48,947 nt of DNA from positions 1-48,947 of the IMG/VR virus record IMGVR_UViG_3300034158_000121. One strand, written 5' to 3'. The notes under the pieces are model-generated. The model was not told the origin of the DNA. It was given only the letters and a program-made list of their open reading frames with translations, and did not search any database. Below are positions 1 through 48,947 of the stretch, piece after piece. Both the position numbers and the translations under genes were made by a program. This DNA is from a virus. Within the stretch, counting starts at the first letter, position 1, and each line of letters opens with the position of its first letter.

Positions 1-708
1 AAGACCATCACTGGCAAAGAACTGAGCAACATAATGGTGAGCCCAGATGGGCGCGGTGTTGTGCTGGGGGTCACGGTTACTTATGACGACGGCAGCACCG
101 ATGTTCGCCCCGTTACTGGAAATCGCACCTCATCCCCTGACGATCACCCCAAGGTGATCCCCATCAATGACTTTTTAAAGCCTGCTTACCAGCGTGCCGC
201 CTTGGCAAAGCACATGGTTGGCAATGCTGATCAGTTGCGCACGTCACTTGGGTTGGCCGCAGGCCCAGACCAGGCAGGATACAAGAGGGCGGTGACTGAC
301 CTTGAGAAGCAGCATGGCCAGAACCGGGCGCGGATTTCGGCCAGTAATGCGGAAGACAAGGATATCCAGCTGGAGGCGCTGGACGCCCAGCTTGAATCGA
401 GCAAAGCCGCCGCAGCTGATACGTATGGCATGACCAGTAAGCGTGAAGAGTCGGCGGCCGGAGCCCCCATCAAAGAGTGGACTGGTGGTGATCCTGACCG
501 ACTGCAGTTCATCAAAGAGGCAAACCAACATGGCAAGCTCAATGGTCTGCTTGAGAATCCCACCAGAATGAACACCGCTTTTGAGATGTGGCGCCAGCAG
601 GCGACCAAGAAGAAGCAAGCGGAGCAGGCCACTGTCACGGCTAATCGGCTGCGCGACACTGAAACCAATGCTTATCAGGCAATGAGCCTGGCGCAGGCCC
701 GCCAGTAG
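1..708 (+). CDS. Resident prophage virion protein, C-terminal part (5' end outside window)
   Basis: The reading frame is open from the first base of the window to the TAG at 706-708, so the gene is cut by the window edge; the ATG at 34 is probably internal. The visible 235 residues are hydrophilic and rich in Ala, Gln, Lys and Glu, with a long predicted helical or coiled stretch (about 65 to 140 from the window edge) and a basic, Gln-rich C-terminus. I do not recognise a family. Its position directly before the giant 842-6679 gene, on the same strand, suggests an internal or ejection-type virion protein of the same prophage. That role is inferred from context only. Confidence 0.6.
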   Translation, partial: KTITGKELSNIMVSPDGRGVVLGVTVTYDDGSTDVRPVTGNRTSSPDDHPKVIPINDFLKPAYQRAALAKHMVGNADQLRTSLGLAAGPDQAGYKRAVTDLEKQHGQNRARISASNAEDKDIQLEALDAQLESSKAAAADTYGMTSKREESAAGAPIKEWTGGDPDRLQFIKEANQHGKLNGLLENPTRMNTAFEMWRQQATKKKQAEQATVTANRLRDTETNAYQAMSLAQARQ

Positions 709-785
709 TTGCCATTGCTTACTCCCAGCGTTAGCATCTCCCCATAGTCGGCCAGTCTGTTTATCGGCCAGCACTCACCATTTCA

Positions 786-820
786 AGCCCTGAACGGTTC
801 GCCGTTCGGGGCTTTTCTTT
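786..820 (+). terminator. Intrinsic terminator between two virion genes
   Basis: An imperfect hairpin with GCCC/GGGC outer arms and GAACGG/CCGTTC inner arms is followed by TTTTCTTTT. It lies only about 22 nt before the start codon at 842, so it ends the upstream transcript. The next gene then needs read-through or its own promoter. Confidence 0.7.
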
Positions 821-841
821 TGCCCGAAAGCCGAGGACACC

Positions 842-3800
842 ATGGATAAGCCTGGACTGCGTGACGCCCTGCCACAGCCGCAACAATCCGACACCCGTAA
901 CGACCAATTTTGGGGCGACCTTGATAGCAGTCTGTCTGCCGTATCTTCCACCCCGTCCCTCTCCACCGCTGCCCCGGCTCGCAATCTTGATGTAGGGCTC
1001 GGCGATCTTGCTCGCGGCGTCGGTGCTGGCGCGCTGGATCTGGTAGGGGGGATCGGTGAGCTTGCCGGTCAAGCCAGTGCCTTCGGCAAAGAGAATGCCG
1101 GCAAGCAGGGGGGCGACTACCTGGAGCAAGCGCGAGCAAACATGGCCAGCAAGCTCAGCCCGGTGCTGGACTTCGTTGCCGGGGCCGGTGATCTGGCCAA
1201 GTCTGGCGCCGAGTCCCTGACCGAAGGCATGAGCTCTGATGCACAAGAGGCCATGAACCGCCGGCTTGTTGATGAAACACCGGAAGGTCATTTGACCATG
1301 GGGGACGGTGCGGGTGATATCGATGTCTGGGCTATGAAGATGGCACAAGGGGTTGGTTCCTTGGTGCCAACCCTGCTTGCCGGCGGCGTTACTGGGGTCG
1401 CTGCCAAGGCAACCCTGGGCCGTGCCGTGACAGCATCCATGATCAAGCGTGGCGCAACACAACAGGTGGCCGAGGCAGTGGCCGCCAAGACCGTCTCCAA
1501 GCTTGCCACTGGCGCCGCCGTCACAACCGGTGCGACCGGTTCTGTAGGCAGTGCCGGGGTAAATGCCAAAGAGTCAGTGCTTGGCATGAGCTATGACGAG
1601 CTGGCAGCGAGTGACACGTTCCGCCAGGCATTCACCCGTATCGACCAAGATCAGCAAACCCTTCACCTCACAGACGATGAGAAATTGGCACTGGCCAGGG
1701 ACGAAACCGCCAATGTAGCCAGTCGCGCGACCATGAGCGATGCCAAGACCTGGGGGGCGGCAGCCATGGGATCCATGATGGGTGACGCCATGTTGTTCAA
1801 GATGTTGGCAGGCAAGGCTGCTGCTGGCGGCATGTTGAAGGGCGCCGCCAAGGGGGCGGTGGGTGAAGGTGTTGGTGAAACTCTCGAAGAGGGTGTGCAG
1901 CAATATGCAGTGAATGAGGCGTTGAACGAGGTTGCTGCTGCCGACATCGACCCGATGAAAGGCGTGGTATCGAGCGCGCTGGAAGGTGGCCTTATCGGTA
2001 TGGGGACGGGCGGGGCCATGGGCTCTGTCGGAGGTTTGCGGGGCGGCAAGCATGCCAACCAAGAAGAAGAGGTCTCGGCTGACCCACTCATCGAGCCTGC
2101 TACGCCGGTGATGGAGGAGGCAACCCCCTTGGCGGACCCCACGCCTGGAGCGGATCCGCAACTGGCTACTGAGCAAGCGCAGACTGTGCAGCCTGATCTG
2201 GCCACTGCCGTGGATGGTCTGGCTGATCCACTGCAGGCAAACAGCGAGCAAAACCCACTCGGCCCCAGCCCAAGCCAGTTCGACGAAATGAGGGACGTGC
2301 CTGCATACCTACGACAGGACGATACTGCCGACCGATTCAAGGGAATTGCAGAGGAGAGCGAGGTGCAGGCGGCACTGGCTGAGCCTGTGGCGCTGACAGT
2401 GGACGACCTGTTGGCGAAAGCTGGGAACCAGACCGGTGATGCCGAGGTAAAAGCTACCCCGATGCCTGACGAGCCGACACTTGTGGTTTCTGACGAGAAC
2501 GTGGCAGACCCTGACGCAGGCGCACCACCTCAATCAGAAGGCATGCCTTCTCCACCTCTGATAGCTGAACCTGCGGCGGCTTCGCCTAGAGATGCCACTA
2601 TCGGCGTACTTCAGACACTGCGGATCACCAAGCGTGGCAAGCCGTTTACCAGTGAAAAAGAAGCCAAGTTGGCCAGCCGTAAGACCGAAACTCCGGTACC
2701 GCTCAATGGCGGCGGCTTTGGTGTGGCAGAGATCGCCGAGGTGGAACAAGTCAAGGGCCAGCAACCCAGTGCAAGCCAGCCGCAGCAACTTGCTCCCGCA
2801 GTCGATATCGGCTACCGGGAGGTGATCCCCGTCAACCAACCACAAACAGAGGTCAGCAATGAGCCAGTTACCCCAGTACATGCAATCGGCAGTGAACGAC
2901 AAGGTAATCAGCCAGGCGCAGGCGAACCTGCTGCAGCGGGCACTGGGAAAGCCCCTGCCGGACTCACCGAGCGAACTGGAACCGGAGATCCGACAGATCT
3001 CCCTCCTGCTCTACCTGTACCAGATGGACAGCAGCAGAATGACCCAACACTGACAACCCCGGCCACCGATGCCGGGGTTGTTGTTTCTAAGCCCGCAACT
3101 TCGACGCCCTGGACAGAGATGGTCGATAACCCTGACGGTACCCTGACCTTAAGGGGGGAGGTGCCCGCCATCAAGCAGTGGGCCAAGGATAACGGGGTGA
3201 AAGCGATTGCAGGGAAGGGCGGCATGGTGGTTGCCAAGCCGTCTGTGGCCAAGGTGCGGGAGTTCGCCATGCCTGTTGCCAGCGAACCGACGCAACAGAT
3301 CGAAGTTGCCCGTGCCGAGGTGGCGCCGGAGCCCACCGAGGCGCAGAAGGAGGACACTACATCGCCTATTGCCAACCAGCCTATGAACCAACCAGTCAAG
3401 GTGGTCAGCTTCTCCAAGCAGGCCATGGCCCAGGGGGATAAGCCAGTCAAACATCTGACTCGTAAAGAGGCTGAGTTGGTTTCCCATGGTTGGTTCAAGC
3501 AGTACCAAGGGGCGAGTGGCATCAATGTACAGATCCACGCCACACAGGCTGAGCTTGAGGGGGCCTTGGGGCTCAATGCCAAGGAAGGGCTGATCCGGCG
3601 AGCAGCGTTCGATGATGGCACCGGGTCACTGCATGTGGCCGCCGATACGATTTCTGACCCCAAGCGGATGCGCGAGATCCTGCGCCATGAAGTGCTGGCC
3701 CACTATGGCTTGGCCAATGTGCTTGGCGATGGGGAATACACCAAGTTGATGAGCCGCCTGATCCAGTCCAAGAAAGATCCAAGCATGAAGGAGGTATGGG

Positions 3801-6679
3801 ACTGGGTAGACACTCATTATGCCGACGAGGACATTGGGACCAAGGCGGAGGAGGTTGTTGCCCATCTTGCAGAGTTGGAGCAGAGCGCCTGGCGTCGTGG
3901 TTGGGATAGCGTGGTTGCTTGGGTAACTCGGGCACTGCGTGCAGTTGGTTTTGTGCCAGAGGGGATCACTGCTGCTGAGACGAGAAACCTTATCGAGGGG
4001 CTGGGCAAGAAGATGGAGCGCGGCGGCCCTGATGATAGCGGCCCTGATGGCGGTAAGAAGTTCAGCCAGGAGGAGCTGCCAGCCAAGAAGGGCGGCATCA
4101 AGATGAGTCAGACCAGCACGGCCGCTGACAAAGCCATGGAAAAGCTCAACCTGGGGCCAAAGCCTGATGTTATCGACAAAACCAAGGCCAATCTGGAGAA
4201 GCTGCGCGCAGTGGATCGCGGCGTGGTCAAGTCTTGGGTAGACCGCTTCATCAAGAAGGCTAACACCGAGGTGCTCGATGCCTTGGCTCCCATCAAGTAT
4301 GCCGAGGAGGCAGCAGGCATAACTGATGCGGCGGATTCCGGCTATGTGGCTGCACGCATGGCAACCGGGGCGGCTTCAACTATGCAGGCAACCATGCTCT
4401 ATGGTCTGCCGGAGTGGAAAGACGGCGTGATCCAGCGCAAGGCTGGCACTGGCGAGAAAGATGCATTGCTCGGCATCTTCTCTGATCTGGGGAGCGACCT
4501 TCACAACTGGCTTGGCTGGATGGCTGGCCACCGGGCAGAGATCCTGCTGGCGCAGGGGCGTGAGAACTTGCTCGATGCAAATGACATTGCAGCACTCAAG
4601 GCTCAGGGCAAAGGCAAAGAGGCCAAGTTCATGGAGGCCAAAACCCGCTGGAACCGCCTCAACGCCGCCACCTTGGATCTGGCGCAGGAGGCGGGTCTGT
4701 TTACCCAGGAGGCCCGGGCCGAGTTTGAAAGCGAGTGGTATATCCCGTTCTTCCGTGAATCTGATGATGGCGATGTGATTGCCCCATTCAAGCCGAGGGG
4801 CGTTGCCAACCAGAACGCCGGTATCAAGAAGCTCAAGGGGGGCGAGGCCAACACCAACGACCTGCTCGAGAACATCTTTACCAGCACCAGCAAGCTGATA
4901 GACGCCTCCATGAAGAACATGGCGGCCCAAAAGACGGTCTGGAATTTGGCAGAAACCGGCATCATCGAGGTAGTCGCCAAGCCCAACATGATGGACTGGC
5001 GTGCCCTCAAGAACGGGAAGGACCTGATTACTGTGAAGATGGAGGGGGAGGACTACATGATCCGGGTTGAGGATCCCGACCTTTATCGTGCAATGACTTT
5101 TTTTGATCGCAAGCCTTTCGGCGCCATGGTCAACGTGGCTGCCAAGGGGAAGCGCCTGCTGACGGCCGGGGTCACCGCATCCCCCGAGTTCATGCTTCGC
5201 AACTTCTTGCGCGACTCCCTTTCCAGTTGGGCAATCAGCAAGGATGGTTTCAAGCCGGTGATCGGCTCTATCCGTGGGGTGAAGAAGACTCTGGCGATGG
5301 ATGGTAGCACCATTGATGTCATGTTCAGCGGAGCCAGTTTCTTGGGTGGCTACGTCAACGGCAATGACCCGGGGGCGATGGCCGATACCGTGCGCAAGTC
5401 GCTGCGCCGCAAGGGGATGACACCGGAGCAGATCGCTCGTTATGAGAAGTCCATCATCCGCAATGCGGCTCATGCCAAGGGCGTTGTGGCTGACGTGTGG
5501 GAGAAGTACAGCAGACTTGGTGAGGCGGTTGAGAACGGTAACCGTGAGGCTGTATATGATGCAGCCATCAAGGCAGGCAAGAGCCACGCCCAGGCAGCCT
5601 TTGAGTCGAAGGACCTGATGGACTTCTCCATGTTGGGGGCGGCCCGCGGCATCCAAGGGGCCGCTATGGTGCTGCCATTCTTCAATGCCCGGCTCCAGGG
5701 CTTGGGCAAGCTGACGCGCGAGCTACGCGACAATCCGCGCGAAATAGCGAAGCGTGCCGGCATGATCACCGCAATGTCACTCGGGCTGCTGGCTTCCAAC
5801 TGGGATGATGAGCGGTATGAGGAGCTACCCGATTGGGACAAGGATGCCAACTGGTATTTCTTTGTCGGCGATCAGCACTGGCGGATCCCCAAGCCGTTCG
5901 AGATCGGGGTGATATTTGGCACTATCCCTGAGCGCATGGTGCGAGCCCTGGGCGACAAAGACACCGGCGCCCAGTTTGGCAAGGCTGTGGCTCGGGCAAT
6001 CGGCGATACCTTCGCCCTTAACCCGACCCCGCAGATCGTCAAGCCGATGGTGGAAGCCGCTTTCAACTATGACAGTTTCCGAGGTGGACCTATCGATAGC
6101 CCGCAGGATCTGGCCGTACGTGCCGAGGCGCGCTACAACGAGCAGACCAGCCTGCTGATGCGAGAGCTGGGCGAAGTTTCAGGGTTGTCCCCCAAGCAAC
6201 TGGAACACCTGGTGATCGGTTATACCGGTACCATGGGCAGCTATGTAATGGCTGCTGCCGACGGCATGATCCGTGCCGGAACACCAGGAGAATCCGCCAG
6301 CTGGCGCGCCGATGAGATACCTCTGGTTAAAGCCGTGTACCGTGGCACCGGGCCGGCCAAGTCCACCCAACACATGGAAGAGTTTTACCGGATGCTGAAC
6401 GAGGTGAACCAGCTAAAGCGCACAGTTGACCAGTACCGCAGCGAAGGGCTGACTGACAAGGCAAACGAGTTGCTGGAGGAACAGGGCGGGATCTTGAAGT
6501 CACGGCGCAGCCTGAGCCGTACTCAGCAGCAGGTCAGGGTGGTGCGCAACAAGATTGAGCTGATACAGCGCGACAAGACCATGGCAGCAGAAGAGAAGCG
6601 CCGGCGCATTGATGAATTGCTGGCTCGTAGGAATGACCTCGTGTACCAAGCGGTCAAAAACAACCAGAAGAATTGGTAG
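842..6679 (+). CDS. Giant virion/ejection-type polyvalent protein (1,945 aa) with zincin-like motif and LPD38-like C-terminus
   Basis: Start ATG 842 follows a GAGGA-type ribosome site. Residues about 50-400 are Gly/Ala-rich and contain helical hydrophobic stretches and a GVGETLEEGVQQYAVNEA segment, typical of DNA-ejection proteins of podovirus-like phages. Residues about 400-900 are a low-complexity Pro/Glu/Thr linker. At 949-954 is HEVLAH in the context RHEVLAHYG, followed by an acidic helix (EEVVAHLAELE), which resembles a phage zincin-like protease site; the spacing is HExxxH rather than classic HExxH. Residues from about 1430 contain ASPEFMLRNFLRDS, the pattern I associate with LPD38 domains of large polyvalent phage proteins. 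The C-terminus (about 1860-1945) is a basic coiled coil. Likely a virion protein injected with the DNA; the enzymatic role is inferred. Confidence 0.7.
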   Translation: MDKPGLRDALPQPQQSDTRNDQFWGDLDSSLSAVSSTPSLSTAAPARNLDVGLGDLARGVGAGALDLVGGIGELAGQASAFGKENAGKQGGDYLEQARANMASKLSPVLDFVAGAGDLAKSGAESLTEGMSSDAQEAMNRRLVDETPEGHLTMGDGAGDIDVWAMKMAQGVGSLVPTLLAGGVTGVAAKATLGRAVTASMIKRGATQQVAEAVAAKTVSKLATGAAVTTGATGSVGSAGVNAKESVLGMSYDELAASDTFRQAFTRIDQDQQTLHLTDDEKLALARDETANVASRATMSDAKTWGAAAMGSMMGDAMLFKMLAGKAAAGGMLKGAAKGAVGEGVGETLEEGVQQYAVNEALNEVAAADIDPMKGVVSSALEGGLIGMGTGGAMGSVGGLRGGKHANQEEEVSADPLIEPATPVMEEATPLADPTPGADPQLATEQAQTVQPDLATAVDGLADPLQANSEQNPLGPSPSQFDEMRDVPAYLRQDDTADRFKGIAEESEVQAALAEPVALTVDDLLAKAGNQTGDAEVKATPMPDEPTLVVSDENVADPDAGAPPQSEGMPSPPLIAEPAAASPRDATIGVLQTLRITKRGKPFTSEKEAKLASRKTETPVPLNGGGFGVAEIAEVEQVKGQQPSASQPQQLAPAVDIGYREVIPVNQPQTEVSNEPVTPVHAIGSERQGNQPGAGEPAAAGTGKAPAGLTERTGTGDPTDLPPALPVPDGQQQNDPTLTTPATDAGVVVSKPATSTPWTEMVDNPDGTLTLRGEVPAIKQWAKDNGVKAIAGKGGMVVAKPSVAKVREFAMPVASEPTQQIEVARAEVAPEPTEAQKEDTTSPIANQPMNQPVKVVSFSKQAMAQGDKPVKHLTRKEAELVSHGWFKQYQGASGINVQIHATQAELEGALGLNAKEGLIRRAAFDDGTGSLHVAADTISDPKRMREILRHEVLAHYGLANVLGDGEYTKLMSRLIQSKKDPSMKEVWDWVDTHYADEDIGTKAEEVVAHLAELEQSAWRRGWDSVVAWVTRALRAVGFVPEGITAAETRNLIEGLGKKMERGGPDDSGPDGGKKFSQEELPAKKGGIKMSQTSTAADKAMEKLNLGPKPDVIDKTKANLEKLRAVDRGVVKSWVDRFIKKANTEVLDALAPIKYAEEAAGITDAADSGYVAARMATGAASTMQATMLYGLPEWKDGVIQRKAGTGEKDALLGIFSDLGSDLHNWLGWMAGHRAEILLAQGRENLLDANDIAALKAQGKGKEAKFMEAKTRWNRLNAATLDLAQEAGLFTQEARAEFESEWYIPFFRESDDGDVIAPFKPRGVANQNAGIKKLKGGEANTNDLLENIFTSTSKLIDASMKNMAAQKTVWNLAETGIIEVVAKPNMMDWRALKNGKDLITVKMEGEDYMIRVEDPDLYRAMTFFDRKPFGAMVNVAAKGKRLLTAGVTASPEFMLRNFLRDSLSSWAISKDGFKPVIGSIRGVKKTLAMDGSTIDVMFSGASFLGGYVNGNDPGAMADTVRKSLRRKGMTPEQIARYEKSIIRNAAHAKGVVADVWEKYSRLGEAVENGNREAVYDAAIKAGKSHAQAAFESKDLMDFSMLGAARGIQGAAMVLPFFNARLQGLGKLTRELRDNPREIAKRAGMITAMSLGLLASNWDDERYEELPDWDKDANWYFFVGDQHWRIPKPFEIGVIFGTIPERMVRALGDKDTGAQFGKAVARAIGDTFALNPTPQIVKPMVEAAFNYDSFRGGPIDSPQDLAVRAEARYNEQTSLLMRELGEVSGLSPKQLEHLVIGYTGTMGSYVMAAADGMIRAGTPGESASWRADEIPLVKAVYRGTGPAKSTQHMEEFYRMLNEVNQLKRTVDQYRSEGLTDKANELLEEQGGILKSRRSLSRTQQQVRVVRNKIELIQRDKTMAAEEKRRRIDELLARRNDLVYQAVKNNQKNW

Positions 6680-6770
6680 TGTTGTAACAGAAAAAATCAA
6701 CAGTAGCAGTTGAACTCAATCGGCAACCACTGGCAATCTTGGTATCCAAAACCGTTGGAGGAATTTCTGA

Positions 6771-7484
6771 ATGGATATCATTAATTGCTGGAAGGAACTG
6801 TTTGATATAAAGAGCCAGTGTACGACCTATCATTTTTTTAAAAACAATGGAAGGAAAAATGAGTTAATTTTGACACTTTTTGTTTTTATTACTTTGTTGG
6901 TTTTACTACTTTTGGTATTGCCACAAGGTACTGGGTTAATGGGGCTGGTATATAGTTATATATATGTGGTTGTTTCATCATTATGTTCATTCATGCTAAA
7001 TGCACATGTTAGGTATCGAATCGGAGTAATTAGATTTGGAAAGCATAAACTATCATTAAGAGATGCCGAGTTGTATGCGAAATATGAAATGTTTAAGTGT
7101 AAATTCGAAAGCAATGAAATATTGAGAGCTGCAAGAATAGGTGCTTTGTTGGAATGGGGTGAAAGCAGGTTCACTCCCAAGCCTGCTGTTGAAGGCCTAC
7201 TTACAAAGTTATTTTTTGCGGTGTTTGGTGTCGTGATTGCATTCGCTCTTGGCTTAGATGCGGTAAAGGAGATAATGGTTTTTGTTTTGAGAGTAATCGT
7301 TGAAATATTGCCAGTTTTATTGGCACTAGTTTTTGGTTTTAAAGAGGTTTTTTGTCCAATTAATAAACGATACGCAAGTTTATGTAGGGACCTCAAATGG
7401 ATTGAGATAGAGCGAAAAGAAGAAATAACACACTTCGAACTCAATGGCAGCCCTCGCAAGCCACTTCTGTCAAAGATAGACTGA
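6771..7484 (+). CDS. Four-helix membrane protein, AT-rich prophage cargo
   Basis: The ATG follows a good ribosome site (TTGGAGGAATT). The 237-residue product has two pairs of hydrophobic helices: about 40-85 (LILTLFVFITLLVLLLLVLP and a second) and about 140-195 (LFFAVFGVVIAFALG and VIVEILPVLLALVFGF). Charged cytoplasmic-type segments lie between and after them. It is much richer in A/T than the preceding virion gene, which suggests separate acquisition. No family is recognised. Its position at the end of the resident prophage, after the last structural gene and near the attachment site, is typical of lysogenic-conversion genes such as superinfection-exclusion membrane proteins. That role is a guess from position. 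Confidence 0.75.
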   Translation: MDIINCWKELFDIKSQCTTYHFFKNNGRKNELILTLFVFITLLVLLLLVLPQGTGLMGLVYSYIYVVVSSLCSFMLNAHVRYRIGVIRFGKHKLSLRDAELYAKYEMFKCKFESNEILRAARIGALLEWGESRFTPKPAVEGLLTKLFFAVFGVVIAFALGLDAVKEIMVFVLRVIVEILPVLLALVFGFKEVFCPINKRYASLCRDLKWIEIERKEEITHFELNGSPRKPLLSKID

Positions 7485-7540
7485 GGTGGGATTACTAAAG
7501 AGGCGATAGCCTATGTGGTTACTGCTTGCGATAGGGGGGC

Positions 7541-7717
7541 ATGGTGCTGGCGCTCAAGGCGTTCAGTTTCAGCTTCACACTGGCATTGATCCCTGCAACG
7601 ATCGGGTGTTGGTGTTTCAGCAAATCTGACAGAGAGAGTCTGGAGAACTTCATGGCTTTCGCATTCATCATCTGTCTGGTTGGCTTTGCCCTGAACATCC
7701 TCGTTAACATCTGGTGA
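7541..7717 (+). CDS. Small two-helix membrane peptide (58 aa)
   Basis: A short ORF with a run of six G just before it and an in-frame stop (TAG 7532-7534) immediately upstream. It could begin at ATG 7541 or GTG 7544; the G-run is closer than usual to the ATG. The product has two hydrophobic segments (about 3-25 and 38-57) separated by a short charged loop (SKSDRESLEN). A holin-like or toxin-like peptide is possible, but nothing specific can be recognised. Confidence 0.5.
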   Translation: MVLALKAFSFSFTLALIPATIGCWCFSKSDRESLENFMAFAFIICLVGFALNILVNIW

Positions 7718-7755
7718 TCCTGGGTACGACGTTATGTCATGCCATTTGATTAGAA

Positions 7756-7781
7756 GGGGCCGAGGTCCCTTTTTTAATACC
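7756..7781 (+). terminator. Intrinsic terminator of resident prophage
   Basis: A GGGGC/GTCCC stem (one G-U pair) with loop CGAG is followed by TTTTTT. It would end transcription of the two membrane-protein genes upstream. Confidence 0.6.
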
Positions 7782-7875
7782 CAAAGTGGTCCAAAAATGG
7801 TAGATTCCCAAATGCAGCTGTATATCCATACAGTGCTTCACAGCCGAGAGGCTGAGAAAGAACGGGAGACAGTAG

Positions 7876-7959
7876 ATGGAATCGCCATTAGGTGAACTAG
7901 AAGAATTTATCGAGACATTGGATCTAACGCCCCAGGAGGAGGAAAGATTCGAGCGTATT
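7876..7959 (+). pseudogene. 5' part of a 41-codon gene split by the Mu-like prophage
   Basis: ATG 7876 follows GGGAGA at good spacing. The frame runs 28 codons and ends exactly at the prophage junction. Joining base 7959 to base 47506, with one copy of the duplicated GTATT removed, gives an uninterrupted 41-codon ORF that ends at the TGA at 47545-47547. The restored peptide is acidic in its N-terminal half and basic at its C-terminus, with a helical pattern (EEERFERILERLRDG). In the present sequence the frame runs on into phage DNA and stops at 8035-8037, giving an unrelated 25-residue tail. The function of the original peptide is unknown. Confidence 0.8.
7955..7959. repeat. 5-bp target-site duplication, left copy (GTATT)
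   Basis: GTATT directly abuts the TG that begins the prophage. The same five bases directly follow the terminal CA at the right end (47501-47505). Mu-type transposition makes 5-bp duplications. Confidence 0.9.
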
Positions 7960-8136
7960 TGTAACCGACCACTGAGAATGAAAAAGCCGGGAGCAACCGA
8001 AAGTAAGTGGGAGATCGCGGGACAAAATCAAGGCTGACAGGGCTTAGAGGGGGATCGGGAGGTACTAGGCGCGGGCGGCGCCAAAATGAAAGATCACAGA
8101 TGATCTTCGGGGGCAGTGCGCCAAAAATGAAAACCC
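7960..8136 (+). repeat. Left transposase-binding end with three repeated sites
   Basis: Three copies of a motif close to GCGCCAAAAATGAAAA lie in the left end: 7974-7988 (GAGAATGAAAAAGCC), 8078-8095 (GCGCCAAAATGAAAGATC) and 8117-8136 (TGCGCCAAAAATGAAAACCC). Related inverted copies lie in the right end (47453-47467 and 47475-47493). Multiple end sites of this kind are what a MuA-type transposase binds. The 170 bp after 8037 show no convincing gene. Confidence 0.7.
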
Positions 8137-8162
8137 AGGGCGAGTGGTCGGCAATGCAGTTT

Positions 8163-8188
8163 GGGGTTTAACTCGGCGTTTAAACCCC
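8163..8188. other. Perfect 9-bp inverted repeat next to repressor 3' end
   Basis: GGGGTTTAA and TTAAACCCC flank an 8-nt loop. The site lies 19 nt past the repressor stop codon. It has no U-run on the minus strand, so it may stabilise the 3' end or act as a weak terminator rather than a classic one. Confidence 0.45.
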
Positions 8189-8206
8189 ATTTTGAAGCGG
8201 CCCAGG

Positions 8207-8890
8207 TTAAAAAAAATCGTGGCCCAGCCAAACGACCTTGCCAATAATACTCAGCGAGTCAAGCTCGTCAGGCAGAACGGCAAGCGTCTCATACCCCGTC
8301 TTGTTATCACTGATGATGTTTACACCGCCATCAACTCGTTTCTGCAGCCGTTTCGCATAGAGTGCATCCCCTAAACGCAGCACGAACAGGCCACCATCCT
8401 GGATCTGGTTTCGGCTTACATCTACCAGAATTGAGTCACCGGAGTGAATGGTTGGCTCCATGCTGTCGCCTTTGGCAAAGACCACCACCAGGTTATCCGG
8501 GTTTAGCTTGCGAAACGTGAGCCACTTGCGGCGAAAGGCCAATTTGCGTTTAACCTCATGGTCGTCATTAAACGCACCATGTCCTGCGCTGACCGCAATG
8601 TGGTAACCATCTATAAGCGCGTATTCCTCTTCAAACTGAGCCTTGTCCAATCCATCAGGATTGATGCTCTCATCTTGCACATCATCTTTCGGGCCACGCC
8701 CTGTCGCTAACCAATCAATTCTGACACCAGCAGTAGCTGCAATTTTGATGAGCTGGCTCATGTTCGGCTCAGAACGACCGTTCAGATACTGGCGAAGAGT
8801 TGTATCTGCCATTCCTGCTCTCATCGCAAATGAGCGCGCGCTTTCCGTGCCAAGAATAGATTCAAGTCTGTTCTTAAATTCACTTTCCAT
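8207..8890 (-). CDS. c: CI/LexA-type phage repressor with S24 self-cleavage domain
   Basis: The start at 8890 is preferred over an upstream start at 8935 because GAGGG lies at good spacing before it. The 227-residue protein has an N-terminal helix-turn-helix (about 16-42, SFAMRAGMADTTLRQYLNG) and a C-terminal peptidase S24 domain. A cleavage-type Ala-Gly lies at 102-103, and the catalytic pair would be Ser143 (GDSMEP) and Lys180 (LYAKRL). It would hold the early promoter shut and be cleaved after RecA activation, so this prophage is probably SOS-inducible. Classic Mu Repc lacks S24. It is transcribed divergently from the early operon. Confidence 0.9.
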   Translation of the reverse strand: MESEFKNRLESILGTESARSFAMRAGMADTTLRQYLNGRSEPNMSQLIKIAATAGVRIDWLATGRGPKDDVQDESINPDGLDKAQFEEEYALIDGYHIAVSAGHGAFNDDHEVKRKLAFRRKWLTFRKLNPDNLVVVFAKGDSMEPTIHSGDSILVDVSRNQIQDGGLFVLRLGDALYAKRLQKRVDGGVNIISDNKTGYETLAVLPDELDSLSIIGKVVWLGHDFF

Positions 8891-9110
8891 AAAAACCCTC
8901 AGGAAGGAAAGCGTGCTTTCTTCTTGAATTAGCACTTTCCATTGTCTAACTCACTGAAAAATATGGATACGCCCATAAATACCTCAAATGAGTGAATTCG
9001 TGAAAAGAAAAGAGTGCATCTTTCCATTGCAAGAGTTTTTGAGTTGATCAATACTCTCAATTGTTCGCGCATTGCGCGAAAAATTTCTCAAATTGTATCA
9101 CGGTGATCCC
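8891..9110. promoter_or_regulatory. Divergent repressor/early operator-promoter region
   Basis: AT-rich spacer between the divergent repressor and Ner-like genes. It contains repeated CACTTTCCAT-like elements (8881-8890, 8933-8942 and 9019-9027 with variation), a GAAAGC/GCTTTC dyad (8907-8920) and a CGCGCATTGCGCG palindrome (9066-9078). A possible minus-strand promoter for the repressor is TTGAGG (8982-8987) with TATTTT (8958-8963), 18-bp spacing. The early + promoter cannot be placed confidently. Confidence 0.5.
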
Positions 9111-9338
9111 ATGAGCATAAGTACAGCCAACCACATCTACGGGGAGCTCAAGAAGCGCGGTTACTCCGTCAGAAACTGGGCAATTGAGCGTGGTTTCAGC
9201 CCTCGCACCGTGCAGGAGTGTATTCACACTTACGCCCCTTGCAAACATAAGCGGCCATTAGAGGGCACAGTCTCATCGAAAGTGATGGGGGCATTGAGTG
9301 AAACCCTTGGTGTTGCTCTGTGTGGAGACAGCAAATGA
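9111..9338 (+). CDS. Ner-like early regulator (small helix-turn-helix protein)
   Basis: The 75-residue product starts at ATG 9111; an upstream in-frame start at 9072 lies in the operator region and is less likely. Most of the protein is a helix-turn-helix of the form KKRGYSVRNWAIERGFSPRTVQEC, similar to the small DNA-binding proteins of BcepMu-like phages. It occupies the position of Mu ner, first gene of the early operon and just before the transposase, where it would tune the repressor and early promoters. Its stop overlaps the transposase start (ATGA at 9335-9338), which suggests translational coupling. Confidence 0.7.
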   Translation: MSISTANHIYGELKKRGYSVRNWAIERGFSPRTVQECIHTYAPCKHKRPLEGTVSSKVMGALSETLGVALCGDSK

Positions 9339-11548
9339 AAGAGTGGTTCACCTCAATGGAACTGGTCAGCCTGCCTGGGATGCCAACCACAGTGCAGGGC
9401 GTGAGATACCGAGCAAAATCTGAACAATTCAATGCGCGTAAATGTTCGGATGGCAAAGGCAGCGAATACCACATCAGCTCGCTGCCGATAGAAACCCGCC
9501 GCTATCTGGCAGAGAGAGCCGTGGCCGAACAAGGTCAAGCCGTGACCGATCACGCTGCTGGCGGCAAGGCCATGGCCAAGTTGCTGGCGCGTGAGGTGCC
9601 GGTCAAACCGGATGCGGGCCGCAAGTTGCTGACGCTGGGGGAGGGGGCGCGCAAGAAAGTCGATGCCAGGCTGCTGATCCTGCAGGCCGCCGATATCTTT
9701 CTGGCGCCCTATCAGGCCTGTCAGCAAGGGGAGGTGGGACGCCGGACGTTTATCGAGGCTTACCGTGCCCGCAGCTTGTCACTCCCTGTGAGCGTCTATG
9801 ACCGGCAAAAACCGTTCAGCCTGATCACCTTGCGCCGTTGGCAGGGGGCGTTGGCTGATGAAGGCCCCGCAGCTTTGGCCGGCAACTACCAGCGGGAGCG
9901 ACCATCGACCGTGGAGCAGAGCCCGGATCTGGCCCAGTTCCTGACGGCCCTGGTCACAGCTAAACCCCATCTGGCCAACAAGTGGGGCGCCCTGCACGAG
10001 CTCGCCAGCCAATACAGCGAGATGAACCAGTTGGGATGGCACATCCCCAGCCAATCCTCCTTGCGCCGCTGGATGGTCAAATGGCTGAGTGACAACAAAG
10101 TGGCCTTCACCTATGCCACCAACCCCGATGCCTACAACAACAAATACCGCAGCGCGATCGAGGAGATGTATCCCTGGATGGCTCAACCCAACGACGTGTG
10201 GGAGTTCGACAGCACGCCGGTCGATGCCATGTTGGTGGATGGTCGTCACAGCATTATCGCGGTGATCGACGTATTTACCCGCCGGGTGCGCCTGCTGGTG
10301 GCCAAAACCTCATCGAGCGAGGGGATCTGCCTGCTGCTGCGCAAGACCCTGCTGGCCTGGGGCACCCTCAACGATAACGGCGTGATGCGCACCGATAACG
10401 GCTCTGACTACGTGAGCCAGCGGGTCATGTCCATCTGCACCCTGCTGGGGATGAACGTCAGCCGCTCCAACGCCTATTCCGGGTGGGAGAAACCTCACAT
10501 AGAGCGCTTCTTTCGCACCATGAGCCACGGCCTTATCGAGTTGCTGCCCTCCTATATCGGGCACTGCGTGGCCGACCGGCAGGTGATCGAGGCGCGCAAG
10601 AGCTTTGCCCAGCGTCTGGAAGAGAAACGCAAACCGGATGCTGAAAAGGAGATCTTCGAGCTGGCCATGACGGCCTCCGAGCTGCAGAGCTTGCTCGATA
10701 ACTGGCTCGATGCCCGCTACCACAACCGCAAACACGGCTCTCTGGGAATGACCCCCAACGAGAAATATGGCCATGCCCGCTATCAGCGGCGAGCCATTGG
10801 CGACGAGTCGGCGCTGGATCTGCTGCTCAACCATGTCGGTGAGGCTACCGTCTCCAAGGGCTTCATCAAAGCGGGTGGGCTCAAATACACGGCACCTGAG
10901 CTGCTGGAGCATAACTGGAAGAGCCAGCGGGTCAGCGTGTTCCTCGACCCCAGCGATGTGGGCCGCGCCATCTTGTATCGCACAGGGGATTGGAACGAGC
11001 GGATCGAGGCCGTGAACATCGAACTGCTGGGCAATGGTGTCAGCCCTGATGCCTTCCGCGCCGCCAAGCGTGCCGACGCCAAGGCGCTGGCCGGTTTTCG
11101 CCGCGAGATGCGCAATGTGGCCAAGACCTTTGGCATCGACCAGCTCCATCAGGATGTGGTGCGCCACTTCGTCTCACAGGCGCGGGATATCGCCCAGTTC
11201 CAACGTAGCGATCTCACCCTCGATAACCCGGCTTTGGCTGCGCTCTCGGGCATTGCCGCTCCCGGTGAACCGGCTCAGTTCAGTGCTGCAGAACTTGCCG
11301 CCATTGAGGCCAGGCGAGAAGAGAAAGCCGCCCGCCAGCAAGCAACGGCAGGGCAAGAGTCCAGAGCACTCAAGACCGAGTACGAACAGGCCATCTACTT
11401 GGCAGAGAAGGAGTTGGATGCCCCGCTGACAGAGCGGGAGAAGGATTGGCTGACCCGATACCTCTACAGCCACAAGCTGATGGCGAAACGGATTAACCGC
11501 CATCTGGATGAAGTCAGGGCCACACGCAGCGCCCAGGCAAAAGGTTAG
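9335..11548 (+). CDS. A: DDE transposase (MuA-type, rve core)
   Basis: The 737-residue protein starts at ATG 9335 in an ATGA overlap with the preceding gene. It joins the phage ends to target DNA during integration and replicative transposition. The N-terminal region (about 1-110) fits a DNA-binding domain for the end sites. The catalytic core contains D292 (VWEFDSTP), D354 (RTDNGSDY) and E390 (KPHIERFF), a DD(35)E arrangement like retroviral-type integrases. A long C-terminal part rich in Ala, Glu and Lys would contact the partner ATPase. All three acidic residues are present, so it looks active. Confidence 0.93.
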   Translation: MKEWFTSMELVSLPGMPTTVQGVRYRAKSEQFNARKCSDGKGSEYHISSLPIETRRYLAERAVAEQGQAVTDHAAGGKAMAKLLAREVPVKPDAGRKLLTLGEGARKKVDARLLILQAADIFLAPYQACQQGEVGRRTFIEAYRARSLSLPVSVYDRQKPFSLITLRRWQGALADEGPAALAGNYQRERPSTVEQSPDLAQFLTALVTAKPHLANKWGALHELASQYSEMNQLGWHIPSQSSLRRWMVKWLSDNKVAFTYATNPDAYNNKYRSAIEEMYPWMAQPNDVWEFDSTPVDAMLVDGRHSIIAVIDVFTRRVRLLVAKTSSSEGICLLLRKTLLAWGTLNDNGVMRTDNGSDYVSQRVMSICTLLGMNVSRSNAYSGWEKPHIERFFRTMSHGLIELLPSYIGHCVADRQVIEARKSFAQRLEEKRKPDAEKEIFELAMTASELQSLLDNWLDARYHNRKHGSLGMTPNEKYGHARYQRRAIGDESALDLLLNHVGEATVSKGFIKAGGLKYTAPELLEHNWKSQRVSVFLDPSDVGRAILYRTGDWNERIEAVNIELLGNGVSPDAFRAAKRADAKALAGFRREMRNVAKTFGIDQLHQDVVRHFVSQARDIAQFQRSDLTLDNPALAALSGIAAPGEPAQFSAAELAAIEARREEKAARQQATAGQESRALKTEYEQAIYLAEKELDAPLTEREKDWLTRYLYSHKLMAKRINRHLDEVRATRSAQAKG

Positions 11549-11589
11549 CGTGTGGCCCCGTTAAACCAAAAACAAAGGACAAAACCACT

Positions 11590-12312
11590 ATGAAACACAA
11601 GATTGTTGAAGTCAAAAACATGATCAAGACCGAGCAGCTGCTCGACAACTTGCTCAACCGCTCCAGCATAGTGCCGGGGATTGGTTTGATCCACGGCCCC
11701 TCCGGGTTTGGCAAGACCACCGCCGTCGAGTGGCTGTTCAACCAGGACGAAGTGAACGGCATCTATGTGCGCTGCTACAAGGCTGACACGGTCACCAGTT
11801 TGCTGGAGCAGATCGCCAAAGAGATAGGCATTCCCCAACGCCATAACCTGCGTGCTCAGGTCGATAGCATCGTCGAATCCGTGCGCGCCGAAGAGCTGGC
11901 CATCTTCGTGGATGAGGCGGATTACGTGGTCGGCAATGCCCGCATCATGGAGACCCTGCGCGATATCTACGATGCCACCGAACAACCCCTGATCCTGGTG
12001 GGCATGGAAGAGATTGCCCGCCGCATCAGCCAGCGCAAGCAGCTGTTTAACCGCATCTCCCAGTGGATCGAATTCAAACCCGCCGATCTGGAGGACGTGT
12101 CTCTGATAGCCAGCGAAATGCTGGAGGTAGACGTGGAGATCGACGATGCCCTGCTGGATCTCATCCGCAAACGCTCCAACGGTGTGGTGCGCACCATCGT
12201 CTCGGCGCTGGACAAGATCGAGAAGATGGCTATGGCCTCTGACGCCCGGATTATCCGGCTAGAGGATGTCGACGCCAGTGAACTGCTGCATGACGTGCGC
12301 CGCAGCCGTTAG
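11590..12312 (+). CDS. B: MuB-type AAA ATPase, transposition target-choice protein
   Basis: The 240-residue product has a Walker A GPSGFGKTT (36-44) and a Walker B IFVDEAD (105-111), followed by a sensor-type strand LILVGMEE and a helical C-terminal lid. It binds ATP and DNA, activates the transposase and directs it to target DNA away from the phage itself. It follows the transposase by 41 nt with GGAC as ribosome site. It is shorter than Mu B (312 residues) because it lacks the long N-terminal helix-turn-helix extension, as in many BcepMu/D3112-like phages. Confidence 0.92.
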   Translation: MKHKIVEVKNMIKTEQLLDNLLNRSSIVPGIGLIHGPSGFGKTTAVEWLFNQDEVNGIYVRCYKADTVTSLLEQIAKEIGIPQRHNLRAQVDSIVESVRAEELAIFVDEADYVVGNARIMETLRDIYDATEQPLILVGMEEIARRISQRKQLFNRISQWIEFKPADLEDVSLIASEMLEVDVEIDDALLDLIRKRSNGVVRTIVSALDKIEKMAMASDARIIRLEDVDASELLHDVRRSR

Positions 12313-12358
12313 TGGTGCCAGCGTACCTCGATAAGAACAAAGCACGGGAGGGATACCA

Positions 12359-12991
12359 GTGGTTCAGACAAAAAACGAGACCAAAACAGAGCTCGCCTGG
12401 AATTGGATGTGTCAGCGAGAAAGCTTCTCTGTGCAAGAGGTCATCAACGGTGTCGAGATCAATAAACAGCAGATGTATCGGGTCATCAGCGCTTGGTTAT
12501 ATGGCGGATACATCCGCCTTGTATCACCCAAATCTCAAAGACGGCAGCGTATGTATCAAGTGGTTGATCCTGCGATATTGCCGCCACTGGGGAGTGGTTC
12601 TCGGCCCTTGAACGCCGAAGGGTTGGCCATTAAACGCAGGTATAGCAAGCGTCACAGCAAGCGCAAGACGGTGCAACAGAAACTCTGGAACACCATGAAG
12701 ATCAGCCGTCGATTTACTCTGGCCGATTTGATGATCACCGCGAATACCAACCGCAATACCGCTTGGCATTACACCAATCAATTGGTGTTGGCGGGTTATG
12801 TGAGGTTGGTTGTCAGGGTGAATTCAAGGCAGTCCGTTCAAGACAAATACGGGCTTACAAACATCTATCAATTGGTCCGCGATACGGGGCGTTTTTCTCC
12901 GATGAGAAGAGACAACGGCTGTTGGGATCAGAACCAGCAACGGCTCTATCCGTTCCTGGTTGAGGAGGATGAACATGGACACGTGGCTTGA
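12359..12991 (+). CDS. Early phage protein with two winged-helix-like domains
   Basis: The start is a GTG at 12359 preceded by GGGAGGG. The 210 residues appear to contain two similar DNA-binding modules: about 20-65 (SFSVQEVINGVEINKQQMYR) and about 115-165 (RRFTLADLMITANTNRNTA). Both have the helix pattern of winged helices, joined by a basic linker (KRRYSKRHSKRKTVQQK). No named family is recognised. It lies in the early operon after the B-type ATPase, so a role in replication or early regulation is likely but unproven. Confidence 0.7.
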   Translation: MVQTKNETKTELAWNWMCQRESFSVQEVINGVEINKQQMYRVISAWLYGGYIRLVSPKSQRRQRMYQVVDPAILPPLGSGSRPLNAEGLAIKRRYSKRHSKRKTVQQKLWNTMKISRRFTLADLMITANTNRNTAWHYTNQLVLAGYVRLVVRVNSRQSVQDKYGLTNIYQLVRDTGRFSPMRRDNGCWDQNQQRLYPFLVEEDEHGHVA

Positions 12992-13535
12992 GGTGTTACA
13001 GGCCGAAGTCGCAGCCAGTTCGCTGGCCGTGGTGGCCGACAAGCTTGGTTTATCCAGAACCACTATCAGCCAGGTCTGTAACCAGAAATATCCCGGCGAT
13101 ATGGCAAGGGTGCAAACCCTGGTGGAAGGGGCCCTGATGGGCAGCAAGGTGATGTGCCCCATTCTGGGCGAAATACCGGTGCATCAATGTCTTGCCCATC
13201 AGCGCCGTGGTCCCCGTGATGTGGGTAGCAGCCCGATGGACATCAAGCTCTGGAAGGCGTGCCGCAGCGGCTGCCCCCATAGCCAACTGGGTGAGGAACA
13301 GCAACTGCGACGGCCAATGCGCATCTCGGTTGGGCCAAACAACAAAGGCATGGACAAGAGCGCCCGCTATGACGCCGAGGCCACCCTCTCCCGGCTGCGC
13401 CGGCAGGCCAAAAGCGATGGAGAGAATGCCAGTTCGTCCCTGCGTATTCTGACCGAGCTGCTGGCAGAGGAGCTCAAGATCATGGGCATCAAGTACAACC
13501 GGCTGCTCGATCGGACCGAGAAGAACAACCAGTAA
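12975..13535 (+). CDS. HTH DNA-binding protein with conserved cysteine cluster
   Basis: The ATG at 12975 is chosen because GGAGG lies six bases upstream; two earlier in-frame starts are too close to it. The gene overlaps the previous one by 17 nt. Residues about 18-45 form a lambda-type helix-turn-helix (VVADKLGLSRTTISQVCN). A middle segment has cysteines in the pattern MCP, QC, and ACRSGCPH (about 55-105), which could bind zinc or another metal. The C-terminal part is a charged helix (RLRRQAKSDGENASSSL, LAEELKIMG). Similar proteins occur in early regions of Mu-like phages; the function is not established. Confidence 0.75.
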   Translation: MDTWLEVLQAEVAASSLAVVADKLGLSRTTISQVCNQKYPGDMARVQTLVEGALMGSKVMCPILGEIPVHQCLAHQRRGPRDVGSSPMDIKLWKACRSGCPHSQLGEEQQLRRPMRISVGPNNKGMDKSARYDAEATLSRLRRQAKSDGENASSSLRILTELLAEELKIMGIKYNRLLDRTEKNNQ

Positions 13536-13592
13536 ACCAGCGGGCTCGGGGTGTGCGGTGGGCCCAGTGATTGAGATCACAAGGAGAATGGG

Positions 13593-13823
13593 ATGAAGAA
13601 GAATCTGCAAAATACCGCCGAGCAACTGCGTCATTGGCTGACCGCGAAAGGCTGTGAAGTTCGCACCAGCCAGATCTGCCATACCCCGCTGCTGGCGGTG
13701 ACGGGGCCACTGCCCAGCGAGATGAAAGCGCGTGCCGTGTTGAGCCGCGAGTGTCTGGCGGGGGTGGTGCGGGAGGTTGCCTTGGTGCGCTTTGGTGGCT
13801 GCGTGCTGCATTGGCGCCAGTAA
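13593..13823 (+). CDS. Small early phage protein (76 aa)
   Basis: ATG 13593 follows AAGGAGAATGG. The 76-residue product is compact, with a helical start (NTAEQLRHWLTAKGCEV) and a beta-rich rest that holds four scattered cysteines. No family is recognised. It is one of a string of closely spaced small early genes between the transposition and GemA genes, a position where Mu-like phages keep non-essential or host-modifying proteins. Confidence 0.65.
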   Translation: MKKNLQNTAEQLRHWLTAKGCEVRTSQICHTPLLAVTGPLPSEMKARAVLSRECLAGVVREVALVRFGGCVLHWRQ

Positions 13824-13833
13824 GGAGACGGAA

Positions 13834-14013
13834 ATGGTCAAGATCCAGATCGACATAGAGGACGAAGACCTGGCCAAGGTGGTGCTGCGCCAGTTACCCA
13901 AGTTCCTCGATTTTTGCGGCGCGACTCACCAAGAAGAACAGGCGAGCGCATCAGCCCCGGATCAGGCGGCCTATGTGGGCCATCAGATGCCTGGCAGTAA
14001 CAAGATCCACTAA
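13834..14013 (+). CDS. Small acidic early phage protein (59 aa)
   Basis: The start at 13834 is chosen because AAGGAGACGG lies just upstream; an earlier in-frame ATG at 13777 lies inside the preceding gene without a ribosome site. The peptide begins MVKIQIDIEDEDLAKVVLRQ, a beta strand followed by an acidic helix, and ends in a flexible tail. No known family is recognised. Confidence 0.6.
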   Translation: MVKIQIDIEDEDLAKVVLRQLPKFLDFCGATHQEEQASASAPDQAAYVGHQMPGSNKIH

Positions 14014-14023
14014 GGAGAAGCCC

Positions 14024-14644
14024 ATGCAAGAAGCACAGACCGCCAGCACAACCCCGATGCGTCAGAACGCCCAGGGGCACTGGGTACCGGAAAACCTGAT
14101 CGCTCCGGCAGACAAGCTGCGTGATGAAGTGGTGATGGCCATCATCGCGGCCGCCCATGAAGAGCGCTCCCGCCTGGCGGCGTTCAAGATAAACGCCATG
14201 CAGCAGATTACCGACTTTGTAGACCTCTCCGCCGAGCAGTATGGCGTGGCGTGGGGCGGTACCAAGGGCAATGTCACCCTGCTCAGTTTTGATGGTCGTT
14301 ACAAGCTCATTCGGGCCGTGGGGGAGCACCGCAAATTTGATGAACGGATCCAGGCGGCCAAGACACTGATCGACCAGTGCATCGCGCGCTGGAGCGATGG
14401 CGCCGACGCCAAGCTGCGGGCGCTGGTTGACCATGCCTTTCGGGTCTCCAAGGCGGGCCATATCGACGTCAATCAGGTGCTCTCCCTGCGTCAGCTCAAT
14501 ATCGAAGACGCCGACTGGGAGCAGGCCATGCAGGCGATCGCCGACGCCATTCAGGTGACCGGTACCAGCCAATATCTGCGGCTCTACGAGCGAGACGGTC
14601 AGGGCCGTTACATCCAGATGAGCCTGGATCTGGCCAAGTTGTAG
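14024..14644 (+). CDS. DUF3164 family phage protein
   Basis: ATG 14024 follows AAGGAGAAGCCC. The 206-residue protein matches the pattern I know for DUF3164: a short N-terminus with GHWVPENLI, a helical segment, the core GGTKGNVTLLSFDGRYKLIR (about 79-98), then helices with an LIDQCIARW motif, and an ending where an aromatic strand (QYLRLYERD) precedes SLDLAKL. DUF3164 proteins are common in the early operons of Mu-like phages, often beside a Gam-like nuclease inhibitor; none is seen here. Biochemical function is unknown. Confidence 0.85.
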   Translation: MQEAQTASTTPMRQNAQGHWVPENLIAPADKLRDEVVMAIIAAAHEERSRLAAFKINAMQQITDFVDLSAEQYGVAWGGTKGNVTLLSFDGRYKLIRAVGEHRKFDERIQAAKTLIDQCIARWSDGADAKLRALVDHAFRVSKAGHIDVNQVLSLRQLNIEDADWEQAMQAIADAIQVTGTSQYLRLYERDGQGRYIQMSLDLAKL

Positions 14645-14656
14645 GGAGGGAATGCG

Positions 14657-14872
14657 ATGGAAAACGTAAAAGCTCTGTTGAACACCAGTGTGGCCGATGC
14701 CAAGAGCTCTCTGGAATGTCAGCTACGCAGCAATCCGCATCTTGCCCTGAGCGATGCGCAGCTCGCTTTGGACTTCATGGATTCGCAAGATGCCACCGGA
14801 GCGGCGCACAAGTCCCGCCGAGTCATGTTGCTCACTATTGTCAACAAGGCGAGAAAACAACTATCCCACTAA
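14657..14872 (+). CDS. Small early phage protein (71 aa)
   Basis: ATG 14657 follows GGGAGGG. The 71-residue, mostly helical product (SSLECQLRSNPHLALSDAQ) has no recognised family. It lies 12 nt after the DUF3164 gene in the same operon. A strong GC hairpin without a U-run (ACGGGGG with CCCCCCGT, 14878-14896) lies just after its stop. Confidence 0.6.
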   Translation: MENVKALLNTSVADAKSSLECQLRSNPHLALSDAQLALDFMDSQDATGAAHKSRRVMLLTIVNKARKQLSH

Positions 14873-14980
14873 GCGAAACGGGGGCTTGCCCCCCGTCTAT
14901 CCAGCGTGGTCGCTGGGTACTGATGAGCAACCGAACGATCTGGGCCCAGGTCTTCACCGCCTCGATAAAGGAGCACGGCG

Positions 14981-15217
14981 ATGACCAAAACAGAGATGGA
15001 TATTCGGCTTACCAAGATTTTCAGTGCGGCAGCCATTGCACAGGCGGCCCCTGATAAACGAGCTGTGTGCAAACAGCTCAAGCAGTTTGATAAAGAGGCC
15101 CGTGCACAAGGGTTCTTTGCCCTGGCAGGGGAAGCCTGCCAGATGCGCTGGCAACTGGTGGCAGAGCTGCAGCGGGATAGGGCTGTCGCGGGGGAGGTCA
15201 GTCATGGCCATGTCTAA
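14981..15217 (+). CDS. Small helical early phage protein (78 aa)
   Basis: ATG 14981 follows AAAGGAGCACGGCG. The product is predicted to be almost all helix, with a basic central portion (CKQLKQFDKEARAQG). No family is recognised. It overlaps the next gene by 14 nt, which indicates coupled translation. Confidence 0.6.
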   Translation: MTKTEMDIRLTKIFSAAAIAQAAPDKRAVCKQLKQFDKEARAQGFFALAGEACQMRWQLVAELQRDRAVAGEVSHGHV

Positions 15218-15392
15218 CTGGCCGCAACTGCTGGCCTATGTGATGAAGTTTGGCCCCCTGAGTCAACAGCAGGCAGAGCAGTGGCTCGATAGCCGTTGCC
15301 CTCAGTGGCGCAGCGGGCCGGACGTGATGGCGGCAGGACAAATCTGGACGGCAAAGGCAGGAGGGAAAGGTGAGCGCAATCAAGAGCAATAA
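15204..15392 (+). CDS. Small early phage protein (62 aa)
   Basis: The ATG at 15204 follows GGGGAGGTCAGTC; the same frame is open further upstream but without a ribosome site. The peptide (NWPQLLAYVMKFGPLSQQQA and a GP-rich second half) resembles a winged-helix fragment found in Mu-like early regions. It overlaps genes on both sides (14 nt upstream, 23 nt downstream), the tight packing expected of a real phage gene. Confidence 0.55.
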   Translation: MAMSNWPQLLAYVMKFGPLSQQQAEQWLDSRCPQWRSGPDVMAAGQIWTAKAGGKGERNQEQ

Positions 15393-15984
15393 GCCAAGCA
15401 GTGACCGCACCCGACTGATCCGGCTGGTCCAGGTAGGCAGACGAGCCCTGGGGCTCGATGAAGAGACCTATCGTGAGCTGCTGGAGCAGCAGAGCGGCAA
15501 GCGTTCGGCAGCCGAGCTGACCCTGCAGGAGCTGGACAAGGTGCTGGTGGCCATGAAGGCGGCAGGCTTTAAACCGACCGTTAAACGCCCTGTTAAAGGG
15601 GCTGCCAGCCAGCGTTTAAGTCCCGTCAGCGGTGCCCTGGTCAGGACGGGCGAGATAGGCGTTATCCGGGCAGTCTGGATCACCATGCACCGCCATGGCC
15701 TGCTGCGCGATGGCAGCGAGACAGCGCTCAATCATTACGTCGAGCGCCAGACTGTGCGGATAAACAAGGGGATCGGGGTGGCTGAGGTGGCCTGGCTCAG
15801 TGATGCACTGGCGTACAGGGTGCTGGAATCCCTCAAGAACTGGCACAAGCGGGAGATGGTCAAGGCGCTGCACAGAGCCAAGCGCACCGTCCCGATTAAT
15901 GAGAAGACCAGACGAGTGGCCGGTTATCAGACTGTGCTGGTGGCCTTCGAGCAGATGAAAGCGGAGACGCAAGATGGACGCTAA
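15370..15984 (+). CDS. gemA: GemA/gp16-type early regulator (DUF1018)
   Basis: The GTG at 15370 is preceded by GGAGGG. The 204-residue protein fits the Mu GemA family. It opens with LIRLVQVGRRALGLDEETYRELL (here about 16-38), has a linker containing FKPTVKRPVK, and then a helical half with VIRAVWITMHRHGLLRDGSE and an aromatic NWHKREM region. In Mu, GemA affects host gene expression and DNA supercoiling. It precedes the Mor gene, as in Mu, and overlaps it by 11 nt. Confidence 0.88.
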   Translation: MSAIKSNKPSSDRTRLIRLVQVGRRALGLDEETYRELLEQQSGKRSAAELTLQELDKVLVAMKAAGFKPTVKRPVKGAASQRLSPVSGALVRTGEIGVIRAVWITMHRHGLLRDGSETALNHYVERQTVRINKGIGVAEVAWLSDALAYRVLESLKNWHKREMVKALHRAKRTVPINEKTRRVAGYQTVLVAFEQMKAETQDGR

Positions 15985-16411
15985 CACGAAAAATCTGGAT
16001 CTGTTCGCCGATGACCATGAATCTCTGGGGCAGTTGGTGGACCGGCTCGACCAGATCCCTGTCGCTGAGCTGACGGCCAAATGGCCCAAGGCACTGGCCG
16101 AACTGGTGGATGTGCTGGCCAGCGAACTGGGTCGAGGTGGTATGGCACCTGATCTTGCCCGTGCTCAGGCCCGCAAACTGGCACTGGTGCAGGCCCATTA
16201 CATGGGCGGCCGCGCCTACTACATCCCAACCGGAGAGCATCTCAAGGCAGCCCTGCGTGACCGGGCCATCTGGGATGAGTTCAATGGCCGCAATATAGAC
16301 CAGTTGGCCCGCAAGCACGGGCTCTCTGTGCCGCAGACCTATGCCGTTGTGGCAGAACAGCGGCGGTTAAGTCGTTGCTCTTATCAAAAAGATCTATTTG
16401 CTAATAGCTGA
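15974..16411 (+). CDS. mor: Mor-type middle/late transcription activator
   Basis: The 145-residue protein fits the Mu Mor/C family. It has a helical dimerisation half (LGQLVDRLDQIPVAELTAKWP, then VLASELGRGGMAPDLARAQ), a central YYIPTGE turn (about 76-82) and a C-terminal helix-turn-helix (about 104-132, NIDQLARKHGLSVPQTYAVV). Mor binds a dyad upstream of a promoter that lacks a good -35 and recruits RNA polymerase. No second activator (C) is seen, so this protein may drive all late promoters, including the CCATAAACCC sites. A terminator follows 27 nt downstream. Confidence 0.88.
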   Translation: MDANTKNLDLFADDHESLGQLVDRLDQIPVAELTAKWPKALAELVDVLASELGRGGMAPDLARAQARKLALVQAHYMGGRAYYIPTGEHLKAALRDRAIWDEFNGRNIDQLARKHGLSVPQTYAVVAEQRRLSRCSYQKDLFANS

Positions 16412-16437
16412 GGATGGAAATTGAATTTAGTTTTTTA

Positions 16438-16461
16438 GTGGCCCTGAAGGGCCACTTTTAA
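16438..16461 (+). terminator. Intrinsic terminator of the early/middle operon
   Basis: GTGGCCC, loop TGAA, GGGCCAC, then TTTTAAT. It closes the early operon just before the convergent nuclease/ATPase cargo. Confidence 0.85.
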
Positions 16462-16472
16462 TGAATAAGTTT

Positions 16473-17318
16473 TCAGAACTCATTGAAGCCTTTGTCGCAA
16501 AACCAATCACTCTCTATGAAAGCTTCATATGTAGCCGTTCTCCAGCTATTTAATTTCGCAATACGGCAACTTTCAGCACGAGATTTTAACTCAACCTTTA
16601 CCAGATTTTTTCCTCCAGCTATATGCATGTTATTTAATTGATGGCGGATGTTAATTATCTCATCAGCACTCTCTGATGAATAAAGAGTGTTCAAATTTAA
16701 ACTGTCAAAGTGGGACTCAACTCTAGAAAACAATACATCACCCCAGGCATCAGGCTGCTTTACATAAAATAAAACTGCAGCTGGGGAACCAGGGATTACT
16801 TTTGCGAACAACCAACGCTCATCTTCTATATTATCAAAGTAAGGGTGTATTGATTCTTCGCTAGAATTTAGTGGTAATTTTGCAAGCTTTGCTTTATTAC
16901 AATCACCACAAGCAGGCACTAAATTGAGTGGTGCTACAGAAAGTATTGGATACTGAGACTTTGGTAGGTGATGGTCAAGGGTCGAAACTGTTCTCTGGCC
17001 ACACAATGCACATTTTCCATTGGGGGCAGAAGTAAATAGCTTGTCGTATACATCACGGCCCGGAGCTTTTTTCTTGGCCATTCTTTGTGTGTAAATAGAC
17101 TCCATTTCGGCAGTGCTAACAATTCCTTCGATAACCCCTTCCCGTACAAACTGATGTAGGAGTGTTTGTGATGCGAGAGCATCAAATAGTTCCGAAGCTT
17201 CAGCGACATTTTCCGCTATACTTGATAACCGTCTCTTTAAATCAGGGTCGCGAATTCTACTAATGCAGGTAATATATACGGCTTTAGCATCAAAAGGTGG
17301 AGGGTCGAGCTTAATCAT
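16473..17318 (-). CDS. HNH endonuclease of Septu-like defence pair (PtuB-like)
   Basis: The 281-residue protein has an HNH core: zinc-binding C103xxC106, DHH at 115-117, N132, and C137xxC140 followed by N141. The N-terminal 100 residues are helical and the C-terminal half has no known pattern. Its start overlaps the ATPase stop (TAATG), so the two are translationally coupled. HNH nuclease plus ABC-type ATPase is the composition of Septu (PtuAB) systems. An HNH protein this long with this ATPase type may be a variant. The gene is AT-rich relative to the phage and runs against the phage operon. Anti-phage function is inferred from composition and location. Confidence 0.8.
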   Translation of the reverse strand: MIKLDPPPFDAKAVYITCISRIRDPDLKRRLSSIAENVAEASELFDALASQTLLHQFVREGVIEGIVSTAEMESIYTQRMAKKKAPGRDVYDKLFTSAPNGKCALCGQRTVSTLDHHLPKSQYPILSVAPLNLVPACGDCNKAKLAKLPLNSSEESIHPYFDNIEDERWLFAKVIPGSPAAVLFYVKQPDAWGDVLFSRVESHFDSLNLNTLYSSESADEIINIRHQLNNMHIAGGKNLVKVELKSRAESCRIAKLNSWRTATYEAFIESDWFCDKGFNEF

Positions 17319-18862
17319 TATTCGATCTCTCTATTAATCAATAATGCCCTAACTAATGCGCGAGCCTCGCCGCCAAGTTTTTTATTGAATTTATCAACAA
17401 CATCCTCGAAATCATCATATTCCTCAATAGATTCTCTTAACAATTGGTGGTAGCCTGAATGAGTTACTTCCAATCCAAAAATCTCTCTGGTTAAAACTCC
17501 AACATTCTCCCCAAAAGTCTCGATGTTAGGGCGTTCAACGGTGACGGTTCTACCACTGCGCTGGATTTTCCAAACACAACTTTGTGGTACTTCTTGTAAA
17601 ATAACGGGCGAATGTGTTGCAATAATTGCTACGCCATTACGGTTAACTAATAAGTCGGAAAGAGCTCGAATAAATGCAGATAACAGTGGGGGGTGAAGAT
17701 GTGCTTCGGGTTCATCAAGTAAAACAAGGGTTCGTTCTTCTACAGTTTCGACCAATCGTGTGATTGTTAATAGAACTATTTTATGCCCAGAACTTAAACT
17801 ATTGAATAGTTCTCGTGCTGATGCAGTAGTCAAAGCCTCATCATCACTCTCATCTGCAAGCGAAGCTACTTCGGCCGCTTTGAAGATTGGGTCTGTCTCC
17901 AACATTTGTAGTGCTCTACGCCAACGAACGAGACGAGCTCCTTGACAACAAGATATTGCGCTAGCTCCAAACTCAGTAGATAAACGTTCCGGTGATTTAG
18001 GAGCGAGTGGTTTACCTTCTCTACTTTTTCCTGGGCGTTTTAAACCCACATATGCACATGGTAAGCCCTCAGACTTATCACGTCGATTGGGCAAAGCATC
18101 AAATGGATCAAACGCACTAAAGGTTACCGAGACTAAGTTGGCGAAAAGATCAATACTATCTTGAATACCATCTCCCTCAAATGTTCCAAAAGAATTGTTA
18201 CCAGACTTGATATCTATGAGAGTTCTAGACATGTTATTTAATAGATGGGTTTTACCTACACCATTACGACCTATTAGTACATGAATGTTTGTTGGCGGCA
18301 TGGATAATGGCTTGACTTTGAACGATAGTGTAGTGGTTGATTGAGATTTGCGGCGAGGAACAGGTGTGGTATATGAAAAATTGAATTTAGATAGCCTTAC
18401 CCCCCCTCTTGCTAATCGGGCAAACTGCCCTAGGACTGTTGCTCTATTAACGGATCTAAGCAAGGATACGCCAGTTACCTTTTCTTTCAGTGCTCGCTGG
18501 AATAGCTCTGAGTCGAGGGCTACATCACAAAGGCAACGTAAGATCTTGTCACGCAATTCTGGGCCTAATTTGTTTAGGCCTTCGTAGTAACTATCATCTT
18601 GCCCTAATGAAAAAAACGCCTCATTAAGACTCTCAAATGTCTCAGGGAGCTCAGGCCTTTTTTGCCCCTCTTTCATCGAAAATTGAGCGATCTTAACCTC
18701 ACCAATACGGTGTTTTTCACCGTTTTCATCAAAAACGAATAGTATGTAGAGCGTGTTGAATTTGAACCAGTCATCCCAGCCATCAGTCAGTAGAAAAGCT
18801 TGTGATTTTGCGACTGTGGGGGAGCGCTGCCCGTTAGGTAGTAACGTAAAATATTGGGACAT
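17318..18862 (-). CDS. ABC/AAA-type ATPase of Septu-like defence pair, with N-terminal extension (PtuA-like)
   Basis: The 514-residue protein has a Walker A (GRNGVGKTH, about 196-204), an ABC-signature-like LSSGHK, a Walker B LVLLDEPEAHLHP and an H-loop IATHSP. It is therefore a complete SMC/OLD-like ATPase, but with no Toprim domain after it. Unlike most Septu ATPases, about 190 residues precede Walker A. This extension opens with a beta-rich piece (FTLLPNGQRS, DDWFKFNTLYILFVF) and looks like a separate sensor domain. It is the first gene of the two-gene cargo operon and would gate the HNH partner. No strong ribosome site is visible before the start. Confidence 0.8.
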   Translation of the reverse strand: MSQYFTLLPNGQRSPTVAKSQAFLLTDGWDDWFKFNTLYILFVFDENGEKHRIGEVKIAQFSMKEGQKRPELPETFESLNEAFFSLGQDDSYYEGLNKLGPELRDKILRCLCDVALDSELFQRALKEKVTGVSLLRSVNRATVLGQFARLARGGVRLSKFNFSYTTPVPRRKSQSTTTLSFKVKPLSMPPTNIHVLIGRNGVGKTHLLNNMSRTLIDIKSGNNSFGTFEGDGIQDSIDLFANLVSVTFSAFDPFDALPNRRDKSEGLPCAYVGLKRPGKSREGKPLAPKSPERLSTEFGASAISCCQGARLVRWRRALQMLETDPIFKAAEVASLADESDDEALTTASARELFNSLSSGHKIVLLTITRLVETVEERTLVLLDEPEAHLHPPLLSAFIRALSDLLVNRNGVAIIATHSPVILQEVPQSCVWKIQRSGRTVTVERPNIETFGENVGVLTREIFGLEVTHSGYHQLLRESIEEYDDFEDVVDKFNKKLGGEARALVRALLINREIE

Positions 18863-18971
18863 AGAAGGTAAACTCGCGAGATTTTAAACATTCTTAGGTA
18901 AGTTTTTTAAAATCATACGCATATCTTAAAAAAAGGATGGGATCTAGTTGGCAAAAAACACTTCTAACCCA

Positions 18972-18981
18972 CCATAAACCC
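18972..18981 (+). promoter_or_regulatory. CCATAAACCC late-promoter motif upstream of lysis operon
   Basis: The ten-base motif is preceded by TAACCCA and lies 66 nt before the endolysin start codon, directly after the ATPase cargo gene. The same ten bases occur at 27969, 33962 and 35473 at near-identical distance from the next start codon. Likely the activator-bound element of a late promoter. Confidence 0.65.
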
Positions 18982-19037
18982 CCGCCCATAAGGCCCCTCA
19001 GTACGCTGCGGATAACGCAGTTAATCGAGGGGCCTTT

Positions 19038-19622
19038 ATGTTACCTGATACTTTTTCTTCCGCACTTGCCTGGTTGCTTCGTCCCGATGTGGAAGGGGGC
19101 GAGGTCAATCATCCGGCCGACCGGGGCGGCCACACCAAATACGGTATCGCCGATGCCGCCGATGGCAAGAAAGACGGCATGGCCGACCTCGATCGAGACG
19201 GCCAACCGGATATCGCCATTCGCGATCTGACGCCTGCTCACACCGAATTGTTTTACCGAGCCAACTACTGGTTACCCGCCCGCTGTGATCGGGTCGATAG
19301 CGTCTGCCCGCTGATTGCCATTGCGCTGTTCGATGGTGCCGTCCACCACGGCCCTGGCCGTGCAGTGCGTCAGCTGCAGCAGGCACTGGGCATCTTGGCC
19401 GATGGGGTACTGGGCCCGCAAACCTTGCGGGTACTGGCCGCCAAGACGGGTCGGGATGGTGGCCGCGCCCTGTTGCTTGGCTTACTGGAGATCCGCGCCA
19501 GCTACATGCTGGGCATAGTGCGCAAAGATCCGAGTCAATGGGCCAACGCCTGGGGCTGGGTTAACCGCCTGCTGCGCCTGCAAAGCCATCTGCTCTCGAC
19601 CCGGTTCGGGGAAGTGGCATGA
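19038..19622 (+). CDS. Endolysin, GH108 N-acetylmuramidase with C-terminal peptidoglycan-binding domain
   Basis: The 194-residue protein begins with a glycoside hydrolase 108 domain: E19 in the VEGGEVNHPADRGG segment followed by HTKYGI is the catalytic signature, and the helical body follows. Residues about 115-150 (LQQALGILADGVLGPQTL) match the PG-binding repeat usually attached to GH108. It cuts the peptidoglycan glycan backbone for lysis. No signal peptide is seen, so release would depend on the holin encoded about 300 nt downstream. Its stop overlaps the next start (ATGA). Confidence 0.9.
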   Translation: MLPDTFSSALAWLLRPDVEGGEVNHPADRGGHTKYGIADAADGKKDGMADLDRDGQPDIAIRDLTPAHTELFYRANYWLPARCDRVDSVCPLIAIALFDGAVHHGPGRAVRQLQQALGILADGVLGPQTLRVLAAKTGRDGGRALLLGLLEIRASYMLGIVRKDPSQWANAWGWVNRLLRLQSHLLSTRFGEVA

Positions 19623-19948
19623 GCAAACCCAGCTTGATTAACAAGCGCCGCCAGGCGCTGCAAGGGATCCAGGCCGCTGGCTGCTTTGGCATTCCTGAAC
19701 TCAAGAACCCCCGTTATCTCGCCTGCTTCAAGGATGGGCGCCGCGCCCACCTCCAGGCGTACCTGGCCAACCCGAACACTACCAGTGCAGACCTGAAGAC
19801 GATCCCGCTTTACAGCCACCACGCCACCCGTCAATCCCTGTTCGCTCAGGGCTGGCGTTCGGTCACCGAGCTGGATCGCCTGCGGGCCCGTGCCCGTCTT
19901 TCCCCCTGTCAGTTCCAACCCCCACACAAGGAGCCTCAACATGGCTGA
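19619..19948 (+). CDS. Lysis-cassette protein of unknown role (109 aa)
   Basis: Start ATG 19619 overlaps the endolysin stop. The basic, soluble 109-residue product has no membrane segment or lipobox, so it is not an obvious spanin. It contains KNPRYLACFKDGRRAHLQA and ends in a Pro/Gln-rich tail. Position between endolysin and holin suggests a lysis or regulatory role; none is demonstrable from sequence. Confidence 0.65.
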   Translation: MSKPSLINKRRQALQGIQAAGCFGIPELKNPRYLACFKDGRRAHLQAYLANPNTTSADLKTIPLYSHHATRQSLFAQGWRSVTELDRLRARARLSPCQFQPPHKEPQHG

Positions 19949-20162
19949 TTCTCTGTTACCCCAAGCAAAGTCGGCGTTCAAGAGCCGCACCGTGATTGGC
20001 GGTCTGATTGCTGTCGGTGCCGGTATTGCGGGCCTGTTCGGTGTGCCGGTCGATGTCGGCACCCAAGCCAGTCTGGCCACCACCATAGTGGATCTGGCCA
20101 GTGCAGTCGGTGGTCTGGTTGCTATCTGGGGCCGCCTCAAAGCGACCCATGTGGTCAAGTAA
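19941..20162 (+). CDS. Holin (small two-helix type)
   Basis: The start at 19941 follows AAGGAGCCTCAAC. The 73-residue protein has a short basic N-terminus, two hydrophobic helices (about 18-34 and 44-62) around a GVPVDVG turn, and a basic end (GRLKATHVVK). This is the usual build of small holins in Mu-like phages. It would form the inner-membrane lesion that lets the endolysin out. Confidence 0.8.
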   Translation: MADSLLPQAKSAFKSRTVIGGLIAVGAGIAGLFGVPVDVGTQASLATTIVDLASAVGGLVAIWGRLKATHVVK

Positions 20163-20183
20163 CCGGTCCACAAGGAGACAGCC

Positions 20184-20411
20184 TTGAGCGACCCCATAGA
20201 CCGCGCCCAGCAGCTCGATGCCGAGCGAACCGGGCGCCTTATTCAGTCCCATCAAACAAGGGCAAGGCCCCAAGGGGATGGCATCTGCTGCGATTGCGAT
20301 GACGCCATCCCGCCCTCGCGCCTTGCTGCAGAACCGGGTGCCGAGCGCTGCATCGAGTGCCAGACCCTGTATGAGCGCAAGGAGGCAATCCGTGTGGGAA
20401 TTCATCGTTAA
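20184..20411 (+). CDS. TraR/DksA-type C4 zinc-finger protein
   Basis: The start is TTG at 20184, well placed behind AAGGAGACAGCC. The 75-residue product has a helical N-terminus and a four-cysteine zinc finger (CDC in the CCDCDDAI segment, and CIEC in RCIECQ). This is the pattern of TraR and phage DksA-like proteins that act in the RNA polymerase secondary channel. It lies in the lysis/packaging operon; a role in shifting host transcription during late growth is inferred. Confidence 0.82.
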   Translation: MSDPIDRAQQLDAERTGRLIQSHQTRARPQGDGICCDCDDAIPPSRLAAEPGAERCIECQTLYERKEAIRVGIHR

Positions 20412-20706
20412 GAACTGGGGGCCCTTGTATGCCCTGGCCAGTTTGGTGGGGTTGGTGGTGATCATCTTGCTCTCCAAGACCTACGCCAAACGGGAGGATC
20501 TCACCGCCCTGGTGGCGCGGGTGCAACGGGTGGAGCAGGCGCTGATCGATCTGCCGAGCGAGCGGGAGCTGCACAAGCTGCAGCTGGAGATAAGCGAGCT
20601 GCGCGGTGAGCTGCGAGAGGTCAAGCCGGAGCTGCGCCAAGCCCGCCGACTCGCCGACATGCTGCTGGAGAATGAACTCGCAGCGGCACAGAAGGAGAAA
20701 GCATGA
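20392..20706 (+). CDS. DUF2730 membrane-anchored phage protein (Mu gp25-like)
   Basis: The start is GTG 20392 with AAGGAGG upstream. The 104 residues contain one N-terminal membrane helix (about 10-27, LYALASLVGLVVIILLS) followed by a long coiled coil (about 35-95). This matches the DUF2730 proteins found between lysis genes and the terminase in Mu-like phages. It may act as an inner-membrane lysis partner. It overlaps its neighbours on both sides. Confidence 0.8.
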   Translation: MWEFIVKNWGPLYALASLVGLVVIILLSKTYAKREDLTALVARVQRVEQALIDLPSERELHKLQLEISELRGELREVKPELRQARRLADMLLENELAAAQKEKA

Positions 20707-20999
20707 GCATTCAAGCGATATTGGATTCCCAGCAGCGCCTGGTGATCTTGCGCTCCCTGCTGGATATCGGTGGCGCGGCCAACGAGTCGATCCTCAATGA
20801 CTGCCTCGATCAGCTGGGTACCGGCCGGGTGACACGGGATCGGGTGAAGACCCTGCTGGCGTGGCTGGAAGAGCAGGGGTTGGTGCGCATCGAACGCCTC
20901 GCCCAGGTGCAGGTGGCCCACCTCACCGGCCGTGGCCAAGACGTGGCAGAAGGGCGGGCAACCGTGCCGGGCATCAAGAAGCCGAGGGCGGAGGATTAG
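20703..20999 (+). CDS. VpaChn25_0724-family phage protein (Mu gp26-like)
   Basis: The 98-residue protein is a winged-helix-like fold: ANESILNDCLDQLG, then VTRDRVKTLLAWLEEQGLV, then a GRGQDVAEGRATVPGIKKP ending. That is the signature I recall for this family in Mu-like phages. It overlaps the previous gene by 4 nt and is followed within 3 nt by the small terminase. Probably a packaging or regulatory accessory. Confidence 0.8.
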   Translation: MSIQAILDSQQRLVILRSLLDIGGAANESILNDCLDQLGTGRVTRDRVKTLLAWLEEQGLVRIERLAQVQVAHLTGRGQDVAEGRATVPGIKKPRAED

Positions 21000-21001
21000 C
21001 C

Positions 21002-21577
21002 ATGGCCGAGAAACCGACCCGGGGCCGTGCCAGCAAGGTGTGGCTGCTGCCCGAGCCTATCCGTGATGCCCTCAACGCCCTGCTGCGGGACAAGGGCAAC
21101 AGCCAGGCCGCTATCCTGGATGAGATCAACGGTCTCATCGAAGAGGCCGGGTTGCCTGACGATCTCAAGCTCTCCCGCTCGGGGCTCAGTCGCCACGCCA
21201 GCCAGGTGGAGCAGGTGGGCCAGCACCTGCGTGACTTGCGAGAGACCACGGCGGCACTGACCTCCCAGCTCGGTGACAAGCCGATGGGGGAGACCACCAA
21301 GCTCATCCTGGAACTGGGCCGCTCCCAGCTGTTCAAGGCGATGCTGGCCCAGGTGCAGAACCCGGAGGAGGCCGTGGATATCGACATGCTGAAAAACGCC
21401 ATGCTGGCGGCCCAGCGGCTCGAATCCACCGCCATGCAGAGTCACAAGCGGGAGAAGGAGATCCGCCAGGCCTTCGCCGAAGAGGTGGCCGCCAAGACAG
21501 AGGCCATCGTCACCCAGGCGGGATTGAGCGGTGAGGCTGCCGCAGCCATTCGCCGTGAAATTCTGGGGATTGCCTGA
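21002..21577 (+). CDS. Small terminase subunit (DUF3486, Mu gp27-like)
   Basis: The start ATG 21002 lies two bases after the previous stop; GGCGGAGG provides the ribosome site. The 191-residue protein has an N-terminal RGRASKVWLLPEPIRDALN segment, a recognition-type helix region (about 45-65, LKLSRSGLSRHASQ) and long C-terminal helices. DUF3486 proteins recognise the phage end and recruit the large terminase for headful packaging of inserted DNA. Its stop overlaps the next start (TGATGA). Confidence 0.85.
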   Translation: MAEKPTRGRASKVWLLPEPIRDALNALLRDKGNSQAAILDEINGLIEEAGLPDDLKLSRSGLSRHASQVEQVGQHLRDLRETTAALTSQLGDKPMGETTKLILELGRSQLFKAMLAQVQNPEEAVDIDMLKNAMLAAQRLESTAMQSHKREKEIRQAFAEEVAAKTEAIVTQAGLSGEAAAAIRREILGIA

Positions 21578-23148
21578 TGAGCGAGAGCCCTATGGCGCAG
21601 ACCGCCGTTGCCCGTTCCCAGCAGTTGGCCATGGAGCTCGGCACCGAGTACCGCCCCGACGAGGTGCTGCTGCCTTATCAGAAGATTTGGATCGCCGACG
21701 AGAGCCCGCTCAAGATTGCCGAGAAGAGCCGCCGTACCGGTATCACCTGGGCGGAGGCCGCCGATGCAACGCTCACGGCCTCTCGCGCAAAGGCGGCTGG
21801 CGGTGGTCATCACTTCTACGTGGGCAGCAACAAGGAGATGGCTCGCGAGTTTATCGACGCCGTGGCCATGTGGGCCAAGGCGTTCAACAAGGCGGCCGGT
21901 GAGATCCAGGAGGAGGTATTCACCGACGATGAGGACAAAGCCATCCTCACCTTCGTGGTCTATTTTGCCTCGGGCTTCAAGGTGCAGGCGCTCTCTTCCA
22001 ACCCCTCCAACCTGCGGGGGATGCAGGGCAATGTGACCATCGACGAGGCCGCCTTCCACGACCGGCTGGCTGAGGTGCTGAAAGCCGCGCTGGCGCTGAC
22101 CATGTGGGGGGCCAAGGTGCGCCTCATCAGCACTCACAACGGGGTGGATAACCTGTTCAACCAGCTCATCAACGACAGCCGCGCCGGCAAGAAGCGCTAC
22201 TCCATCCACACCATCACCCTGGACGACGCCTGCCGGCAGGGGCTCTATCGCCGGATCTGCCAGGTCAAGGGCACGCCCTGGACACCGGAGGCAGAAGAAG
22301 CCTGGAAGGCGGGCCTGCTCAAGGACACCGCCACCGAAGAGGACGCCCTGGAGGAGTATTTCTGCGTGCCCAAGCAGAGCAGCGGCGCCTATATCAAGCG
22401 GGTACTGATTGAGCGGGCCATGCAGCCGGATATCCCTATTCTGCGCTTCACTGCCCCCAAGGATTTCGAGCTGCAAAGCGAGGAGACCCGCAAGGCAGTG
22501 GCCGATCTCTGGTGCGAGGAACACCTCAAGTCCTGCTTGGAGGCGCTCGATCGTAGTTGCCGTCATGTGCTGGGCGAAGACTTCGCCCGCAAGGGGGATC
22601 TCTCAGTGTTTGTGCCGCTCTCCATCGCGACCAACCTGCGCAAACGGGTGCCCTTCGTGGTGGAGCTGGTCAACGCCCCCTATGAGACCCAACGCCAGAT
22701 CCTGTTTTACCTGTTGCATGGGTTGTACCGCTTCACGGCGGCGGCCTTCGATGCCACCGGTAACGGCGGCTATCTGGCGGAGGCCGCCCGGCTGCGCTGG
22801 GGAGCCGGGATGATCGAATGCGTGATGCTCAATGACCCCTGGTATCGGGAGTGGATGCCCAAGCTCAAGGCCGAGTTTGAGGATGGCAACCTGACGATCC
22901 CGCGCCATGCAGACGTGCAGGACGATCTGGGCAAGATCCAGGTCATCAACGGCATCCCCAAGATAGACAAGGGCAAAAACACCGGCCTGGGCGGCCAGCA
23001 GCGGCACGGCGACTTTGCGGTTGCCCTGGTCATGGCGGTGCGGGCCAGCTGGATGGAAGGGGGCGCCATCGAGTTCACCCCCTTGCCTGGCAAGCGTGAC
23101 GCAGAGCGCAATGACGACTATCACCGATATGAACGAGGTGCCTGGTAA
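21577..23148 (+). CDS. Large terminase subunit (Mu gp28-like)
   Basis: The 523-residue protein has the ATPase motor at the N-terminus, with K50SRRTGIT as the adapted Walker A and VTIDEAAF (D156, E157) as Walker B. The RNase H-like nuclease at the C-terminus has acidic residues D335 (GEDFAR), D392 (AAFDATGNG) and D479 (RHGDFAV). It cuts and pumps DNA into the prohead. All motifs are intact. The gene is joined to its neighbours by one- to few-base overlaps. Confidence 0.92.
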   Translation: MSESPMAQTAVARSQQLAMELGTEYRPDEVLLPYQKIWIADESPLKIAEKSRRTGITWAEAADATLTASRAKAAGGGHHFYVGSNKEMAREFIDAVAMWAKAFNKAAGEIQEEVFTDDEDKAILTFVVYFASGFKVQALSSNPSNLRGMQGNVTIDEAAFHDRLAEVLKAALALTMWGAKVRLISTHNGVDNLFNQLINDSRAGKKRYSIHTITLDDACRQGLYRRICQVKGTPWTPEAEEAWKAGLLKDTATEEDALEEYFCVPKQSSGAYIKRVLIERAMQPDIPILRFTAPKDFELQSEETRKAVADLWCEEHLKSCLEALDRSCRHVLGEDFARKGDLSVFVPLSIATNLRKRVPFVVELVNAPYETQRQILFYLLHGLYRFTAAAFDATGNGGYLAEAARLRWGAGMIECVMLNDPWYREWMPKLKAEFEDGNLTIPRHADVQDDLGKIQVINGIPKIDKGKNTGLGGQQRHGDFAVALVMAVRASWMEGGAIEFTPLPGKRDAERNDDYHRYERGAW

Positions 23149-24764
23149 TGAGCGGGATCATAGACATTCACGGCAATCCGTTGCGTCTGCCTAAGCACTT
23201 GCGTCCGCAAGAGTCACCGCAGAGCGAGAACGATGCCAAGTTGGCTCAGCTGCGCCGCCACTACAGCGAGCACCCGACCGTAGGGCTGACGCCGGGCAAG
23301 GCTGCGGCGGCGTTGAAAGAGGCGGAGGAGGGGAGCCTTATCGCCCAGTGCGAACTGGCCGAAGACATGGAGGAGAAAGACGCCCATCTGCAGAGTGAGC
23401 TTGGCAAGCGCCGCCGCTCCCTGCTGGGGGTGAGCTGGACCATAGAGCCACCCCGCAACGCCACCCCGGCCGAGAAGCGCGACAGCGAGATGATCCGCGA
23501 GCTGATTGAAGACTTCACCTGGTTCGACGATGCCATTTTTGATGCCACCGACGCCGTGCTCAAAGGGTTCAGTGCCCAGGAGTTCAGCGGCTGGGAACTG
23601 GTGGAGGGGCTGCAACTCCCCAAGGGCATCGTCTGGCGTGATCCCGCCTGGTTCCAGACCCACCCGGACGACTGGAATCAGTTGCGGCTGCGCGATGGCA
23701 GCAAGGAGGGGGCAGGCCTAAACCCGTTCGGTTGGCTGGTTCACAAGGCCAAATCCAAATCGGGCTATCTGGCCCGCACCGGCCTTATCCGCACGCTGGT
23801 CTGGCCCTTCCTGTTCAAGAACTACAGCGTGCGCGACTTGGCCGAGTTTCTGGAGATCTATGGCCTGCCGGTGCGTCTGGGCAAATACCCGGAGGGGGCC
23901 ACCGAGAAAGAGAAAACAACCCTGCTGCAGGCGGTACTCTCAATCGGTCATAACGCCGGGGGCATTATCCCGAGGGGGATGGAGATCGAGTTCCAGAACG
24001 CTGCCAGCGGCCAGGCCGATCCCTTCGTGGTGATGATGGAGTGGTGCGAGCGCTCCATCAGCAAGGCCGTGCTGGGTGGCACCCTGACTTCCCAGGCTGA
24101 TGGCAAGAGCTCGACCAATGCGCTGGGCAACGTTCATAACGAGGTGCGGCAAGAGGTGCGCGATGCCGACTTGCGCCAACTGGCCGCGAGCCTGACCCGG
24201 GATCTGGTCTATCCCCTCTATGCCCTGAACGGCAAGAGCTATCAGGGGCCGCGCCGCTGCCCACGGCTGGAGTTCGACGTGACCGAGCCGGAGGATATGC
24301 GCGATCTGGCCTATCCGCTGCGCGCCCTGGTGGGGATGGGGATGCAGATCCCGGCGCAGTGGGTGCGCGACAAGCTGCAGATCCCGGCCCCCAAGGAAGG
24401 GGAAGAGGTGCTGGTTATCATCGATAAGCAAGCCGCGCCGGGGGAAGCCGCGCTCAAGGCACAGCTCGCCGCTCAGGTTGTCACCCCTGGGCTGGCTGCA
24501 CTTGTGGCCAGCAAGGCTCAGCCGCGAGGGGATAATAACGACGCCCAATTGGCCCAGCTGCAGGCAGAGGTAGCGCCCTTGCTGATGGGCATGACAGATA
24601 CCGTCCAGGCCTTGGTGATGCAGGCCACCACCCTGGAGGAGATCCGGGATGGCCTGTTGGCACTGGAGCCGGCACTCAGCCATGACGAACTGGGCGCCCT
24701 GCTAGCCCAGGCCATCGCCGCCAGTGAACTGCTCGGCATGTTGGAAGTGGAGGAGGGCCGCTGA
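23148..24764 (+). CDS. Portal protein (DUF935, Mu gp29-like)
   Basis: The 538-residue product fits the DUF935 portal family. It has a lead region MSGIIDIHGNPLRLP, a central portal body with NPFGWLVHKAKSKSGY, RTLVWPFLFKNYSVRDLAEFL and YGLPVRLGKYP (about 195-250), and a helical, Ala-rich C-terminus after residue 450. It forms the ring at the head vertex through which DNA enters and leaves. It overlaps the terminase by one base and the MuF gene by one base. Confidence 0.92.
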   Translation: MSGIIDIHGNPLRLPKHLRPQESPQSENDAKLAQLRRHYSEHPTVGLTPGKAAAALKEAEEGSLIAQCELAEDMEEKDAHLQSELGKRRRSLLGVSWTIEPPRNATPAEKRDSEMIRELIEDFTWFDDAIFDATDAVLKGFSAQEFSGWELVEGLQLPKGIVWRDPAWFQTHPDDWNQLRLRDGSKEGAGLNPFGWLVHKAKSKSGYLARTGLIRTLVWPFLFKNYSVRDLAEFLEIYGLPVRLGKYPEGATEKEKTTLLQAVLSIGHNAGGIIPRGMEIEFQNAASGQADPFVVMMEWCERSISKAVLGGTLTSQADGKSSTNALGNVHNEVRQEVRDADLRQLAASLTRDLVYPLYALNGKSYQGPRRCPRLEFDVTEPEDMRDLAYPLRALVGMGMQIPAQWVRDKLQIPAPKEGEEVLVIIDKQAAPGEAALKAQLAAQVVTPGLAALVASKAQPRGDNNDAQLAQLQAEVAPLLMGMTDTVQALVMQATTLEEIRDGLLALEPALSHDELGALLAQAIAASELLGMLEVEEGR

Positions 24765-26254
24765 TGCCGGTTCGCTCTTCGCCAGTCAGATATGGCTCGC
24801 TCCCCTTTGCCGAGGCGATCGCCTTCTTTCGCCAGAAGCTCGACATGCCGAGCGAGCGCTGGACGGATATCTGGCGGGATGCCCATAACCGGGCCTTTAT
24901 GGTGGCGGGGGCGACCAAGACAGATCTGCTGGCCGACCTGCGCGGGGCGGTGGACAAGGCGATCAGTGAAGGCCAATCCATTGGCGCGTTTCAAAAGGCA
25001 TTCAAGGACATCGTGGCCCGTCACGGCTGGGATCATACCGGCCCCACCTCCTGGCGTTCCCGCATTATCTTCGAAACCAATCTGCGCCAGAGCTATAACG
25101 CCGGGCGTGAAGATCAGATGGAACGCATCAAACACCAGCGCCCCTATGCTCTTTATCGCCATGGGGACTCCGAGCACCCGAGGGAGTTGCACCTCAAGTG
25201 GAATAACCTGGTGCTGCCGGTGGATCACCCCTGGTGGAATACCCATTCCCCGAGCAACGGTTATGGCTGCAAGTGCAAGAAATTCCTGCTCTCGGCAGCC
25301 GACCTCAAGCGGCGCGGCCTTGAAATCGGCAAAGCGCCGGATGACGGCGATTATGAATGGGTGGATAAGGCGACCGGGGAGCTACACAAGATCCCCAAAG
25401 GTATCGACCCCGGTTTTGATTATCGCCCCCAGACCCCGGCTGCCCTGACCAAGGCCGTGACCAAGCGAGAGGCGGCCAAGCCAGCGCTGGCCGAGCGGCT
25501 GCCAGAACGGATGGTGGAGAGTGCCTATTCCAGTGCCAAGGGGGTGAGTGCTCAGGGCTTGAGTGACCTGCTGGCCCAGCTGCCAGCCCCCCAGCGCGAG
25601 CCCTTGGCGGCTTTCCTCAAGGCGCACCCGGTCAAGACCCTGTTTATCAAGCAGACCGAGATGGGCAAGGGGGCCGCCGGGCTCAAGGTTGCCTCGGCCA
25701 TTGCCGAATATCTGGGCAAGGATGCTTACCTGGTGCGCGCCTTCTATTATTCTCGCCGCGCCAGTATGACCAATGGCTTTACCGCCAAAAGCTGGGAGCA
25801 TCTGGTTATCAAGGTAAAGGGAGGCGATACTTTAAAGACGATCGATATCAAGGCGGTGCAAGCGGCTGCCACCGAGGTGGTGGCGGATGCCAAGAGCAAC
25901 AGCGGTCCCCGGCAATGGCAGCCAAGAGGGACCAGTGGTGAGACCCTGCGCCGCCATTGGAGCGTCTCGGCCAACGTGGGGGCCAGGCAAGGTGAGTCGG
26001 CACAACGGGTATCGACCTGGCTGCACGAACTGGGACATCAGGTCCACTTTTGGGCCGGTGAACCGAATTTGACGGGGGGTGGCTTGCTGACCGAGTATGC
26101 CGGCAAGACCAGGATGGAGGCCGCCGCCGAGGCGTTTGCCGCCTGGGTATTGGCCAGGGACGCCATGGTGGCGCATTTCCCCGAGCTGGCCAAACGGGTG
26201 GAGGCCATGTTGGCCCAGGCCACGGCTGCCAGTGGCAAAGGAGAAAGAGGATGA
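24764..26254 (+). CDS. MuF-type head morphogenesis protein fused to a C-terminal zincin-like domain
   Basis: Residues about 1-200 are the MuF (gp30-like) domain, with SRIIFETNLRQSYNAGR, a HLKWNNLVLP strand and a GYGCKCKK end. Mu-type proteins here help assembly near the portal and some copies enter the virion. The protein then continues for about 270 residues. That extension holds HELGH at 421-425 (TWLHELGHQVHFW) and a downstream Glu-rich helix (TEYAGKTRMEAAAEAFA), the arrangement of a zinc metallopeptidase of the HExxH type. Fusions of enzyme or toxin domains to MuF are known in other phages. The extension could be a virion-delivered protease. Activity is inferred from motifs. Confidence 0.85.
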   Translation: MPVRSSPVRYGSLPFAEAIAFFRQKLDMPSERWTDIWRDAHNRAFMVAGATKTDLLADLRGAVDKAISEGQSIGAFQKAFKDIVARHGWDHTGPTSWRSRIIFETNLRQSYNAGREDQMERIKHQRPYALYRHGDSEHPRELHLKWNNLVLPVDHPWWNTHSPSNGYGCKCKKFLLSAADLKRRGLEIGKAPDDGDYEWVDKATGELHKIPKGIDPGFDYRPQTPAALTKAVTKREAAKPALAERLPERMVESAYSSAKGVSAQGLSDLLAQLPAPQREPLAAFLKAHPVKTLFIKQTEMGKGAAGLKVASAIAEYLGKDAYLVRAFYYSRRASMTNGFTAKSWEHLVIKVKGGDTLKTIDIKAVQAAATEVVADAKSNSGPRQWQPRGTSGETLRRHWSVSANVGARQGESAQRVSTWLHELGHQVHFWAGEPNLTGGGLLTEYAGKTRMEAAAEAFAAWVLARDAMVAHFPELAKRVEAMLAQATAASGKGERG

Positions 26255-26451
26255 CCTTGTTGGAACAAGCCAGCGCCCTGCTGGCAAAGGATGGCCCCTT
26301 TACCCTGGCGCAAGCCAAGGCGTTGGATGCGCTATGTGAGCAAGCCCGTGATGCGGAAGCCGACCTGATGGGGGATCTCTGGGAGGCCGCAATGGCTAAT
26401 GCGGATGGCGAAGCCTTGCACTATATGACCACCTTTGAGGATGAGATCTGA
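26251..26451 (+). CDS. Small helical head-operon protein (66 aa)
   Basis: ATG 26251 overlaps the MuF stop and the TGA overlaps the next start, so it is embedded in the head operon. The 66-residue product is helical and acidic (LALLAKDGPF-type turn, QAKALDALCEQARDAEA). Its position right after the zincin-extended MuF protein raises the chance that it is a partner or antidote of that domain, but nothing in the sequence proves this. Confidence 0.7.
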   Translation: MTLLEQASALLAKDGPFTLAQAKALDALCEQARDAEADLMGDLWEAAMANADGEALHYMTTFEDEI

Positions 26452-26897
26452 TGGCGGGTAGCTTTATCGCCATCAGCCACCATGGCGTGGCCGATGCTCA
26501 CGAACTGTTGGCCCGCCTCTACCAGCGCACCGGTGATCTCAGCGAACCCCTGGCCGATATCGGGGAAGGGTTGCAGCTGTCCCATCGGGATCGCTGGGAT
26601 GCGCAAGAGAGCCCGGAAGGCGAGCCTTGGGCCCCGCTCTCGGAGAAGTACCGCGCCCGCAAGCCGCGCCATGCCGATGACGTGCTGCGCCTCAACGACG
26701 ATTTGCGCGATACCCTCAACTATCAGGCCGAACCGCAGACTCTCTATTTCGGCACCCCGCTGGAATATGGTGCCGCCCACCAGTTCGGCCGTCCCGAGGT
26801 CAACCTGCCCGAGCGCCCTTATCTGGGGTTGTCGGAAGCAGACCAGCAAAGTGTGCTGGAGACGCTGGAAGGCTATCTGACGGCGGACGAGCCATAA
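26451..26897 (+). CDS. Virion morphogenesis/tail completion protein (Mu gpG-like)
   Basis: The 148-residue protein fits the phage virion morphogenesis family. It has an N-terminal helix pair, LSHRDRWDAQESPEGEPWAP, then LSEKYRARKPR, a strand-rich middle (ETLYFGTPLEYGAAHQFG-type pattern) and LPERPYLGLSEAD near the end. Members join tails to filled heads. It is the last gene of this late block; the HEPN cargo gene faces it from downstream. Confidence 0.88.
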   Translation: MAGSFIAISHHGVADAHELLARLYQRTGDLSEPLADIGEGLQLSHRDRWDAQESPEGEPWAPLSEKYRARKPRHADDVLRLNDDLRDTLNYQAEPQTLYFGTPLEYGAAHQFGRPEVNLPERPYLGLSEADQQSVLETLEGYLTADEP

Positions 26898-26993
26898 GCC
26901 TCTGGGGGCATTTGCGGGGACAGGGCCGGTGGATGGTATGGCCTGACCGCTGTAAGTACGACCAAACCATGTTTAAACACCGTTAAACATCAC

Positions 26994-27902
26994 TCAGCAG
27001 CACTGAATAGATTCAGGCGTTGGGGTGGTGATGATCTTCGATGTGTCGCCACGGCCAGAATACAGGAAGAACTCGCCTTGATATCCCAATAGCCTGAGGA
27101 GGTACTCTGTGATGGCATCGCGACACAGTGAGAACTGTTTGCCCATGTCTTCAGGCGATAACTCACAAAGGCCGCTGTGGATGATATCGTTTCTGAGATT
27201 TGCCCAAGTGTCAGTTTCAGGCATACCGACTTGCTTGAACATCTCTTTTACTAGAGGGGCATAATCTAAGGTTTTGCCATCACTGTTACGGTAGCGACCT
27301 TTCTTGAATTGATATACACCAGCTGCATAAGAAGCCTTGAGATTTTCCAAAAGGATAAAGGTCGTTGCCAACTTGAGCTCTAGCGGGAGCTGCCTCGCAT
27401 CAGGAATAGTAAACAAGTCAATTGCCACGTGTAGCTTTCTGATTGCTCGAAGTTTGCTATAGATTTGCCAACAACTCTCAATGAAGCTGACTGCCTGGCC
27501 AGATCTTATTAAACAAAATGGTGGTCTGAAGGCTGAGTAGCAGCCAACAATCGACAGTCTTCTACCTTGGCAGGCGTTGAGGCTTTCTCCACTGACGAGT
27601 TTCCAGCCTATGAAACCGACTTGGGAGTTGGTGGCAAGAGAAAGCATCTCAGTCAGCATCGTGATGTTTAACTCAAGGTCATCAATCGACGTCAGGTTTT
27701 TGATAAAGATCTGAGATGTTTGGATGAACTGACCCTGTAGTTCGCTCTGCTTAGATTTGAGAACATCCATATCTTGTGTGAGCAGCATGCTATAACCGAA
27801 GGCCGATAATGGTATGTTATTTCTTACCCAACTACCGTCGGGCTTATCTGTGACAGTAATTCCATTAAGGGGAAGATTAGACAGATAACAGATCACATCC
27901 AT
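26994..27902 (-). CDS. HEPN-motif protein, candidate anti-phage RNase (cargo)
   Basis: The 302-residue protein has a C-terminal helical region with R237-N-x3-H242 (LRNDIIHSG), the RNase motif of HEPN domains, preceded by helices that resemble the HEPN four-helix bundle (about 172-245). The first 170 residues, beta-rich with paired cysteines, look like a separate sensor or binding domain. This two-part build resembles ApeA-like HEPN defence proteins. The gene is less GC-rich than the phage, runs against it, and sits between two late blocks with a late-promoter motif upstream of the following block. Defence role is inferred. Confidence 0.7.
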   Translation of the reverse strand: MDVICYLSNLPLNGITVTDKPDGSWVRNNIPLSAFGYSMLLTQDMDVLKSKQSELQGQFIQTSQIFIKNLTSIDDLELNITMLTEMLSLATNSQVGFIGWKLVSGESLNACQGRRLSIVGCYSAFRPPFCLIRSGQAVSFIESCWQIYSKLRAIRKLHVAIDLFTIPDARQLPLELKLATTFILLENLKASYAAGVYQFKKGRYRNSDGKTLDYAPLVKEMFKQVGMPETDTWANLRNDIIHSGLCELSPEDMGKQFSLCRDAITEYLLRLLGYQGEFFLYSGRGDTSKIITTPTPESIQCC

Positions 27903-27968
27903 TGGAGAAATCCTTTATAAGTTGTGTGTATCGGAAACACGAATATCGATAGATAGTACAGTAACCAG

Positions 27969-27978
27969 CCATAAACCC
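27969..27978 (+). promoter_or_regulatory. CCATAAACCC late-promoter motif upstream of protease/head operon
   Basis: Preceded by GTAACCAG and lying 65 nt before the protease start codon, directly after the HEPN cargo gene. A second CCATTCCC half lies 11 nt further on, similar to the CCATCCC found 10 nt after the motif at the tape-measure sites. Confidence 0.65.
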
Positions 27979-28033
27979 CATATCTCACTCCATTCCCTGA
28001 CACTGGCAGCATTGAACTTTCGGAGTGAAACCG

Positions 28034-29200
28034 ATGCTGACCTCTGCCATGCCCCTCGCCATATTGAATGCGAGACCGACTACCCAGGGATTAGCCGTGC
28101 TTGATGCCGCGTTGAGCAGTGGTGGCGATGGCTGGCAACAACTGCTGCCCTTGGGCCCCTTCAAGGCCAGGGACGGCCGCCCCTTCGATGTGCCCGGTGG
28201 CCACTGGCAACTCGACAAGTCCATTGCCACCACTCTCATTAATCGTGTGAGAGAGATGGGGCAAGACATCCTCATCGACTACGACCACCAGACCCTTAAG
28301 ACCGACCAGAACGGCCAGCCTGCCCCTGCGGCTGGTTGGTACAACGCCGATGAAATCGAGTGGCGCGAAGGGGCGGGGCTCTTTATCAAGCCGCGCTGGA
28401 CCGATCGTGCTGCCGCCCTGGTGGCCGCCAAAGAGTACCGATTCCTGTCTGCCGTTTTCCCCTATGACGCCTTGGGTCGCCCGCTGGAACTGCGTATGAC
28501 CGCCATCACCAACGACCCGGGTGTGGTGGGGATGCAGGCACTTGCAGCCCTGAGTGCGCTGCCTACTTCAAGCCTTATGTCTACCCAACCCGGCCAGCTG
28601 GCCACCCCAATCAAGGAGATATCCATGAACGAGTACTTGATCGCGCTGCTCGGCAAACTCGGCATCCAGCCGGGGGCCGATGGTCAGCTGACCGCTGAGC
28701 AGGGCACAGCCGCGCTGGCGGCCCTCGATACCCTGCAGGCCAGTGCCAAAAAGACACCGGAGCTGGAAGCGGCCCTCTCAGCAGAAAAGGCATCGCTGGC
28801 TGCCCTCAAGGCCCAGCCGGTGCAACAGAGCGGCCAAATTGACCTAGCCCAATACGTGCCGGTGGCGACCTATAACGCCCTGGTTACCCAGGTGGCGGCC
28901 CTGACTGCCCAGGTGGATACCACTGATGCCGCGACCCTGATCAAGGAGGCCCGCACCCAGGGCAAGGTGGTGGCCGCCGAAGAGGAGTACCTGACCGCCT
29001 ACGCCGCCCAGAAAGGGGTCGCCGCCCTCAAGGCGCTGCTGGATCCACGCCCGGCCATTGCGGCGTTGGCCGCCAGCCAGACCACCGCCGTCACCCTGCC
29101 CGAAAAGAAGGGTGATGCTGTGCTCTCGGCCGAGGACAAGTACGCCGCCGATCAGCTCGGTATCACCCATGAGGCGTTCGCCAAGGCCAAGCAGGCTTAA
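28034..29200 (+). CDS. I: Head maturation protease/scaffold precursor (Mu I-like)
   Basis: ATG 28034 is preferred to GTG 28025 because CGGAG lies eight bases upstream of it. The 388-residue protein has the Mu protease I pattern in its first half: GHWQLDKSIATTLI, ILIDYDHQTLK, AAGWYNADEIEW, then YRFLSAVFPYD and a TNDPGV segment. It then has a long Ala/Glu-rich helical scaffold. A second start within the gene (28625) would make the scaffold alone. It cleaves the scaffold and head proteins as the prohead matures. Catalytic residues cannot be assigned with certainty by eye. Confidence 0.9.
   Translation: MLTSAMPLAILNARPTTQGLAVLDAALSSGGDGWQQLLPLGPFKARDGRPFDVPGGHWQLDKSIATTLINRVREMGQDILIDYDHQTLKTDQNGQPAPAAGWYNADEIEWREGAGLFIKPRWTDRAAALVAAKEYRFLSAVFPYDALGRPLELRMTAITNDPGVVGMQALAALSALPTSSLMSTQPGQLATPIKEISMNEYLIALLGKLGIQPGADGQLTAEQGTAALAALDTLQASAKKTPELEAALSAEKASLAALKAQPVQQSGQIDLAQYVPVATYNALVTQVAALTAQVDTTDAATLIKEARTQGKVVAAEEEYLTAYAAQKGVAALKALLDPRPAIAALAASQTTAVTLPEKKGDAVLSAEDKYAADQLGITHEAFAKAKQA
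28625..29200 (+). CDS. Z: Internal in-frame start: scaffold protein (Mu Z-like)
   Basis: Within the protease gene, AAGGAGATATCC directly precedes ATG 28625 in the same frame. This would yield a 191-residue product covering only the Ala/Gln-rich, coiled-coil scaffold part (MNEYLIALLGKLGIQPG onward). Mu and lambda make their scaffold the same way from the protease gene. The very strong ribosome site at an in-frame Met is the evidence. Confidence 0.75.
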   Translation: MNEYLIALLGKLGIQPGADGQLTAEQGTAALAALDTLQASAKKTPELEAALSAEKASLAALKAQPVQQSGQIDLAQYVPVATYNALVTQVAALTAQVDTTDAATLIKEARTQGKVVAAEEEYLTAYAAQKGVAALKALLDPRPAIAALAASQTTAVTLPEKKGDAVLSAEDKYAADQLGITHEAFAKAKQA

Positions 29201-29244
29201 GCGCACGACTCGCCACCCCGTTTATCCAGAGAAGGAACACCGCT

Positions 29245-30153
29245 ATGGCCATCATTACACCCGCGCTGCTGCAGGCCCTGTTCACCGGCTTCAAGAAGAA
29301 CTTTGAAGACGCCAAGGGGGAGGCACCGACCCAGTACACCGAGATCGCGACTGTGATCAAATCGACCACCAAATCCAACACCTATGGCTGGCTTGGCAAG
29401 TTTCCCAGCCTGCGCAAATGGGTCGGGGATCGGGTGATTGAGTCGATGAAGGCGCACGGTTACCAGATCGTCAACGAAGACTTCGAGGCCACAGTGGGGG
29501 TCGATCGCAACGATATAGAGGATGACGAACTGGGCATCTATGCCCCCTTGTTCCAGGAGATGGGCCTCGCAGCCGGGGTACATCCCGACGAGCTCTGCTT
29601 CGGCCTGCTCGGGGCTGGCTTCACCACGCCCTGCTATGACTCCCAGTATTTCTTCGACACCGATCACCCTGTCTATCCCAAGGCCGATGGCACAGGGACT
29701 CCGGTACTGAGTGCCAACCTGGTGGTGGATGGCGCCTATGCCGGTGAGCCTTGGTTCCTGCTCGATACCAGCCGCGCCCTCAAACCCATCATCTTCCAGG
29801 AGCGCAAGGCGCCGCAGCTCATCGCCATGACCAAGATCGACGATGAGGCTGTGTTCACCCGTAAAGAGTTCCGCTATGGGGTGGACTGCCGCGATGCCGC
29901 TGGCTTTGGCTTCTGGCAGCTGGCGTTCGCCAACAAACGGGCACTCACCCCAGACAACCTGTGGGATGCCTTCTCCAGGATGCGGGAATTCCAGGCGGAT
30001 GGCGGCCGCAAGCTCGGCGTGAAGCCGACCCTGCTGGTGGTACCGCCGTCGCTGGAGAAGTTGGCGACCAAGATGCTGGAGCGGGAGCTGTCCGATAGCA
30101 GCAGCAACGAGCTCAAGGGCAAGTTGAAGCTGGTAGTGGCGGATTATTTGTAA
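29245..30153 (+). CDS. T: Major head subunit (Mu gpT-like)
   Basis: ATG 29245 follows AGAAGGAACACCGCT. The 302-residue protein fits the Mu major head family: LLQALFTGFKKNFEDAK at the start, TYGWLGKFPSLRKWVGDR (about 46-63), VGVDRNDIEDDELGIY, FFDTDHPVY and a C-terminal TLLVVPPSLEKLATKML strand-helix. It builds the icosahedral capsid. It directly follows the protease/scaffold gene, as in Mu. Confidence 0.93.
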   Translation: MAIITPALLQALFTGFKKNFEDAKGEAPTQYTEIATVIKSTTKSNTYGWLGKFPSLRKWVGDRVIESMKAHGYQIVNEDFEATVGVDRNDIEDDELGIYAPLFQEMGLAAGVHPDELCFGLLGAGFTTPCYDSQYFFDTDHPVYPKADGTGTPVLSANLVVDGAYAGEPWFLLDTSRALKPIIFQERKAPQLIAMTKIDDEAVFTRKEFRYGVDCRDAAGFGFWQLAFANKRALTPDNLWDAFSRMREFQADGGRKLGVKPTLLVVPPSLEKLATKMLERELSDSSSNELKGKLKLVVADYL

Positions 30154-30261
30154 CCCAGGGCTGTCATCCCCTGCTTGAACAGGGGTTAAACGGCCACGGG
30201 ATTGGCGTTTAACTCCCCGTTTAAACAGGTCTCGACCAGATATAAAAGAGGGAAACATGAG

Positions 30262-30558
30262 ATGGAACAGGCTATTCGAGTTGGCATTACATCGACGCTT
30301 CGTCAGGTCTATTTCCGAGCGGGCCTGCCGATTGATCCAGGCAAGTCTGAGATGGCTGTGTCGCCTCTGCAGTGCGAGACCCTGGAGGCCGATCCGCGTC
30401 TGGTGGTCGTGCGGTTGGCTGAGGACGCCGAGCTTTCGCCAGCTGACTCACCGCAGACGAGTGGGGATCTGGACGCAGCAGTGGGTGGCCTGAGCACAGA
30501 GCCCCAAAGCCAGGTGACTGCCGCCAAGCCCGCCAGCAGCAAGGGTAAGGGAAAATGA
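30262..30558 (+). CDS. Head-operon protein similar to Mu gp35 (HI1506-like)
   Basis: ATG 30262 follows AGAGGG. The frame is open upstream but without a ribosome site. The 98-residue protein has a compact first half (RQVYFRAGLPIDPGKS, then LEADPRLVVVRL), the pattern of small proteins that follow gpT in Mu-like phages. A disordered Ser/Lys tail follows. It overlaps the next gene by 4 nt. The function is unknown. An inverted repeat with GTTAAACG/CGTTTAAC lies upstream at 30184-30212. Confidence 0.65.
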   Translation: MEQAIRVGITSTLRQVYFRAGLPIDPGKSEMAVSPLQCETLEADPRLVVVRLAEDAELSPADSPQTSGDLDAAVGGLSTEPQSQVTAAKPASSKGKGK

Positions 30559-30971
30559 GCTACGCCAGCGTCAATGACATGGTGATCCGGTTTGGCGAGG
30601 CGGAGCTGCTGCGCCTCGCCATGACGCCGGCCGGCGAGCTGGATCAGTCCGCCATCACCATCGCCCTGCAGGATGCCGGTAGCCTGATTGATGGCTACCT
30701 GGCGGGGCGCTATCCCTTGCCGCTGGCCCATATTCCGAGTGCCCTGGTCCCTATCTGTGCCGATATTGCTCGTCACCGCCTCTATGGCGAACAGGCGCCG
30801 GAGCAGATCGCCAAGCGCAATGAGGCCGCCCTGGCCTTCCTCAAGTTGGTGGGCAAAGGGGAGCTGGCGTTGGGGTTGGCGGTCGATGGCGAGCAGGTGG
30901 AGAGCCAGAACCTGGCCCAGTTGCAGTCTGATGGTCGGGTCTTTGGGCGAAGCAGTGGGGGCTTTCTATGA
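30555..30971 (+). CDS. Head-tail connector protein (DUF1320, Mu gp36-like)
   Basis: The 138-residue protein begins MSYASVNDMVIRFGEAELLRL, continues with AGSLIDGYLAGRYPLPL and a short helical ICADIARHRLYG, and ends with a flexible tail. This is the DUF1320 pattern. It overlaps genes on both sides by 4 nt. In related phages it forms the ring between portal and tail. Confidence 0.92.
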   Translation: MSYASVNDMVIRFGEAELLRLAMTPAGELDQSAITIALQDAGSLIDGYLAGRYPLPLAHIPSALVPICADIARHRLYGEQAPEQIAKRNEAALAFLKLVGKGELALGLAVDGEQVESQNLAQLQSDGRVFGRSSGGFL

Positions 30972-31417
30972 GTACTCAAGCCAGCACTTCATCCCCCGAG
31001 CTCGACTACCTGGCGGCCGGTGAGCGGCTGCGCGAATTGCTGTTGCCATTGAAGGCGAAAGGGCTCAAGGAGGTGTTTGTGGCTACCGACCTGGATGCGG
31101 TGGCCAATCTGGGCCAGCACACTCCGGCCATTCATGTGATTTACCAGGGCGAGCGGGAGAACGACACCACCCAATCCGGGCGGCAAAGCACGTTCGATCA
31201 GGTCTGGCTGTTGGTGCTGGTGCATCGTGCCAGCCCGAAGGCGGCCGGCGCTGGTGTGTGGATGGGGCGGATGCTGCAGGCCGTTGCCGGACGGGCCTGC
31301 GGAGACAGTACCTTTCGGCGTGAAACCGCACCGGTTCGGCCGAGCTACAAGGGCGGGGTGGCGTATTTGCCCCTTGCCTTCAAGACGACAGTGAAGTTCA
31401 AGGGAGAACGCGGATGA
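30968..31417 (+). CDS. Tail terminator-type protein (Mu gp37-like)
   Basis: The 149-residue protein lies between the connector and the tail tube, the usual place of the tail terminator. It shows ATDLDAVANLGQHTPAIHVI, a QVWLLVLVHR strand and a C-terminal YLPLAFKTTVKF strand, the mixed alpha/beta pattern of gp37-like proteins. It overlaps both neighbours by 4 nt. Confidence 0.82.
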   Translation: MSTQASTSSPELDYLAAGERLRELLLPLKAKGLKEVFVATDLDAVANLGQHTPAIHVIYQGERENDTTQSGRQSTFDQVWLLVLVHRASPKAAGAGVWMGRMLQAVAGRACGDSTFRRETAPVRPSYKGGVAYLPLAFKTTVKFKGERG

Positions 31418-32163
31418 GCGAAACATTGCACCTGGAAGGGGATCTCTATATCGAGACCTTCACCAACAACGTGTCGAACGGGGTGATAGGCCCGGTGGAC
31501 GTCAACAGCCTGGAGGTCAAACCGGACAGCGAGAAGATCAGCATTCCGAGCAAGCGCAAGGGCAAGCTGGGTCAGGCGCGTGAGACCTACTTCGTGCCCA
31601 AGCCCGCCACTGTCACCATCAAGACCAGCGAGATCCCGCCGGTCCTGCTGGCCGCCGCCTTTATGGGGCTGGAGAGCCCCATCAATCAGGGGGCTGGGAC
31701 GCTGACAGAAGTCCCGCTGACCCTGCTGGCACATCCGAAATGGTTGTCGCTTGGCAAGACCAACCTCTCGGCCACCGGCCTGGTGGTGAAGGAGGGCGCC
31801 ACCATTCTGGTGCTCGGCACTGATTTCGAGATCAACTATGCCCTAGGACTGCTGCGGGCCACCAAGGCGGGCGCCGTGGCAGATGGCGGGCCGGTGACGG
31901 TAAGCGCCAGCTATAACGCCGTCACAGGTTCGCGCATCGCCGGCAACGTGCAGCCTGAGGTGAAAGCCAAGCTGACTCTGGATGGGCGCAGCGTGATCGG
32001 CGGGGAGTCCATCATTCTGACGGTGCCCCGCGCCAGTCTGGCACCCAAGAAGGCGGTGGATTTCCTCAGTGACAAGCCCATCGAGATCGAACTGGAAGGG
32101 GAGCTGCTGGCCCTGGATGGCGAGACTGCCCCCTTCTATGTGGATCGGCCAGTGACGGTGTGA
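31414..32163 (+). CDS. Tail tube protein (siphovirus-like)
   Basis: The 249-residue protein is beta-rich, with ETFTNNVSNGVIGPVDVNS early, a hydrophobic VLLAAAFMG helix, a central G/T-rich strand region and an ending DKPIEIELEGELLALDG. It fits the tube proteins of transposable siphophages. No sheath gene is found beside it, which points to a flexible non-contractile tail. A terminator follows at once (32174-32197). A decayed copy of its last 25 codons lies at 34645-34718. Confidence 0.8.
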   Translation: MSETLHLEGDLYIETFTNNVSNGVIGPVDVNSLEVKPDSEKISIPSKRKGKLGQARETYFVPKPATVTIKTSEIPPVLLAAAFMGLESPINQGAGTLTEVPLTLLAHPKWLSLGKTNLSATGLVVKEGATILVLGTDFEINYALGLLRATKAGAVADGGPVTVSASYNAVTGSRIAGNVQPEVKAKLTLDGRSVIGGESIILTVPRASLAPKKAVDFLSDKPIEIELEGELLALDGETAPFYVDRPVTV

Positions 32164-32173
32164 CAGATACGAG

Positions 32174-32197
32174 AACGGCGGGAAAACCCGCCGTTTT
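32174..32197 (+). terminator. Intrinsic terminator after tail tube gene
   Basis: AACGGCGGG, loop AAAA, CCCGCCGTT, then a T-run. It isolates the head/tail-tube operon from the convergent cargo. A related copy lies at 34739-34758. Confidence 0.85.
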
Positions 32198-32233
32198 GTC
32201 TTGCCCCGAAAATTGATAATGACTAGGTTTTTT

Positions 32234-32719
32234 TTAATCCCACATATGACCAGTGAAAGAATCGGAATCTTGAATTTTTAGTAACTGCGACTCTTCATAT
32301 TTATATCCAAACCAGCCTTCATAGGTTATTAAAATTGAGATTTTCGAGCCATATATCCAAAATCCGCTGTTGTTTACCCCTGTAAAACCAAAGCTACAGC
32401 TTGTTGCATCGCCATTCTGCAATATATATATGGGGTTTTGGTTTATAGAATACAGCCATTTTTCCTGATTTTCTACTGATGAGGCAGACCCAAGCGCTTG
32501 ACTAGCCTCGGTTTCGTTGATTTTTATAGTTATGTTTTTTGCTGGAATAGTGCCAGAATTCATTATTTTTAAAGAGTAAGTGATTGCTGTGTTCCCTCCT
32601 TTTACTGTTCTGACAGATGCTGTGACAATTGGCCTGAATTGCTTTCGCCAGAATACTAAGGTCATTGAAAGCGCAAGAATGGAAACTATTAATGAAACTA
32701 GAGCTATTTGGGTGTCCAC
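32234..32719 (-). CDS. Membrane-anchored cargo protein (161 aa)
   Basis: The 161-residue product begins with one membrane helix (about 5-24, IALVSLIVSILALSMTLVFW), followed by a beta-rich domain of Ig-like or beta-sandwich character (ITYSLKIMNSGTIPAKNITI, then CSFGFTGVNNSG). It is strongly AT-rich and minus-strand. It is the last gene of a three-gene minus-strand cluster with a HEPN-type protein and a DUF1780-type nuclease. No family is recognised. Confidence 0.7.
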   Translation of the reverse strand: MDTQIALVSLIVSILALSMTLVFWRKQFRPIVTASVRTVKGGNTAITYSLKIMNSGTIPAKNITIKINETEASQALGSASSVENQEKWLYSINQNPIYILQNGDATSCSFGFTGVNNSGFWIYGSKISILITYEGWFGYKYEESQLLKIQDSDSFTGHMWD

Positions 32720-32758
32720 AGTATTACCCCTCGCATTTACATTTGATGTAAAACAGTG

Positions 32759-33157
32759 TCACTCTGGCAAGTTGCTTTGATTGATATTTAACTTGGAAAT
32801 TATTTCGCTGAAAAATTCCATTTCAGAACATAGTGAGTTTGCACGATTGATGAAATCATTTAACTCTAAGCTATCGCAAGGGTATTCAGATAGGTTTGAG
32901 TGTAATCTATGAACAAAATAATTTCTTTGTTGATATATAAAATGAAGGTGTTCAGATGCGGTTGATGTAATTCTTTTAGTATCAGTAAGGCGTTTAACAA
33001 GAGGGCCTAATGTTGCTTTTTCATGGGGTACACTACCAGTGGCGACCAGGAAACCTTTTATGCAGGACTCTAGCCTTGCGGAGGACATGGTAAGTTTACC
33101 TATCAATTTAGTAAATTCTTCGTTTGAATATAACGCTTTATAAAATGAATTTTCCAT
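32759..33157 (-). CDS. Small HEPN-motif protein (132 aa), candidate toxin/defence RNase
   Basis: The start at 33157 (GAG at six bases) is preferred over an upstream TTG at 33184. The product is all helical and contains R78-N-x3-H83 (QQRNYFVHRLHS), the HEPN RNase motif, with a helix before it that starts with SSARLESCIKGF. Single-domain HEPN proteins of this size are often toxins or cOA-type/abortive-infection RNases. The neighbour upstream in the operon is a DUF1780-type nuclease. Function inferred from the motif. Confidence 0.65.
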   Translation of the reverse strand: MENSFYKALYSNEEFTKLIGKLTMSSARLESCIKGFLVATGSVPHEKATLGPLVKRLTDTKRITSTASEHLHFIYQQRNYFVHRLHSNLSEYPCDSLELNDFINRANSLCSEMEFFSEIISKLNINQSNLPE

Positions 33158-33228
33158 AAAGATCTCAATGTATTTGTCTAGCAAAGAAAGCTAAGTTTAT
33201 GTCGGTCAAACGAATCAATAGGTACCTG

Positions 33229-33858
33229 TTATGCCCATTTTTTTCGTTGTAGTTGGCCTACGTCTGTCTGTAACCAAGAGGGGGCGTCGGGGGATGCATA
33301 GAAGCAGCATGCTACCTCACCTTGGATAAAGGAGATTGATCGCCAACCACAAGATGTGAGGGTTGTTATGTCAGGGAAAGGTATTTCATCAATTGTGAAT
33401 ATATGTCTTAAATTTACATAAAATAGCAAATCCATATTGGAGCGAAGATTGGCAGGGTATTTTTTTTGTAATTTGTTTATTTCCTCACAGCAATACTGGA
33501 AAATCTCTTGCACTGAACAAGGAACAGGTGTGAATGTGGTGAGCAAATCATGAGGGTTTGAGATTGTTTTTGCTCTTATCAAAGAGTCTTTATATTCCTT
33601 ATGCCGTTTTCGACCTTCATCGAGTATCTCTTTGATTTCAAAACGGCCTCCTAGGGCTAAGACGTCTGGTGGATCCTGATCTGGAGATACAATGTCGTTA
33701 TCATTGTGCGGGATATTCATATTCTCTAACAATTTATCAACTACCCAGCGCTCCCGCTCAGACTTGCTCTTAGAGGAAAAAAAACAAACTGACGCCTCTA
33801 AATCTTCAATGCTATCCGCTATAAATTTGGCCTCATCCACCATATATTCCTCCGACAT
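33229..33858 (-). CDS. DUF1780-type putative nuclease (cargo)
   Basis: The 209-residue protein carries D65 (DPPDVLALG) and E74-x-K76 (RFEIKEILDEGRKRHKEYK), the arrangement of a PD-(D/E)xK nuclease, and the surrounding sequence fits DUF1780. The first 45 residues are helical (ERERWVVDKLLENM). A C-terminal part has beta strands and cysteines. ATG 33858 is preceded on its strand by a purine-rich stretch and is the first gene of the minus-strand cluster. Defence role is inferred from its companions. Confidence 0.75.
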   Translation of the reverse strand: MSEEYMVDEAKFIADSIEDLEASVCFFSSKSKSERERWVVDKLLENMNIPHNDNDIVSPDQDPPDVLALGGRFEIKEILDEGRKRHKEYKDSLIRAKTISNPHDLLTTFTPVPCSVQEIFQYCCEEINKLQKKYPANLRSNMDLLFYVNLRHIFTIDEIPFPDITTLTSCGWRSISFIQGEVACCFYASPDAPSWLQTDVGQLQRKKWA

Positions 33859-33961
33859 ATTTATTAGTCATGTTCTATCAGTCCTTTCCAACGTTATAGG
33901 TCTGACGGATACAGCGTAACTAAGTATTTTCAGCCTTCCTGTGATATGCCTCAGTAATTGA

Positions 33962-33971
33962 CCATAAACCC
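33962..33971 (+). promoter_or_regulatory. CCATAAACCC late-promoter motif, duplicated copy before decayed tape-measure start
   Basis: Preceded by GTAATTGA and followed 10 nt later by CCATCCCTTTACCAT, nearly the same as the copy at 35473. It lies 59 nt before the decayed ATG at 34021. It was duplicated together with the tape-measure 5' end. Confidence 0.6.
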
Positions 33972-34020
33972 TCTCATATTGCCATCCCTTTACCATGGGG
34001 CATATCTGAATCTGATTGGA

Positions 34021-34223
34021 ATGTCCACCTCTTCCACGCTGAAACTCGCCCTAGAGCTGGCGGCCAAGGTCACCAGTCGCGAGTAGCTGATCCGGCAGTT
34101 CAATGATACTAATGTCGTCCTGATCTAACTCGAACTAGCGACCGTGTAGATCCGTGGCAGGTAGATGTTGATACGTGCCAAGTAGCAAGCTGGCTAGGGC
34201 TAGGTGGGATGCAAAGGCGCTGA
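34021..34223 (+). pseudogene. Decayed duplicate of the tape-measure 5' end
   Basis: Starts ATGTCCACCTCTTCCACG as the intact gene at 35538, and follows it closely for about 60 bases (LKLALELAAKV equivalent). A stop (TAG at 34084-34086) then interrupts it. About 120 bases present in the intact gene are missing, and the rest (to about 34223, GGATGCAAAGGCGCTG) matches with many substitutions and further stops. The upstream 85 bases, including the late-promoter motif, are also duplicated. Confidence 0.85.
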
Positions 34224-34262
34224 TGACGTTGGGAAAAGTGGGTTTGTGTGAAGCTTATTTTT

Positions 34263-34562
34263 TTAGCGCAATGCCAGCAGCTTTAGCATGGCCAGAGGTT
34301 GGGAAGAGGCGGAGATGGGTAGAATGGCATTTTCTAACCACTGCCAATCCAGTGGTGGATTACCCTGCTTGAACTTCTGGTAGGGCACCCCTTTCTTGAC
34401 TGTCAAAAACAGGGTGCATGGTGTGTCTGCGCGACAGATGTAGCGCACCATCACCTCCCCCTGGAGGGATTGCAGCAGATGCTTCAGGATCGGTAGCCCG
34501 TGGACCGTTTGGTGACCACCTTCATACCAGACGCCAAATTTGTGCATGTATCGTTGTTCCAT
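34263..34562 (-). CDS. Small cargo ORF of unknown function (99 aa)
   Basis: A minus-strand ORF of 99 codons if started at ATG 34562; the same frame is open to 34772, but that part crosses the decayed tail-tube copy. The product is basic and mixed alpha/beta (GGHQTVHGLPILKHLLQSL, then FLTVKKGVPYQKFKQGN). No family is recognised and no strong ribosome site is visible. It may be a remnant of cargo trapped between the two decayed phage fragments. Confidence 0.35.
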   Translation of the reverse strand: MEQRYMHKFGVWYEGGHQTVHGLPILKHLLQSLQGEVMVRYICRADTPCTLFLTVKKGVPYQKFKQGNPPLDWQWLENAILPISASSQPLAMLKLLALR

Positions 34563-34644
34563 CGTGCAGCAGAACTTGAGTATTGATCCGCAAGGTGTAC
34601 TTGCCACTGTCAGAAGTGACAGGTGGTTGCATTGCCAGTGAGTT

Positions 34645-34718
34645 AGCTGGAAGAGGAGCTGCTGGCCGTGGATGGCGAGATAGTCCCCTTGTATGTGGAT
34701 CGGCCGGAGATGGCGTGA
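34645..34718 (+). pseudogene. Decayed duplicate of the tail-tube 3' end
   Basis: Matches the final part of the intact tail-tube gene (about 32092-32163): GGAGCTGCTGGCC, GGATGGCGAGA and TATGTGGATCGGCC are shared, with substitutions, and it ends with a TGA (34716-34718) at the equivalent place. It is followed, as in the intact copy, by a GC terminator. Confidence 0.8.
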
Positions 34719-34730
34719 GTGTTGAGAAAT

Positions 34731-34758
34731 AAAAAAAAGGCGGGGAAACCCGCCGTTT
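34731..34758. terminator. Bidirectional terminator copy
   Basis: GGCGGG, loop GAAA, CCCGCC (34739-34754), followed by GTTTAT on the plus strand and by eight T on the minus strand. It is related to the terminator at 32174. It would also end the minus-strand membrane-protein gene that stops at 34783. Confidence 0.8.
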
Positions 34759-34782
34759 ATAGTATTAGTCATTCAGTCTTTA

Positions 34783-35355
34783 TTACGGTAGGCCAGCATC
34801 ATGATATTGACGGTACTCGTTAGCATAATAAAGTAAATCATGATATTCACTCTTTGCTTTTTGAAAGTTTTTTTCTTTTTTTGCATTGTATATGCGGCCT
34901 ACATGCATTGATATCCTGTCGTGAACAGTATCCCACATGATAAACTCCACAGTACTCTCTGGTGCGAACCGCCTAATAATAAACTCGTTTTTATTCATGA
35001 TGGCTACGTATTTTTTAAAGTGATGATAATATGGTTCAAGTTCACCAATGATTGATTCCAATTCTTCATTTTCCATGTACAGATAGCGTTCAGTTTTTTG
35101 AATGATGTTGTAAAACTCATCGTACAATGAGTTCATGGAATCAATATATCGTGGGTATAACAACTGGCGTTGCCATGATTTGTAGGCACCAAACGCTACG
35201 ATTAGTGTGAGTCCGCCGATAAAAGCTTGGCTTATCGCAGCGATAGCTGAAAGTGCAGATGTATATGAGATATTTTCTTCAGAAATAACTAAGCCGACCA
35301 TTACACCAACGGTTATCAGACCGAAGACAACAATTATAATTGAACAGTTTTTCAT
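34783..35355 (-). CDS. Two-helix membrane protein (190 aa), cargo
   Basis: The 190-residue product has two N-terminal membrane helices (about 5-24 and 36-58), then a cytoplasmic-type helical region of about 130 residues rich in Tyr, Glu and Lys (LYDEFYNIIQKTERYLYMENE). It is strongly AT-rich and transcribed against the phage operon. No family is recognised. The build, two helices plus a soluble helical domain, is common in membrane-acting defence and superinfection-exclusion proteins, but that is only an analogy. Confidence 0.75.
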   Translation of the reverse strand: MKNCSIIIVVFGLITVGVMVGLVISEENISYTSALSAIAAISQAFIGGLTLIVAFGAYKSWQRQLLYPRYIDSMNSLYDEFYNIIQKTERYLYMENEELESIIGELEPYYHHFKKYVAIMNKNEFIIRRFAPESTVEFIMWDTVHDRISMHVGRIYNAKKEKNFQKAKSEYHDLLYYANEYRQYHDAGLP

Positions 35356-35472
35356 ATAACCCCCCTAGCTGTGAGTATTCCCTACTACACAGTGTTCAAC
35401 AGGGCCGTAGGTTCGATTAGCGCAGCGTAATCGGACGTTCGCGGTTTCCTGTGATACTTCTCTGTAATTCGC

Positions 35473-35482
35473 CATAAACCCA
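35473..35482 (+). promoter_or_regulatory. CCATAAACCC late-promoter motif upstream of tape measure/tail operon
   Basis: Preceded by GTAATTCG, followed 10 nt later by CCATCCCTTTACCAT, and placed 65 nt before the tape-measure start codon. It would restart late transcription past the cargo. Confidence 0.65.
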
Positions 35483-35537
35483 CCCATTTTGCCATCCCTT
35501 TACCATAGGGCATATCTGAATCTGATCGGAATGCCCC

Positions 35538-38375
35538 ATGTCCACCTCTTCCACCCTCAAACTTGCGCTAGAGCTGGCGGCCAAGGTCACCGGCCGCGAG
35601 GATCTGGCCGCGCTGGCGGGTGAGGTGCGGGAACTGGGCCCCGTTTCCGATGAGACCGCCGCCGAGACCGAACGTCTGGCGCAAACGCTGGAGGGGTTAA
35701 GCCAGCAGCAGGCGCTGATCCAGCAGTTCAATGATGCCAAAGCCGCCCTGACTCAGCTTGAGCTGGCGACCGTGCTGAGTCGCGACAAGCTGGCGCAGTT
35801 GCGTGCCGAGCAACAGGCGGGCTCGGGGGATGCCAAGGCACTGGCTGACCAGGAACGGTTGTTGGCCTCCGAGGTCAAGCAGCTGGAGCGCCAGCTGGTT
35901 GCTCAAGCCGCTAGCCATACCCGCTTGCATGCAGGCCTCAACCAATCCGGTCTCGATACCAGGAACCTCAGCCAGGAGCAGCAGCGCCTGCAGCGTGAAC
36001 TGGTCCAGACGGTCGCCCAGACCGAGCGGCTGGGGCGCGAGTTAAGCCAGAGCAGCCAACGGACTGGAGGCTTTGAGGGTACGATCGGTAGCCTGACGGG
36101 TCGCCTGGTGGCCTTGGCGGGTACCTGGTTCGGGCTGCAGACCTTGACTACCCAGCTCGTGTCCATGTTCAAGAGCGGTGATCAGGCCGAGCGCCTCGAT
36201 GTGCAGCTCAAGGCGGTGATGGGATCCATTGCGGGTGGGGGCGAGGCCAGCGCCTGGATCCAGGACTTTGCCAAGAATACTCCGCTGCAGCTCGATGAAG
36301 TCACTCAGGTGTTTGTCCGCCTGAAAGCCTTTGGCATCGACCCCATGGCGGGGGCCATGCAGGGCATCGTCGATCAGGCCTACAAGCTCGGCGGTGGCTT
36401 TGAAGAGGTGCAGGGTATCTCCCTGGCGCTCGGCCAGGCCTGGGCTAAGCAGAAGTTGCAGGGCGAAGAGATCCTGCAACTCATCGAGCGCGGGGTGCCG
36501 GTCTGGCAACTGCTAGAGCAGGTGACCGGCAAGAACACCGCCGAGCTACAGAAGCTCTCTGAGGCCGGCAAGCTCGGCCGTGACACCATTGCCGCCTTGA
36601 TGAACGAGATTGCGGCACAATCCTCCGGGGCTGCCCGTGACAACATGAGTCTGCTCTCCGGGCTGATTTCCAATGCCCAGGACAACCTGGCCAAGTTCTA
36701 CCGCCTGGTGAGCGAGTCCGGTGCGCTGGATTGGCTCAAGGGCCAGCTGGCCAACCTCAACGCCGAGTTTGAGGCGATGGCCAGGGATGGCCGCCTGCAA
36801 GCTTGGGCGCAGCGTCTTTCTGATGGCTTCATCTCGCTCGGGGAAACCCTCAAGTCCCTGATCCAGACCCTCTCCGAGTGGCGCACCGCGTTGACCGTGC
36901 TGGCCCAGGCTTGGGTGGGGCTCAAAATTGTCGGCTGGATAGGGGATCTGCGCAGCCTTTATGCCCAGTTCATCGCCCTGCCCACGGCGACGGCCACGGC
37001 GGCAGGTGGTATGACCACGGCCGGTACCGTGGCGGCAGGTGCGGCCATCGGGGTGAGAGCCTTGGGGGCTGCGGTCAAGGGGTTGCTGGCTGCCGTGACG
37101 GTGGAGGCCATCATCCAGATCACCCAGTTCGCCGCAGCCCTGCGCCAACTGGTGCAGGCTGAGCTGGCCCTCAGAGAGGCGCAGACCCTGCGCTCGGAAA
37201 CCCAGGCCCGCCTTAATGGTCAGTTTGCGGCACTGTCGGCCGAGCTGGGGGTGGCCATCACCAGCATGGCGGATCTCGATCGCGCTGTGCGTGATGGCAA
37301 GGTGCATTACGACGAGGCCACCGGTAGCTGGCGACAAGGTGCAGCCGCCGTCAAAGCCCTGGGGGATGAGGTCAAGGTTACTCGCGACTACCTAGGCGAA
37401 ATCAATGCCGTGGCCAAGCAGACGGCGGCGGATGGCCCGGCCAAGCTGGCCAAGGCCTTCGAGGCGTTGGGGCTGGACTTTGAACGGGCCAATGGCCGTA
37501 TCGGTGCGGGCTTTCAGAAGACCATCGGCGCCCTGGATGTATTGGTGGCGCACACGGGTGCCAGTAGTGCCGCCATCGAGGAGGCGCTGGCCGCTGCCTA
37601 CAACAGCGCCAAGACCAAGGCTGAGCTCGATGCGGTGATCGAGCGCCAGCAGCAGCTGGCCGCCCAGGGCAAGATCACCGGTGAAGCCCTTGCCCGCTCC
37701 ATGGCCATTGCTGCCGATGCCATGAGCAAGGTGAAAGGGGGCAGCGGGGAGGCCAAGAAGGCGGTTGCGGCGATTGGTGATGGCTTTGATGAGGCCGCTG
37801 CGCGAGCCAAGGGGGCGACCGATGCCATGCGGGCAGGGCTCAAGGGCGTGCAAGACGAGGCCGAGCAGACCAATACCAGCCTCTCCAGCGGCGGAGGGGG
37901 CGGCAATGGCAACACCCGCACCGTCAATGCCGGATCTTTCTACTACAAGAGTGTGGATATCAACAGCCTGCGCGGCAATGCCGATGGCCTGGCCAACACG
38001 CTTGCAGGCGTGGAAGAGGAGCTGGCCCGCTACAGCCAGAAGGTCAAAGACATTCCGGCCTATAGCGAGTGGAGCAAGTATTACGGCGAGAAGTTCCAAA
38101 AAGAGATGGAGGCCATGCGGGCCCAGCTCAAGGCCGAGCTCAGCAAGGCCCAGGCTAAGGCGTCAGAGCAGGCTCAAACCGCCAGCACGTCGGCAGCAGG
38201 CCAGGCAGATCCCGGCTCGCCAACCCCCTCCCAAGCCCCGTTCAATCAGGGCCAACCCCAGCGGCACATCATCGAACTGCGTGGACCGAGCGGCGCCAGA
38301 GCCGAGGTGCAGGCCGACGAGGCCAATGCCAACGCCTTTATCAGTCTCCTTAAACAGCAGGGATTGCGCTCATGA
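35538..38375 (+). CDS. Tail tape measure protein
   Basis: The 945-residue protein starts MSTSSTLKLALELAAKVTG and is mostly helical and coiled-coil up to about 170. It then carries the N-terminal tape-measure domain (about 215-400: QDFAKNTPLQLDEVTQVF, RLKAFGIDPM, LGQAWAKQKLQGEEILQLIE, RGVPVWQLL). Hydrophobic segments at about 450-540 could enter the host membrane. The C-terminus is rich in Ala, Gln and Glu, with a Gly-rich hinge (SSGGGGGNGN). It sets tail length and leads DNA exit. At this length a tail on the order of 140 nm would be expected, from the usual rule of thumb. No tail-chaperone pair is seen before it. Confidence 0.92.
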   Translation: MSTSSTLKLALELAAKVTGREDLAALAGEVRELGPVSDETAAETERLAQTLEGLSQQQALIQQFNDAKAALTQLELATVLSRDKLAQLRAEQQAGSGDAKALADQERLLASEVKQLERQLVAQAASHTRLHAGLNQSGLDTRNLSQEQQRLQRELVQTVAQTERLGRELSQSSQRTGGFEGTIGSLTGRLVALAGTWFGLQTLTTQLVSMFKSGDQAERLDVQLKAVMGSIAGGGEASAWIQDFAKNTPLQLDEVTQVFVRLKAFGIDPMAGAMQGIVDQAYKLGGGFEEVQGISLALGQAWAKQKLQGEEILQLIERGVPVWQLLEQVTGKNTAELQKLSEAGKLGRDTIAALMNEIAAQSSGAARDNMSLLSGLISNAQDNLAKFYRLVSESGALDWLKGQLANLNAEFEAMARDGRLQAWAQRLSDGFISLGETLKSLIQTLSEWRTALTVLAQAWVGLKIVGWIGDLRSLYAQFIALPTATATAAGGMTTAGTVAAGAAIGVRALGAAVKGLLAAVTVEAIIQITQFAAALRQLVQAELALREAQTLRSETQARLNGQFAALSAELGVAITSMADLDRAVRDGKVHYDEATGSWRQGAAAVKALGDEVKVTRDYLGEINAVAKQTAADGPAKLAKAFEALGLDFERANGRIGAGFQKTIGALDVLVAHTGASSAAIEEALAAAYNSAKTKAELDAVIERQQQLAAQGKITGEALARSMAIAADAMSKVKGGSGEAKKAVAAIGDGFDEAAARAKGATDAMRAGLKGVQDEAEQTNTSLSSGGGGGNGNTRTVNAGSFYYKSVDINSLRGNADGLANTLAGVEEELARYSQKVKDIPAYSEWSKYYGEKFQKEMEAMRAQLKAELSKAQAKASEQAQTASTSAAGQADPGSPTPSQAPFNQGQPQRHIIELRGPSGARAEVQADEANANAFISLLKQQGLRS

Positions 38376-38740
38376 ACGTGACCTTAAACAGCGAGCTGTT
38401 GCCCGATGATCTGGTCTGGCGCGACGAGTTCGACTGGTCGCCCGTCGAACAGGTGGTGACACCGACCCTCTCGGGGGCACTGCTGGTGGAGGAGACCCCG
38501 AGGCCGGAGGGGCGCCCCATTACCCTGGTGGGCCATTGCGCCCGCGCCACAGTGCTGCACCTCAAGGCGTTGGAGGCTGTGCCGGGTCAGTTGCTGACCC
38601 TGACCCTGCTGGACGGGGTGGCACGCACCGTCATCTGGCGTCGCCCCGGTGTAGTAGTGACGGCCTTGATCGAGATGGCTGACCCCGAGGCGGGCGAGCC
38701 CTATGCCCTGACCCTGAATTTCACCGAGGTAAGCCCATGA
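38372..38740 (+). CDS. Small tail protein downstream of tape measure (122 aa)
   Basis: The start overlaps the tape-measure stop by 4 nt and its stop overlaps the next start. The 122-residue protein is beta-rich (VWRDEFDWSPVEQVVTPTL, ARTVIWRRPGVVVTALIEM). Its place, after the tape measure and before the large tip protein, matches distal tail proteins of siphovirus-like Mu phages. No named family is recognised with certainty. Confidence 0.75.
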   Translation: MNVTLNSELLPDDLVWRDEFDWSPVEQVVTPTLSGALLVEETPRPEGRPITLVGHCARATVLHLKALEAVPGQLLTLTLLDGVARTVIWRRPGVVVTALIEMADPEAGEPYALTLNFTEVSP

Positions 38741-41700
38741 CCATTCTTTCCGGCGATATCAAGCTGATGGCCAGCCAGCGCATGACGGATACCACCGATG
38801 GCGGTGGCCGCCTCACTGGCAGGGAAATCGTCAGCGGCGAGCACAACAGCATATTCCCCGACATCAGCGATCTGGACCGCGCCTATGGCGTGGTCAACCT
38901 GCGCAAGGTGTTCCTGGCCGTGCAGACCGACGACACCGACACCTATTTCGGCGCCAATGCCACCGTGCTGCTGCCGCCGACCGACCCCAATGTGGGGCTT
39001 TGCTTAATGACCACCAAAGATCACCACGACACCCGTGACAAAGCCCGCGACGTGGTGGAGCGCTATCTGGCCCGTGGGCCCAAGTGGCGGGGGTTTCTCT
39101 ACGACACCCAGCTGGAAGGGCAGCGGGCGATCCGCTTCTTCCAGCGGGTCGAGGTGCGCCTGCCAGAGATTGGCGAGACCCTGGTGCTGGTCGGCAACGA
39201 GGGCAAGGCCGGCGAGTTCGAGCAGTATGTGCGCGTCCTTGAAGTGAATCAGCAGCTGGCCAAGTTCCAGGTGCAGGGGGTGCCCGAGTTCACCCGCAAC
39301 GTCATCACCTGCACCCTGGCCGATCCCTTGCGCTACACCTTCGAGGGGGAACAGCCGACCCCCTATGATGTGGTGACCAACGTCAAGACCAGCCTGCGCG
39401 AAACCGTGGTGGCCGATGCGGCCAACTACTATGCCAGCACCAGGATGGCGGAAGATGCGGCGTTCGGCGCCCTGCAGGTGAAGGCCAAGACCATTTTTAC
39501 CCAGCTGGTGCCGGCGGCCCGCAGCGAAACCCCGGCCGTGGATCTCACCGCAGCCGGTGAGCTGGCCAGTCTGGTGGATTCTGGCAAAGGGCTGGTGAGC
39601 TTCAACACGGCCGCCAACATAGCCCCGAGCCGGGGCCTGTTCCTTGGCAGCGGCGCCAAGCCCGGCACAGTGACCATCACCATAGGAGCGGCGGTGATCA
39701 CCGACCGGGGCGGCGAACTGGTGGTGGCTGGGACGATAATCGGTGCCATCGACTATGGCCGTGGCCAATGTGAGTTTAATGCCCAGTGCCCGAACTACGG
39801 CGCGGCCAGCAAAACGGTGAGCTTCTGGCCAGCCGCCCGTCCATCACGGATTGCCGACACGGCGTGGATCGAGGTCAAGGCGAACAACCGCGGTTATGCC
39901 TACACCATCACCCTGATGCCGACCCCGGCACCGGGCACCACCACTGTGTCATTCATGGCGCAGGGGAAATGGTACGACTTGAAGGACAACGGGCGAGGGG
40001 AACTGCGCGGGGCGGATCTCTCCTATGGCTCTGGCACCATCAATCTGGCCACCGGCTCGGTCATGCTGACCCTGGGGGCGCTGCCGGATGTGGACACCTC
40101 CATCATGTTCAGCTGGGCCACCCCGGTGAACTACACCAACCGCAGCGGCCAGGCGATCAGCATCAGCAAGAGCGCCTGGCAACTGCCCCACACCGGGATC
40201 ACCCCCAAGAGCCTGATCCTGACTTGGGGCGCGGGCCTGACCGCCAACGATTCGGTGGGGGATGGCAAGATCCGGGGCGACATCACCGGCACCATCAACT
40301 ATGCCGAGGGCATCATCGATCTGGAGCACATCACCCTGCCAGCCCTTGGCCAGGAGTATGCAGCCCAGTATCAGTACGGTGAGCCGGTGACCGAGCGCCA
40401 TATCGAACCGGGGCGGTTGAGCACACCTGGGCAGGTGGGACACCTCTCCATCACCCTGGACGGGTCGGGCGGTGGGGCGACCAACCTCACCCCGGGCTCG
40501 GTGTTCGTCAAGTTCAATGCCCTGTACCACAAGTTTGACGTGGACGACTTGGAGCTGGTGATTGAGACCCGCGATCCCATCATCACCTTGCGCGATGACG
40601 GTCAGGGCAAGCTGCGCGATGCCAGCGGGGTGGAGCTGGGCGCCATCGACTACACGGCCGGCACCCTGCATTTCATGCCAGACGGCAGTGCCCCCTTGCC
40701 CAAGCCGACCTATGCCTGGGTGACGGTGGGCACTCGCTGGGATGGCAACAACCTGATCTCGGTGAAGCGCTGGACCATGACCGGGATCGAGTACCACACC
40801 ACGGCGTACACCTTCCCCGATGGTGAGCAGGGCTGGGTGGATGTGACCTACCGCAACAACAACAGTGCGCAGGCCCAGAATGCCACCCTGACCGCGCAGG
40901 CGCTGCGTATCGACGTGACCCCCGGCTTTGCCGAGGCGATCCTGGAGGGCTCGATGCGCTTTACCTTGGGCGGGTCTACCTACGTTGACCGGCAGGGGCT
41001 GCTCTATCGCAACCCCGACCCTGAAACAGGCTCTGGCATTCAGGCAGGCACCATCGACTATTCCAACGGGTTGGCGGTGCTGGCTGACTGGGCAGCAGGG
41101 CAGGCGGCCCAGCCTGCGCTGCTGTCGCTGGCCACCTCGTTCAGTGCCCAGTCGGTGGATGCGGTGACCTTCCGCACCCCGGGCGCCCCATTGGCCCCGG
41201 GTAGCCTCTATATCAGCGCCAACACCGCGAGCGGGCGCCGTATCGAGGCCACGGCAGACGGGGACGGCTATTTCACCACCACCGACATGGACGGCCGGGT
41301 GAACTACCAGACCGGCATCGTGCAGGTGCGCTTTGGCCGCAAGGTCACGGCCGCCGGCTTTGAGGCCCAGCCCTGGTATGACGCCGAGGCCGTGGGGGAA
41401 GATGGCAAGATCTGGAAGCCCATCAGCGTGGTGGCTGACACCATCCGGTTCAACTGCGTGGTGTTCAGCTATCTGCCGCTCGATGCCGACATCATAGGGC
41501 TGGATCCGGTGCGCCTGCCGTCTGACGGCCGGGTGCCGTTTATCCGCAAGGGTAATATCGCCGTGGTGCATTCCACCCGCCGCAGTGCCTTCCCGATGGG
41601 GGTCACTGCGGGGCAGCAGCTCAATACCAACCGTGAGCGGCTGGCTTACGCCCATGTGGAGGACAAGGACGGCAAGCAACTGGCGCAGGCGCTCTACAGC

Positions 41701-42351
41701 GTCAACCTGGACAGCGGGATCGTCACCTTGGCCAGCCCGTTGGATCTGACCGGCTACGTGGAGCCGTTGGCGGTGGTGCATCGCATCGAGGATATGAGTC
41801 TGGTCACCGATGTGGAGATCTCCGGCCGCCTACGCCTGGCCAGGCCCTTGTCCCATGCCTATGACGCCAGCGACACCCATGTGTCGAGCGCGCTCATCAT
41901 GGGGGATCTGTGGTCCCGTTACACCAGCCTGTTCGACCAGAAGGTATGGACGAACAAGTGGCAGGACTACGTGGACGGCGACCAGTCAACGGCCCAGTAC
42001 AACGACACCGACTTTCCTCTGGTGGTGACCAACCGGGCCACCATAGAGGAGCGCTGGGCCATCATCTTCCAGTCCAGCACCTCCTTTGTGCTGGTCGGGG
42101 AGAATGTGGGCCAGATAGCGCTGGGTGACGTGAACACCGACTTTGCCCCGGTCAACCCTAACAATGGCCAGCCCTATTTTCGGCTGGACAAGCGGGGGTG
42201 GGGCACAGGTTGGGCCACCGGCAACGTGCTGCGGTTCAACACCAAATCGGCCAACTTTCCGATCTGGGTTATCCGCACCATTTTGCAGTCGGTGGCGGCC
42301 AGTGAAAGCGACAAGTTCGAGCTGCAACTGCGCGGCAACGTTAACCGCTAA
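38737..42351 (+). CDS. Large tail protein with repeated G-x-I-D/N-Y beta modules (1,204 aa)
   Basis: The 1,204-residue product is almost entirely beta. Its N-terminal 250 residues look like a tail wall or distal domain. Repeated short modules of form G(T/A)I(D/N)Yxx(G)xxxF/L recur at about 337 (GAIDYGRGQCEF), 431 (GTINLATGSVML), 516 (GTINYAEGIIDL), 634 (GAIDYTAGTLHF), 769 (GTIDYSNGLAVL) and 851 (GRVNYQTGIVQV). These suggest a chain of related beta domains. It is probably a structural tip/fibre protein. A strong terminator follows (42354-42384). Confidence 0.75.
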   Translation: MTILSGDIKLMASQRMTDTTDGGGRLTGREIVSGEHNSIFPDISDLDRAYGVVNLRKVFLAVQTDDTDTYFGANATVLLPPTDPNVGLCLMTTKDHHDTRDKARDVVERYLARGPKWRGFLYDTQLEGQRAIRFFQRVEVRLPEIGETLVLVGNEGKAGEFEQYVRVLEVNQQLAKFQVQGVPEFTRNVITCTLADPLRYTFEGEQPTPYDVVTNVKTSLRETVVADAANYYASTRMAEDAAFGALQVKAKTIFTQLVPAARSETPAVDLTAAGELASLVDSGKGLVSFNTAANIAPSRGLFLGSGAKPGTVTITIGAAVITDRGGELVVAGTIIGAIDYGRGQCEFNAQCPNYGAASKTVSFWPAARPSRIADTAWIEVKANNRGYAYTITLMPTPAPGTTTVSFMAQGKWYDLKDNGRGELRGADLSYGSGTINLATGSVMLTLGALPDVDTSIMFSWATPVNYTNRSGQAISISKSAWQLPHTGITPKSLILTWGAGLTANDSVGDGKIRGDITGTINYAEGIIDLEHITLPALGQEYAAQYQYGEPVTERHIEPGRLSTPGQVGHLSITLDGSGGGATNLTPGSVFVKFNALYHKFDVDDLELVIETRDPIITLRDDGQGKLRDASGVELGAIDYTAGTLHFMPDGSAPLPKPTYAWVTVGTRWDGNNLISVKRWTMTGIEYHTTAYTFPDGEQGWVDVTYRNNNSAQAQNATLTAQALRIDVTPGFAEAILEGSMRFTLGGSTYVDRQGLLYRNPDPETGSGIQAGTIDYSNGLAVLADWAAGQAAQPALLSLATSFSAQSVDAVTFRTPGAPLAPGSLYISANTASGRRIEATADGDGYFTTTDMDGRVNYQTGIVQVRFGRKVTAAGFEAQPWYDAEAVGEDGKIWKPISVVADTIRFNCVVFSYLPLDADIIGLDPVRLPSDGRVPFIRKGNIAVVHSTRRSAFPMGVTAGQQLNTNRERLAYAHVEDKDGKQLAQALYSVNLDSGIVTLASPLDLTGYVEPLAVVHRIEDMSLVTDVEISGRLRLARPLSHAYDASDTHVSSALIMGDLWSRYTSLFDQKVWTNKWQDYVDGDQSTAQYNDTDFPLVVTNRATIEERWAIIFQSSTSFVLVGENVGQIALGDVNTDFAPVNPNNGQPYFRLDKRGWGTGWATGNVLRFNTKSANFPIWVIRTILQSVAASESDKFELQLRGNVNR

Positions 42352-42353
42352 TA

Positions 42354-42384
42354 GGTGGGGCAGTTTGCCCCACCCCTTATTTTT
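42354..42384 (+). terminator. Intrinsic terminator after large tail protein
   Basis: GGTGGGGC, loop AGTTT, GCCCCACC, then CCTTATTTTT. Tail genes beyond it presumably rely on read-through or a promoter in the 50-nt gap. Confidence 0.85.
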
Positions 42385-42433
42385 GCCGTGGGGCCGTTCC
42401 TGACAGGCCGGCCCCGCCATGGAGACTGACGCA

Positions 42434-43630
42434 ATGGCTTATCCCGTGAAATGGTACGCGAGTGAAATGCAGGGCGCCCCGAGTCTGGGGGATACCGCCG
42501 ATGGTGCGCTGGCTGCGCTGCTCAAGGCGGTCATGGTGACCGGCTTTGGCACCCTCACCATCAACGCCCTGGCCTGGGATGCGGCCAAGGGCTGGGCGGT
42601 AGCCACCTTCTCCGGTGGTCATGCCTACCTGCAAGACTCTGTGGTTGAGGTTGCCGGCGTGAGCCCGGCGGCCTACAACGGCGAGCATCGAGTGATGCAG
42701 GTCAGCAGCACCCAGGTGTGGTTCGAGCTGGATGCCGGGGATCCGGGGGCGTCGGGATCTGGCGCGGCCATGACCATGAAAGTGGCGCCGCTCGGTTGGA
42801 CCATCACCCACGAGAGCGGTGACGGCAAGGTGTTTATCATCCGGCCAACCAACGTCAGCGAGTCGGGCAATTTGAGCCTTCGTATCGACAACACCGCATT
42901 CAGCGGCTGGACCGGCACCAGCAACGCCTATCTGGCCAAGGTGGCCATGGTCGAGGATGTGGTGGACATCAACACCTATACCAACCTGGTGGAGGCCCGT
43001 TGGCCAGCGACCAAGCGTTATTCCAATGGTCGATGGGATCTCATCGGTGACAGCCAGCTGTTCTATTTCTTGCCAGCCTATGCCTTGGCCAACTACCAGT
43101 TTATTTATAGCTTTGGTTACCTCAAGTCGGTGCGTCCGGGGGATCGCTATCATGCGGTGTTGAATTGGTATCCCACCTCATCGGCCAGCGATGCAAGCAG
43201 AGTGTGGTCGAATGGTGCCGGCGCTCCAAATAGCAGCTATGGCAACCCCTATCCGGTGTTCGATAACACCTCACACAAAGTGATCGCTCGCCCCTACCAT
43301 CAGCTGTTTGGCACCACGACTTGGTGGCAGAAAGGTTTGTTTGGTGTGTTTGGCTCTGGCCTGCCCATTCCCAACGGCCCTGACAACGGATTTTATCTCT
43401 CCACCGACCCCGTCATGGTGCTGGAGTCGAGCAGCCACCTCCGGGGTTATCAGCCCGGCTTGGTCGTTCCATACGGTTCGCCGGCGGCATGGGATAGAAA
43501 GAACTTCCGGGATTTGCCAGCGATACCCGACAAGGTGACCCGCTTTATTCTGGTGGGGTATGCGGAGTCTCAGCTAACAGCGGGCCAGCGCGGTCTGATG
43601 GGGTTTGATCTCACTGGCCCCTGGAGGTAG
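42434..43630 (+). CDS. Tail tip protein, possible receptor-related (398 aa)
   Basis: The ATG at 42434 follows GGAGACTGACGC; an in-frame ATG at 42419 has no ribosome site. The 398-residue protein starts MAYPVKWYASEMQGAPSLG and has an N-terminal beta domain (about 1-130) and an aromatic-rich second half with many Tyr, Trp and Gly (PYHQLFGTTTWWQKGLFG). This resembles a tip or receptor-binding protein with a variable host-contact end. No family is recognised. Confidence 0.7.
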   Translation: MAYPVKWYASEMQGAPSLGDTADGALAALLKAVMVTGFGTLTINALAWDAAKGWAVATFSGGHAYLQDSVVEVAGVSPAAYNGEHRVMQVSSTQVWFELDAGDPGASGSGAAMTMKVAPLGWTITHESGDGKVFIIRPTNVSESGNLSLRIDNTAFSGWTGTSNAYLAKVAMVEDVVDINTYTNLVEARWPATKRYSNGRWDLIGDSQLFYFLPAYALANYQFIYSFGYLKSVRPGDRYHAVLNWYPTSSASDASRVWSNGAGAPNSSYGNPYPVFDNTSHKVIARPYHQLFGTTTWWQKGLFGVFGSGLPIPNGPDNGFYLSTDPVMVLESSSHLRGYQPGLVVPYGSPAAWDRKNFRDLPAIPDKVTRFILVGYAESQLTAGQRGLMGFDLTGPWR

Positions 43631-43632
43631 TC

Positions 43633-44763
43633 ATGACAACGCTCTATGACACCATCAAAGCGGCCAATCCCATCGCATTCTGGCCGCTGATGGACAATCA
43701 GGACCATAGCGGTAACGGCCGCCATTTGGTGGCCCATGGTGCGCCATCATTCGGCCAGAGTCCGATGAACAGCGATCTGCGGCCTTCGATGCTGACCGGT
43801 AACACCAATGCGGTGCTGCGGATAGCGCAAGCCTCCTTGCCGAAAATAGTGGCCATTGAGGGGTGGTTCAGGCTGGCGGGGGCAAAGGACGGGGGCGTTT
43901 ACAGCACGGTGTTTGGCGTCAATCAGCCGCTTACTGGGTACGATAATCGTTACATCATGGTTTACGTGGATTCCCTGCAGTTTTGTTCCTACCAGAATAT
44001 CAACCCGGTATTACCCGCAACAACCTACCCCTCGGCGCTCACCTGGGAAGCCCTGTCATTCGGTGCCCATCATGTACTGATGCAGTATGAGGCAGATAGC
44101 GCTACGACCCGAGTATATATAGATGGGGTACTGGATGCTGGGATGACGGTGCCGTTCGATGTGTTTTTGCAGTTGGCCAATACCTATCTGGTGCTGGGTG
44201 GTTACTACTTCAACGGCGGCGCATCCGGCAACTGTCAGCTGTCCCATGTGGCCATCTATGACCGCATCCTGACGGCCGGTGAGATCGCCGAGCGCCAGAC
44301 CTACGCTCTGGGTGAGCCGGTAACCAAACCGGTCAGCCTCACCGCTATCCCCGCCAACCAGGAACCGCGCAGCCAGTTCCAGCCGCAGGATGTGGCCTGG
44401 AGTGGCACCCCGCCGCTCTATCCAGGGCCGGTCAACGTGCAACAGATGAGCCAGTCCATTGTCTGCAAGGGACATGACTATTTCTGGGTCCGTGATGGGG
44501 TGCAGAACGTGGCCCAGGGCTACATCAGCAACCGGGTGACCATCAACGGGGAGGGGGTCAGGCGCCGGGTATTCTGCTTTAGCCAGGATGGGTATCTGGT
44601 GGCGGAAACCTACAGCAGTGCGGCCGATGGGGTCTACCGGTTCGATCACCTCTGGTTGAACCGGCGTTACATGCTGGTCGCCCAGGACGATCCCGCCTTT
44701 GGCCCGGCCGATTACAACGCCGTGGCGGCTGACTACCAAGCCCCGACTCCTTACATCGTCTAG
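43633..44763 (+). CDS. Tail protein with LamG/concanavalin-like domain (376 aa)
   Basis: Residues about 1-215 read as a LamG-type lectin fold: AFWPLMDNQDHSGNGRHLV at the start, IEGWFRL, HVLMQYEADSATTRVYIDG and a VAIYDRILTAGEIAE closing helix. The last 150 residues form a second beta domain (LYPGPVNVQQMSQSIVCKG, then YRFDHLWLNRRYMLVA). It probably binds surface polysaccharide at the tail tip. It follows the previous gene after 2 nt. Confidence 0.8.
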   Translation: MTTLYDTIKAANPIAFWPLMDNQDHSGNGRHLVAHGAPSFGQSPMNSDLRPSMLTGNTNAVLRIAQASLPKIVAIEGWFRLAGAKDGGVYSTVFGVNQPLTGYDNRYIMVYVDSLQFCSYQNINPVLPATTYPSALTWEALSFGAHHVLMQYEADSATTRVYIDGVLDAGMTVPFDVFLQLANTYLVLGGYYFNGGASGNCQLSHVAIYDRILTAGEIAERQTYALGEPVTKPVSLTAIPANQEPRSQFQPQDVAWSGTPPLYPGPVNVQQMSQSIVCKGHDYFWVRDGVQNVAQGYISNRVTINGEGVRRRVFCFSQDGYLVAETYSSAADGVYRFDHLWLNRRYMLVAQDDPAFGPADYNAVAADYQAPTPYIV

Positions 44764-44773
44764 CGAGGTTTCC

Positions 44774-45178
44774 ATGCTCAAGTTCCATGACTCGGTGCGT
44801 ACCGCCCGCGCCCAGATACTGGCGGATGCCATCGACCAGGGCAGTGCCGCCCCGGCCACCTTCAAGATCTACGGTGGCAGCCGCCCCGCAGTGGGTGCTG
44901 TCATCACCGACCAGCCGTTGCTTGTCACGCTGCAGTTCCAGCTGCCATGTGCCCAGTCGGTGACTGGTGGGGTGCTGACCCTCAAGCCGCTGGCCGAGCA
45001 GATGGCCACCGGGTCCGGTGCCCCCACCTGGGGGCGCTTTGCCAATCGGGATGGTGACTTTGTGGCGGATCTCGACGTGGGGCCACCCGGTAGTGGCGCC
45101 GATCTGGAGATCCCCACCAACGAGCTTTTTACCGGGGCCCTGGTGCGCATCAACACCGCCACTCTCACCGAACCGTAA
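44774..45178 (+). CDS. Small tail protein (134 aa)
   Basis: ATG 44774 is chosen because GCGAGG lies just upstream; the frame extends further 5' inside the previous gene. The 134-residue protein starts MLKFHDSVRTARAQILADAI and has a beta-rich body (SRPAVGAVITDQPLLVTLQF, then LFTGALVRINTATLTEP). It probably is a minor tip component. No family is recognised. Confidence 0.65.
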   Translation: MLKFHDSVRTARAQILADAIDQGSAAPATFKIYGGSRPAVGAVITDQPLLVTLQFQLPCAQSVTGGVLTLKPLAEQMATGSGAPTWGRFANRDGDFVADLDVGPPGSGADLEIPTNELFTGALVRINTATLTEP

Positions 45179-45205
45179 GCCAAGACTTAACCACCGGAGC
45201 CACCT

Positions 45206-47158
45206 ATGGCCAGAAAGGATGCGGCGCTTGAACTGCGCAAGGCGCGCCAGAACAACGGCAATCTGGAGCTGAACCAGGCCGAGGTGGTGCGCTATGAGGC
45301 GGTGCTGCAGGGCACCTCCTTGCCGCCTGTGCTGGCCTGTTCGCCCGGGCTGGTGTTGCCCTCTGTGCTGGCGGGCCAGATAGCCGCTCCCGCGCTGGCT
45401 GTCGATGTGGGGCTCATCTTCCAGGGCTCGCTGGCAAGCCAACTCCCGGCTGCCGTGGCCGAGTTCCGGGGCACCATCGTCATCGAGTGCGCCATGGCCG
45501 TGACCACCGAGCCGGTGATCCACGACTTTGATGCCGGTTATGACGTGAACGTGTTCCGGGGGCCGAGCCATGCCAGCGCCAGTGATTGGGGGCGGGCGGA
45601 TCTGGTGAGCGGTGGCGTGGCCAGTGATTGGCAACGTCCAGCCATTGAGCGGACCACCTGCGCCGTTGATTGGCAAGACGCCGCGCCGTTAGAGGCCGCC
45701 GTTGTCGAGCACGGGGATCTGATGCCACCCCGCTATGAGCTGAACCGTGGGGTGTTTGAGGAAGGGGCACCGCTGGGACATGCCCATGGCCAACAGGTTG
45801 ACAACTTGCCCCCTGGCCATGCGGCTATCCGTTCGCTGTGGGTGGAGGGGGAACAGGTCGGCCGCTGGCAGTTAAGCGGTTATCGCAACCCCCCGCGCTT
45901 TGACCAGGTGTGGCAGGCCGACCAGTGGCAGGAAGGAGCCAAGCTGGGCAAGGTCATCGGTGGCCAGCGCTGGCAGTTGGGGGCCTCGCTGCACCTGCAC
46001 TGGCTGGATGGTTGGGACGAGGCCATGCTGCCACCGTGGGGCACAAGCCCGCCACCCAAGCCGCCGATCACCCCTGAGCGCCCGGACAAGCGCACCAAGA
46101 CACTGGCGTTCGGCCGCCCTCGCGGTGATGCCAGCCTGGAGTTTGTCTGGCATGGGCAAGACGCCCGCATCGTTATCCCGACCCGGAGGGTTTATCTGGT
46201 GAGTAACACAGCAAGCATTGTGCGCGTGCGCGATGGCCTCGACATCCCGGCCACCGCCGTTAATATCGAGCTCGATACCGACTCCTGGGCCTGGCAGTTC
46301 AGCGCCCAGATCCCGCGTATCGCGGCAGCGGCCCTGACCGATGAGGAAGAGGTGAGTATCCACATCAACGGCCAGCAGTGGGAGTGCGTGTGCGATGGCT
46401 GGCAGTCAAGCCAAAGCTTTGCCCGCGAGTCGGCCACCCTGACCGGCCGCTCTCGCACTGCCTACCTGTCGCCGACCCATGTATTGGCGCAAGCGGTGAG
46501 CGAGAGTGCGGCGGCCACCATGGCCCAGTTGGCGGCGGCCGTGCTGCCGTTTGGCTGGACACTGGAGTGGCAGGCGGCGGATTGGCTGGTACCGGCTGGG
46601 TTCTTCAGCCTTGACAACCAGACGCCGATCGAGGTGATCAAGTACCTGGCCGAGGCGGCCGGTGGCTTTGTGCTGCCACACCAACGCAACCGGCACCTGG
46701 TCATCAAGCCGCGTTATCCCACTGTGCCCTGGCAGCTTGAGACGGCGCTGGCTGATGTGGCTATCCCCCGCGCCATCATCACCACTCTGGGCAGTGACTT
46801 CCAGCCAGGGCAGGCGGCAAACGGTATCTGGGTCAGCGGTGGTCATCAGGGGATCAGTGCGCGGGTGGTGCGGCAAGGCTCTGCGGGCGAGCAACTGGCC
46901 CAGAGCATTACCCATCCGCTGGTGTGCGATGTGGTGGCGGCCCGCGCCCAGGGCGTCGTGGGGCTGGCCAGGACCATGCCCAAGCGCACCCAGACCATTG
47001 AGCTGCCGTTGTCTGCAGATACGGGTCTCATTCTGCCGGGGGCGCTGCTCGCGGTGGATGGCTGGAAGGGGTACAACCGGGGCGTCAGGGTCTCTGCTGC
47101 GTTGCAGAACAAGGCCATGACGGTGCGCCAGCAACTGAGTGTGGAGCGATTTGTATGA
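45206..47158 (+). CDS. Tail hub/tip-type protein (650 aa)
   Basis: The 650-residue product has an N-terminal half with Trp-rich repeats (SDWGRADLVS, SDWQRPAIER, VDWQDAAPLE) and a C-terminal half (from about 325) with strands IVRVRDGLDIPATAVNIEL and a GFVLPHQRNRHLVIKPRYP region, like the hub proteins of transposable siphophages. It overlaps the last phage gene by 4 nt. The hub role is tentative. Confidence 0.65.
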   Translation: MARKDAALELRKARQNNGNLELNQAEVVRYEAVLQGTSLPPVLACSPGLVLPSVLAGQIAAPALAVDVGLIFQGSLASQLPAAVAEFRGTIVIECAMAVTTEPVIHDFDAGYDVNVFRGPSHASASDWGRADLVSGGVASDWQRPAIERTTCAVDWQDAAPLEAAVVEHGDLMPPRYELNRGVFEEGAPLGHAHGQQVDNLPPGHAAIRSLWVEGEQVGRWQLSGYRNPPRFDQVWQADQWQEGAKLGKVIGGQRWQLGASLHLHWLDGWDEAMLPPWGTSPPPKPPITPERPDKRTKTLAFGRPRGDASLEFVWHGQDARIVIPTRRVYLVSNTASIVRVRDGLDIPATAVNIELDTDSWAWQFSAQIPRIAAAALTDEEEVSIHINGQQWECVCDGWQSSQSFARESATLTGRSRTAYLSPTHVLAQAVSESAAATMAQLAAAVLPFGWTLEWQAADWLVPAGFFSLDNQTPIEVIKYLAEAAGGFVLPHQRNRHLVIKPRYPTVPWQLETALADVAIPRAIITTLGSDFQPGQAANGIWVSGGHQGISARVVRQGSAGEQLAQSITHPLVCDVVAARAQGVVGLARTMPKRTQTIELPLSADTGLILPGALLAVDGWKGYNRGVRVSAALQNKAMTVRQQLSVERFV

Positions 47159-47379
47159 ACCTGTTCAAGCGATTCCTGGAGCTGGTACCCGGTGCCGACC
47201 CGCTGCTGGTCGGTACCGTGACAGCCATGACCAGTACCACTACCACTCTGGATACGTTGGCGGGGGGGACCGTTACAGTCCGCGGCGTTGGGGTAGCCAT
47301 CGGCAAGAAGGCGTTTTACAGGGGAGGGGAGCTGGCAGGAGAGGCGCCGGATTTACCGACCTATGAAATAGAGGTTTAA
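47155..47379 (+). CDS. Last phage gene: small tail protein (74 aa)
   Basis: Start ATG 47155 overlaps the hub stop. The 74-residue product is beta-rich with a Thr-rich loop (VTAMTSTTTTLDTLAGG), then FYRGGELAGEAPDLP and an acidic end. It resembles the small protein that follows the hub in this phage group. The 121 bp from its stop to the prophage end contain no gene, only transposase-binding sites and an inverted repeat. Confidence 0.7.
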   Translation: MNLFKRFLELVPGADPLLVGTVTAMTSTTTTLDTLAGGTVTVRGVGVAIGKKAFYRGGELAGEAPDLPTYEIEV

Positions 47380-47395
47380 AGCCGGTTTAACGGGC

Positions 47396-47435
47396 TTATC
47401 AAACTAGGCGACTCCTGTGCCATCAAGTTTGATAA
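47396..47435. repeat. Perfect 10-bp inverted repeat near right prophage end
   Basis: TTATCAAACT and AGTTTGATAA flank a 20-nt loop, just inside the right end. It could act as a transcript-end structure or a protein-binding site. No homologous copy is seen at the left end. Confidence 0.5.
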
Positions 47436-47452
47436 AAGTACCAAGGGTGAGG

Positions 47453-47500
47453 TTTTTCGTTTTAGGCAGACAGATTTTTCATTTTTCGCGGCGGGCTACA
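47453..47500 (-). repeat. Right transposase-binding end with two sites
   Basis: Read inward from the right, the end is TGTAGCCCGCCGCGAAAAAT continuing into GAAAAATC (site 47475-47493), and a second site GCCTAAAACGAAAAA occurs at 47453-47467. They are inverted relative to the left-end sites and share the ATGAAAA core. Confidence 0.75.
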
Positions 47501-47505
47501 GTATT
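47501..47505. repeat. 5-bp target-site duplication, right copy (GTATT)
   Basis: Identical to 7955-7959, and directly after the terminal CA of the prophage. Confidence 0.9.
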
Positions 47506-47547
47506 CTTGAAAGACTCCGCGATGGAGTCGCTGCGTTTAAACGCTGA
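47506..47547 (+). pseudogene. 3' part of the 41-codon gene split by the prophage
   Basis: Thirteen codons plus TGA continue the frame of 7876-7959 when one GTATT is removed. It is the downstream remnant of the resident-prophage gene. Confidence 0.8.
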
Positions 47548-47562
47548 AGGATTCGGATTGGC

Positions 47563-47585
47563 CCGCCACTGAGCGGGCTTTTCTA
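47563..47585 (+). terminator. Intrinsic terminator at the end of the resident prophage
   Basis: GCCCGC, loop CACTGA, GCGGGC, then TTTTCT. It would end the small gene interrupted upstream. Confidence 0.75.
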
Positions 47586-47604
47586 TGTCTTGAAGGGGAG
47601 AAAA

Positions 47605-47636
47605 GAAAAAAGCCTGCATTTCTGCAGGCTTTCTAA
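47605..47636 (-). terminator. Intrinsic terminator on the ssrA strand
   Basis: GCCTGC and GCAGGC flank a six-base loop. On the minus strand the stem is followed by TTTTTT. It lies about 115 nt after the tmRNA 3' end and now serves as the ssrA terminator. It probably came with the resident prophage. Confidence 0.75.
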
Positions 47637-47750
47637 GTCTTGGATCACCGGTGGATCATTTCGGTTCCTGTTTCAGGCCAGTCACTGTCGCGATGTTTTC
47701 GCTAAGTGGCTGTTTTACCTCGTTTTGTCCTACCGCTGTCCTAGTTAAAT

Positions 47751-47790
47751 TGGTGGAGCTGGGGGGATTTGAACCCCCGTCCAAAATTAC
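47751..47790. other. Probable attachment site of the resident prophage in the ssrA 3' end
   Basis: The resident prophage sequence runs directly up to the tRNA-like 3' end of ssrA. The other copy of the core, expected as a partial ssrA duplicate near the integrase at the far end of the prophage, lies outside the window, so the exact core cannot be set. Confidence 0.5.
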
Positions 47791-48110
47791 TACATCCTCG
47801 GTACTACATGCTTAGTCACTCTTTACATTCGCCAACCCGCTGCGGAGAGACACGCCACGAATTGACTAGCTCGATTGGTTTTAATGCTTCCGCCCCGAGC
47901 AGGACTTCCACACGATCCTGTGAAGGATGACCTTCCGATTCCCTAGGACACAGGCAAGCTAGGGTAGAAGGGCTCTATGCAGGTTATTAAGCTGCTAGTG
48001 CGTAGTTTTCGTCGTTTGCGACTATTTTTTTGCGGTTTGTTAACGAGGCCTACCGCACCTCGGCATGCACCTTGGGTTTCGTGAATCTTGTCGAATCCAG
48101 AATCAGCCCC
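47751..48110 (-). ncRNA. ssrA: tmRNA (ssrA)
   Basis: On the minus strand it begins GGGGCTGATTCTGGATTCGA at 48110, the conserved tmRNA 5' end. It finishes with GGTTCAAATCC and AGCTCCACCA at 47751, the tRNA-like acceptor with encoded CCA. The tag frame at 48019-47987 reads ANDENYALAA followed by TAA. It rescues stalled ribosomes together with SmpB, which is encoded next door. Its 3' end is a common phage attachment site, and the resident prophage begins immediately beyond it, leaving the gene intact. Confidence 0.97.
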
Positions 48111-48125
48111 AAGTTGTCAAAAGCG

Positions 48126-48153
48126 ATTGTACGCAAAAATCCTGTCATGGCAA
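48126..48153 (-). promoter_or_regulatory. ssrA promoter
   Basis: On the minus strand: TTGCCA, 16 bases, TACAAT. It ends 15 nt before the mature 5' end, consistent with a short leader removed by processing. Confidence 0.65.
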
Positions 48154-48163
48154 GGCGTTGATA

Positions 48164-48193
48164 GCAATCGACCGGCCTTGGCCGGTCGATTGC
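48164..48193. terminator. Perfect 14-bp hairpin between smpB and ssrA
   Basis: GCAATCGACCGGCC, a two-base gap TT, then its exact complement. It has no T-run on the minus strand. It is likely the transcript-end hairpin of smpB, separating it from the ssrA promoter. Confidence 0.6.
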
Positions 48194-48232
48194 TGGTTTA
48201 TTGGACGCCGCGCAAGCGCTGGCGGCGCACAA

Positions 48233-48721
48233 TCAGCCGCGATGCTTGTTCTTCATGATGCGGGCTTTCTCCCGATCCCATTCGCGGGCCTTGGTGTCTT
48301 CCCGCTTGTCGTGTTCTTTCTTGCCTTTTACCAGGCCGATCTCGACCTTGACCCAGCACTCTTTCCAGTAAAGTGCCAGCGGCACTATGGTGTAGCCCTG
48401 ACGGGCAGTCAGGCTCTCCAGCTTGTCGAGCTCATGGCGGCTCAGCAGGAGTTTGCGGGTGCGAGTCGGGTCACACACCACGTGGCTGGAGGCGGCATTC
48501 AGTGGCAAGAAAGTGGAGCCGAACAGAAAGGCTTCACCTTGCATGAAGATGACATAGGCTTCGCTGATATTGGCCTTGCCCGCCCGCAGGGATTTGACTT
48601 CCCACCCTTGCAGGGACAGACCGGCTTCCACACGTTCTTCGATGAAGTACTCGTGACGGGCGGTTCTGTTGAGTGCAATGGTGCTGGACCCGGCTTTGTT
48701 TTTACTGTTCTTTTTGCTCAT
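48233..48721 (-). CDS. smpB: SsrA-binding protein SmpB
   Basis: ATG 48721 is the likely start ([13 protein letters not shown]); an upstream in-frame Met at 48739 adds six residues. The 162-residue protein has the SmpB hallmarks: [58 protein letters not shown] and the basic C-terminal tail with KKEHDKRED and [17 protein letters not shown]. It binds the tRNA-like domain of tmRNA and places it in the stalled ribosome A site. It lies upstream of ssrA on the same strand. Confidence 0.97.
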
Positions 48722-48761
48722 GACGGGCGCCTTTGGCAATGATTAGGAAGGCGCATTATAC

Positions 48762-48947
48762 GTGGGTGGCGGCGGCTGTAAAACGCGCAACCGCTCAAGT
48801 GGCGGCTTTGTGAGCAGTTTCGGTGGTGATTTTGGCCGGGACGGTGATTTAGAGGTGGGTGGTGGCGGCGGTAAAACGCGCAACCGCTTGAGTGATGGCA
48901 TTGTGAGCAGTTTCGGTGGCGATGTTGGCCGGGAAGGTGATTTATAG
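48762..48947. repeat. 93-bp tandem repeat, two copies
   Basis: Bases 48762-48854 and 48855-48947 are about 88-90% identical by eye (GTGGGTGG, AAAACGCGCAACCGCT, TGAGCAGTTTCGGTGG shared). The array may continue beyond the window. The period of 93 is a multiple of three, so an open frame runs through it, but no start or ribosome site supports a gene. Confidence 0.85.

What the first reader, a model, noticed from the sequence alone, without database searches (positions are those of the whole stretch)
16473..18862. Septu-like ATPase-HNH pair with a long N-terminal extension on the ATPase
Two coupled genes (TAATG) give a complete ABC-type ATPase and an HNH nuclease. The ATPase has about 190 residues ahead of Walker A, which is not the usual PtuA layout, and the HNH partner has a further 140-residue C-terminal half of unknown fold. 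This could be a Septu variant or a distinct system.
Basis: partly seen in the sequence, partly recalled or inferred. Interest (0 to 1): 0.7.

Follow-up and report, generated by a model that had tools for sequence, protein, structure and literature searches.

The report
Septu-like defence pair in Mu-like prophage
A Mu-like virus sleeping in a bacterial genome carries, in a slot its close relatives fill with other accessory genes, a two-gene ATPase-nuclease system that probably protects the host from rival viruses; the same gene pair sits in phage lambda as the never-explained genes ea59 and ea31.

Summary
On the minus strand a 514-aa ABC-type ATPase (17318-18862) overlaps by one base (TAATG) a 281-aa four-Cys HNH nuclease (16473-17318). 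The long N-terminus is not peculiar to this locus: 121 relatives with a full-length ATPase have Walker A at about residue 197, and all loci with enough sequence keep the HNH partner. PADLOC already holds the family as defence candidate PDC-M01 (E 2.5e-210, 4.2e-109), and one of its PtuA1 models matches the ATPase full length. The ATPase core (about 155-514) and the whole HNH protein have solved Septu/retron PtuA and PtuB as best structural matches, so the HNH C-terminal half corresponds to PtuB's. The first ~155 ATPase residues are a conserved domain that PtuA lacks and that matched nothing. The pair is homologous to phage lambda Ea59-Ea31, whose function I found nowhere. It fills a sharp-edged, GC-poor cargo slot of a Mu-like prophage; 33 compared prophages carry other genes there. 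Some relatives sit inside type I restriction operons. Most likely it is prophage-carried, Septu-like anti-phage defence; trigger and target are unknown. A new member of a catalogued kind; the lambda link is the interesting part.

The parts
17318..18862 (-). ATPase gene (514 aa), PDC-M01A / Ea59 family, PtuA-like ABC ATPase
   Evidence: PADLOC PDC-M01A 2.5e-210 and PtuA1 PDLC00282 1.3e-200; phrog_8066; lambda Ea59 42.6% over 99%; model pLDDT 93.9
18401..18862 (-). N-terminal domain of the ATPase, residues 1-154 (beta strands then helices), not present in canonical PtuA
   Evidence: PtuA alignments start at model residue about 145-160; conserved in 40 sequences; no PDB-sequence or Pfam family found
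18248..18271 (-). Walker A GRNGVGKT, residues 198-205 (K204 invariant)
17783..17794 (-). ABC signature SSGH, residues 357-360
   Evidence: S357, S358, G359 invariant in 79 sequences
17693..17728 (-). Walker B LVLLDEPEAHLH, residues 379-390
   Evidence: D383 E384 P385 E386 H388 L389 H390 invariant
16473..17318 (-). HNH nuclease gene (281 aa), PDC-M01B / Ea31 family, PtuB-like
   Evidence: PADLOC PDC-M01B 4.2e-109; phrog_10378; model pLDDT 97.2; best folds all PtuB
16887..17012 (-). HNH core, residues 103-144: CxxC, DH, N, CxxCN, K
   Evidence: C103 C106 D115 H116 C137 C140 invariant in 93 of 93 partners
16476..16886 (-). C-terminal half of the HNH protein (residues 145-281), corresponds to the C-terminal half of PtuB
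   Evidence: VIA-align to 8eea_G and 9u9y_H spans model 1-270 / 1-266; hhalign to PtuB reaches residue 212
17318..17322 (-). TAATG stop/start overlap, translational coupling signal
   Evidence: overlap or a 0-15 base gap in 113 of 113 relatives scored
16364..18964 (.). variable cargo slot of the Mu-like prophage, from the 3' end of mor to just before the endolysin gene
   Evidence: similarity to sibling prophages stops at about 16359-16370 and resumes at about 18952-18965 in nearly all; slot GC 0.410 against 0.594 for the rest of the prophage
16437..16456 (+). GC-rich hairpin (GTGGCCC-TGAA-GGGCCAC) between the mor gene and the end of the HNH gene
   Evidence: fold -16.1 kcal/mol, z -3.1; the terminator scan, which asks for a longer T run, did not list it

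Best explanation
The pair is a prophage-carried anti-phage defence system of the PDC-M01 (lambda Ea59-Ea31) family, which works like Septu. Shown here: a coupled ABC-type ATPase and HNH nuclease with intact, strictly conserved catalytic residues, predicted PtuA-like and PtuB-like folds, carried as cargo in a Mu-like prophage. Inferred: in the lysogen the two proteins form an ATP-bound complex that holds the nuclease inactive; infection by another phage changes the ATP state or is sensed through the extra N-terminal ATPase domain; the HNH subunit then cleaves a nucleic acid (phage DNA, or a host tRNA as in PtuAB of retron-Eco7 and Septu EcB88) and stops phage production.
For: PADLOC candidate-defence models match both proteins full length. 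The top structural matches of the HNH model are nine PtuB chains, Z 8.7-11.0, next hit Z 6.0; the top 18 rows of the ATPase model are PtuA, Z 14.4-16.9. Profile comparison: A3 against PtuA 99.1%, E 5.5e-19; A4 against PtuB 97.0%, E 8.9e-11. Catalytic residues invariant in 79 ATPases and 93 HNH partners; the partner was found in every relative with enough sequence. Relatives lie inside type I restriction operons, hsdM-hsdS-[pair]-hsdR in L070, next to hsdR in L074 and hsdS in L021, beside an MvaI/BcnI R-M system on a plasmid, in an ICE and in prophages. The slot is an accessory-gene slot: 33 compared prophages, 47 cargo ORFs in 32 clusters. PtuAB depletes or cleaves tRNA-Tyr in retron-Eco7 and Septu EcB88 (PMC11555353, PMC13096335).
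Against: No PDC-M01 member, lambda Ea59-Ea31 included, was found tested for phage protection in the papers searched. Sequence similarity to PtuA outside the Walker B / H-loop region is weak (113 aligned columns). Most other cargo in sibling slots matched no defence model, so the slot itself does not prove defence.
Confidence: 0.68

Rival explanations
1. The pair serves the phage itself: an ATP-driven endonuclease acting in phage DNA replication, packaging or recombination, which is why lambda and Mu-like phages carry it.
For: Present in lambda and many other temperate phages; lambda ea59 is listed as 'ATP-dependent endonuclease' in one essentiality study (PMC10695390).
Against: ea59 and ea31 are non-essential in lambda. 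33 compared Mu-like prophages do without the pair. Many relatives are in bacterial chromosomes, plasmids and ICEs across many phyla, some inside restriction operons.
Confidence: 0.12
2. Homing-type selfish endonuclease: the HNH enzyme cuts pair-free relatives at the slot and spreads the pair by repair.
For: HNH fold; the pair sits in a slot with sharp edges.
Against: The slot holds dozens of unrelated cargoes with the same edges, so the pair is not needed for insertion; relatives occupy unrelated sites; a conserved ABC ATPase partner is foreign to homing enzymes.
Confidence: 0.04
3. Accessory subunits of restriction systems, or an anti-plasmid / DNA-end processing complex, rather than an independent anti-phage system.
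For: Embedded in type I R-M operons in L070, L074, L021 and beside MvaI/BcnI in L016.
Against: Most loci, this one included, have no R-M genes next to the pair.
Confidence: 0.1
4. True Septu in the strict sense: identical trigger and target to a characterised PtuAB, the N-terminal domain being decorative.
For: PADLOC PtuA1 model matches full length; fold matches.
Against: Extra conserved 155-residue domain with invariant residues such as W29, D31, G54, K57, Y93, R136; HNH signature is DH in 93 of 93 here and EH in 22 of 22 PtuB; HNH N-terminus about 65 residues longer.
Confidence: 0.06

Closest known systems
PADLOC candidate system PDC-M01 (PDC-M01A + PDC-M01B)
   Same: Both proteins match full length; same gene order and coupling.
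   Different: Nothing found; the window pair is a member. PDC-M01 is itself an untested candidate as far as the papers searched show.
Phage lambda Ea59 and Ea31 (b region)
   Same: Homologous pair, same order, overlapping genes; ATPase 42.6% identical over 99%, HNH 26% overall; the lambda proteins match the same PDC-M01 models at 3.9e-201 and (another M01B model) 5.8e-113.
   Different: Different phage type and site (next to attP in lambda); the window ATPase groups with a betaproteobacterial chromosomal copy (support 0.997), not with lambda, so the captures look separate.
Septu (PtuA + PtuB), e.g. E. coli Septu 8EEA
   Same: PtuA-like core and C-terminal tail, PtuB-like whole HNH protein, same gene order.
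   Different: Extra ~155-aa N-terminal ATPase domain, ~65 extra N-terminal residues on the HNH protein, DH instead of EH in the HNH motif.
Retron type I-A effectors PtuA-PtuB (Ec78/Eco7, Ec83)
   Same: Closest solved folds.
   Different: No reverse transcriptase or msr/msd in the slot; NCBIfam PtuA equivalog scores 55.6 bits against a cut-off of 500.

Membership tests
PDC-M01 (PADLOC) | ATPase matches a PDC-M01A model over its length | tested here: met
   PDLC04235, 2.5e-210, residues 5-512
PDC-M01 (PADLOC) | HNH protein matches a PDC-M01B model over its length | tested here: met
   PDLC04264, 4.2e-109, residues 1-279
PDC-M01 (PADLOC) | two genes adjacent, ATPase first | tested here: met
   TAATG overlap; 113 relatives alike
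PDC-M01 (PADLOC) | protects against phage | not testable with these tools
   needs plating; no published test found
Septu | PtuA: ABC ATPase core with PtuA fold and C-terminal tail | tested here: met
   8eea_C Z 16.4, rmsd 5.8, 292 aligned, model 160-514; 9nnb_F Z 16.9, rmsd 5.0, 304 aligned
Septu | PtuA sequence model | tested here: met
   PADLOC PtuA1 PDLC00282 1.3e-200 over residues 4-512; the other listed PtuA1 models have their best match in the core only
Septu | canonical PtuA layout without a long N-terminal domain | tested here: not met
   197 residues ahead of Walker A here, 29-124 in 20 PtuA-type proteins
Septu | PtuB fold over the whole HNH protein | tested here: met
   8eea_G Z 9.3, rmsd 6.0, 204 aligned, model 1-270; the high rmsd suggests shifted domains
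Septu | PtuB sequence model | tested here: inconclusive
   no PtuB1 model among the best 25 PADLOC hits; hhalign to 22 PtuB 97.0%, E 8.9e-11; HNH motif DH not EH
Retron type I-A | reverse transcriptase and msr/msd next to ptuAB | tested here: not met
   the slot holds only the two genes
Retron type I-A | NCBIfam PtuA equivalog NF041760 above cut-off | tested here: not met
   55.6 bits, cut-off 500
lambda Ea59-Ea31 family | homology of both genes in the same order | tested here: met

The most novel reading that the evidence does not exclude
PDC-M01/Ea59-Ea31 is a separate, retron-independent class of PtuAB-like immune nuclease whose own N-terminal domain (not found in Pfam or, by sequence, in the PDB) is the infection sensor or gate; temperate phages, phage lambda included, carry it to exclude rivals, which would give the lambda b-region genes ea59 and ea31 a function.
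Probability: 0.4. Interest if true: 0.72.

Novelty: new member of a known kind. Interest (0 to 1): 0.5.

Why it matters
The pair itself is a member of a catalogued but, as far as I could find, untested candidate defence family. What it adds is a direct, cheap test of an old question: the function of ea59 and ea31 in phage lambda. Fold and profile evidence now says these proteins are PtuA- and PtuB-like, so lambda lysogens with and without them can be challenged with a phage panel. It also points to a recurring cargo slot in this group of Mu-like phages that can be mined for other accessory systems, and marks a conserved N-terminal domain as the first thing to solve in this family.

Tried and rejected
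(1) 'Long N-terminus is a locus-specific novelty': rejected, it is standard in 121 relatives. (2) 'HNH C-terminal half is an unknown fold': rejected, it aligns with PtuB. (4) Apparent absence of the HNH partner in some relatives: due to contig ends, open-frame rules, a frameshift or an insertion. (5) My first HNH regular expression missed a number of partners; the alignment showed that all 93 keep the Cys4 and DH residues. (6) Promoter scan upstream of the ATPase: one -35/-10-like site at 18910-18881, no more than chance. (7) Relatives by kinship are not available because the window is a virus record. (8) Defence identity of the other slot cargoes: mostly no family. (9) Literature link between Ea59/Ea31 and Septu or defence: none in the held library, which lacks bioRxiv and most subscription journals; the structural paper on PtuAB assembly is not held.

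Full report
Observation. Walker A GRNGVGKT begins at residue 198 (lysine K204), the ABC signature SSGH is at 357-360, Walker B at 379-386. The HNH motif is C103-C106, D115-H116, N132, C137-C140-N141, K144. No frame damage is visible; profiles and homologues align over residues 5-512 and 1-279.

What the family is. PADLOC's best matches are the candidate defence system PDC-M01: PDC-M01A 2.5e-210 for the ATPase and PDC-M01B 4.2e-109 for the HNH protein, both full length. PADLOC's PtuA1 model PDLC00282 also matches the ATPase full length at 1.3e-200, so this long form had already been filed among PtuA sequences. NCBIfam's retron PtuA equivalog is far below its cut-off (55.6 of 500 bits). PHROGs list the two as phrog_8066 (unknown) and phrog_10378 (HNH endonuclease). 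One survey reports that a number of PADLOC PDC-M01 calls coincide with Septu calls in Bacillus cereus group genomes (PMC11811056).

Phage lambda. tblastn against phage records finds lambda Ea59 (42.6% over 99%) and Ea31, in the same order and overlapping. The lambda proteins match PDC-M01A and PDC-M01B models at 3.9e-201 and 5.8e-113. Both lambda genes are non-essential (PMC10695390), and many genes of the lambda b2 region had no known function (PMC3224144). I found no paper that assigns Ea59/Ea31 a function or links them to Septu, within a library that lacks bioRxiv and most subscription journals.

Distribution and anatomy. Of 121 full-length ATPases the median Walker A position is 197, and 113 have a same-strand partner overlapping or within 15 bases. 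The remaining cases are contig ends, an undetected open frame, a frameshift or an insertion; a homologous HNH stretch was found wherever the sequence continued far enough. C103, C106, D115, H116, C137 and C140 are invariant in 93 HNH partners, and Walker A, Walker B and H-loop residues are invariant in 79 ATPases. This points to selection on both activities as a unit.

Structure. AlphaFold2 models from alignments of window and relative sequences have mean pLDDT 97.2 (HNH) and 93.9 (ATPase). The nine best structural matches of the HNH model are PtuB chains of Septu and type I-A retrons (Z 8.7-11.0, 188-204 residues, model 1 to 265-274, rmsd about 6); the next, a plain HNH enzyme, has Z 6.0. For the ATPase the top 18 rows are PtuA chains (Z 14.4-16.9), ahead of generic ABC ATPases at 14.3 and below, and they cover model residues about 145-514, most of them including the C-terminal tail. 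Residues 1 to about 145-154 are not covered. Profile-profile comparison with PtuA and PtuB sets gathered from enterobacterial genomes gives 99.1% (113 columns) and 97.0% (111 columns reaching past the HNH motif). So the HNH C-terminal half is PtuB-like, and the extra material is N-terminal in both proteins: about 155 residues on the ATPase and about 65 on the HNH protein (the motif starts near residue 38 in retron PtuB and at 103 here). The HNH motif also differs: DH in 93 of 93 here, EH in 22 of 22 PtuB.

The N-terminal domain. It is predicted as five beta strands followed by helices, with invariant L24, W29, D31, G54, K57, F76, Y93, D113, S133, R136 and G153 in 40 sequences. Searches of PDB sequences and Pfam found no family. 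I could not fold it alone, so its fold is untested. Its conservation and its absence from PtuA make it the best candidate for family-specific sensing or gating (inference).

Where it sits. The window is a virus record with a Mu-like prophage: MuA, MuB, a phrog_846 protein, a phrog_286 protein, a Mor/C-like activator, endolysin, terminase. The pair lies between the activator gene (mor) and the endolysin gene, in antisense to the phage genes. In 33 prophages in which both flanks were found (29 with Mor 74-94% and endolysin 71-99% identical, four more distant), the interval is 440-4583 bp and holds 47 cargo ORFs in 32 clusters, none of them this pair. Nucleotide similarity to the close siblings breaks at window positions about 16359-16370 and 18952-18965 in nearly all of them. 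The pair is 41.7% GC against 59.4% for the rest of the prophage and is close to the lowest-GC stretch. It is therefore gained cargo in an accessory slot. Two siblings carry cargoes with PADLOC matches (an RmrA-like protein; an HNH-ATPase pair); most tested cargoes match nothing, so the slot is not proven to be a defence slot. In a tree the window ATPase groups with a betaproteobacterial chromosomal copy (0.997), apart from lambda, pointing to separate captures.

Defence context of relatives. In marine gammaproteobacterium HTCC2143 (L070) the order is hsdM-hsdS-[pair]-hsdR with gaps of 0 and 17 bases; in a Sulfurimonas MAG (L074) the pair overlaps hsdR; in L021 it follows a methylase-like gene and hsdS. 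On an Acinetobacter plasmid it follows an MvaI/BcnI-type R-M system. In E. coli it occurs inside an ICE and beside icd next to prophage remains.

How it most likely works. Shown: domain content, intact catalytic residues, PtuA/PtuB-like predicted folds, coupling, cargo status. From the literature: PtuAB of retron-Eco7 depletes tRNA-Tyr and Septu EcB88 cleaves it, and Septu EcB88 needs both Walker and HNH residues (PMC11555353, PMC13096335); the first paper also cites nicked DNA as the target of another Septu. Inferred: an ATP-gated ATPase complex restrains the HNH nuclease and releases it on infection. I put 0.68 on anti-phage defence by a Septu-like mechanism and do not choose between tRNA and DNA as the target.

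Verdict. Real and well formed, a new member of the catalogued candidate PDC-M01; Septu-like in fold but not canonical Septu. The homology to lambda Ea59-Ea31 makes it more than routine.

Noticed in passing
L070:4544-13710; L074:5707-13410; L021:4547-10383: Relatives of the pair sit inside or directly beside type I restriction-modification operons, co-directional (hsdM-hsdS-[pair]-hsdR in L070).
   Followed up: yes
L036:5800-7944, L054:793-2763, L069:64-1383; also L013:1778-3877: A gene of about 440-714 aa lies upstream of the pair in several unrelated loci, 21-58 bases away in three of them (the L036, L054 and L069 proteins are related to one another; those of L036, L054 and L013 have no Pfam match): possible third component in a subset.
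   Followed up: partly
L152-L231, interval mor to endolysin: Hypervariable cargo slot with sharp edges in this group of Mu-like prophages; cargoes include an RmrA-like protein (L156:6061-7248) and an HNH + ATPase pair resembling PDC-M68 (L190:4356-6966).
   Followed up: partly
window 32234-35355, minus strand: A second block of minus-strand ORFs in the late region, including a DUF1780 putative endonuclease (33229-33858); may be another cargo region.
   Followed up: no
window 26994-27902, minus strand: 302-aa ORF of no Pfam family, antisense between structural genes of the prophage.
   Followed up: no
window 842-6679: 1945-aa ORF with a large-polyvalent-protein domain (LPD38) left of the Mu-like prophage, suggesting a second mobile element abutting it.
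   Followed up: no
window 47751-48110, minus strand: tmRNA gene with tag ANDENYALAA near the right end of the record, so the record probably includes host sequence.
   Followed up: no
L089:9571-11756: HNH partner gene split: its two halves lie about 1.3 kb apart, as if by an insertion.
   Followed up: no
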